34,075 nucleotides of DNA from the NCBI GenBank assembly GCA_026932145.1, contig JAIXKT010000022.1, positions 24,874-58,948 on the forward strand, given 5' to 3'. This DNA comes from Bacteroidia bacterium (GTDB lineage Bacteria; Bacteroidota; Bacteroidia; J057; JAIXKT01). The notes beneath the pieces are model-generated. The model was not told the origin of the DNA. It saw only the letters and a program-made list of their open reading frames with translations, and searched no databases. Both the position numbers and the translations under genes were made by a program. Below, piece by piece: positions 1 through 34,075 of this stretch; position 1 is the stretch's first letter; each line of letters starts with the position of its first letter.

Positions 1-1289
1 TTTACGTCTTTTTTTGTGGGTGTGGGGTTTCATTTTTTATGTTTTTGCCCCTTTTTCGCCTCATTTTTACCAATTGGGCGTATTTTGGGCCTACAGGCTT
101 AAAATAGCTGCATTTGAGGTGGTGCCGTTTTTGGTGTTAACATATTGTTTACTAATAGCTTAGGTAACCTATACAGGTTGTATGCAATTGCTTCCAGGGC
201 GTGCTGGGCGTGGGTTTTGGCGATGCCCACATAGCGGGCGGTGCCGCCGCCGAACCAGCTTTTGGTGCCGGCAAAGGTGCGCTCTATTTTGTAGCGGTGT
301 TTGCCGCAGAGTTGGTTGAATTTGAGTTGTAATTTTGTTAAGGGTTTGTTTTTCACTGCTTTATAACACACTCTATCTTTAAGTCCCTTCGCTTTGAGGT
401 AGGTGGTATGGGCTTTGGATTTGTAGGCTTTGTCGGCATAGATGGCGACTTTTGGGGGAACTTGTGCCTTGGTTATCAATGTGTTAAAGTGGTTATGGTC
501 ATGGACGTTGGCGGGTGTGGTCTCCAGGGCAAGGACCAATCCGTTGCCGTCGGTAATAACGTGTTTTTTGTAGCCAAAGCGGGTTTCTTTGCCTTTTTTG
601 AGCCAGCGGGCTTCGTCGTCCACGCCAGGTTGATTTACTTTAACAAGCTTTAATTCAGCCGTTTGTGTTTGTATAGCTTCTTCCGTTTGTTCGTTTTCTT
701 TTCTGTCTTCGGCAATTTCGTAGGTGGGTTTTCCGGTGGGTTTGCGGGGGCTGTCGGTAATGGAGGCATCTATTATGCAGCCGGATTTTACCGTAATAGC
801 ATGTTTATCAAGCTGTTGGTTAAGTTCTTGCAACAGCAAGTCGTAGGCATTGCTTCCTGCCAGTTCGTTGCGGAAGCGGCACAGGGTGCTGTGGTCGGGT
901 ACTTCGTCTTCAAGACTCAGCCCAACGAAGGTCATCCAGCTTAAATCGGTGTTGGTCCTGTCTTCTATGTCTCTGTCGCTCAGGCTTTTATACCAAACGC
1001 CGAGCAGTAGCATTTTGAAAAGAATAATGGGGTTGTAGGCGGGTCTGCCGTCCGGTCTAAGCCCTTTTGGGTAGTGTTTTTGAAGTATTTTTACGATTGA
1101 TTCCCAATCAATTACCTCATTTATTTGCTTTAGAAACGCGTTTTTAGAACTGCGTTTAGAAACGTAGGGCTGGCTAAAACTCATCTGTATTTGGGCGTGC
1201 TTTATCACACCACAAAAATAATAAATTAGTTAATTAATTCAAAATCAAATAGTTAAATATTTTTATTCTTTTTGTCGTGCAACAGGCTC
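1..1289 (-). mobile_element. IS5-family insertion sequence, left end outside window
   Basis: One transposase gene fills this stretch. The right-hand terminal sequence reads gtcgtgcaacaggctc (1274-1289), whose complement starts GAGCCTGTTGCACGAC, a typical IS5-superfamily end. No matching inverted repeat occurs between 1 and 98, so the left end must lie before the window. The base triplet TAA at 1290-1292 just outside the end fits the short TNA target duplications made by several IS5 subgroups, but the partner copy cannot be seen. The element probably interrupted the minus-strand gene to its right. Confidence 0.8.
99..1208 (-). CDS. IS5-family transposase (DDE)
   Basis: This 369-residue protein cuts and joins the ends of the insertion sequence that carries it. 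An N-terminal DUF772-like helical region (about residues 40-130, with HSTLCRFRNEL near 106-116) is followed by the DDE nuclease core. The likely catalytic acids are Asp147 (IIDASI), Asp259 (IYADKAY) and Glu309 (KIERTFAG), in the order and spacing usual for IS5 transposases. Length and motifs look complete, so the element may still be active. The reading frame opens with GTG at 1208; an ATG at 1184, eight codons later, is the alternative start. The 'AQIQMSF' stretch resembles the start of other IS5 transposases, so both remain possible. Confidence 0.92.
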   Translation of the reverse strand: MIKHAQIQMSFSQPYVSKRSSKNAFLKQINEVIDWESIVKILQKHYPKGLRPDGRPAYNPIILFKMLLLGVWYKSLSDRDIEDRTNTDLSWMTFVGLSLEDEVPDHSTLCRFRNELAGSNAYDLLLQELNQQLDKHAITVKSGCIIDASITDSPRKPTGKPTYEIAEDRKENEQTEEAIQTQTAELKLVKVNQPGVDDEARWLKKGKETRFGYKKHVITDGNGLVLALETTPANVHDHNHFNTLITKAQVPPKVAIYADKAYKSKAHTTYLKAKGLKDRVCYKAVKNKPLTKLQLKFNQLCGKHRYKIERTFAGTKSWFGGGTARYVGIAKTHAQHALEAIAYNLYRLPKLLVNNMLTPKTAPPQMQLF

Positions 1290-1657
1290 TAATGTAAATC
1301 TTGAGTAAGCCAGTTCCAATCAACTTGTTCAAAGTCAATTTTTAGATTGATATTTAATTCGGGATTTTTTCTGAAAAATTCGTTCCATACTTTTAAATGT
1401 ATTTCTTTAATTGGATATTTTCTTAACTCATTTTCAGTCTGTTTTAAAAAATCCTGGCATTGCAAAATGTAATTCTCACCTGTTTTTGGAAAAACATTTA
1501 AATCTGTTTCAAAAAGATAATTTATTGTTTCGTTAAACCTTTTTGCAGGAACTGGATAAATTTTGTTGGGAAAAATGGAACTTAGCCAAGCAGTCAAACC
1601 TGTATAACTTATTGTAAGGTATTTTAAGATTACGTTGTTAAGGATTTGTTCTTTCAT
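1289..1657 (-). CDS. Hypothetical protein, probably 3'-truncated by the IS5 element
   Basis: The 122-residue product is not confidently recognised. It is soluble, has no signal peptide and is rich in aromatic residues. Its conserved-looking N-terminal block (ILKYLTISYTGLTAWLSSIF, residues 10-29) gives an impression of regions found ahead of nuclease or AAA domains in restriction-like proteins, but this is only an impression. The stop codon TAG is made of two bases of host DNA and the terminal G of the IS5 end, so the present C-terminus (DWNWLTQDLH) is set by the insertion. The true gene was probably longer. It lies 165 bp from the restriction-modification cassette, separated by a hairpin-like repeat, and may be part of the same defence-type accessory region. 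Confidence 0.55.
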   Translation of the reverse strand: MKEQILNNVILKYLTISYTGLTAWLSSIFPNKIYPVPAKRFNETINYLFETDLNVFPKTGENYILQCQDFLKQTENELRKYPIKEIHLKVWNEFFRKNPELNINLKIDFEQVDWNWLTQDLH

Positions 1658-1685
1658 TTCGTGATGGTCGTTCTAATATGGTAAC

Positions 1686-1812
1686 CAACGTTTTGGGGCT
1701 TGGCGTAGTGGCGGGTTTCGTAGCACAAAACTGTCAATATACCACAAAAGTTGATGCGAGGTAGAATGTTGAATTAAACACGTCACCCGCCATTTTGCCA
1801 AACTGCCTGTTG
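1686..1812. repeat. Imperfect palindromic element (attC-like hairpin)
   Basis: Two 17-bp arms, 1700-1716 and 1785-1801, are inverted copies of each other with 14 of 17 positions identical (ttggc, then tggcgggt on both). They are separated by 68 bp. Outside them a second short pair, caac (1686-1689) and gttg (1809-1812), also complements. The layout of outer pair, unpaired spacer, inner pair and long loop is that of an integron attC site, but the outer boxes miss the RYYYAAC/GTTRRRY consensus by about one base each. The element fills the gap between the truncated gene and the endonuclease gene. Confidence 0.5.
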
Positions 1813-1822
1813 TGTGCCGCTT

Positions 1823-2590
1823 TTATTTGATGTATTTCTCAAACGGTTTCACGAATTTCTTAATCATATCATCTGCACGCTTTTTTGCTTGTGTTACAAA
1901 ATGTTTCAAATACAATTTTGCCCAACTTTTCATTGATCCATCAAACGATTGGTCTAAGTCGCTAACGTGAAACTGAATTTGCATTGCGGCCGCCCAATTT
2001 ATGTATAAGTTTTCGGGATTTACTTTGAATAAACAAGCGAAATGCGTGTCTTGACAAACCAATTTATCGTTGTTGAGCAACCAATCAATTTCAAAATAGT
2101 TGATTGTGAAATTGTCAAACTCTTCGTTGTCCAACATTTTTGCACAGACTTGTGCTAACTTGAAAGCGGAAATAATGTTTGGTGGTTGTGCAGATTTAGA
2201 AACATTACGTGTTTTAATATCAATGATTTCGTAAAAATCATTTTTTACAACTAAAATATCTGCGGTATCGTTTTGTTTTTCGTCAAACGGATTTTCAATA
2301 CTCCATTTATCTGTTGCGTTTTTACCTCGACTTAGTAAAAACAAAACTGTTGGCGAATTGAATAAATTTTGCCTTGCTTGAAAACCGATAACATTCGGAT
2401 TTTTACTAAACAAATCGTTCAGATATTCGTATTGGCGAAAAGTGTTTTTCGGAAATTGTTTTTTGATTTCACTGTAAACGTGTTTATCAAATGGTTCTCC
2501 TGCCGCGTGTCCTGACAATGTTCCCGAAAGTGGTTTTGGAACGGAAGTACCTTTTATACTTTTTGCTAACTTGCTATAATTTACGTTCAT
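1823..2590 (-). CDS. hincIIR-like: Type II restriction endonuclease, HincII family
   Basis: This 255-residue protein should cut unmethylated DNA at GTYRAC, leaving blunt ends. From memory it aligns with HincII (258 residues) almost end to end: the blocks SGTLSGHAAGEPF, NSPT-LFLLSRGK, NDTADIL and NWAAAMQIQFHV are nearly the same. The active-site acids and lysine are Asp111, Asp124 and Lys126 (NDTADIL...EIIDIKTRN), each three positions before HincII Asp114, Asp127 and Lys129. Gln135 matches HincII Gln138, the residue that intercalates into the DNA. Nothing is truncated. The start ATG overlaps the stop of the methyltransferase gene as ATGA, so the toxic enzyme is translated after its partner. 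Confidence 0.95.
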   Translation of the reverse strand: MNVNYSKLAKSIKGTSVPKPLSGTLSGHAAGEPFDKHVYSEIKKQFPKNTFRQYEYLNDLFSKNPNVIGFQARQNLFNSPTVLFLLSRGKNATDKWSIENPFDEKQNDTADILVVKNDFYEIIDIKTRNVSKSAQPPNIISAFKLAQVCAKMLDNEEFDNFTINYFEIDWLLNNDKLVCQDTHFACLFKVNPENLYINWAAAMQIQFHVSDLDQSFDGSMKSWAKLYLKHFVTQAKKRADDMIKKFVKPFEKYIK

Positions 2591-4236
2591 TTTCGGGTTT
2601 CAAAAAGTTGATTAAACAATGCGCTTATTTTTGCAAGCAACTTTTCATCTTTGTTTGTCAAAAATTGTTGCGTAAAACCAGTAATTGAATTGTGAAGTAA
2701 AACTTCGTTTTTGTTGTTCCAGTTTATTTTTCGGAACGGAATACTTGCAATTGGTTTTTCAGAAAACTCAACGATATTTCCTTTAACAATGCCATTGCAT
2801 TTTAGCCAATCAAAAATTATGGTTTGATTGAGATATGCCAAAATATATTCAATACTCTCTTTGGTTTCGGGTTTTCTGAAAATTGCCGTTACGTCTTGTG
2901 TCGGAAAAATACCACCTTCAACCAACGCAAAACGAAAATAATTTTTGTTGGAAATTCGCTCTTTGCAAGGAACAAAAATTCGTTTGTCGGATTTGCTGAA
3001 TAAATTGAAATTTCGCAAGAAAACCCACTCCCAATAATTTATTTTTCGGTTGTATTGGTAGCGTTTTTCTAAATCGGCTTTGTATTTCTGAAAATGCAAA
3101 TAATAGTTTGGATATGTCTTTTGAAACTCAGTTTCTTCTAAACCGTCATTGACGAAAATGTATCTCGTAATTTGTTTTGCAAAAAACGGTATCAAATCTT
3201 TTGCTTTAACTACGTTAATTGTTGCCGCTTTTTCGGCATTGTTTAGTTCGTGTCCATTTACTTGAAATGCTTTATCCAAACCGCTTACAAGTCCATTTCC
3301 GATGTCGCAAACTTCGCCAATGGTGTGAAACTCTATTTTTTCTTCTTCAAAAAAACTGAGCAACGAATTTGGATTTTGCTTTTTACAAACTGTTTCTAAT
3401 TGCTGTAATTCTTCCCGAACTTCATCACTTTGCAACAACCAACGTTCGTTTGTTTTGAATTGTGAAACTTGCAAATACTCTGCGTCCTTAAAAGGAATTT
3501 GTTGTTGTAATTTTTCAAGTGTTTCAGAAGTTAGTTTTTGATTGGCGTAAAATTTTGCAACATTTATACTTCGACTACGCTCAGCATAAGTTTGGTTCGT
3601 GAGCGTAGTCGAACGAACAAACTTAAAAATAATAATAGAAACGGTTACTTTATCAAAAATTGGTGTTTCATTGAAATGATAAATTTCTTCAAAGTAGCCG
3701 TGTTGAACCATATAATTACGCAACGAAATGGAATGAGTTGTATTCATCCAATATTCGGGACAAATGAAAATCAGTTGTCCGTTTTCGTTTAATAATTCAA
3801 TAGATTTGAGAATGAAAATATAAAGGTAATCGCAAAGCGAGTTAAAGTATTTATTCCAAATTGGATTAAGTGAAAGTTCTTGTTTTAGTTCGTCTTCCAA
3901 ATTTTTCCAACGTATGTATGGTGGATTTCCGATAATTAAATCAAACTTTTCGTCAATGTTTGCAGAAACAAAACTTTCATAGCGAACAAACGGAAATTCC
4001 CTTGCTAAATCTTGGTCAATTTCATAAGCCGTCAAGTCATTGTAGCCTTTTTGTTTCAGCGTTTCTAAGAATATTCCCTCGCCACAAGATGGCTCTAAAA
4101 TTTTAGAATTTGCGGAAATGCGATGAACTGAACTTACCGAAGTTTCAGCCAACCCAACCATAAAGTCAGCCACTACTTTTGGTGTAAAGTACTGCCCAAA
4201 TTTGTTTTTGGCTATATGTTTTACTGAAATTTCCAT
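2587..4236 (-). CDS. hincIIM-like: Type II N6-adenine DNA methyltransferase, partner of the HincII-like enzyme
   Basis: The product (549 residues from the ATG at 4236) should methylate adenine in GTYRAC and protect host DNA. In order, it shows motif X (GQYFTP, about 14-19), the SAM-binding motif I (EPSCGEG, about 48-54) and the catalytic motif IV (NPPY, about 104-107), which is the gamma-class order. The C-terminal half would be the target-recognition domain. An open frame extends two codons upstream to a TTG, but the ATG lies about 10 nt from the predicted transcription start and is preferred. Residues about 208-223 (including YAERSRS) are encoded by a palindromic repeat inserted in frame, which helps explain why the protein is longer than M.HincII. 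A 4-nt overlap joins it to the endonuclease gene. Confidence 0.92.
   Translation of the reverse strand: MEISVKHIAKNKFGQYFTPKVVADFMVGLAETSVSSVHRISANSKILEPSCGEGIFLETLKQKGYNDLTAYEIDQDLAREFPFVRYESFVSANIDEKFDLIIGNPPYIRWKNLEDELKQELSLNPIWNKYFNSLCDYLYIFILKSIELLNENGQLIFICPEYWMNTTHSISLRNYMVQHGYFEEIYHFNETPIFDKVTVSIIIFKFVRSTTLTNQTYAERSRSINVAKFYANQKLTSETLEKLQQQIPFKDAEYLQVSQFKTNERWLLQSDEVREELQQLETVCKKQNPNSLLSFFEEEKIEFHTIGEVCDIGNGLVSGLDKAFQVNGHELNNAEKAATINVVKAKDLIPFFAKQITRYIFVNDGLEETEFQKTYPNYYLHFQKYKADLEKRYQYNRKINYWEWVFLRNFNLFSKSDKRIFVPCKERISNKNYFRFALVEGGIFPTQDVTAIFRKPETKESIEYILAYLNQTIIFDWLKCNGIVKGNIVEFSEKPIASIPFRKINWNNKNEVLLHNSITGFTQQFLTNKDEKLLAKISALFNQLFETRK
3570..3613. repeat. Palindromic repeat inserted in frame within the methyltransferase gene
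   Basis: The arms ttcgactacgctca (3570-3583) and tgagcgtagtcgaa (3600-3613) are perfect 14-bp inverted copies around a 16-bp loop. Read on the minus strand the element keeps the frame open and gives a peptide containing AERSRS, a string I associate with a palindromic repeat spread through Bacteroidota genomes. A second overlapping pairing is possible between aagtttggttcgt (3588-3600) and acgaacaaactt (3613-3624), with one bulged base. Confidence 0.85.
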
Positions 4237-4252
4237 TTTCAAATACTATTTA

Positions 4253-4260
4253 CAAAGATA
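4253..4260 (-). promoter_or_regulatory. -7 promoter element for the restriction-modification operon
   Basis: On the minus strand the sequence is TATCTTTG, an exact match to the Bacteroidota TAnnTTTG -7 element. It lies 16 nt before the ATG at 4236, giving a very short leader. No clear -33 TTTG is seen. Confidence 0.6.
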
Positions 4261-4309
4261 GAAAAATCAAGTTGATAGGTCAGATCTGGTCGTTTTTATT
4301 CATAACCTT

Positions 4310-4356
4310 TTGACGAAGTACTGTGCCCCAAAATGGCACACAACGCTTGACGAAGT
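4310..4356. repeat. Short repeat remnant upstream of the restriction-modification operon
   Basis: A 10-bp direct repeat, ttgacgaagt, occurs at 4310-4319 and 4347-4356. Between the copies lie gccccaaaa (4325-4333) and ggcacacaac (4335-4344). Both strings also occur, in the minus-strand reading, at the two edges of the palindromic element at 1686-1820. This looks like a decayed junction of the same repeat family on the far side of the cassette. The rest of 4261-4481 holds no gene that I can see. Confidence 0.4.
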
Positions 4357-4481
4357 TCCGAGAAAAAAAAGAGAAGACCAAAATTTATTTTGGGATTCCG
4401 GTGGCAATAGCGTCCTAAATAAATTTTAAGTCAATCAAATTTATCGATTACATATGTTAAAGGTAAAATATCTTGAAAGAC

Positions 4482-5183
4482 TTAGCTGTAAGTGGTAACA
4501 TACCGACTGAAGAATTCTGCTTCATATTTAGCCCCGATAGGTATTTCGGCAGCTCCGGTAGTGATTGTTTTGCCACGCACAGAATCCACTTTGTTGATCG
4601 CTACTACGTATGAGCGATGGACTCTAACAAATTCATTTTCAGGAAGTTTTTCGATGATTTGCCGTAAAGAAGAAAGTGTTAAGACCGGTTTTTTACCAAA
4701 TTGATGAATTTTTACGTAATCGTCTAAGGTTTCAAGGTAAAGAATATCTCGAAAGGGAATTTTTACCAATGAGTATTCTGAACGCACAATCAGGCTTTGT
4801 TCATTATTCCGGCTATTGTTGTGGCGTATTAAAATTTGGTTTTGTATTTTTTGAATGGTTTGGCGGAAGCGTTGCTCAATAATTGGTTTTAGTAGATAGT
4901 CGCTGGCGGCTACTTCAAAGGCTTCAAAGGCAAATTCGCGTGTGGTCGTGGCTATTATCAAAATTAACGATTGTGCTAATGAACGATAAAAGTCAAAACC
5001 GCTGATAAACGGTAAATTTATCTCCATCAGGATTACATCAACAGGAAATGTTCGGATGTATTGGGCGGCTTCGGAAGGATTTGTATAAGCCGCAGCAACT
5101 TCCATTTCCGGAAATTTTTGGCACAATGCTTTTATTTTATCCAACGATTCTATGTCAGGGTCAAGTGCAACACACGTAATCAT
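4482..5183 (-). CDS. LytTR-family response regulator with Glu at the phosphosite
   Basis: The 233-residue protein is a predicted DNA-binding regulator. Residues 1-120 form a receiver domain: the acidic pocket is Asp8/Asp10, the Thr cluster is at about 76-79 (ATTT), and the conserved Lys sits in YLLKP. The usual phospho-accepting Asp is replaced by Glu54 (ILMEINLP; the codon at 5022-5024 reads GAG). Residues about 128-230 form a LytTR domain with VKIPFRDILYLE and FVRVHRSYVV, which binds direct repeats in promoters. No histidine kinase is encoded nearby, although LytTR regulators in this phylum usually have one adjacent. Glu at this site often mimics phosphorylation, so the protein may be active all the time or respond to something other than a kinase. 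Confidence 0.9.
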   Translation of the reverse strand: MITCVALDPDIESLDKIKALCQKFPEMEVAAAYTNPSEAAQYIRTFPVDVILMEINLPFISGFDFYRSLAQSLILIIATTTREFAFEAFEVAASDYLLKPIIEQRFRQTIQKIQNQILIRHNNSRNNEQSLIVRSEYSLVKIPFRDILYLETLDDYVKIHQFGKKPVLTLSSLRQIIEKLPENEFVRVHRSYVVAINKVDSVRGKTITTGAAEIPIGAKYEAEFFSRYVTTYS

Positions 5184-5220
5184 TATCGAGATAAATGAAT
5201 AGCGAACAATATTTTTACAA

Positions 5221-5228
5221 CAAAGCTA
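5221..5228 (-). promoter_or_regulatory. -7 promoter element for the LytTR regulator
   Basis: The minus strand reads TAGCTTTG, matching TAnnTTTG, 38 nt before the ATG at 5183. The leader would be about 30 nt. No good -33 box is visible. Confidence 0.5.
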
Positions 5229-5264
5229 CTATTTTTTGGGTGTCTATCATTCAGGTTTTGCTTT

Positions 5265-6038
5265 TCATTTCCAGAATGGGTCTGATTCGTTTTCGCAGAA
5301 TTTAGTTTCTTTACTCAATTCATTGATTACCTCTTGGTTTTCCAACAGTCCTGCTTCTTGGATTTCATTGAATAACACTCTTTCTTCAAAGCGGGTATGG
5401 TCATTAATCAGGTTTTGGAGTTCTATTAAATCATCTGTGGTAGTGGTTTCTTTTTCAATAATTTGTCTTATTCGTTTATGTTGAGCGAGGGCTTTATCTC
5501 TATTTTCACTTGTTTTTTCTATTCGTGAAAAGAGGTATTTTTCTTCAACTTCAAAGTGAGGCAACAGATAATTTTCGTAAAACCAGTTGATGTATTTTTT
5601 AATTCTTTCTGTTTCAATATTTTTGGAAAGTCCCATTTTAATTTTCCAGCAGAGGCGCAATCCATGATAATGTTCTCGGCTCAATTGTACTAATTCTTTG
5701 GCTCTTTTGATTGGCGTAGTTGTTTTGTTTTCGTGATAATTTAGTTTTTCTACGATTTTTGAGTTATTAGAGTCTGAGTAAATTCCATAGGCATTGAGCA
5801 GAGTGCCTTTGATATTTTCTTGGGTTGATGAGATTGCGAAGATTACCATTTCATCGCCGGGGTCGGTTTCGCCTTCAAAACGGTGTACCTCGTCTATCAC
5901 AAATTCATCTGCATTGAGGCTACGACTTCCGTTATGGCAGTAGATACAATCGCTTTCTGATAATAGCGAAAAATCTATTGTATAACCTCTTTTGTACAAG
6001 TCGTTTAGTGCTTCGGAAACGGTTGTGTAATGTTTCAT
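5265..6038 (-). CDS. Fusion of a PRPP-synthetase-like small domain to a hemerythrin HHE domain
   Basis: This is a 257-residue soluble protein of two modules. Residues 1-98 (HYTTVSEALNDLYKRGYTIDF, then DEFVIDEVHRFEG and GTLLNAYGIYSD) match a small Bacteroidota family often labelled phosphoribosylpyrophosphate synthetase, although it lacks the residues of that enzyme. Residues 108-240 form a hemerythrin-like four-helix bundle. Likely di-iron ligands are His123 or His125, His161, Glu165, His187, His214 and Glu218. Such domains bind oxygen or nitric oxide or sense iron and redox state. The two modules are normally separate proteins, as far as I recall. The next gene upstream ends 42 nt away and no promoter is seen between them, so co-transcription with the TPR gene is likely. 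Confidence 0.85.
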   Translation of the reverse strand: MKHYTTVSEALNDLYKRGYTIDFSLLSESDCIYCHNGSRSLNADEFVIDEVHRFEGETDPGDEMVIFAISSTQENIKGTLLNAYGIYSDSNNSKIVEKLNYHENKTTTPIKRAKELVQLSREHYHGLRLCWKIKMGLSKNIETERIKKYINWFYENYLLPHFEVEEKYLFSRIEKTSENRDKALAQHKRIRQIIEKETTTTDDLIELQNLINDHTRFEERVLFNEIQEAGLLENQEVINELSKETKFCENESDPFWK

Positions 6039-6080
6039 TTTCGTATGTTTTATAGGTTTAGATATTAACTATTCTTGGTG

Positions 6081-9000
6081 CTATTCAGTTTCTTGGGATT
6101 GGAATATTTTTATTTCTTCTGCAAATTCTTTTTTTACTTGCTGCTTGAATGCTGGGTTTAGGCTGGTTTCGATGGCTTTTAATGCGCCGAATCCGGCCTC
6201 TCTGTTTATCCACTGCGCTTTGGAAAAGCGGGCAAACCAAAGCCATAACGTTGGATTTTGTTCGTTTATTTCGGTATAATCATAAGCTAAACGATAACCT
6301 TCCTGCCACTTTTGGGTAGCATAGAAGATTTCTGCTAATTGAATGTTGAGTTCGGTATCTAATTTATTTCGGATATACATTGGCAGTAGGATTTTCATTG
6401 CATCGCCGGTATCACCCTGCATAAGGAAAACATCTGCTTTTAGGCGCAGGTAGTCTTCATCTAACGTTGAAGTTGGTTTTATTTGCTGAAAGGCCTGAGA
6501 TGCTTCTTCATTTTTGCCTAATAGTATCAATGCTCGGATTAAATCGAGATTAAGGAGGTGGTCTTTGGGGTTACGGATTAGGCCGGCTTTGATGTTTTCG
6601 AGGGCTGTGGTATCTTTTCTGGCGAGCAGAAAGCGGCCGGCTTCTAAGTATGGTAATGTTGTGTGTGAATCTTGCTCTGCTAATTGGCTCAATACAGAGA
6701 TTGCAGCGGGTAGATTGTTCATTTGTCTGGCTATGCGTGCGGTGCGTAAGAATTCTGATGGTTTTGCGTCTGCGAAGTTCCAGTCGAGTATAGCCAATTC
6801 CGTTTGCCCGTTTGCCCGCAACGTAATCGCTGATTCTTTGGCAACACGTTTATAAAACCCTGAATGTAAGGCTCTTACTAAGTTGAGATGTAAGATACCG
6901 GAATCTGCTCTCATTGCATCAATTTCGGCACAGGCAGCTTGAAAGGCAAATTCACCACTTTTATCATTTCGGGCAGCTTCCGTTAAGTATAAACGAGCTA
7001 CTTCCGGCATTCCCTTTCTGAAATAGTGTATGCCTGCCGCTTGGTTCGTTAAAGTAGATTCTTCCGGATATTGACTTAATAGATATTTTGTTCGGCTTAC
7101 CAAGTTTACAAAAGAATCCTGTGAAGCCGTTAGGTTCATTTTTAGCCATAAAACTTCGGGAACTTGCTCTATTACAAGAAGTGAATCACAGATCTGCGAA
7201 CTCTGGGAAAAGTGGTTAGCAACGTAAGCATTTAAAGACTCATGATAACGTGTCCAATAGAATTCTTTGGAGTACGGAAGATTTTCAGTATGAATTGATT
7301 TTAAGGAAATTGCATAGCTTGGGTTTGCTAAGTTGAAGGAATATAGCTGGGTCAGTAAAAACGGTGATAATTCGGCATTTTGTGAAGCTGCTGTTAGCAC
7401 TTGGGTAGCAACATCCGGTCTTTTTTGGGTTAAATAGATGTAAGCAAGATTTACATAGCCGGTTGGGTTTTTGGGTGCGTTTTGTATAGCTTGTTTTAAG
7501 CTGATAATTGCGGAGTCAAGGACATTCAGTTGTGCAAAAGCAGCAGCTTGGGAAAGTAAAATATCCGAAGTAGGGGACTTAACCAAACGGCATACCCGAA
7601 GTGCCTCAGCCGGTTTCCCTAATGCAAGAAGCAAATTAGCCTGATTGAGCCGCGCCGGAATAAATTCTGTAAAGGAACAAGCTGCTTCGTCGTAGTTAAA
7701 AATCTGATTGAGGTTTCCATTTTCTCGAACCAACAGTGCCGCTATGTTAAAATTAGACTTTACATCTCCATTTGCAGACATCCGCGCCTGCAAATAACAC
7801 GCCTTTGCGTCTAAATCATCGCCCTCTATCAAACTATTATCGCCCCGAAAATTCCAAGATACGGCATTTAAAATATAATAATCCCGCCAGTGATGATTCC
7901 CTTGTACAAAAATCAATGTGCCAAATACAGTGAACCAAACCGCTACAAACCGAAACCGATTGGGAAACATCAATAAGTAATACACCGCAACCTTAGCTTT
8001 TAACAATGGCCAAAAATTAACCAGCAGATAAATCAAATACATAAAGGTAGTTACTGTATAAGCTGTTAGTACCAAACGTCTTAAAAATGAAATCATTAGA
8101 TATTCACCGGAAAGTAATGAGCCGGCTATAAACGCAGCAGCAATAATCCCTACGCCTAAAATCAAAATTGAAAAGGCTAAGTTTGCTTGTATCCAATCTT
8201 TAACTCCGGAATACATATTCTGGGTAGTAAAAACAGTGATAATAGCCGCTATTGCCCAAAAATGTATCCATTCGATAGAGCCTAAACCGTATGGAAGTTT
8301 GCCAATATCATTTAACAATAGCCAAACTAAGAAAAATAGCAGTATCCCAAAGATTCCAACGATAAAACCAACCGATTTTCGATTTGTAGTTTCTCTTCTA
8401 TTGGTGCAAAGATATACAATCAGGTTAGCTAAATCTTTGGAGGTAAATACGATAAATAAAAAAGTTATGGCTGCGAATATCCATAGTGGGCTTGTTATTG
8501 CATGGTGAATTGCGGGGATTCCGCCACTAATGCCTACGATTATGTATTGAAGTAGTTGGATTCCGGCAAACAAACTAAACTGGGCAAATAAACTCCAATT
8601 GAATGTTCGGGCATAAAACAAATATGCCGGAATGAGCATAGACAAAATCCACGCTAAGGTAATCAGATAAAAAGGGTCCGTGCTCCATAAATATTTGGGG
8701 ATATGCTGGGCATAGACATAACAGCCATAAACAGCCCATACAAGATAAGCAACCCAAGAGTTAATTCGGCTGGAAGCTGCCAGCACCGCAGACCAACCCA
8801 GCACCAAAAAAACCGCCCAAAACCAGTATAACCATAGCAAAGGCTGAATCATGCCAGCAACACGTGTGCAGTAAACCTGAAAAACCTTAGCATACAAATC
8901 CATACTGCGATAACCGTATTCAAAAGACTTTACCGGAATTGTTTCTTCATGATAATCAGGAGTTTCACTTATGGTTACACCTAAATCTGGAAGATAAAAT

Positions 9001-9122
9001 CCTATTATTCCTGCAAAAACGGCAATGATTAATGCTATAAACAAAATCCAAAATAGCCGGCGACCACTACTGGAAAATGAATAATAGAAATCGTGAAATA
9101 ACACAAAAGGTGGTTTTTCCAT
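6081..9122 (-). CDS. Large membrane protein with C-terminal TPR repeats
   Basis: The 1013-residue product is not assigned to a characterised family. The first 400 or so residues contain about 11-12 hydrophobic segments (the first at about 20-45, the last at about 385-405). The remainder is soluble and built of helical pairs with TPR spacing, for example PARLNQANLLLALGKPAEAL and PTGYVNLAYIYLTQKRPDVA. TPRs bind other proteins, so this may be a membrane scaffold or an assembly factor. By topology the repeats probably lie on one face of the inner membrane, but the side cannot be told. The architecture resembles polytopic TPR proteins of glycan or lipoprotein export systems, but no catalytic motif was found. 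It is the first gene of a run with the hemerythrin fusion. Confidence 0.8.
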   Translation of the reverse strand: MEKPPFVLFHDFYYSFSSSGRRLFWILFIALIIAVFAGIIGFYLPDLGVTISETPDYHEETIPVKSFEYGYRSMDLYAKVFQVYCTRVAGMIQPLLWLYWFWAVFLVLGWSAVLAASSRINSWVAYLVWAVYGCYVYAQHIPKYLWSTDPFYLITLAWILSMLIPAYLFYARTFNWSLFAQFSLFAGIQLLQYIIVGISGGIPAIHHAITSPLWIFAAITFLFIVFTSKDLANLIVYLCTNRRETTNRKSVGFIVGIFGILLFFLVWLLLNDIGKLPYGLGSIEWIHFWAIAAIITVFTTQNMYSGVKDWIQANLAFSILILGVGIIAAAFIAGSLLSGEYLMISFLRRLVLTAYTVTTFMYLIYLLVNFWPLLKAKVAVYYLLMFPNRFRFVAVWFTVFGTLIFVQGNHHWRDYYILNAVSWNFRGDNSLIEGDDLDAKACYLQARMSANGDVKSNFNIAALLVRENGNLNQIFNYDEAACSFTEFIPARLNQANLLLALGKPAEALRVCRLVKSPTSDILLSQAAAFAQLNVLDSAIISLKQAIQNAPKNPTGYVNLAYIYLTQKRPDVATQVLTAASQNAELSPFLLTQLYSFNLANPSYAISLKSIHTENLPYSKEFYWTRYHESLNAYVANHFSQSSQICDSLLVIEQVPEVLWLKMNLTASQDSFVNLVSRTKYLLSQYPEESTLTNQAAGIHYFRKGMPEVARLYLTEAARNDKSGEFAFQAACAEIDAMRADSGILHLNLVRALHSGFYKRVAKESAITLRANGQTELAILDWNFADAKPSEFLRTARIARQMNNLPAAISVLSQLAEQDSHTTLPYLEAGRFLLARKDTTALENIKAGLIRNPKDHLLNLDLIRALILLGKNEEASQAFQQIKPTSTLDEDYLRLKADVFLMQGDTGDAMKILLPMYIRNKLDTELNIQLAEIFYATQKWQEGYRLAYDYTEINEQNPTLWLWFARFSKAQWINREAGFGALKAIETSLNPAFKQQVKKEFAEEIKIFQSQETE

Positions 9123-9126
9123 GATG

Positions 9127-9134
9127 CAAAAGTA
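9127..9134 (-). promoter_or_regulatory. -7 promoter element for the membrane/TPR gene
   Basis: The minus strand reads TACTTTTG, an exact TAnnTTTG match ending 4 nt before the ATG at 9122. Transcription would start at or next to the start codon, so the message may be leaderless. The rest of the gap to 9339 shows no gene or clear terminator. Confidence 0.5.
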
Positions 9135-9339
9135 CCAAGCAGTTAGCTCGTTTAAAAGTAATCGGAGAAATTAGCAATAAATTCAGTACTTTTAAGTATA
9201 GATAACTGCTAATATTTGCAGTTTTTTAAAACACAAATATACTGATCACCAGCGTGTTATTTAGGTTTTTAAAAGACTATTTTGCTAAAAATCAATTACT
9301 TATTTGCTTCTTTAGCGAAGTATTGTTCAATCAAAATGA

Positions 9340-12327
9340 TCAAAATAATTGGTCATATATTATTTGAAAATAAACCATTGCTCCAATTGTTGGAGAGCCG
9401 TATGCTTCGGTATGCCGGTTATTCAAGATGTTTGTTCCGCCTATACGGAAATTTGTATTAATTTTTGGCACCCGATATGAAACTTGGGCATCTACAACAT
9501 TGTAAGCGGGCACCATTCCTCTTCCAAAACCATCAAAAAACTCATACGTATCATTCCATCGGTAATTTATAGCAAAGCCAAAGTTTTTAGCAAGGTTTCT
9601 ACCGGCAAAACCGACGTTTGTCTTATGTTTTGGCGTGTTAAAACCATTAATAATGTCATCTTTGAGAATATCTTCGGTTAAAAACTGCTCATTAAAATTG
9701 TAATTAGCTGTTAGAGAAAACTTGGGAGAAAAGGCATACATCGTTCCAATAGAGAAGCCGTGCGCCGTTACCTTAGTTGGAGTGTTAATAAATCGTTGAT
9801 AGCGAATAAGATAATTATCTCGATTCGGGTTAGCCATTAGTCCCGGAGTTAATTGGTAAAACTGGCCGGTAGAATCTTTTTTAGGTCCCCACAATCCAAA
9901 ACTTCCTAAAAAATCATGGTATTGATTAAAGTAGTAATTTAAATCTACATACAATTTATTGAATAGCAGTGTTTTGTATCCACATTCAAAGGTTTGTACT
10001 TTTTCTGGGCGGATATTTTCGATAAGTGCCCGATGCAAGTATTTTTCGGGGTTTGCTACGCCATTTTTTACTGCTTCGTCGTATTCAGACACAGAGTTTG
10101 AGGTGTAGCAGTTTCCGATAATTCCGTGTGCTTCGTCAGAAGGCCGTAGCGCACCAATATATTGATATACACTAACGAATAGATTGATGTATTGGGCTTG
10201 GAGCGTGGGCATACGAAATCCTGTTTGGGCAGAAACCCTAAAATTGTGGTTGTTATTTTTTCCCAAAGAAACTATGGCAGCTATTCTGGGGCTATATTGC
10301 CATTGGAAATTGGTATTTTTGTCTGTACGAATAGAGCCGATTAGCTTCAAATGGTTTTTTAGCAATCTTTTGGATGCTTGTACATAAACCCCAAATTCGT
10401 AGTTTTTTAAGACTCCATTGGTATCAGAGAAGATAGTACCTTGTGAGTTCATGATATAGGCGCGGTAGTTTCCACCGGCTAATAAATCCATGAATTTAAC
10501 TTCATTTTTGAAGTTATACTGACCTTCTACGTGGTAAAGCGAACTTTTGTCAAGGAATCTGGCTCCGTTTCCAAAGTTAGCTATTGATGTAACCTTGTCT
10601 AATGCTTGTTCAAATTCCGGTGTACCTGCTTGATAGGCAGCGCGACCTTTAAATGGAAGTGCCGAAGGGTGGTTAGGGTCTCCCCCAAACAGTTGAACTA
10701 AACCGCGGTAAATGTCTTCGTTATTGGCATTGGCAAAGGCGCGGGCTGCGTCATGGTCTAACGGCTTAATAGCTGGGCCATTCGGGCGGATAATACTGTA
10801 AATCTGGCTTAACATTGGATCGTTTACAAACTTCCCGCTATAGGCAACAAAATATTGATTAAACCAATTTGCATCACTTTTTGCCATTCTATTTACATTA
10901 ATGGCAGCGAAACGGCTGTCATAGGATTTACCGGCGTTTTCAAAACTGCCATAAGCGCGTAAAAAGAAATTATCACCATTAAGTTCTATTTTGTGCTGGG
11001 TAAAATTAAAGTCCTTAATTGAGTAGCGATTCTGGGATTGATAAACAGTTGTTCCGTTAGAATATCTGCTGAGGCCGGAAATCTCAATTTTTTCATTTAT
11101 GCGGTAATGCAGGCTAAAATCAGCTTTGAAGTTATAGGTGTTGTAGTCCACTAAGTCCTGTTCTCTGAATCCGTTTCGTCCGATACGTGTTTTTTTTAAA
11201 GGTACTCCTGCGATGCCGAAACCTGCTAAGGTGAGAGAATCTACGACAATACTTACTTCGTCTCCATAGATATTCAGGCCGTCATAACCGGGGTTTTGTG
11301 GGCCGGGTGTGTTTACGTCAACACCGGAATAATTTGCTACATCTTGATAATCTGTTGAATGCCAGTCATTTGCTTTCACCATACTTAGGTTAAATTTAAA
11401 ACCTAAGCGGTTGTTAATTACTTTGGCGAAGCGGATTGCGGCATCATAATAGGGGCTTACCGGCGCATCTTTACCATCTAAGTGATTGGCTCCTCCACGA
11501 ATAGAGGCACTAACCCCCGGATATTTGAAGGGGTCTTTGGTTGTAACGTTCAGAATACCGTTAAAAGCATTGGGGCCATACAAGGCTGAAGCTGCTCCCG
11601 GGATTAGCTCGACATTGGCGATGTCTAAATCTGAGCCACCGGTAACCGCTCCCATCGAAAAATTAAGCCCCGGAGCCTGAGTATCCATATTATCAACTCG
11701 TTGCACAAAACGAGTATTGGTTGTGCTGTTAAAACCGCGAGTATTAATAACTTTAAATAACATACTGGTACCCATCTGGTCTGCACCTTTCATGGTTGCT
11801 ACGGCATCATAAACAGAGGTTGCCGGCAACTCTTTAATGGTAAGCAAATCAATTTTTTCTACGGTAATAGGTGATTCTAAGATGGTTTCGCTCACGCGGG
11901 AAGCGGATATAACTACTTCTTTAGCCATAATACTTTCTTCTTTCATTTTGATAGAAATGTTGGTATTTGCCCCCTTAGAAACCGGCAACGTTATACTTGC
12001 GTAACCAACATAACTAAATACTAAATTGATAGGTTGGGATAAATCCACAGAGAAGCGAAACGTTCCGTCATTTCCGGTTATTGTGCCGGCAATTTTTCCC
12101 TCCACTTTTATATAAACACCGATTAGCGGCTCATTTGTAGCTTCATCAACAACTTTTCCGGTAATTTCGGTTAATAGTGAGTTTGGGTTAGTAGGTTTAG
12201 ATTGCGGAGTAGCAGAGTCATTTTTTTTATCGGCATTTTTATTCGTACCTTTTGTGCGAATATCTTCCTGCGCAAAAGATAAGAAGTAAACAAAATAACA
12301 GCCTAAAAATAGTAACGCTCGCTTCAT
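9340..12327 (-). CDS. TonB-dependent outer-membrane receptor with N-terminal carboxypeptidase-like domain
   Basis: The 995-residue protein should import a ligand across the outer membrane, powered by TonB. Residues 1-19 are a signal peptide (MKRALLFLGCYFVYFLSFA). A polar linker leads to a carboxypeptidase-like regulatory beta-sandwich (about 55-128: GKVVDEATNEPLIGV, GNDGTFRFSV). The plug domain follows (about 150-275, with VINTRGF, VELIPGAASALYGPNAFNGILNV), then a beta-barrel to the C-terminal Phe (YFQIIYDQLF). No SusD-type lipoprotein gene adjoins it, so it is not part of a SusCD pair and the ligand (siderophore, vitamin, peptide or metal) is unknown. It is transcribed alone, divergent from the M28 peptidase. 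The 269-bp divergent gap to 12596 contains no convincing gene. Confidence 0.93.
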   Translation of the reverse strand: MKRALLFLGCYFVYFLSFAQEDIRTKGTNKNADKKNDSATPQSKPTNPNSLLTEITGKVVDEATNEPLIGVYIKVEGKIAGTITGNDGTFRFSVDLSQPINLVFSYVGYASITLPVSKGANTNISIKMKEESIMAKEVVISASRVSETILESPITVEKIDLLTIKELPATSVYDAVATMKGADQMGTSMLFKVINTRGFNSTTNTRFVQRVDNMDTQAPGLNFSMGAVTGGSDLDIANVELIPGAASALYGPNAFNGILNVTTKDPFKYPGVSASIRGGANHLDGKDAPVSPYYDAAIRFAKVINNRLGFKFNLSMVKANDWHSTDYQDVANYSGVDVNTPGPQNPGYDGLNIYGDEVSIVVDSLTLAGFGIAGVPLKKTRIGRNGFREQDLVDYNTYNFKADFSLHYRINEKIEISGLSRYSNGTTVYQSQNRYSIKDFNFTQHKIELNGDNFFLRAYGSFENAGKSYDSRFAAINVNRMAKSDANWFNQYFVAYSGKFVNDPMLSQIYSIIRPNGPAIKPLDHDAARAFANANNEDIYRGLVQLFGGDPNHPSALPFKGRAAYQAGTPEFEQALDKVTSIANFGNGARFLDKSSLYHVEGQYNFKNEVKFMDLLAGGNYRAYIMNSQGTIFSDTNGVLKNYEFGVYVQASKRLLKNHLKLIGSIRTDKNTNFQWQYSPRIAAIVSLGKNNNHNFRVSAQTGFRMPTLQAQYINLFVSVYQYIGALRPSDEAHGIIGNCYTSNSVSEYDEAVKNGVANPEKYLHRALIENIRPEKVQTFECGYKTLLFNKLYVDLNYYFNQYHDFLGSFGLWGPKKDSTGQFYQLTPGLMANPNRDNYLIRYQRFINTPTKVTAHGFSIGTMYAFSPKFSLTANYNFNEQFLTEDILKDDIINGFNTPKHKTNVGFAGRNLAKNFGFAINYRWNDTYEFFDGFGRGMVPAYNVVDAQVSYRVPKINTNFRIGGTNILNNRHTEAYGSPTIGAMVYFQIIYDQLF

Positions 12328-12568
12328 GATTTTATTTGATTTAATGATGATGTTTGCGAAATAAATAAATTATTGAATACTTTTTTTACCATATCTAAAA
12401 AAATAACAACAAAAATTGATAGAGGTTTAAGAAAATAAGCATATACTATTTTCACGTAGTTTCTTGGGTTGCATTTATTCTTTTGGGTTTGGTTTTTATC
12501 CCCAAAAATATTCTGTGTTAATTTATTTTGGAAGCCATAAAAAATCACAAAGTCATTTCAAAAAAGTG

Positions 12569-12576
12569 TTACTTTG
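12569..12576 (+). promoter_or_regulatory. Possible -7 element for the M28 peptidase gene
   Basis: The sequence ttactttg differs from TAnnTTTG by one base and lies 20 nt before the ATG at 12597. It is weak evidence without a -33 box. Confidence 0.3.
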
Positions 12577-12596
12577 TTACCTAAAATTTCGTTGTT

Positions 12597-13781
12597 ATGC
12601 AGGTAGTTTCCGGTTCTTTTTTGAAATCATTGATAGGGTCGTGTATTCAGCTTACCGGTGGGCGGCTCGCGGGGAGTGAGCAGGAGCGTAAGGGGCAACA
12701 ATGGTTCGCTGATTTACTGTCTCAGCAGGGAGCTAAAATCAACTGGGAGCCATTTCAAGCTCGATTTACGGCCAAGTTTCATCTGCTTAAAATATTTTCA
12801 GTTTTAGGCTGGCTTAGTTTAGGTTTAGCCATAGCCTTACCTTTGTTGGGTATTGGTTTAGCTCTTTTTAATGCGATTATCTTCATAATGCATTTTTTCT
12901 TGAACAAAAAGTGGTTGCATCTATTTTTCCCGGTGGGGGAATCTGCGAATGTAACGGCTACTTTTGAGCCGCAAGGAGAAGTTAAAAGAACGCTGCTCTT
13001 TAGTGGCCACATGGATAGCGCACGGGAATTTGTTTGGTGGTACTATTTTAAAAAATGGGGGCTATTCATAATGCTATTTGGCGGCGTATTGTTGATTTTA
13101 TTGCCAATAATCCTGACACTGCTGTATTTCTTTCGTTTAGAGATAAACCCTAAGGATTTAATCCCTATTTGGGTGCTGACTATTAGCTGGTTATCTCTTG
13201 TTTTTATGCATGGTTGGAAAATATCACCCGGGGCGCAGGATAATCTTTCAGGGATAGTTACGGCCTATGGTGCAGCATTGGGATTATTAGATGCCAATAA
13301 TCATGGAAAAACAATTTTACAACATACCAGAATCGTTGTAGTTAGCTTTGCAGCGGAAGAAGGCGGTATGCAGGGGTCTAAAAAGTTTGCGATAGCTCAC
13401 CCCGAACTGGCAAACGAACATACCCGAGTGATTAATTTGGACGGAATCATGTACACAAGTCAAGTCCATGTGGTTGAAAAAGAATTTATGTCCCAAGTTA
13501 CCTTTGATGCGCAGGTTTGTCAGAGTGTTAGCCAATCTCTAAAAGAGGTTGGAATAGAGCCTAAGCCGGGGCATATCCCCATTGGCGGAACTGACGGCGC
13601 CAGCTTACAACGTGCCGGAATCCCCACAACATCAATTGTTGCGCTACGCTTTAATACCATTGACCCTACCTACCACACCCGCTTAGATCTACCGGAAGCT
13701 ATTGAAAATCAAGCATTAGAAAAAGTAGCTCAAGCATTAACTTTGTATGCTATTAAGTGGGATAAAGAAACAATTGGCTGA
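12597..13781 (+). CDS. Membrane-embedded M28-family zinc peptidase
   Basis: This 394-residue protein is a predicted di-zinc aminopeptidase-type hydrolase. The metal and catalytic residues of family M28 are all present: His138/Asp140 (FSGHMD), Asp215 (GAQDNLSG), Glu254/Glu255 (FAAEEGG), Asp282 (NLDG) and His360 (YHTRLD). What is unusual is the membrane content. Two hydrophobic segments lie at about 65-101, before the catalytic domain, and two more at about 154-178 and 189-205, between the HxD motif and the bridging Asp. There is no signal peptide at the N-terminus. The DUF2157 gene follows 44 nt later on the same strand, so the genes may share a transcript. The substrate is unknown. Confidence 0.9.
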   Translation: MQVVSGSFLKSLIGSCIQLTGGRLAGSEQERKGQQWFADLLSQQGAKINWEPFQARFTAKFHLLKIFSVLGWLSLGLAIALPLLGIGLALFNAIIFIMHFFLNKKWLHLFFPVGESANVTATFEPQGEVKRTLLFSGHMDSAREFVWWYYFKKWGLFIMLFGGVLLILLPIILTLLYFFRLEINPKDLIPIWVLTISWLSLVFMHGWKISPGAQDNLSGIVTAYGAALGLLDANNHGKTILQHTRIVVVSFAAEEGGMQGSKKFAIAHPELANEHTRVINLDGIMYTSQVHVVEKEFMSQVTFDAQVCQSVSQSLKEVGIEPKPGHIPIGGTDGASLQRAGIPTTSIVALRFNTIDPTYHTRLDLPEAIENQALEKVAQALTLYAIKWDKETIG

Positions 13782-13825
13782 TATGCTCTTCTTTAGAAAG
13801 ATTTTTTAGCTTAACATTAGTTTGT

Positions 13826-14782
13826 ATGAAAAATATACAACGGGAAGATATTCACCTAATAAGTCAACACAGCAATTTGACTCAAGAAGATATTGAAAAA
13901 TCCTTAGAATCAAATGTTTATAATAGCAAAGAGGCTTGGTTAAGTTTTTTTCGTTTGCTTTTGGGTAGTTTAGCTGTTGGCCTTACGGTATCCGGTATTA
14001 TTTTCTTTTTGGCATATAACTGGGCGGGACTGCATAAATTCGTTAAACTGGGGCTAACAGAAGGGCTGTTAATTGCAGTTACCGGCTTAGTACTATTAGC
14101 CAAAATAGACACAAATACACGGAACCTGATTCTAACGGGGGCTTCCTTTTTGATTGGGGCTTTATTCGCCCTATTCGGGCAAATTTATCAAACAGGTGCT
14201 GACTCTTACAATCTCTTTTTGGCTTGGACAATTTTCATTACGCTGTGGGTTGCTATATCAGATTTCGCTCCATTATGGCTGCTGTATATTATCTTGGTTA
14301 ATACAACACTTTTATTGTATATTCAGCAAATAGCCAAAAACTTACCTGATTCGTTGATTTTTGATTTACTACTTATTCTGAATTCTATATTCCTGATTTC
14401 TGGTATTCTTATTTCTCGAAAAAATAAAGCAATAACCATTCCCACTTGGTTTTTGAATACACTCGCATTAGCTTGTGCGGCTATTTCAACGCTTGGAATT
14501 AGCATTGGAATCCTTGACCATCATAATCTTATCTTGCTGATTTTAATTTCATTAGTTGCTATACTTTTTGCCTTAGGCATTTGGTATGCGCTAAAAATCA
14601 ACAGTATTTTTTATCTTTCATTAATCGCATTTAGTCTTATCATTATTGCCTCATCTCTATTGGCTAACATTTTAGATAACGAAATAATGTTTTTGCTTGT
14701 GGGTGTATTTATTGCTTCCAGTATTACATTGACAGTCAGATTTTTACTTATTCTTCAAAAAAAATGGGCACATGAAAACTAA
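13826..14782 (+). CDS. DUF2157-type polytopic membrane protein
   Basis: The 318-residue protein has a short charged N-terminal region (about 1-35, QREDIHLISQHSNLTQEDIEKS) followed by about nine to ten membrane spans, the layout of DUF2157 proteins. FFLAYNWAGLHKFVKLGLTE (about 60-79) is the typical family block. No enzymatic residues are recognisable and the family has no known function. The gene overlaps the next by 11 nt, so the products are probably made together. In many bacteria DUF2157, DUF4401 and GDYXXLXY genes stand side by side in this order, which suggests a membrane complex. Confidence 0.85.
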   Translation: MKNIQREDIHLISQHSNLTQEDIEKSLESNVYNSKEAWLSFFRLLLGSLAVGLTVSGIIFFLAYNWAGLHKFVKLGLTEGLLIAVTGLVLLAKIDTNTRNLILTGASFLIGALFALFGQIYQTGADSYNLFLAWTIFITLWVAISDFAPLWLLYIILVNTTLLLYIQQIAKNLPDSLIFDLLLILNSIFLISGILISRKNKAITIPTWFLNTLALACAAISTLGISIGILDHHNLILLILISLVAILFALGIWYALKINSIFYLSLIAFSLIIIASSLLANILDNEIMFLLVGVFIASSITLTVRFLLILQKKWAHEN

Positions 14783-15848
14783 AGAAGAACTTAGGGATCT
14801 GTTAGATTCCTTTCAGGCTACGGCAGAAAATAAAAATATAACGTTTGATGAAGAGGCAATATTAGCAGCCTATTCTAAAAACCAAAACGGGCAGTCGCTA
14901 CCCATAAAAATACTGTCTGTTTTGGGCGGAATATTGGCAACCGCTGCATTTTTAGGATTCCTTTTGGTAGCCGGATTATACAACTCTATCGAAGGGCAAT
15001 TGATATTCGGGATAATCTTTACCACAGCTGCTATCTGGGTAAACAAAAAATATGATGCCATAATATTAGATACCGTAAGCATTTCTTCTTTCTTAATTGG
15101 CCTTATCTTATTGGCTTTCAGCCTTTCTCAATTAGAATTAAATGGAAGCTTAATCTGTGTTATTTTTATCTTGATTGCTCTTGGCTCATTGACTATTGCT
15201 CAAAACTATCTATTATCATTTATTTCTGTGTTGATAATCAATGGGAGCATATTGGCACTCATTGTGCTTAACAAAGCCTATGAATTGGCTCAGTTTTATG
15301 CTGCGGCACTTGCTTTAGCTCTAACTATTTTTCTTTTGTGGGAAGCAAAGATAATCACAATGAACGTTAGGATTTCTAAACTCTATAACCCCCTAAAAAC
15401 CGGACTAAGTTTCTCTTTTTTAAGTGGTTTAATCCTTTTAGGTGTTAGAACCATCCTACCTATTTCGCCGGATTATTTATGGATAACTTCCGGAATCATC
15501 ATTTTGGCAATTGTTTATGTAGTTTTTAATCTCTTAAGAGCATTCGATATTGGCGAAGATTGGCACAAAATTACTGCTTGTATTTTGGTGGTTATTACAT
15601 TATTACCAACTGTTCTATCGCCGGCTATTTCAGGTTCGATTCTCTTTATGATATTAAGTTTTCGGGTAAATTATAAACTCGGCTTAGTTTTGGGTATAAT
15701 TTCTTCTATCTATTTTATTGCCCAATATTACTATGACCTACGATTTACCCTACTAACGAAATCTATACTCTTGTTTTCTGCCGGAATATTTTTTGCAATT
15801 CTATATTTAGTCATTTATAAAAAACTGATAATCAATGAAAAAATATAA
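14772..15848 (+). CDS. DUF4401-type polytopic membrane protein
   Basis: The 358-residue product has a cytoplasmic-looking start (about 1-45) and then roughly ten to eleven hydrophobic spans. The block LPIKILSVLGGILATAAFLG (about 40-59), preceding the first span, is typical of DUF4401 proteins, as is the position between DUF2157 and GDYXXLXY genes. The ATG lies within the 3' end of the DUF2157 gene (11-nt overlap), and its own stop overlaps the next start by 14 nt. Such overlaps point to translational coupling and a fixed ratio of the three products. The biochemical role is unknown. Confidence 0.8.
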   Translation: MKTKEELRDLLDSFQATAENKNITFDEEAILAAYSKNQNGQSLPIKILSVLGGILATAAFLGFLLVAGLYNSIEGQLIFGIIFTTAAIWVNKKYDAIILDTVSISSFLIGLILLAFSLSQLELNGSLICVIFILIALGSLTIAQNYLLSFISVLIINGSILALIVLNKAYELAQFYAAALALALTIFLLWEAKIITMNVRISKLYNPLKTGLSFSFLSGLILLGVRTILPISPDYLWITSGIIILAIVYVVFNLLRAFDIGEDWHKITACILVVITLLPTVLSPAISGSILFMILSFRVNYKLGLVLGIISSIYFIAQYYYDLRFTLLTKSILLFSAGIFFAILYLVIYKKLIINEKI

Positions 15849-16323
15849 ACGGCTGATAATAATTCTAAACTTAGCTCTTTTTTTGCTCTATTTTAACTAC
15901 TTGATATTTCAGAAAGAAGACCTATTAGATAGCGGCCAGTTAGTTTTATTAAAACTTGCACCCGTTGATCCCCGTTCCTTAATGCAAGGGGATTATATGT
16001 CGCTTCGTTATGATATTCCGGCAAAATTTGATTTTGCCAAATTATCCGAAAGAGGCTATTGTGTTGTTCGGCTTGATGAATACGGAGTTGCAGCATTAAT
16101 ACGATTTCAGGAAGACATAACTCCACTGGGTTCGGGTGAATATTTAATTAAATATGCCTTAGTTGATAAATGGAATCTTAAATTTGGCGCAGAGTCTTTC
16201 TTTTTTCAAGAAGGGCAATCCCAAAAATATGAAGTAGCAGAATATGGCGGCCTAAAAGTTGATGATAATGGAAACAGCTTGTTGTCTGGCCTTTATGATA
16301 AATACAAAAAGAAAATCAACTGA
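15835..16323 (+). CDS. GDYXXLXY domain protein
   Basis: The 162-residue protein has one N-terminal membrane anchor (about 7-24) and a domain that would lie outside the cytoplasm. The family signature GDYMSLRY is at residues 52-59, preceded by the usual LAPVDPRSLMQ. It ends the three-gene set with DUF2157 and DUF4401. Function is unknown. The charged, beta-rich tail (KYEVAEYGGLKVDDNGNSLL) is like other family members. Length is normal for the family, so the gene looks intact. Confidence 0.9.
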   Translation: MKKYKRLIIILNLALFLLYFNYLIFQKEDLLDSGQLVLLKLAPVDPRSLMQGDYMSLRYDIPAKFDFAKLSERGYCVVRLDEYGVAALIRFQEDITPLGSGEYLIKYALVDKWNLKFGAESFFFQEGQSQKYEVAEYGGLKVDDNGNSLLSGLYDKYKKKIN

Positions 16324-16325
16324 TT

Positions 16326-16376
16326 ATGAGGAATATTTTTGTTTTTTTATTACTGCCTTTGGTGCTGATTAAGTAG
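16326..16376 (+). CDS. Possible 16-codon hydrophobic leader peptide
   Basis: An ATG two bases after the GDYXXLXY stop opens a 16-codon frame (MRNIFVFLLLPLVLIK) that ends 9 nt before the next start. It looks like a signal-peptide core without a mature part. It may be a coupling leader, a decayed gene start or chance. Confidence 0.2.
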   Translation: MRNIFVFLLLPLVLIK

Positions 16377-16385
16377 CTTTAGGGA

Positions 16386-17561
16386 ATGCTTTGGGTACTT
16401 AGGGTTTGCTTGTGGGTGCTTTTATGGGCAACGCTTCTTTGCCGACAGGGATTTGGCATTATAGAAACAAAGTGGCAAATTGAATTGGCTCGTACCGTAG
16501 AGCCTAACATCGGCCATGAGCTAAGAGTACTCATTCCCAATGACTTCTATTTTTGGGAGCAGCAAAACAATTATTGTCATGCTGAAATTTTAGTTTCGAT
16601 AGTTGTCCGTTCAGCTATGATGCAAGCCCTGTATGCAGATGAACGTTCCGAAACATCGGCCTACGCACTAAGCCAGTCTAATCCTAAATTTTTCTTTTTT
16701 CGTTTTTGGATTCCGCCTACTTTAGGTGGTAATGCGGTAGAAATATTTATCGAAAATCCGGTTACCCGCCGGCATATTTTATGGCAAAGCGAATACTCAC
16801 TTCCGGCACACAACAAGATAGAAACAAGCTTACCAATGTTTCTCAACAGCGAAACACAAACCCCAATTCTAAGTAAATATTTTCCGGTTGATGTTAAAAT
16901 ATTGCAGGTTGAAATAGCTGCACAGGGAATCATAAGTAAGCCCGTTGTGCTGCAGCAAACCCTGCTTAAACGAGATAATACCACCTCTAATCCCGATGCA
17001 GTTGCCTATGTACCAGTTGAATACCAATCTCACGTGGTACGCCCAACAACAAAAAAACAAACCATGAACCAAAAAATAACCTTAACCAACTTAGACCCCG
17101 GAGAATACTTAGTACAATGGATTTGGTTCGCAGATGACCAAGTAATTGGAGAATCCAGCAAATCCTTCATCTTACCATGGAATGGAATCAATCAGATATT
17201 TGAAAATATAGATGATGCCATCGAACAACTGATTTACTGCACCACAAACAAAGAAATACAAACTCTTCTACAAATCCCTAATAAAGAACTGAAACAAAAT
17301 GAATTTATTCATTTTTGGGAAAAACAGCCTGTTTATCAAGAACCTGTTTATCTAAAAATCGGAAAATATTATCAACAAATTAAGTTAGCAAAAGAAAAAT
17401 TTGGCTCATGGCAAAACGACCAAAGTAGAATCTTTTTCCAATTAGGGCTTCCCCAACAAATAAAATATATCGGAAAAAAACTCTATTGGCACTACCCTGA
17501 ACTAAACCTAAGTATCGGCTTTCACCAAGAAAAAGGTATCTGGAAAGTTGACCCCATATAA
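16386..17561 (+). CDS. Exported protein with a degenerate GWxTD domain
   Basis: The 391-residue product starts with a signal-peptide-like segment (MLWVLRVCLWVLLWATLLC, 1-19). The middle part is predicted beta-rich, as in the N-terminal regions of GWxTD proteins. At about 300-360 the pattern FIHFWEKQP, YYQQIKLAKEKFGSW and DQSRIFFQLGLPQQI follows the GWxTD domain of Bacteroidota and Acidobacteria, whose usual text is FW..RDP, YY.RV..AN, GWKTDRGRVYI..G.P. The signature itself has changed to GSWQND. The family is exported and uncharacterised. Cys19 lies near the end of the hydrophobic stretch, but a lipobox is not convincing. It may be transcribed with the trio in front. Confidence 0.65.
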   Translation: MLWVLRVCLWVLLWATLLCRQGFGIIETKWQIELARTVEPNIGHELRVLIPNDFYFWEQQNNYCHAEILVSIVVRSAMMQALYADERSETSAYALSQSNPKFFFFRFWIPPTLGGNAVEIFIENPVTRRHILWQSEYSLPAHNKIETSLPMFLNSETQTPILSKYFPVDVKILQVEIAAQGIISKPVVLQQTLLKRDNTTSNPDAVAYVPVEYQSHVVRPTTKKQTMNQKITLTNLDPGEYLVQWIWFADDQVIGESSKSFILPWNGINQIFENIDDAIEQLIYCTTNKEIQTLLQIPNKELKQNEFIHFWEKQPVYQEPVYLKIGKYYQQIKLAKEKFGSWQNDQSRIFFQLGLPQQIKYIGKKLYWHYPELNLSIGFHQEKGIWKVDPI

Positions 17562-17642
17562 AACCAAACCAACCTAAATTTCCACAAAAACTATATTGAT
17601 AAACTTATTAAAAAACTAAAAACCAATTAATTATAGTTTAAA

Positions 17643-20213
17643 TTATTCTCTATTAAATGGAATATTAATGGTAACCGTAACAGCGTTTTGGTATGCAGAA
17701 TTTCCTAAAATTCGATAATGGTAATCAAAACGCACTACTTTGAGGATGTTTCCAATGCCGGCAGAGACTTCTAAGTGTCGAGTTGTTGGGGTATCCAAGA
17801 AATGAGCACCCATAAATTCATGCCATTTAAGTCGGCGAATAAGTGGCACTTTGTTTAAGATAAAGCCCCCAAATTGGTGTTCTATGTGTGCTTCTAACCA
17901 GCTTTGAGCGGTACTGTTAGAGTAATAATCAAATAAAGAAAATTGACGTAAAGTTTCTTTGCGAAATATTGTTTGATTTCCCTTAAAATGCTGGTAATCA
18001 GGGAAATATATTTTATCTCGATTGCCAAAATAGCTTCCGTAGCGTATCATCCAATTTAAGGTGCCGAATAATTTCAGGTTAAAATCATCCTTTAAAATAG
18101 CTTCTGCCCATTGAAAAGTAGAGGCTGTGGTGCTGAATGGCAGCCCTTGCCGGTAGCGAAGGGTGAGTTCCGGCCAAGCAGAACCTAAGTTCATTTTACC
18201 TTCCGGAACAGAAATATATTGGTTCGCAAATACAATATCAGCAGATAAATCTACAATAAGTGCCTGATGGTTAGGGATATAAATATTACTTAGGTATGGG
18301 CGGTCAGAACGTTTAAAGCTATAATCGGAGGTGTTATCGAGGCTGTGGCGGTCTTCCCAAGTAACCGCAGCTTTGAGTTTCAGGCCATTAGTAACTTCAC
18401 CTTTGGCATATACCTGAGCATAAGTACGTTGAAACATTTTAAGATAGTTTTGCCGAGCATACAAAGAATACAGTTCGTTTACGGTAGTGCTAATCTGCTC
18501 CTGCTCTCCAAACGCGCTCACATAATACCCTCCGGACGCACCTACCCATAACTTTTGTTTGGGATATAGGTAATGGTCTAACAGCAGTTGATAAGAAATT
18601 TTTCGGTTAGAAAAGCCATAACGTAGGTCTCCCCCTAACTTTGTCCGTTTAATTTCCCCAAACCACCAAGTTTTTGTTCCACTTAGGTTTACCAAAAAAC
18701 CCTCCATCGTATTAAAACTGATGTTTTCTAATAACGGTTTAAGTTGAAATGTATTTTTATTCCGAATATTTTTATAGGTATAACCAAACATTAACTTATT
18801 GTAAGTCAATTTATTGTTTTTCCTATTCAGTGAATCTGCGTAATGCGGGTCATTCACTAAGTTGGCGATGCTGTCTTTGTAGGCAAAATCAGATGCTTCT
18901 AATGAGTCTAAGGGGACGGGGCGTGTTTGTACCCAAAAAATAGAGTCTTTTTTGTTAGCTCCTTCAACTACGGTTAAAATTTCATTTTTGTTTTTGAAGG
19001 GGTCTTCTTCCTTTTTAGGTTTTGTTTTGTTCGGTTGCTTATCCGGTGTTGTAGTCTTGGCTTTAACTTGCTTTTTGGGGTTAGTGGTCGGTTTAGAATC
19101 CACTTTGGGGAGTGATAAAGAATCTCTTTGCGGAATGGGTGTTGTAAACTGATATTCAGATAATACTGAAGATGAAGAACCGCTATAATGCAATTTTAAG
19201 AAAGAGCCTTTAAACTCAAACCCGACTTGAAAAGGCATCCAGACTTCTTCAGAATAAGGAACATAGGTTTGATAAACCCGAATAGAATCTACATATTCAA
19301 TAGGTTGATTATCAGTTAATAGCAAATCGAATCCCTGAACTGCAAAGGATTGATCCACAATGTAAATAGTTCCTTGAAATACCGGATCATGTTTTCTTTT
19401 GGGGATAATCTGAATTTTATAGATTGTACGGTTATTGTCTCGGGTGCTTCCCAAAAGTTTAAAGTCATAGTAAAAAAAGGTATTGTTTGCCAAAGGCGAT
19501 ATGAAAGCGCGCTCTCCTGAGCCGATTTCTACTTTTTCTTCATACAAAGAAAATTGTAAAAATAGGTTTCCGAATAATGAAAAAGATTCTTTATTTCCGC
19601 TTACTCGGGAGGCGATTATTTTTTCTTTAATATCGGGTTTTTTGACATAAACTTCTGATATAGTTTCAGAAAGGTACAAAACTCCGTTTCCGAGATCTTT
19701 TACAATTTCTTTGAGTTTTTTTACATCCATTTTACTGTCTGGCGACAATTGTATTTTGGTTTTAGTGTATGCTTTAAATTGATACGCTGGGTTCAGTTTT
19801 TTGTAAAATGCCTTTCTATCCACTGCATTTTTGATAATTCCGTAGGCAGGGTCTCGCCCGTCTTGCGTAATAATAACATCCGGCAAATACAAGTCTTCTT
19901 CAATTAGTTTAAAGGTTATTTTTTTGTCTTTAAATAATTCGATAACCTCTGTATGGGTTTGGTATCCCAGATATTTGACCCGAAATGTATAAGTATCCGG
20001 TGCTAATTTGAATGAATATGAGCCGTCTGCATTACTTACTGTACCGTTTGTGGTACCTGCAATGGTTAGGATAGCATACGGTAAAGGTTCACCCTTACTA
20101 TTTTTGACAAACCCGCTTAGGGTTACCAAATTTTCTTGTGCTAATGCAGGCAAAAATAAGTTACATAAAAAAACACATAAAATACCGAAAAAAATATCCT
20201 GTTTTTGGGGCAT
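17643..20213 (-). CDS. DUF5686 family outer-membrane protein with carboxypeptidase-like domain
   Basis: This 856-residue protein begins with a signal peptide (about 1-25, ending LPALAQ). A carboxypeptidase-like regulatory domain follows (about 30-110: SGFVKNSKGEPLPYAILTIAGT, NADGSYSFKL, YLGYQTH), then the DUF5686 block (PAYGIIKNAVDRKAFYKKLNPAYQFKAY). A Lys/Pro/Thr-rich stretch at about 365-410 splits the protein, and the remainder looks like a beta-barrel ending NIPFNRE. Family members are large Bacteroidota outer-membrane proteins of unknown function. It is transcribed alone, convergent with the GWxTD gene and divergent from cysC. Confidence 0.88.
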   Translation of the reverse strand: MPQKQDIFFGILCVFLCNLFLPALAQENLVTLSGFVKNSKGEPLPYAILTIAGTTNGTVSNADGSYSFKLAPDTYTFRVKYLGYQTHTEVIELFKDKKITFKLIEEDLYLPDVIITQDGRDPAYGIIKNAVDRKAFYKKLNPAYQFKAYTKTKIQLSPDSKMDVKKLKEIVKDLGNGVLYLSETISEVYVKKPDIKEKIIASRVSGNKESFSLFGNLFLQFSLYEEKVEIGSGERAFISPLANNTFFYYDFKLLGSTRDNNRTIYKIQIIPKRKHDPVFQGTIYIVDQSFAVQGFDLLLTDNQPIEYVDSIRVYQTYVPYSEEVWMPFQVGFEFKGSFLKLHYSGSSSSVLSEYQFTTPIPQRDSLSLPKVDSKPTTNPKKQVKAKTTTPDKQPNKTKPKKEEDPFKNKNEILTVVEGANKKDSIFWVQTRPVPLDSLEASDFAYKDSIANLVNDPHYADSLNRKNNKLTYNKLMFGYTYKNIRNKNTFQLKPLLENISFNTMEGFLVNLSGTKTWWFGEIKRTKLGGDLRYGFSNRKISYQLLLDHYLYPKQKLWVGASGGYYVSAFGEQEQISTTVNELYSLYARQNYLKMFQRTYAQVYAKGEVTNGLKLKAAVTWEDRHSLDNTSDYSFKRSDRPYLSNIYIPNHQALIVDLSADIVFANQYISVPEGKMNLGSAWPELTLRYRQGLPFSTTASTFQWAEAILKDDFNLKLFGTLNWMIRYGSYFGNRDKIYFPDYQHFKGNQTIFRKETLRQFSLFDYYSNSTAQSWLEAHIEHQFGGFILNKVPLIRRLKWHEFMGAHFLDTPTTRHLEVSAGIGNILKVVRFDYHYRILGNSAYQNAVTVTINIPFNRE

Positions 20214-20229
20214 AAGTGCTACAAAGTTT

Positions 20230-20237
20230 CAAAGTTA
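20230..20237 (-). promoter_or_regulatory. -7 promoter element for the DUF5686 gene
   Basis: The minus strand reads TAACTTTG, an exact TAnnTTTG match, 17 nt before the ATG at 20213. Confidence 0.5.
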
Positions 20238-20274
20238 AATAGAAGGCTTTGGCTCAGAAAGTATGACAAAAAGA

Positions 20275-20344
20275 TTGGCAATGAAGGAATAGCTTTACAA
20301 TTTATGCCTAAAACAAACCCAAAATCACTTATCTTCATTGCCAA
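20275..20344. repeat. Perfect 12-bp inverted repeat upstream of cysC
   Basis: The arms ttggcaatgaag (20275-20286) and cttcattgccaa (20333-20344) are exact inverted copies, 46 bp apart. They lie about 160 bp before the cysC promoter element and about 38 bp before the DUF5686 one. A regulator binding two half-sites or an RNA stem are both possible. Confidence 0.45.
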
Positions 20345-20502
20345 AGCACAAAAATATCCAAAATTGGCTTGAAAAGGAACGGAACTCAGAATTATTTGTG
20401 TGCCACCTACCGGAAGCAGTTGAGCTAATTTAAGTGGCCAATATCCAATAATTAAAAATTCCTACTGAACTGATATTTTTATTTTTTTGTATTGGTATTT
20501 AT

Positions 20503-20510
20503 TATCTTTG
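20503..20510 (+). promoter_or_regulatory. -7 promoter element for the cysCDN operon
   Basis: TATCTTTG is an exact match to TAnnTTTG and ends 9 nt before the cysC ATG at 20520. The message would have almost no leader. It also shows that an upstream in-frame TTG at 20487 is not the start. Confidence 0.65.
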
Positions 20511-20519
20511 CACCTTGAA

Positions 20520-21122
20520 ATGAGTGAGGTACTACATATTATCCCGCATCAGCACCAGATTACGCAACAGAGCCGAGAAGAGTTACTCAAGCAACGAGGC
20601 GCAGTATTGTGGTTTACCGGCCTTTCCGGTGCCGGAAAATCAACAATGGCCGGCTTAGTAGAACGAGAACTGTATCAAATGGGTTACAAAACATATTTGT
20701 TAGACGGCGATAACGTTAGAACTGGCCTAAATAATAACCTATCTTTTTCGGAAGACGATAGAGCAGAAAATATTCGCCGTATCGGTGAAGTATGCCGCTT
20801 GTTTGTAGATGCTGGAATCATTGTGCTTTCTGCCTTTATCTCCCCCATGATTGCTGATAGAAACTTTGTCAGAAGCCGAATAGATAACGGCTGCTTTTTT
20901 GAGATATACGTTAATGCCTCGCTTGCTGTTTGTGAATCAAGGGACGTAAAAGGCTTGTATCAAAAAGCTCGATCCGGAGAAATCAAGCAATTTACAGGTA
21001 TCAGCTCTCCATTTGAACCCCCTTTAAATCCTGAATTAGAATTACTTACCGGAGCTTCTTCGCCTGAGGCTTGCCTACAACAAGTTTTACAAACAGTTTT
21101 ACCTAAATTAAAATATTCCTAA
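20520..21122 (+). CDS. cysC: Adenylyl-sulfate kinase (APS kinase)
   Basis: The 200-residue enzyme phosphorylates adenylyl sulfate (APS) with ATP to give PAPS. The P-loop is GLSGAGKST (34-42), followed by DGDNVRTGLN, DRAENIRRIGEV and the SAFISP segment, all standard for CysC. ATG 20520 (MSEVLH) is chosen because a promoter element lies just upstream. It is the first gene of cysC-cysD-cysN, with 3 nt to cysD. No APS or PAPS reductase gene is present in the window, so PAPS could serve either sulfur assimilation elsewhere or a sulfotransferase. The glycan genes not far downstream make sulfation of a surface sugar conceivable, but this is only inference. Confidence 0.96.
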   Translation: MSEVLHIIPHQHQITQQSREELLKQRGAVLWFTGLSGAGKSTMAGLVERELYQMGYKTYLLDGDNVRTGLNNNLSFSEDDRAENIRRIGEVCRLFVDAGIIVLSAFISPMIADRNFVRSRIDNGCFFEIYVNASLAVCESRDVKGLYQKARSGEIKQFTGISSPFEPPLNPELELLTGASSPEACLQQVLQTVLPKLKYS

Positions 21123-21125
21123 AAT

Positions 21126-22028
21126 ATGCTCACTCGATTAAACCACTTACAAGTTTTAGAAGCGGAATCTATCCATGTGCTTAGAGAGGTAGCTGCACTC
21201 TTTGAGAGACCCTTTATGCTGTTTTCAGGGGGTAAAGATTCTATTATAATGTCCCATTTAGCCAGAAAAGCTTTTTTTCCCGCCAAAATTCCATTTACTT
21301 TTTTGCATATAGACACAGGGCATAATTTTCCGGAAACTATTGAGTTTCGAGATCGTTATATGGAAAGAATTGGCGGAAATCTATTGGTTCGTTACGTTCA
21401 AGATTCCATTGATAGCGGGCGAGTTATGGAAGAAAAAGGGTACAACGCCAGCCGAAATGCCTTACAAACAGTTACTTTATTAGATGCCTTAGAAGAGTTA
21501 AAAGCTGATGTAGCAATGGGCGGGGGAAGACGCGATGAAGAAAAAGCGCGCGCCAAAGAACGATTTTTCTCCCATAGAGATGAATTTGGACAGTGGGACC
21601 CCAAAAACCAACGCCCCGAACTCTGGAATTTATACAACGGACGCAAAAGAATTGGTGAGCACTTCCGTGTTTTCCCAATATCTAACTGGACTGAAATGGA
21701 CGTTTGGCAGTATATCTTAATCGAAAATATATCAATCCCCAGCATTTACTTTTCCCACGACCGTGAAGTGATTGTGCGGGACGGCCAAATCTTAGCTAAA
21801 TCTGACTACATACCAACCAAAGAAACAGAAACCGCCCAAGTAATGAGAGTGCGATACCGCACCGTAGGTGATATGACCTGCACCGGAGCCGTCCTCTCAG
21901 AAGCAAATTCTTTACAAAATATTATTAATGAAGTAGCATCATCCAGAGTTACAGAGCGCGGTACCCGTTCAGACGATAAACGCTCAGAAAGCGCTATGGA
22001 AGACCGAAAAAGACAAGGCTACTTTTAA
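21126..22028 (+). CDS. cysD: Sulfate adenylyltransferase subunit 2
   Basis: The 300-residue subunit catalyses ATP + sulfate to APS + pyrophosphate, with energy from GTP hydrolysis by CysN. The PP-loop is SGGKDS (34-39). Other family blocks are FLHIDTGHNFPETIEFRD, GGGRRDEEKARAKER, FPISNWTEMDVW and RYRTVGDMTCTG. The C-terminal SAMEDRKRQGYF is the normal ending. Length matches E. coli CysD (about 302). It lies 3 nt after cysC and 14 nt before cysN. Confidence 0.97.
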   Translation: MLTRLNHLQVLEAESIHVLREVAALFERPFMLFSGGKDSIIMSHLARKAFFPAKIPFTFLHIDTGHNFPETIEFRDRYMERIGGNLLVRYVQDSIDSGRVMEEKGYNASRNALQTVTLLDALEELKADVAMGGGRRDEEKARAKERFFSHRDEFGQWDPKNQRPELWNLYNGRKRIGEHFRVFPISNWTEMDVWQYILIENISIPSIYFSHDREVIVRDGQILAKSDYIPTKETETAQVMRVRYRTVGDMTCTGAVLSEANSLQNIINEVASSRVTERGTRSDDKRSESAMEDRKRQGYF

Positions 22029-22042
22029 AAATATAACGAATA

Positions 22043-23323
22043 ATGAACCAGAATTTTACAGATAACCAAGCATATCTTGATATGGAGCTACTGCGCTTTA
22101 CCACCGCCGGTAGCGTTGATGACGGAAAAAGTACCCTCATCGGAAGACTCCTTTATGATAGTAAATCTATATTTGAAGACCAATTAGATGCTATCAAAGC
22201 AACCTCTACCCGAAAAGGTTTTGAAAATGTTGATTTATCACTGCTAACAGACGGTTTAAAAGCCGAAAGAGAACAAGGAATAACGATAGACGTAGCCTAT
22301 CGCTATTTTTCAACACCTAAGCGTAAGTTTATCATTGCAGATACTCCCGGCCATATTCAATATACCCGGAATATGGTTACCGGAGCATCCACAGCTAACG
22401 TTGCCTTGATTTTGGTAGATGCCCGTAATGGTATCGTAGAGCAGACTTGCCGCCATGCTTATATCGCCTCTTTACTTCAAATTCCACACATCGTTATTTG
22501 TGTTAATAAAATGGACTTGGTGGACTATAAACAGGAGTACTTTCTCAATATCCAAAAAGGATTTCAGCAAATAGCTAATAAAATTGACGTAAAAGACGTT
22601 CACTTTATCCCCATTTCAGCACTAAAAGGAGATAACGTAGTAGATACCTCCTCAAATATGCCTTGGTATAAAGGAACAACCTTAATGTATTTATTGGAAA
22701 ATATCTATATTTCAAGTGACCCGAACAACATAGATGCACGTTTTCCGATTCAATATGTTGTTCGCCCACAATCAGAAAAATACCATGATTATCGAGGATA
22801 TGCAGGCCAGATGGCCGGAGGCAAACTTCGCCCGGGAGATAAAGTGGTCATATTACCATCCGGATTCAAATCTACGATAAAAACAATAGATCTTTTTGAA
22901 ACCCAATTAAACGAAGCCTTTGCGCCAATGTCCGTTACCATCACATTAGAAGACGATATAGACATCAGCCGAGGGGATATGATTGTGCGGGAAAATAACC
23001 AACCCGAAGTAGGCCAAGATATTGATGTGATGATTTGCTGGTTAAACGAAAAACCAATGAACATTGGCGGTAAATATGCCATCAAACATACCACAAGAGA
23101 AACACGTTGTGTCATAAGAGACGTTCGCTATAAAATGAATATCAATACCTTAACAAAGGTTGAAGACGATAATAACATCGAGATGAACGATATTGCCAGA
23201 ATTTCCCTCAGAACGATGCAGCCACTTCTGTATGACAGCTATCGAAAAAATAGAGATACTGGAAGCATTATCCTGATAGACGAAGCAACTAATGAAACCA
23301 TTGGAGCCGGCATGATTGTCTAA
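22043..23323 (+). CDS. cysN: Sulfate adenylyltransferase subunit 1 (GTPase)
   Basis: The 426-residue GTPase activates CysD. G1 is GSVDDGKST (23-31), followed by the switch block EREQGITIDVAYRYF, G3 DTPGH and G4 NKMD. After the G domain come the two EF-Tu-like beta-barrels. There is no APS-kinase extension, which fits a separate cysC gene. It is somewhat shorter than the E. coli protein but normal for this phylum. It closes the cysCDN operon; the next gene has its own promoter element. Confidence 0.96.
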   Translation: MNQNFTDNQAYLDMELLRFTTAGSVDDGKSTLIGRLLYDSKSIFEDQLDAIKATSTRKGFENVDLSLLTDGLKAEREQGITIDVAYRYFSTPKRKFIIADTPGHIQYTRNMVTGASTANVALILVDARNGIVEQTCRHAYIASLLQIPHIVICVNKMDLVDYKQEYFLNIQKGFQQIANKIDVKDVHFIPISALKGDNVVDTSSNMPWYKGTTLMYLLENIYISSDPNNIDARFPIQYVVRPQSEKYHDYRGYAGQMAGGKLRPGDKVVILPSGFKSTIKTIDLFETQLNEAFAPMSVTITLEDDIDISRGDMIVRENNQPEVGQDIDVMICWLNEKPMNIGGKYAIKHTTRETRCVIRDVRYKMNINTLTKVEDDNNIEMNDIARISLRTMQPLLYDSYRKNRDTGSIILIDEATNETIGAGMIV

Positions 23324-23396
23324 GTATTTGATATTTAGACAATCCTATTTTAAATAGATAATGTTGTAGAATCAACCGATCAGATTGTTTGTTGCC

Positions 23397-23404
23397 TATC
23401 TTTG
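23397..23404 (+). promoter_or_regulatory. -7 promoter element for the 94-residue gene
   Basis: TATCTTTG matches TAnnTTTG and lies 34 nt before the ATG at 23439. Confidence 0.5.
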
Positions 23405-23438
23405 TTACAACCAATTTCTGTAATTGAGTACCAAATTT

Positions 23439-23723
23439 ATGAAACAATATACAGCTTCACGGATCTCTAAGGGAAATACTACATTTCCAGCAAAACTAAT
23501 TATAGATGATAACGGCGTTACGTTACAATTACCCAGTTGGTTTAACAATCAGGAAAAGACAATCCCATTTTCAAGGATTTCATCCGTAAATATCGAATGT
23601 CCTTTTATAGGTTATTCTACCATCATTATTGAAACCACCGGAGAAGGTAAAATTGCTGTTCATGGTTTTTTAAAGGCAGAAGTTACCGAAATGAAAAAGG
23701 ATATACTGCAAAAGATTGGATAA
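23439..23723 (+). CDS. Small PH-like domain protein, function unknown
   Basis: The 94-residue product (from ATG 23439; a TTG at 23424 would add five residues) has no signal peptide or membrane span. Alternating hydrophobic strands (AKLIIDDNGVTLQLP, KTIPFSRISSVNIE, GYSTIIIET, GKIAVHGF) and a C-terminal helix (KAEVTEMKKDILQKI) give the profile of a small bacterial PH domain. Such proteins often bind membranes or partners. It has its own promoter element and is followed by a strong terminator, so it is probably a monocistronic gene. No function can be assigned from the sequence. Confidence 0.7.
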   Translation: MKQYTASRISKGNTTFPAKLIIDDNGVTLQLPSWFNNQEKTIPFSRISSVNIECPFIGYSTIIIETTGEGKIAVHGFLKAEVTEMKKDILQKIG

Positions 23724-23739
23724 ACTGCATAGTAGTTCA

Positions 23740-23778
23740 AAAGCATAACTTATCTTTTAATAAGATAAGTTATGCTTT
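23740..23778. terminator. Bidirectional intrinsic terminator
   Basis: The arms aaagcataacttatctt (23740-23756) and aagataagttatgcttt (23762-23778) form a perfect 17-bp stem with a 5-nt loop. The stem ends in A/T runs on both sides. It lies between two converging genes (ends at 23723 and 23798) and can stop both. Confidence 0.85.
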
Positions 23779-23797
23779 CTGAATCACAGTTAAGCGC

Positions 23798-25108
23798 TTA
23801 TCTTTTGTAGGTAGTGAATAATGATTGATTTGCCAGTCCAGTAAGACCTGCCAGCAAGGGTAATAATGCATAAATACGGTAGCGCATCAAACCGCCAACA
23901 TTGGCAACGGATAAACCAAGATACCCACCATAAACTATTCCGAAAATAATTAAGGATAAAAAGAGCAAACTATTATCATCCAGTTGCTTACCGGGCAAAT
24001 AACGCATAATTAAAAACAGCATTATTCCCAGATAAGCCACTAACAATATATTTTCGGTACAAAGAAACTTTAGCCAAGTGGAATTTACCTGCCAAGGAAA
24101 ATATCCCGGAAAAGTAATCAACACTGACTGTGGAAATCGCTCCCAAAAACCTCGATAACTTACCTCAAAATTAGGTGTTTTTATCGTATTACTGGATTGT
24201 TCTAATTTACATTCATTTCCCAACACAGATTGCCGCGTAGAATAGGCCTGATGTATCGTGTAAAAAAAAGTAAATTGCTTTGAATACAGAAAACAAGCTA
24301 ATGGAATACTTATTAAGAGAAAATACCGCCACAAAATCGTTTTTTGGAATACCAAAAACCTGACAGCATAATAAAAACATAAAATCCCCCAAAGTGCTAC
24401 AAATAGATACAGTTTTATGATTATCAATAAAAAAGCTGATACTAACCAACGTGAGAAACGGTAAAAATTACCTAAAACAGGCCGGCGGCTAACCATAAAA
24501 TAGTCAGAATCCATCCAGCAAATTAAGAAAGCTGGCCACAGCATAAGCTCTTTGTTAAGATCAGTAGAAAAAACAAATAGAGAAGGCCAAAGAAGCAATA
24601 CTATCTGCCATAAAAACACATTCCCAAAATAACGATTGGATAACCAGAAAATAAATTCTATGTGAATCCTACAGCAAACCATAACGAGCAAAAACCACAG
24701 TACCACAATCGAATGTGCTGTTCCCCAAAGTAAAACAGCTAAAATCTTGCTATAAAAAAACGCAAAACCATTTTGACCGTATTTCGGTTCATCTAATGTG
24801 TGATTTGAAGCCTGACTTTGGGGATTAAATTCCCAGCTCAGCCAAATCTTAGTCGTAAAATCCGAATAATGAATAATATGTTGGTTCAGCAACTTAGCAT
24901 CATGTACATAAGAAATCATATCCCGAGTTGTTGAACAAAAAGTACTGATTATCAACCAGATAACAAAAGTACTTAAATACCCAAATATAGCTACCCAAGT
25001 CAGAACTTTGCGTTCAAAAGAAAAAAAGCGAATATGGCGATTCAAAAAATAGATTGTTATTAGAGCAACTATACCAATAAGATAATCCTGCCATTCCCAA
25101 GAATACAT
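23798..25108 (-). CDS. Polytopic membrane protein, possible glycan polymerase or glycosyltransferase
   Basis: The 436-residue protein has about ten membrane spans, beginning at about 10-25 and ending near residue 425. A loop of about 60 residues lies after the second or third span (HDAKLLNQHIIHYSDF... to KYGQNGFAFFY), and a second polar loop lies near 285-330. The block NVGGLMRYRIYALLPLL near the C-terminus resembles the (N)xGxxxRYR ending seen in membrane glycosyltransferases and polymerases of Bacteroidota. It starts 7 nt after gmhB and is the last gene of the operon, next to sugar-modifying genes. That supports a role in making or exporting a surface glycan, but no catalytic residue can be named. 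Confidence 0.6.
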   Translation of the reverse strand: MYSWEWQDYLIGIVALITIYFLNRHIRFFSFERKVLTWVAIFGYLSTFVIWLIISTFCSTTRDMISYVHDAKLLNQHIIHYSDFTTKIWLSWEFNPQSQASNHTLDEPKYGQNGFAFFYSKILAVLLWGTAHSIVVLWFLLVMVCCRIHIEFIFWLSNRYFGNVFLWQIVLLLWPSLFVFSTDLNKELMLWPAFLICWMDSDYFMVSRRPVLGNFYRFSRWLVSAFLLIIIKLYLFVALWGILCFYYAVRFLVFQKTILWRYFLLISIPLACFLYSKQFTFFYTIHQAYSTRQSVLGNECKLEQSSNTIKTPNFEVSYRGFWERFPQSVLITFPGYFPWQVNSTWLKFLCTENILLVAYLGIMLFLIMRYLPGKQLDDNSLLFLSLIIFGIVYGGYLGLSVANVGGLMRYRIYALLPLLAGLTGLANQSLFTTYKR

Positions 25109-25115
25109 TCCTGAA

Positions 25116-25619
25116 TTAGTTTAGATATGGGATAAGTTCGCCGGGGTGATTCAACACTAAGTCTGCGTGAAAATCATCTTCTGCTACTAAGGCCGTTTTC
25201 AGCCCAATCCATTGCGCAGGCATTAAATCTCGGGCTTTATCTCCCAGCATCCAAGTGTTTGTCTTTTGTAAATCATACTGAGCTACAGCACGCTCAAAAA
25301 ATAACGTTTGTGGCTTCCGGCATAAACATTTTTCGACATCGGGATGATGAGGACAATAAAAAATGTGGTCAATTCGTCCGCCTGATTGCCCTATATGGTT
25401 GCACATATAGGCGTGCAAGGCAGCTACATGTTCATGCGTATAAAGCCCTTTTGCGATCCCACCTTGATTGGTGATAACGACAATCTTGTAGCCCAACGAA
25501 ACCCCTGCACGTATGAGATCTAAAATACCCTCTCGAAAACGAAACAAACCTTTTTCCCAGATATAACCAGATTCCTCATTAATAACTCCGTCTCTATCTA
25601 ACAATAAGCCTTTATTCAT
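25116..25619 (-). CDS. gmhB: D-glycero-D-manno-heptose 1,7-bisphosphate 7-phosphatase (HAD family)
   Basis: The 167-residue enzyme removes a phosphate from a heptose bisphosphate, a step towards the ADP- or GDP-heptose used in lipopolysaccharide or S-layer glycans. The HAD motifs are DRDGVIN (nucleophile Asp8 and Asp10), VVITNQGG (Thr50), Lys102 and GDKARD (Asp127). The GmhB zinc loop is present as Cys89, His91, Cys98, Cys100 (CPHHPDVEKCLC). Length is somewhat short but complete. It sits 79 nt downstream of the aminotransferase gene and 7 nt before the membrane protein gene. A histidinol-phosphatase role is less likely in this setting. Confidence 0.85.
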   Translation of the reverse strand: MNKGLLLDRDGVINEESGYIWEKGLFRFREGILDLIRAGVSLGYKIVVITNQGGIAKGLYTHEHVAALHAYMCNHIGQSGGRIDHIFYCPHHPDVEKCLCRKPQTLFFERAVAQYDLQKTNTWMLGDKARDLMPAQWIGLKTALVAEDDFHADLVLNHPGELIPYLN

Positions 25620-25698
25620 CGTAGCTGCAAAATACCTATTTAAAACTTAAAATACAAAAACAAATCACAACTATTTGAAAATCAAAATTTAAAGTAAA

Positions 25699-26814
25699 TC
25701 AAGATACCAACAGACGAATGAGCATATCAATAATTTTTTCTTGTTGATTTTCAGTTAGTTTTATGCCGGAAGGCAGGCAAAGCCCATTTTGAAACAATTT
25801 GGTTGAAAAACCATCCCCGAAGTACAAATCTTCTTGGAAAATTGGTTGAGTGTGCATTGGATTCCATGCAGTTCTTAGTTCAATTTGTTTATTAGCAAAA
25901 TTTTGAATAATTTCTATAGAATTGAATGAAATATCAGGAAAATAAAACACACTAAGCCACCGGTTAGATGTTGCGGGGTCAAGTTCTTGCTGAAAGCGAA
26001 ATGGGATTTTTCCGGTAAGTAAGTGCAGATAATTTTCAAATATTTTTCTTTTTTGCTGAACCCGCCAACTTAGTTCCGGTAGTTGGGCTAAACCAATAGC
26101 TGCCGATAGACTACTTAGATTGTAGTTATAACCAATTTCTTGATGCAGATAATAACGAACCGGCTGTTTTGCTTGATTGGCAATTCTTCGGGCTGTTGTT
26201 CGGTACTGTGGGTTTGCAAGATACAACGCACCGCCTCCTGATGTAGTGATAATCTTATTCCCATTGAATGAAACGATACCGGCATCCGCCAAACCAATAG
26301 TATGTTTTTGTTGATACGTAGATCCCAAAGATTCTGCTGCATCTATAATTAGTAGTAGCTCATTTGTATGGCAAAATTGGAGCAGTTCTGCATAGTTACA
26401 GGGCATTCCGTATAAATCCACAGCTATCACAGCCTTAACAGTAGCACCTGCTTTCCGTCTGGAAGCCAAAGCCTCTTGCAGCCAATCCAGCGATATTGTC
26501 CATGATTCCGGTGAAGCCTCTACCAAAATAGGTTTTGCACCGGTATAAATTACCGGAAAAATACTTCCGGCAAAAGTATTGGTTGGGCAAAGTACTTCAT
26601 CGCCGTGAGAAATTCCCAGAGCTATCAATGCTAAATGCAATGCAGCAGTGCCGGAATTGACAGCGATAACTTCGTCTAACGAAAATAATAGAGCTAACTG
26701 TGCTTCAAATGTAGCTACAACAGGGCCGTTAGGTGCTAACCATTTTGATTCAATAACCTGATTAATAGACTCTTGCTCTAACCCTGTTAGCTCTGGCGGA
26801 GATAGCCAAATCAT
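25699..26814 (-). CDS. DegT/DnrJ/EryC1/StrS-family sugar aminotransferase
   Basis: The 371-residue PLP enzyme transfers an amino group to a nucleotide-linked keto sugar. The PLP-binding lysine is Lys187 in SFNGNKIITTSGGG. The SGTAALHLAL block (54-63), PTNTFAGS (77-84), and DAAESLGS (158-165) are typical. The sequence is closest in feel to the enzymes that make 4-amino-4,6-dideoxy-hexoses for glycans (PglE/PerA type), but the exact sugar cannot be told. Length is normal. It is 7 nt downstream of pyk and in one operon with gmhB and a membrane protein, in keeping with surface-polysaccharide synthesis. No dehydratase for its keto sugar is in the window. Confidence 0.88.
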   Translation of the reverse strand: MIWLSPPELTGLEQESINQVIESKWLAPNGPVVATFEAQLALLFSLDEVIAVNSGTAALHLALIALGISHGDEVLCPTNTFAGSIFPVIYTGAKPILVEASPESWTISLDWLQEALASRRKAGATVKAVIAVDLYGMPCNYAELLQFCHTNELLLIIDAAESLGSTYQQKHTIGLADAGIVSFNGNKIITTSGGGALYLANPQYRTTARRIANQAKQPVRYYLHQEIGYNYNLSSLSAAIGLAQLPELSWRVQQKRKIFENYLHLLTGKIPFRFQQELDPATSNRWLSVFYFPDISFNSIEIIQNFANKQIELRTAWNPMHTQPIFQEDLYFGDGFSTKLFQNGLCLPSGIKLTENQQEKIIDMLIRLLVS

Positions 26815-26821
26815 AAGGGTT

Positions 26822-28252
26822 TTACTCTATAACCGTTACTTTCAGCATATTGGTTCGTTTACGGGCATGTAGCGGAATAGAAGCTGTGTTGATAACAACA
26901 TCTCCTTTGGTAAGGATTCTATCTTGCTCTAATAGATTCAGCACATCATCAATAGTTTCGTTCGTGCCTTTAAATTGGTCATAGTAAAACGCACGAACTC
27001 CCCAAACGAGGCTCAGTGTTTTAATCATGGTTCTATTATCCGTAAAGATGTAGATATTCGCTTTTGGCCGGCATCTGGATAGTTGGAATGCGGTGTATCC
27101 GGAACTGGTCATGCTCACGATGGCTTTAGCATTGGTTTCGAGAGCAAGTTTTACGGCGGTTACGCAGGTTGCATCTGCCAGAAAGGTTGGAGATTCCGGA
27201 TTTGCAGTCATATTTCGGTGATAAATAGACTCTTGCTGTTCTGCTTTAGAGATAATACTTTGCATCACCCGTACGACTTCCACTGGATGTTTACCAACGG
27301 ACGTTTCGCCACTGAGCATCAAGGCATCAGCACCGTCTAAAACAGCATTAGCCACATCGGTAGTTTCTGCGCGGGTCGGACGCTTATTTTCAATCATAGA
27401 CTCTAACATCTGTGTAGCTACAATAACTGGCTTGCCCGCTATATTACATTTTGAAACGATAATTTTTTGCCAAATAGGAACTTCCTCTAAATAAATTTCT
27501 ACCCCTAAATCTCCTCGGGCAACCATTACGGCATCCGTTGCTTCGATAATGGAGTCAATATTTCGTAGAGCTTCCGGTTTTTCTATCTTCGCAATTATCC
27601 GTGCTTTGGAGTTTTTTCTTTCAATATATCGCCGTAACTCTATAATGTCCATCGCAGTTCTGACAAAAGATAGTGCTATCCAATGAACCCCATTACGAAG
27701 GGCGAAGTCTATATCCGATAAGTCTTTTTCAGTAATACTGGGTAATGAAACTTTTACATACGGTAAATTAACACCTTTTTTAGAGCCGATTTCTTCTCCA
27801 TGAGCAACGACCAACTTTACGGTGTCTGTGCCATTGGATTCTAATACTTTTAATTCCACCTTGCCGTCATCTACCAATATCAGATCCCCAATATGTACAT
27901 CTCTGGCAAAGGTTTCGTAAACCATCGGTAGCCGATTACCTTCCTGCTCCTGAATAGCAGTACACAACTCAATAATATCTCCTTTTTGAATGGGATACGG
28001 TTGCTCTAACTTGCCAATTCTGAGTTTAGGTCCCTGTAAATCTATCAAAATAGATAGATTTAAGTCATGCTCAGCATTAATCTCTTTGATTAAATCTATG
28101 GTTTTCTGGTGCTGCTCTTGGGTTCCGTGGGACATATTGATGCGGCAAACATCTAACCCTACTTTGCTCATTTCTAATAAAATGTCTTTCGGAGTGCAAG
28201 CCGGCCCCATCGTGCAGACCATCTTTGTCTTACTATGAAATACCTCTATCAT
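26822..28252 (-). CDS. pyk: Pyruvate kinase
   Basis: The 476-residue enzyme makes pyruvate and ATP from phosphoenolpyruvate and ADP in glycolysis. The start TKMVCTMGPAC, RINMSHG, LIDLQGPKLRIG, AKIEKPEAL, the MVARGDLGVE active-site stretch, VATQMLESM and DGADALMLSGETSVGK are all classical. The C-terminal regulatory domain is complete (to KVTVIE). The ATG overlaps the previous stop as ATGA, so it is coupled to the small gene in front. Sugar-modifying genes follow only 7 nt later, an unusual coupling of glycolysis with glycan synthesis. Confidence 0.97.
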   Translation of the reverse strand: MIEVFHSKTKMVCTMGPACTPKDILLEMSKVGLDVCRINMSHGTQEQHQKTIDLIKEINAEHDLNLSILIDLQGPKLRIGKLEQPYPIQKGDIIELCTAIQEQEGNRLPMVYETFARDVHIGDLILVDDGKVELKVLESNGTDTVKLVVAHGEEIGSKKGVNLPYVKVSLPSITEKDLSDIDFALRNGVHWIALSFVRTAMDIIELRRYIERKNSKARIIAKIEKPEALRNIDSIIEATDAVMVARGDLGVEIYLEEVPIWQKIIVSKCNIAGKPVIVATQMLESMIENKRPTRAETTDVANAVLDGADALMLSGETSVGKHPVEVVRVMQSIISKAEQQESIYHRNMTANPESPTFLADATCVTAVKLALETNAKAIVSMTSSGYTAFQLSRCRPKANIYIFTDNRTMIKTLSLVWGVRAFYYDQFKGTNETIDDVLNLLEQDRILTKGDVVINTASIPLHARKRTNMLKVTVIE

Positions 28253-28662
28253 GTTTTTATTTTGCTAAAAATTGGATATTGAATAACGGCGGAATATTCT
28301 ATTTCTGAAATCGGATTGAGTAATTGAAGATAGTAATTTGCGTCTAAACTACTATCTTCAGGTGGAATAATAACCATAAAAGCTGTAAATTGGTTTAACT
28401 GCTGTTGTGCTTTGAGTGAAGTAAGCCAGTCCAACTTTTCATATATAATCAATTCGCAATCAGTTAGCTGGTCTTTTCCTAAATAATGAGGATTTTCAGA
28501 ATATTTTGTTTGGCTACTATGCAAGACTATTTCAAACTGGTATTTTTGGTTTAATAGCCAACATAGCTGCCAGATAGGGATAGCGGTGCGAATTCCAAGA
28601 AGATGATACTTAGGAGCATCTATTGTGCTTTTTTTTTCGCTGGAACTTCGCTTCGCAAACAT
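28249..28662 (-). CDS. IPExxxVDY-like small protein in front of pyk
   Basis: The 137-residue soluble protein has the block YHLLGIRTAIPIWQLCWLLNQKYQFEIVL (about 19-47), which resembles the start of the Bacteroidota IPExxxVDY family. The string IIPPEDSSLDANYYLQLL (about 97-114) looks like a diverged copy of the signature that gives the family its name. That family typically precedes pyk, as here, where the genes overlap by 4 nt. The role is unknown; the context suggests a link to pyruvate kinase or its expression. Similarity was judged by eye, so the family call is moderate. Confidence 0.6.
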   Translation of the reverse strand: MFAKRSSSEKKSTIDAPKYHLLGIRTAIPIWQLCWLLNQKYQFEIVLHSSQTKYSENPHYLGKDQLTDCELIIYEKLDWLTSLKAQQQLNQFTAFMVIIPPEDSSLDANYYLQLLNPISEIEYSAVIQYPIFSKIKT

Positions 28663-28678
28663 AGCTCATTGTTTGCAG

Positions 28679-28686
28679 CAAATATA
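28679..28686 (-). promoter_or_regulatory. -7 promoter element for the pyk operon
   Basis: The minus strand reads TATATTTG, an exact TAnnTTTG match, 17 nt before the ATG at 28662. The -33 position, about 19 nt further upstream, falls at the junction with the repeat/IS-end sequence at 28705-28709. Confidence 0.55.
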
Positions 28687-28704
28687 ATTATTCTATTGGA
28701 CGAA

Positions 28705-28752
28705 GTTAAGAGGTTGTTTAAAAATGGTGTAAAAATTGTTAAGAGGTTGTTT
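28705..28752. repeat. 15-bp direct repeat containing IS-end-like sequence
   Basis: The string gttaagaggttgttt occurs at 28705-28719 and again at 28738-28752, a period of 33 bp. The part starting GAGGTTGTTT looks like an IS5-type terminal repeat, and the second copy lies directly beyond the end of the transposase remnant. The first copy may be the edge of an earlier insertion. Confidence 0.6.
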
Positions 28753-29114
28753 GAAATTTATTTTTTTATTCTGTTAAGCATAATTCTAATCATTAGCTAA
28801 GTGTACAAAGCTTGTACTGCATTCAGGGTGGAATTCATAGTCATTAACCAATCTTCGTTGAAAACCAAGCCATCCAAAAGTTCGTTCAACTATCCATCTC
28901 TTGGGTAAGACATTAAATCCACTAATTCCTGCCACTTTTTTTACAATTTCCAAAGTGTAATTCAAACTTTTTAAAATCCATTCAGCTAAGTTACCGGTAT
29001 AACCTTGATCTGCCAATATTTTTGTCAATCTAGGGTACTTATATCTTAATTCTTCAAGAACATATTTAGCTCCTTCTCTGTCCTGAATATCAGCGTTATG
29101 AATCACAATAGCTA
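28743..29114 (-). mobile_element. IS5-family remnant, cut by the IS630 element
   Basis: The left edge is an IS-end-like gaggttgtttgaa at 28743-28755, just past the transposase stop. The right part is missing because the IS630 element begins at 29115. Only the 3' third or so of the element remains, so it cannot move by itself. Confidence 0.7.
28758..29114 (-). pseudogene. IS5-family transposase remnant with frameshift
   Basis: Only the C-terminal part of a DDE transposase is left: IVIHNADIQDREGAKYVLEEL, then LADQGYTGN (second catalytic Asp) and KRWIVERTFGWLGFQRRLVNDYE (catalytic Glu). The reading frame stops early, at 28786, after HLAND. Removing one T near 28793-28794 would let it run on as LAMIRIMLNRIKK to a stop at 28758, the usual ending of this family. 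So there is a one-base insertion. The N-terminal half is lost at the junction with the IS630 element. The first 37 residues of the open frame here (29115-29217) are IS630 sequence, not transposase. Confidence 0.85.
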
Positions 29115-29200
29115 TACCAAAGTAACCAAGATTTAGGAATATCAAGAAATTAAAGTTGATAAAAAAAGGGTTCGGTAATTTAAAAAAAGCGAGGGAGTAA

Positions 29201-29208
29201 TAACTTTG
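29201..29208 (+). promoter_or_regulatory. -7 promoter element of the IS630 transposase gene
   Basis: taactttg matches TAnnTTTG exactly and lies inside the left end of the element, 44 nt before the GTG at 29252. Confidence 0.45.
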
Positions 29209-29251
29209 CAACATCAAACATCCCGATAAAAACTTTCTGACGATAGATGAG

Positions 29252-30256
29252 GTGCTTGCCCTTCAGTTAGCTCATCGCAAACAAAAAGATAAGCGTTTAG
29301 CAGACCGGCTCAAGGTGATTTTGTGCTTAAATAAAGGGTTGAGCTATGCACAAACGGCAGATTTATTGCTGTTAGATGATAACACCGCGCGGACTGCATA
29401 CGAGTTGTATAAGACACAAGGAATAGAAGCGCTAACGCAATTTAATTATTGTGCTCCCAAGGGGTATTTAAGTGAAGATGAAGAAAAATCACTTTCCGCT
29501 CATTTAGAAAAACACTTATATGCCTATTCAAAAGACATACAACATTACATCCAAAACACCTACCAAGTAGAATACACGGTGGAAGGAGTTCGCAAACTAT
29601 TAGATAGATTAGGATTTGTGTATAAGCGAACCAAACATTTGCCGGGCAAAGGCGATGTGCAAAAGCAGCAGGAGTTTATAAAAACCTATAGGGAACTTAA
29701 AGCGCAAAAGGGGAAAGAAGATGAGATTTATTTTATGGACGGAGTACATCCCTTGCATAATTCTATCCCTGCCAACGGCTGGATAAAGAAAGGGCAAGAA
29801 AAAGCCATAAAAGCCAATACCGGCAGGCAAAGAATGAATATTAACGGAGCCTGTAATGCGGCCAAAGCAGAAGTAATTATAGAAGAATCAGAAACCATCA
29901 ATGCACAGTCCACCGTAGCGCTTTTTGAGAAAATGCAACTGCACCAACCCCAAGGAATACTACATGTCATTGCCGACAATGCTCGATATTATAGAAGTAA
30001 ACTGATTGCTGAATACATCAGAGATCATCCTCGCATACAATTACATTTTTTACCTCCTTACTCACCGAATCTCAACCTTATAGAACGGCTTTGGAAATTC
30101 TATAAAAAAGAAACCCTCTACAACCGCTATTATGAAACGGTTGATGAGTTCAAAAAAGCAACCCATCTTTTTTTCGATTCCCTCAAAAATCGAAAGATAG
30201 AATTAAAATCCTTGCTTCAAGACCAGTTTTATTTTCCGCATCTCTGTTTTTCTTAA
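29252..30256 (+). CDS. IS630-family transposase
   Basis: The 334-residue transposase moves the IS630 element by cut-and-paste at TA sites. An N-terminal helix-turn-helix region (about 5-125: KGLSYAQTADLLLLDDNTARTAYELY, and the winged-helix block VEGVRKLLDRLGFVYKRTKH) is followed by the DDE domain. The acids are Asp163 (YFMDGVHP), Asp242 (VIADNARYY) and Glu278 (SPNLNLIERLW). All are in place, so the enzyme may be active. The start is uncertain: GTG at 29252 is the first standard codon, but coding-like sequence extends back to about 29210 (NFLTIDEVLALQLAHRK) with no ATG, so a rare start such as CTG 29237 is possible. Confidence 0.93.
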   Translation: MLALQLAHRKQKDKRLADRLKVILCLNKGLSYAQTADLLLLDDNTARTAYELYKTQGIEALTQFNYCAPKGYLSEDEEKSLSAHLEKHLYAYSKDIQHYIQNTYQVEYTVEGVRKLLDRLGFVYKRTKHLPGKGDVQKQQEFIKTYRELKAQKGKEDEIYFMDGVHPLHNSIPANGWIKKGQEKAIKANTGRQRMNINGACNAAKAEVIIEESETINAQSTVALFEKMQLHQPQGILHVIADNARYYRSKLIAEYIRDHPRIQLHFLPPYSPNLNLIERLWKFYKKETLYNRYYETVDEFKKATHLFFDSLKNRKIELKSLLQDQFYFPHLCFS

Positions 30257-30276
30257 TTCCTGAGTTGGTTTGGTAT

Positions 30277-30348
30277 AACCGCCAAAGCGGTTTGCTAATT
30301 CCTGTAAATTCTATTGACGAAATTTTAAAACATCTTGACAATGGCTAA
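30277..30348 (+). pseudogene. 3' end of a glycosyltransferase-like gene cut by IS630
   Basis: Beyond the IS630 end the plus strand stays open for 23 codons (NRQSGLLIPVNSIDEILKHL, then DNG) to a TAA at 30346-30348 that overlaps the deacetylase start by 8 nt. GLLIPVNSIDEI is the kind of text found at the C-terminal end of GT4-type glycosyltransferases (NGLLVPV..). The rest of the gene is not in the window. The overlap with the next gene suggests it once belonged to the operon that follows. The call rests on a short stretch. Confidence 0.5.
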
Positions 30349-31183
30349 AGTGTTGATGTTACATAGAGTTTTACCTGAAAAACTCATAACGCAACCCAAT
30401 GCCTACACAACATTTGGGACATTGATTTCATCGGAATACTTTGAAACAGTTTTATCGTTACTGAAAAATGAAAATTTTGAATTTGTTACGATTTCAGAAA
30501 TAGCATCGAGAAACAAAAAAAACAAACTTGTTGCTTTAACTTTTGATGATGGCTATTCGGACAACTTTGAATTTGCATTGCCAATTCTACAAAAATACAA
30601 TGCGACAGCAACGTTTTTTCCTGTTGTAGAGCCGTGCAAAAACAATTCGGTTTTACCTCTTGACATTTACTACCAATGTATAGATGAAATGAATTTAAAC
30701 GAAGAACAAAGATTTGATTTCATCAAAGGCGAAACGAAGCGGAAATTTTATTTAGCAGAACCAAAAGAACAAATGAAATTACTCAAAGAGTTGTTTGCGA
30801 AACTTCCAAAACAAAACAGAGTAAATTATATGAGTACCGAGCAACTTAGACAACTTGCTGAAAATGGCTTTGAAATTGGTTCGCACGGAATGACACATTC
30901 ACTTTTGACAGCCGATTATATGAACGAAGAAAAAGTGTTGACAGAATTGCAACAATCAAAAAAATGGATTGAACGTGTAATCGGAAAAAATGTTTTGGCT
31001 TATTGTTTCCCTTCGGGAGAATATAATTTCCGAATGACTGAACTTGTCAAACAAGTTGGTTACACATCAACTTGTTTGGTTTTCAAAAAAGAAAATGAAA
31101 AAGAGGCTTTGCCTTCTTATGATAGAATATTTGTAAAACCCAATTCGCTTGACGAATTACAAAACGCTTTAAATGTTGAATGA
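30341..31183 (+). CDS. Polysaccharide deacetylase (NodB/CE4 family)
   Basis: From ATG 30341 the product is 280 residues (a TTG two codons upstream is ignored). CE4 motif 1 is TFDDGYSDN with Asp69 and Asp70, and motif 2 is SHGMTHS with His182 and His186, giving the Asp-His-His metal site. A third block, AYCFPSGEY, takes the place of the usual YPxG. It should remove N- or O-acetyl groups from a sugar polymer or a lipid-linked sugar. There is no signal peptide, so it probably acts in the cytoplasm on a precursor. Its end overlaps the next gene as ATGA. The base composition is more AT-rich than the core genes, as in the restriction-modification region. Confidence 0.9.
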   Translation: MAKVLMLHRVLPEKLITQPNAYTTFGTLISSEYFETVLSLLKNENFEFVTISEIASRNKKNKLVALTFDDGYSDNFEFALPILQKYNATATFFPVVEPCKNNSVLPLDIYYQCIDEMNLNEEQRFDFIKGETKRKFYLAEPKEQMKLLKELFAKLPKQNRVNYMSTEQLRQLAENGFEIGSHGMTHSLLTADYMNEEKVLTELQQSKKWIERVIGKNVLAYCFPSGEYNFRMTELVKQVGYTSTCLVFKKENEKEALPSYDRIFVKPNSLDELQNALNVE

Positions 31184-32997
31184 AGATAGCGGCAGTTATA
31201 GTTACACACAATCGTTTAGAATTGTTGCCACGAGCTTTGAAATCTGTAAAAGAACAAAGCCGTAAACCTGATTTTATTTATATCGTTTCAAATTCAACAG
31301 CCGACAATTTTGAAAAAGAACAAAAATTGTGTGCTAACTTTGGTTTCCAAACTTTAAGAAACAGCAGAACGCAAAACTACGCAGGGGCATTAAACACAGC
31401 CGTTGAAGAAATCATAAAAGAAAACGGAATTTCAGAAGATTTATATTTTGCTTCGCTTGATGATGATGATGAATGGTTGCCAAATTATTTACAAGAAATT
31501 GAAAACAACAATTCTGATAATTACGAATTGTTAGTAGGTAGTTTACTGCGAAGCAGTAATACAGAAAACAATTTATTGGTTTTGCCAAATGAATTGTCGG
31601 AAAAGGATTTTCTAATTGGCAACCCGGGAATTTCAGGTTCAAATACATTTATCAAATTAACAACATTGTTAAAAGCAGGTGCTTTTGACGAGGGACTTTC
31701 TGCAACTATTGACAGAGATTTTTTCGTTCGGGTTTTTCTACAAAAACCTAAATACAAAATCGTAAACAAACATCTTGTTACACAACACACAGACAACGAC
31801 AGAGAAAGAGTAACAACAAGTGGTGATAGAAAAAAACGAAGTTTGCAAATGTTCTATTACAAGTACCATTCGTTAATGAGTAATAGTGAAAAAGCAGATT
31901 TTTTAGAACGTGCCGAAAGATTATTTTCTATTTCTAAAGAAAATTTTGAAGAAACTTTTTCAAATGATGTTCCAATATTAAAACGTGAAATAGAATTTTC
32001 AGGTAAAGGAAAATATCAATTCATTATTGGTTTTATTGCGGGTGACACAGCAATTACCGAAAGAATAATTACACAAATTATTGAAAAGAAAATTTCTGTT
32101 AATTTACTTGTAATTATTGACAATACACCAAAAACTCAAAACCTTTCAAAGTGCAAAGACATTTTACAAACTCACAACATTGCTCATAAAATTGTAGAAC
32201 ATAACGAATGGAAATCAAATTTGGCAAAAGGACATTACGGTTCTACTTTCAAATCGTTTGCTGAAATAAATTCTATTCCATTAGGCAGAACAATTTTACA
32301 CCACCATTTATTTACAGAAACAAACGACTTTCAAAAACCTGTATATTGGATAATTGATGATGATATTTCGTTTTCAACAACAGTAACAAATGGTTCTCAA
32401 TCCGCAAATTTGTTTGAAATAATCAATCATCATTTGGAAAATACAGACGGAATTATTGGCGGTATTAGTAACGACCCGCCTGTTCCTGCATTAAGTTGTA
32501 TTCGCGGACAGTTGATTGATTTTTTTCACAGCTATCAGGCGAATAACGTATTTACTTCCGATTATTTGAATGTTAGAACAAAACCCGATTATTATTATGA
32601 CTTGTCTGATATTCACAGCGACCATTTGGAAATACCAATTTATCACACAAAAGCGAATGAAGAAAATCTATCACAAATCTTTTCAGGCAAATCAATTTCA
32701 AGACAAGCGTTACAAAACGAATTAAAAGCAATAGAAAAAACCGTTTCAAAACGTGGTGCAAATACTTTGGTTTTCAATCGTGATTTATTGCATTATTATC
32801 CTGTAATCAATCTTGAAGTAAATAATAAATTCGCAAGACGTGGCAATTTGACTTGGGCTTTGCTCAATCAAGTTGTTTCAAATAAGAAAATTATTGAACA
32901 CACTTTTTGTATCAATCACAACAGACCGAAATCTAATTTCAGTTTGGATAGAGAACTTGATAAATCCGCTTATGACATAATTGGCTATGGCTTTTAA
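31180..32997 (+). CDS. Two-module glycosyltransferase-like protein (GT-A fold)
   Basis: The 605-residue cytoplasmic protein begins with a GT2 domain (about 1-240): IAAVIVTHNRLELLPRALKSV at the start and the metal-binding acids in SLDDDDEWLP (Asp94-Asp97). A second part (about 275-600) starts with a strand-helix pattern (YQFIIGFIAGDTAITERIITQ), includes LLVIIDNTP, and has another acidic cluster, YWIIDDDISF (Asp393-Asp395). This looks like a second, diverged GT-A module. Two such modules in one chain can add two sugars in turn, as in hyaluronan or chondroitin-type synthases, but the acceptor is unknown. It overlaps the deacetylase gene by 4 nt and the next gene by 11 nt. Confidence 0.8.
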   Translation: MKIAAVIVTHNRLELLPRALKSVKEQSRKPDFIYIVSNSTADNFEKEQKLCANFGFQTLRNSRTQNYAGALNTAVEEIIKENGISEDLYFASLDDDDEWLPNYLQEIENNNSDNYELLVGSLLRSSNTENNLLVLPNELSEKDFLIGNPGISGSNTFIKLTTLLKAGAFDEGLSATIDRDFFVRVFLQKPKYKIVNKHLVTQHTDNDRERVTTSGDRKKRSLQMFYYKYHSLMSNSEKADFLERAERLFSISKENFEETFSNDVPILKREIEFSGKGKYQFIIGFIAGDTAITERIITQIIEKKISVNLLVIIDNTPKTQNLSKCKDILQTHNIAHKIVEHNEWKSNLAKGHYGSTFKSFAEINSIPLGRTILHHHLFTETNDFQKPVYWIIDDDISFSTTVTNGSQSANLFEIINHHLENTDGIIGGISNDPPVPALSCIRGQLIDFFHSYQANNVFTSDYLNVRTKPDYYYDLSDIHSDHLEIPIYHTKANEENLSQIFSGKSISRQALQNELKAIEKTVSKRGANTLVFNRDLLHYYPVINLEVNNKFARRGNLTWALLNQVVSNKKIIEHTFCINHNRPKSNFSLDRELDKSAYDIIGYGF

Positions 32998-33358
32998 TAA
33001 AGCTATTTTTCAAGTAATTGAAACAATGAAGCAAAACAAAAACGCAGATATTTTTGCAGAGCTGCTCACCGAAAACAATTTCAACGAACTGAAACGAATT
33101 TACATTTTCTATTTACAAAGGCGAAAAAGACGTTTCCTGATGAATTATTATCGAATTATCGGCTTGACAAAAATTATTTTTGAAAAATTTAGTATTGGGG
33201 AAATGTATTACGAGCAGTTCAAAGATGAAACTAAAATTTTGCTGTTTGAAAATCTCCTACAAGACGATATTTCGGAAACGAATCTAAGAAAATTTTTGGA
33301 GGAATTAAATCGTATTGTTAGGTACACAAAATTAAGAGATAATGAATCAAGTATTTGA
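32987..33358 (+). CDS. Small helical protein of unknown function
   Basis: From ATG 32987 the product has 123 residues (a TTG six bases upstream is possible). It is rich in Lys, Glu, Phe and Tyr and is predicted mostly helical (VIETMKQNKNADIFAELL, ELKRIYIFYLQRRKRRFLMNYYRIIG). No signal peptide, membrane span or known motif is seen. It overlaps the gene before by 11 nt and the gene after by 17 nt, so it is probably an obligatory partner of one of them, perhaps a subunit or chaperone of the glycosyltransferase. Confidence 0.65.
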   Translation: MAFNKAIFQVIETMKQNKNADIFAELLTENNFNELKRIYIFYLQRRKRRFLMNYYRIIGLTKIIFEKFSIGEMYYEQFKDETKILLFENLLQDDISETNLRKFLEELNRIVRYTKLRDNESSI

Positions 33359-34031
33359 AAAGTCTTTGTTTGATGCAGAACAATGCTTTAATAAATCCTT
33401 AGAAACATTAGTTGATTATAAGGAAAAGCATATTTGTAACCAATTATTACCTTTTGATTTTGAAAGAACAGAAAATATTTCATTTCATAAACTAATTTTC
33501 TCTACTTCTAATGGCGTTTTTTTATTGGATACAGAGAAGAAACTTTTTAAACAAATTCTGAAAGGTAAATTTTATGGAATTACACAATTAAATGATTTTC
33601 AATGGTTTTTAACACGTTCAAACAACATCGGTGAACGCAACCACGCCTTTAATGAACGAATTACAGATATTACTTTACTAACATTAGACGAAAAAAAAGA
33701 AGCATTAAAAGATATTAAAGTTGTTTTATTCGGAATACCAAGCGAAGTACATCAAATAGATATTTACGAAAATATACTTTATATGCCGCATACTGGATAT
33801 AACCAAGTTTTGACTATATCTGTACAAGATTTATTAAAAGGAGTACCAAAACAACTAAAAGACTGCCAATCAACTGAATTAAAAATTCAGTCATCAAGCC
33901 ATTTAAATTCAATATTTATAGATGATGAAAAATGGTATTTGATAGCACACAATTTTACAATGCAAACCAATAAAATGAGTGATGCCTTGATGTACAATGC
34001 TAAAACCAAATATTTGGATATTATTAACTGA
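33342..34031 (+). CDS. Beta-propeller-like protein, possibly truncated
   Basis: The 229-residue product has repeated beta-rich units of the form KLIFSTSNGVFLLDTEKKLF, LNDFQWFLTRSNN, IDIYENILYMPHTGYNQVLTI and IFIDDEKWYLIAHN. Each pairs a short strand with a D/G turn, as in propeller blades. Four blades or so are too few for a closed propeller, and the protein stops near the right end of the window, so a 3' truncation is possible. There is no signal peptide. The start is a clear ATG inside the previous gene (17-nt overlap). In this operon it might bind a glycan or a sugar-modifying partner, but that is inference. Confidence 0.65.
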   Translation: MNQVFEKSLFDAEQCFNKSLETLVDYKEKHICNQLLPFDFERTENISFHKLIFSTSNGVFLLDTEKKLFKQILKGKFYGITQLNDFQWFLTRSNNIGERNHAFNERITDITLLTLDEKKEALKDIKVVLFGIPSEVHQIDIYENILYMPHTGYNQVLTISVQDLLKGVPKQLKDCQSTELKIQSSSHLNSIFIDDEKWYLIAHNFTMQTNKMSDALMYNAKTKYLDIIN

Positions 34032-34075
34032 TGTTACGCAATATTAAGTAGTATTTTTAAGACTTGGTGTTAATA

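Follow-up and report, generated by a model that had tools for sequence, protein, structure and literature searches.

A coding palindrome in a HincII-type DNA methyltransferase gene probably combines two units of a small repeat dispersed in Bacteroidota

The best-known palindromes that form part of protein-coding sequence are those of Rickettsia and Wolbachia. The Rickettsia palindromic elements (RPE) are said to go back to Ogata et al. in 2000. RPE, which measure 100-150 bp (PMC3767692), and the Wolbachia WPE are dispersed palindromes that unrelated genes, even essential ones, tolerate in frame, with orthologues carrying them at a shared position (PMC3767692, PMC2996958). PARCEL repeats and the coding palindromes of Nematomorpha mitochondria are also palindromic DNA translated in functional proteins (PMC2996958, PMC6649704). 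The CGTC/TGTC-tagged REPs (Di Nocera et al. 2013), which include RPE-4, RPE-6 and dRS3 and are reported in some Bacteroidetes, have 8-9-bp stems and 4-5-nt loops (PMC3733652). Finally, the GTAG REPs and REPINs, which go with RAYT, are small intergenic palindromes that are often paired.

The palindrome analysed here lies inside a DNA methyltransferase gene, in a stretch of 34,075 nucleotides from a Bacteroidia bacterium (the window). It is composed of units of a repeat which behaves in the manner of the RPE and the intragenic REPs, the CGTC/TGTC class especially, while lying outside their size and stem/loop definitions. Like RPE and WPE, it is dispersed, sits in frame in unrelated and even essential genes, and recurs at the same place in orthologues; its in-frame insertions are missing from other orthologues, as in RPE (about 55 empty homologues of the methyltransferase, and histidyl-tRNA synthetase). 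However, the units are of 20-30 bp (44 bp for the two together), with a constant core of 14 nt, and differ from RPE in phylum and apparently in sequence. The likeness to Rickettsia elements proposed in the first-pass annotation thus holds for gene entry and tolerance, but not for size. With the CGTC/TGTC REPs, the repeat shares a mostly intergenic placement that is rarely between divergent genes and sometimes intragenic, and the absence of transposase association, here as regards the Y1 family; TGTC next to a short stem is seen in repeat-rich genomes and not in the window units. In contrast to those REPs, its stem is of 3-5 bp, mostly with 3-4 paired positions, and freely variable, and it is the 14-nt loop that is conserved. 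The ATGAC motif of RPE-4/6/7 also occurs beside the core in rich genomes, which is a lead only. The GTAG REPs resemble the repeat in their small size, intergenic location and pairing, whereas in the core GTAG is not conserved (GTAG, GAAG and GGAG occur) and no RAYT link was found. PARCEL and Nematomorpha palindromes differ in being longer arrays or long arms encoding conserved protein, and are unrelated in sequence. The features of the locus, in window coordinates, are the following.

2587..4242, minus strand: HincII-type N6-adenine DNA methyltransferase gene (open reading frame; start TTG at 4242 or ATG at 4236)
1823..2590, minus strand: full-length gene of the HincII endonuclease partner (Pfam Endonuc-HincII, 8e-149, 1-247 of 247)
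3567..3590, minus strand: unit 2, older, right-hand in gene orientation; 24-bp in-frame insertion CTTATGC-TGAGCGTAGTCGAA-GTA (gene strand), residues ~216-223
3570..3583, plus strand: core of unit 2, 14 nt (left arm of the palindrome on the plus strand)
3588..3624, minus strand: unit 1, younger, left-hand in gene orientation, in the window only; AAGTTTGTTCG-[TTCGACTACGCTCA]-CGAACCAAACTT (gene strand)
3600..3613, minus strand: core of unit 1, 14 nt (right arm of the palindrome on the plus strand)
4121..4144, minus strand: third unit, 24-bp in-frame insertion AACTTCGGTAAGTTCAGTTCATCG (gene strand), residues ~32-39, near the N-terminus

The methyltransferase product has 551 residues (Pfam Eco57I, 9.4e-24; N6_Mtase, 2.7e-10), and the closest structural matches of its model are CamA, M.BseCI and M.TaqI. 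The gene overlaps by 4 bases that of the endonuclease, which matches HincII (PDB 2aud, 3e-114) and conserves the ADI...DxK region. Because this partner is intact, the methyltransferase is presumably still working and protecting the host. As first reported, the palindrome has perfect 14-bp inverted arms, TTCGACTACGCTCA at 3570-3583 and TGAGCGTAGTCGAA at 3600-3613, around a 16-nt spacer, and both arms are in frame within the intact minus-strand reading frame (4242-2587), with the intact endonuclease gene adjoining. As single-stranded DNA the 44-mer folds with a z of -6.3 against shuffles, and it is one of only two pairs of perfect arms of at least 13 bp within 60 bp in the 34-kb window. Other repeats were also observed in the window. 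Upstream of the methyltransferase, at 4295-4370, ACTTCGTCAA-type pieces stand on either side of a TGTGCC...GGCACA palindrome, which looks like another Bacteroidota intergenic repeat, and 23740-23778 is taken up by perfect inverted arms of 17 bp around 5 nt (AAAGCATAACTTATCTT), which resemble a terminator or may be another repeat. An IS5-family transposase gene (99-1208) lies near the restriction-modification pair; the GC content is 42% in the 1500-base block with this gene and 34% in the blocks with the pair.

Comparison with homologues showed that the 44 bp are two repeat units of different age, with separate histories, instead of the single mobile element first supposed. A scan with one genome per species gave 68 loci, 61 of them spanning most of the methyltransferase. 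The palindrome site reads like FVKSKQKTDKIKVAKF in nearly all, and four hold extra sequence there: the window, L046 (Bacteroidia SJ334), L047 (Flavobacterium croceum) and L059 (Cytophagales bacterium). L046 reads CTTGTGC-TGAGCAAAGCCGAA-GTA at the same codon position as unit 2, and L047 has a decayed version of unit 2 at the same codon; therefore, the 24-bp insertion is older than the window lineage. In these two relatives, unit 2 would be an inherited or transferred insertion. The idea of a stretch unique to this copy is thus borne out in part: unit 2 is missing in about 55 other homologues, but L046 and L047, at about 86% identity, carry it at the same place, which is half of what the first-pass annotation had named as speaking against it (the same residues in distant species). 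Unit 1 is missing in both. The same loop in L059 contains unrelated GC-rich palindromes (AERRPTERRPTERRP), with a few further copies of its unit GACGGAACGCCGYC in that genome. In the tree, the window, L046 and L047 belong to a supported group of six alongside three empty relatives, and the branching inside the group is not separated. Because the carriers of unit 2 do not resolve as one clade among the six, either one gain followed by losses or recombination is likely.

Unit 1 did not lengthen the gene. Its central 26 nt stand in place of native sequence (compare AAGTTTGTAAAAAGC... in L046 and L016): from the anchor AAGTTTGT to CTTRTGC there are 26 nt in the window and in L046 alike, and therefore unit 1 replaced native sequence of equal length. 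As a consequence of this overwriting, the net gain at the palindrome site relative to empty homologues is 8 residues (24 bp), and not the 15 or so announced previously. Unit 1 has paired, family-like arms (GTTCG/CGAAC) and folds at -7.5 kcal/mol (z -2.9); unit 2 alone has a weak stem and no stable fold. The third unit, overlooked in the first pass, is a TTCGGCAAGCTCA variant that has decayed and whose stem measures 3 bp (AAC/GTT); it is missing in all homologues compared and occurs once in the genome. No direct target-site duplication, which a MITE should show along with termini shared with a full-length transposon, was found at the three sites having empty homologues. An inverted target duplication was considered as the origin of the arms and is attractive for unit 1, where AAGTTTG is ancestral; it is not established, because L046 already has AAACTT downstream and because neighbouring copies at C42 share the same arms. 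Both insert sites are predicted surface loops (AlphaFold2), between strands or between helix and strand, with pLDDT below 50 at residues 213-221 and averaging 67 at residues 31-40. On the predicted model, the inserts thus lie in a surface or unstructured segment, as RPE do.

The family to which these units belong has a simple anatomy, in which two short arms, freely variable yet self-complementary over at least 3 bp, enclose a fixed 14-nt core, TTCGACTWCGCTCA. Of the 295 genomes sampled from the class, 56 contain the exact core TTCGACTACGCTCA. Since it reaches 82 copies per genome (the range is 1 to 82) while the reversed control is near zero, this is not chance; one complete genome (G060) has 138 copies, TAC and TTC variants together. 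Among 244 distinct flanks, the two arms pair at position 1 in 95% of cases, at position 2 in 93% and at position 3 in 90%, against 66, 35 and 40% expected from composition (z 17-20). The covariation score of 44 hand-picked distinct copies was 0.894, compared with 0.246 when shuffled and at most 0.156 when slid, and because this subset was picked for diversity, the 244-flank test is the less selected of the two. We infer that the units would form hairpins with a constant loop when single-stranded. In repeat-rich genomes an outer TGTC tag is usual (copies read in G105 and G060), and the window units have none. The first-pass description of a dispersed Bacteroidota palindrome lying mostly between genes was correct: 62 of 71 loci are outside open reading frames, rarely between divergent genes (5 divergent, 26 convergent and 31 co-directional, compared with 76, 71 and 186 random intergenic points). 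In one genome, G011, we observed three longer hairpins (L270, L271 and L132) with arms of about 20 bp (GTAATTTA..TTTTTGGGTCAT) around the same 14-nt core; these long arms are different from those of the other copies, and the methyltransferase site of G011 is empty. The repeat has no match in Rfam, and its exact core is not printed in the open-access papers searched, where shorter strings matched unrelated papers only. It is therefore apparently undescribed, although a description may exist beyond that literature.

Copies inside genes are not restricted to the methyltransferase. Among 262 distinct copies, 39 fall in long open reading frames, some of them by ordinary coding chance. The proposal that the repeat enters genes in frame and is tolerated there is supported by unrelated proteins: histidyl-tRNA synthetase in repeat-rich genomes, with in-frame units in three species of one genus, a type ISP enzyme, the kynureninase, glycosyltransferase and riboflavin synthase reading frames, and T9SS sorting domains, of which there are several. 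At the histidyl-tRNA synthetase loci (L344-L349), three sister species bear another repeat, of the ATCGAATGTCGAA type, in the same loop, which suggests that loop hot spots are common to unrelated repeats, even in an essential enzyme. SEAE-type matches in a peptidase S46 and in a sigma-factor-like reading frame, both from low-copy genomes, were set aside, because ordinary coding sequence probably happens to fit the degenerate pattern there. Nor does an open frame set the core apart: five of its six frames are open, but shuffled 14-mers are equally so.

The repeat was expected to be common in the same genome. On the contrary, the exact core was found nowhere else in the host, and a search for the 44-bp element (exact arms, surrounding sequence) gave nothing similar. 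One-mismatch matches number 12, against 5 in the reversed control; because this excess is only about two-fold, host copies were recognised by their paired arms and not by count. The variant copies inside host genes occur only in a type ISP enzyme, in two type III Mods and in a GIY-YIG reading frame that adjoins one of these Mods. With the methyltransferase included, all in-gene copies of the host are in restriction-modification or nuclease reading frames. The copy in the C42 Mod looks like a replacement and not an insertion, because the protein has the same length as its homologues. Restriction-modification genes make up 4/4 in the host versus 1 of about 17 annotated in-gene copies elsewhere, with a rough p of 0.0008, the two sets being unequally sampled and the 17 being our own tally. 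These genes probably brought the units with them by horizontal transfer, which is the simplest cause of such a concentration. Carriage by viruses or plasmids was considered and rejected, as no plasmid relative of the methyltransferase and no paired cores in viral contigs were found; viral relatives of the enzyme are more distant ones only. Two arrays were observed in the host. In the type ISP gene (L004, G000 contig C5, ~3665-3935), about eight 36-bp repeats built on the core form an in-frame array, which precedes the NPPY motif and is partly masked as N. One type III Mod (L008, G000 contig C9, ~7948) has about 15 in-frame 27-bp repeats (ELNFENTGT units) with a core copy at the end, a possible case of methyltransferase length variation.

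Altogether, we think it likely that a short repeat dispersed in Bacteroidota has supplied both halves of the palindrome, as two units kept as tolerated passengers in permissive loops. Units would enter permissive places, and one arriving in frame in a surface loop, with the protein still working, would be retained. First, the 24-bp unit 2 would have entered the loop between the last strand of the catalytic domain and the next strand, either in an ancestor that the window shares with L046 and L047 or ahead of a transfer among these lineages. At a later time, unit 1, in inverted orientation, would have overwritten the neighbouring 26 bp; it may have been newly inserted, or the first core may have been copied locally by a template switch. 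The third unit would have reached the N-terminal loop in a separate event. The search for a mover, which covered Y1 transposases, identified none.

The alternative that survives best is a sub-model of this explanation, so that its likelihood overlaps with that of the whole: unit 2 would be the sole true insertion, and unit 1 a local inverted copy of it produced by replication template switching. This would account for the overwriting at equal length together with the exact 14/14 match, for arms that are perfect in the window though unit 2 has diverged in L046 and L047, and for a host genome that offers no other exact core as source. However, the match ends exactly at the 14-nt family core, and a plain copy of unit 2 would not provide the paired GTTCG/CGAAC arms of unit 1. 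We consider this sub-model a serious contender that falls short of an even chance. What we favour is that a passenger was inserted first and that a second event, whether another insertion or a local template switch, then overwrote the adjacent bases. More tentatively, and with rather low expectation, we speculate that repeats with a constant 14-nt loop and an arbitrary stem form a class whose spreader recognises the loop in single-stranded or cruciform DNA, overwrites or inserts without target duplication, settles repeatedly in DNA-methyltransferase genes and seeds in-frame tandem arrays such as the 36-bp type ISP and 27-bp Mod repeats.

It is improbable that the 44 bp arrived as one mobile palindromic element in the manner of RPE. 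Indeed, the perfect, identical arms and the frequency of paired core copies in rich genomes are what such an element would leave, but L046 and L047 have unit 2 alone at the same codon, unit 1 replaced 26 bp without a change in length, close pairs in rich genomes have one orientation in 32 of 32 (hand count), opposite to that of the window pair, and the host has no 44-mer-like sequence elsewhere. A GTAG-type REP moved by RAYT/IS200-type Y1 transposases is more doubtful still: size, intergenic bias and paired copies are REP-like, yet PF01797 has no match in the host or in G060 with its 138 copies, and the 95 kb around 30 Y1 genes contain 0 core copies. Least credible of all is a selected protein feature, such as a specificity linker, with an incidental DNA palindrome. 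The site does abut the specificity half and related enzymes differ in length there, but each of the five open reading frames has the same 14-nt core, as do unrelated proteins, and the loop is predicted to be disordered.

The passenger reading, in which tolerated units accumulate in permissive loops, would mean that the process known in Rickettsia and Wolbachia also operates in another phylum. Here homologues with empty and occupied sites are available, and therefore the order of insertion and its tolerance can be read directly. A constant loop with a variable stem is an unusual constraint that points to some DNA-processing activity. Moreover, concentrated in the restriction-modification genes of a host where it is otherwise scarce, the repeat may serve as a tracer for the transfer of those genes, and it could be one way in which methyltransferases come to vary in length.
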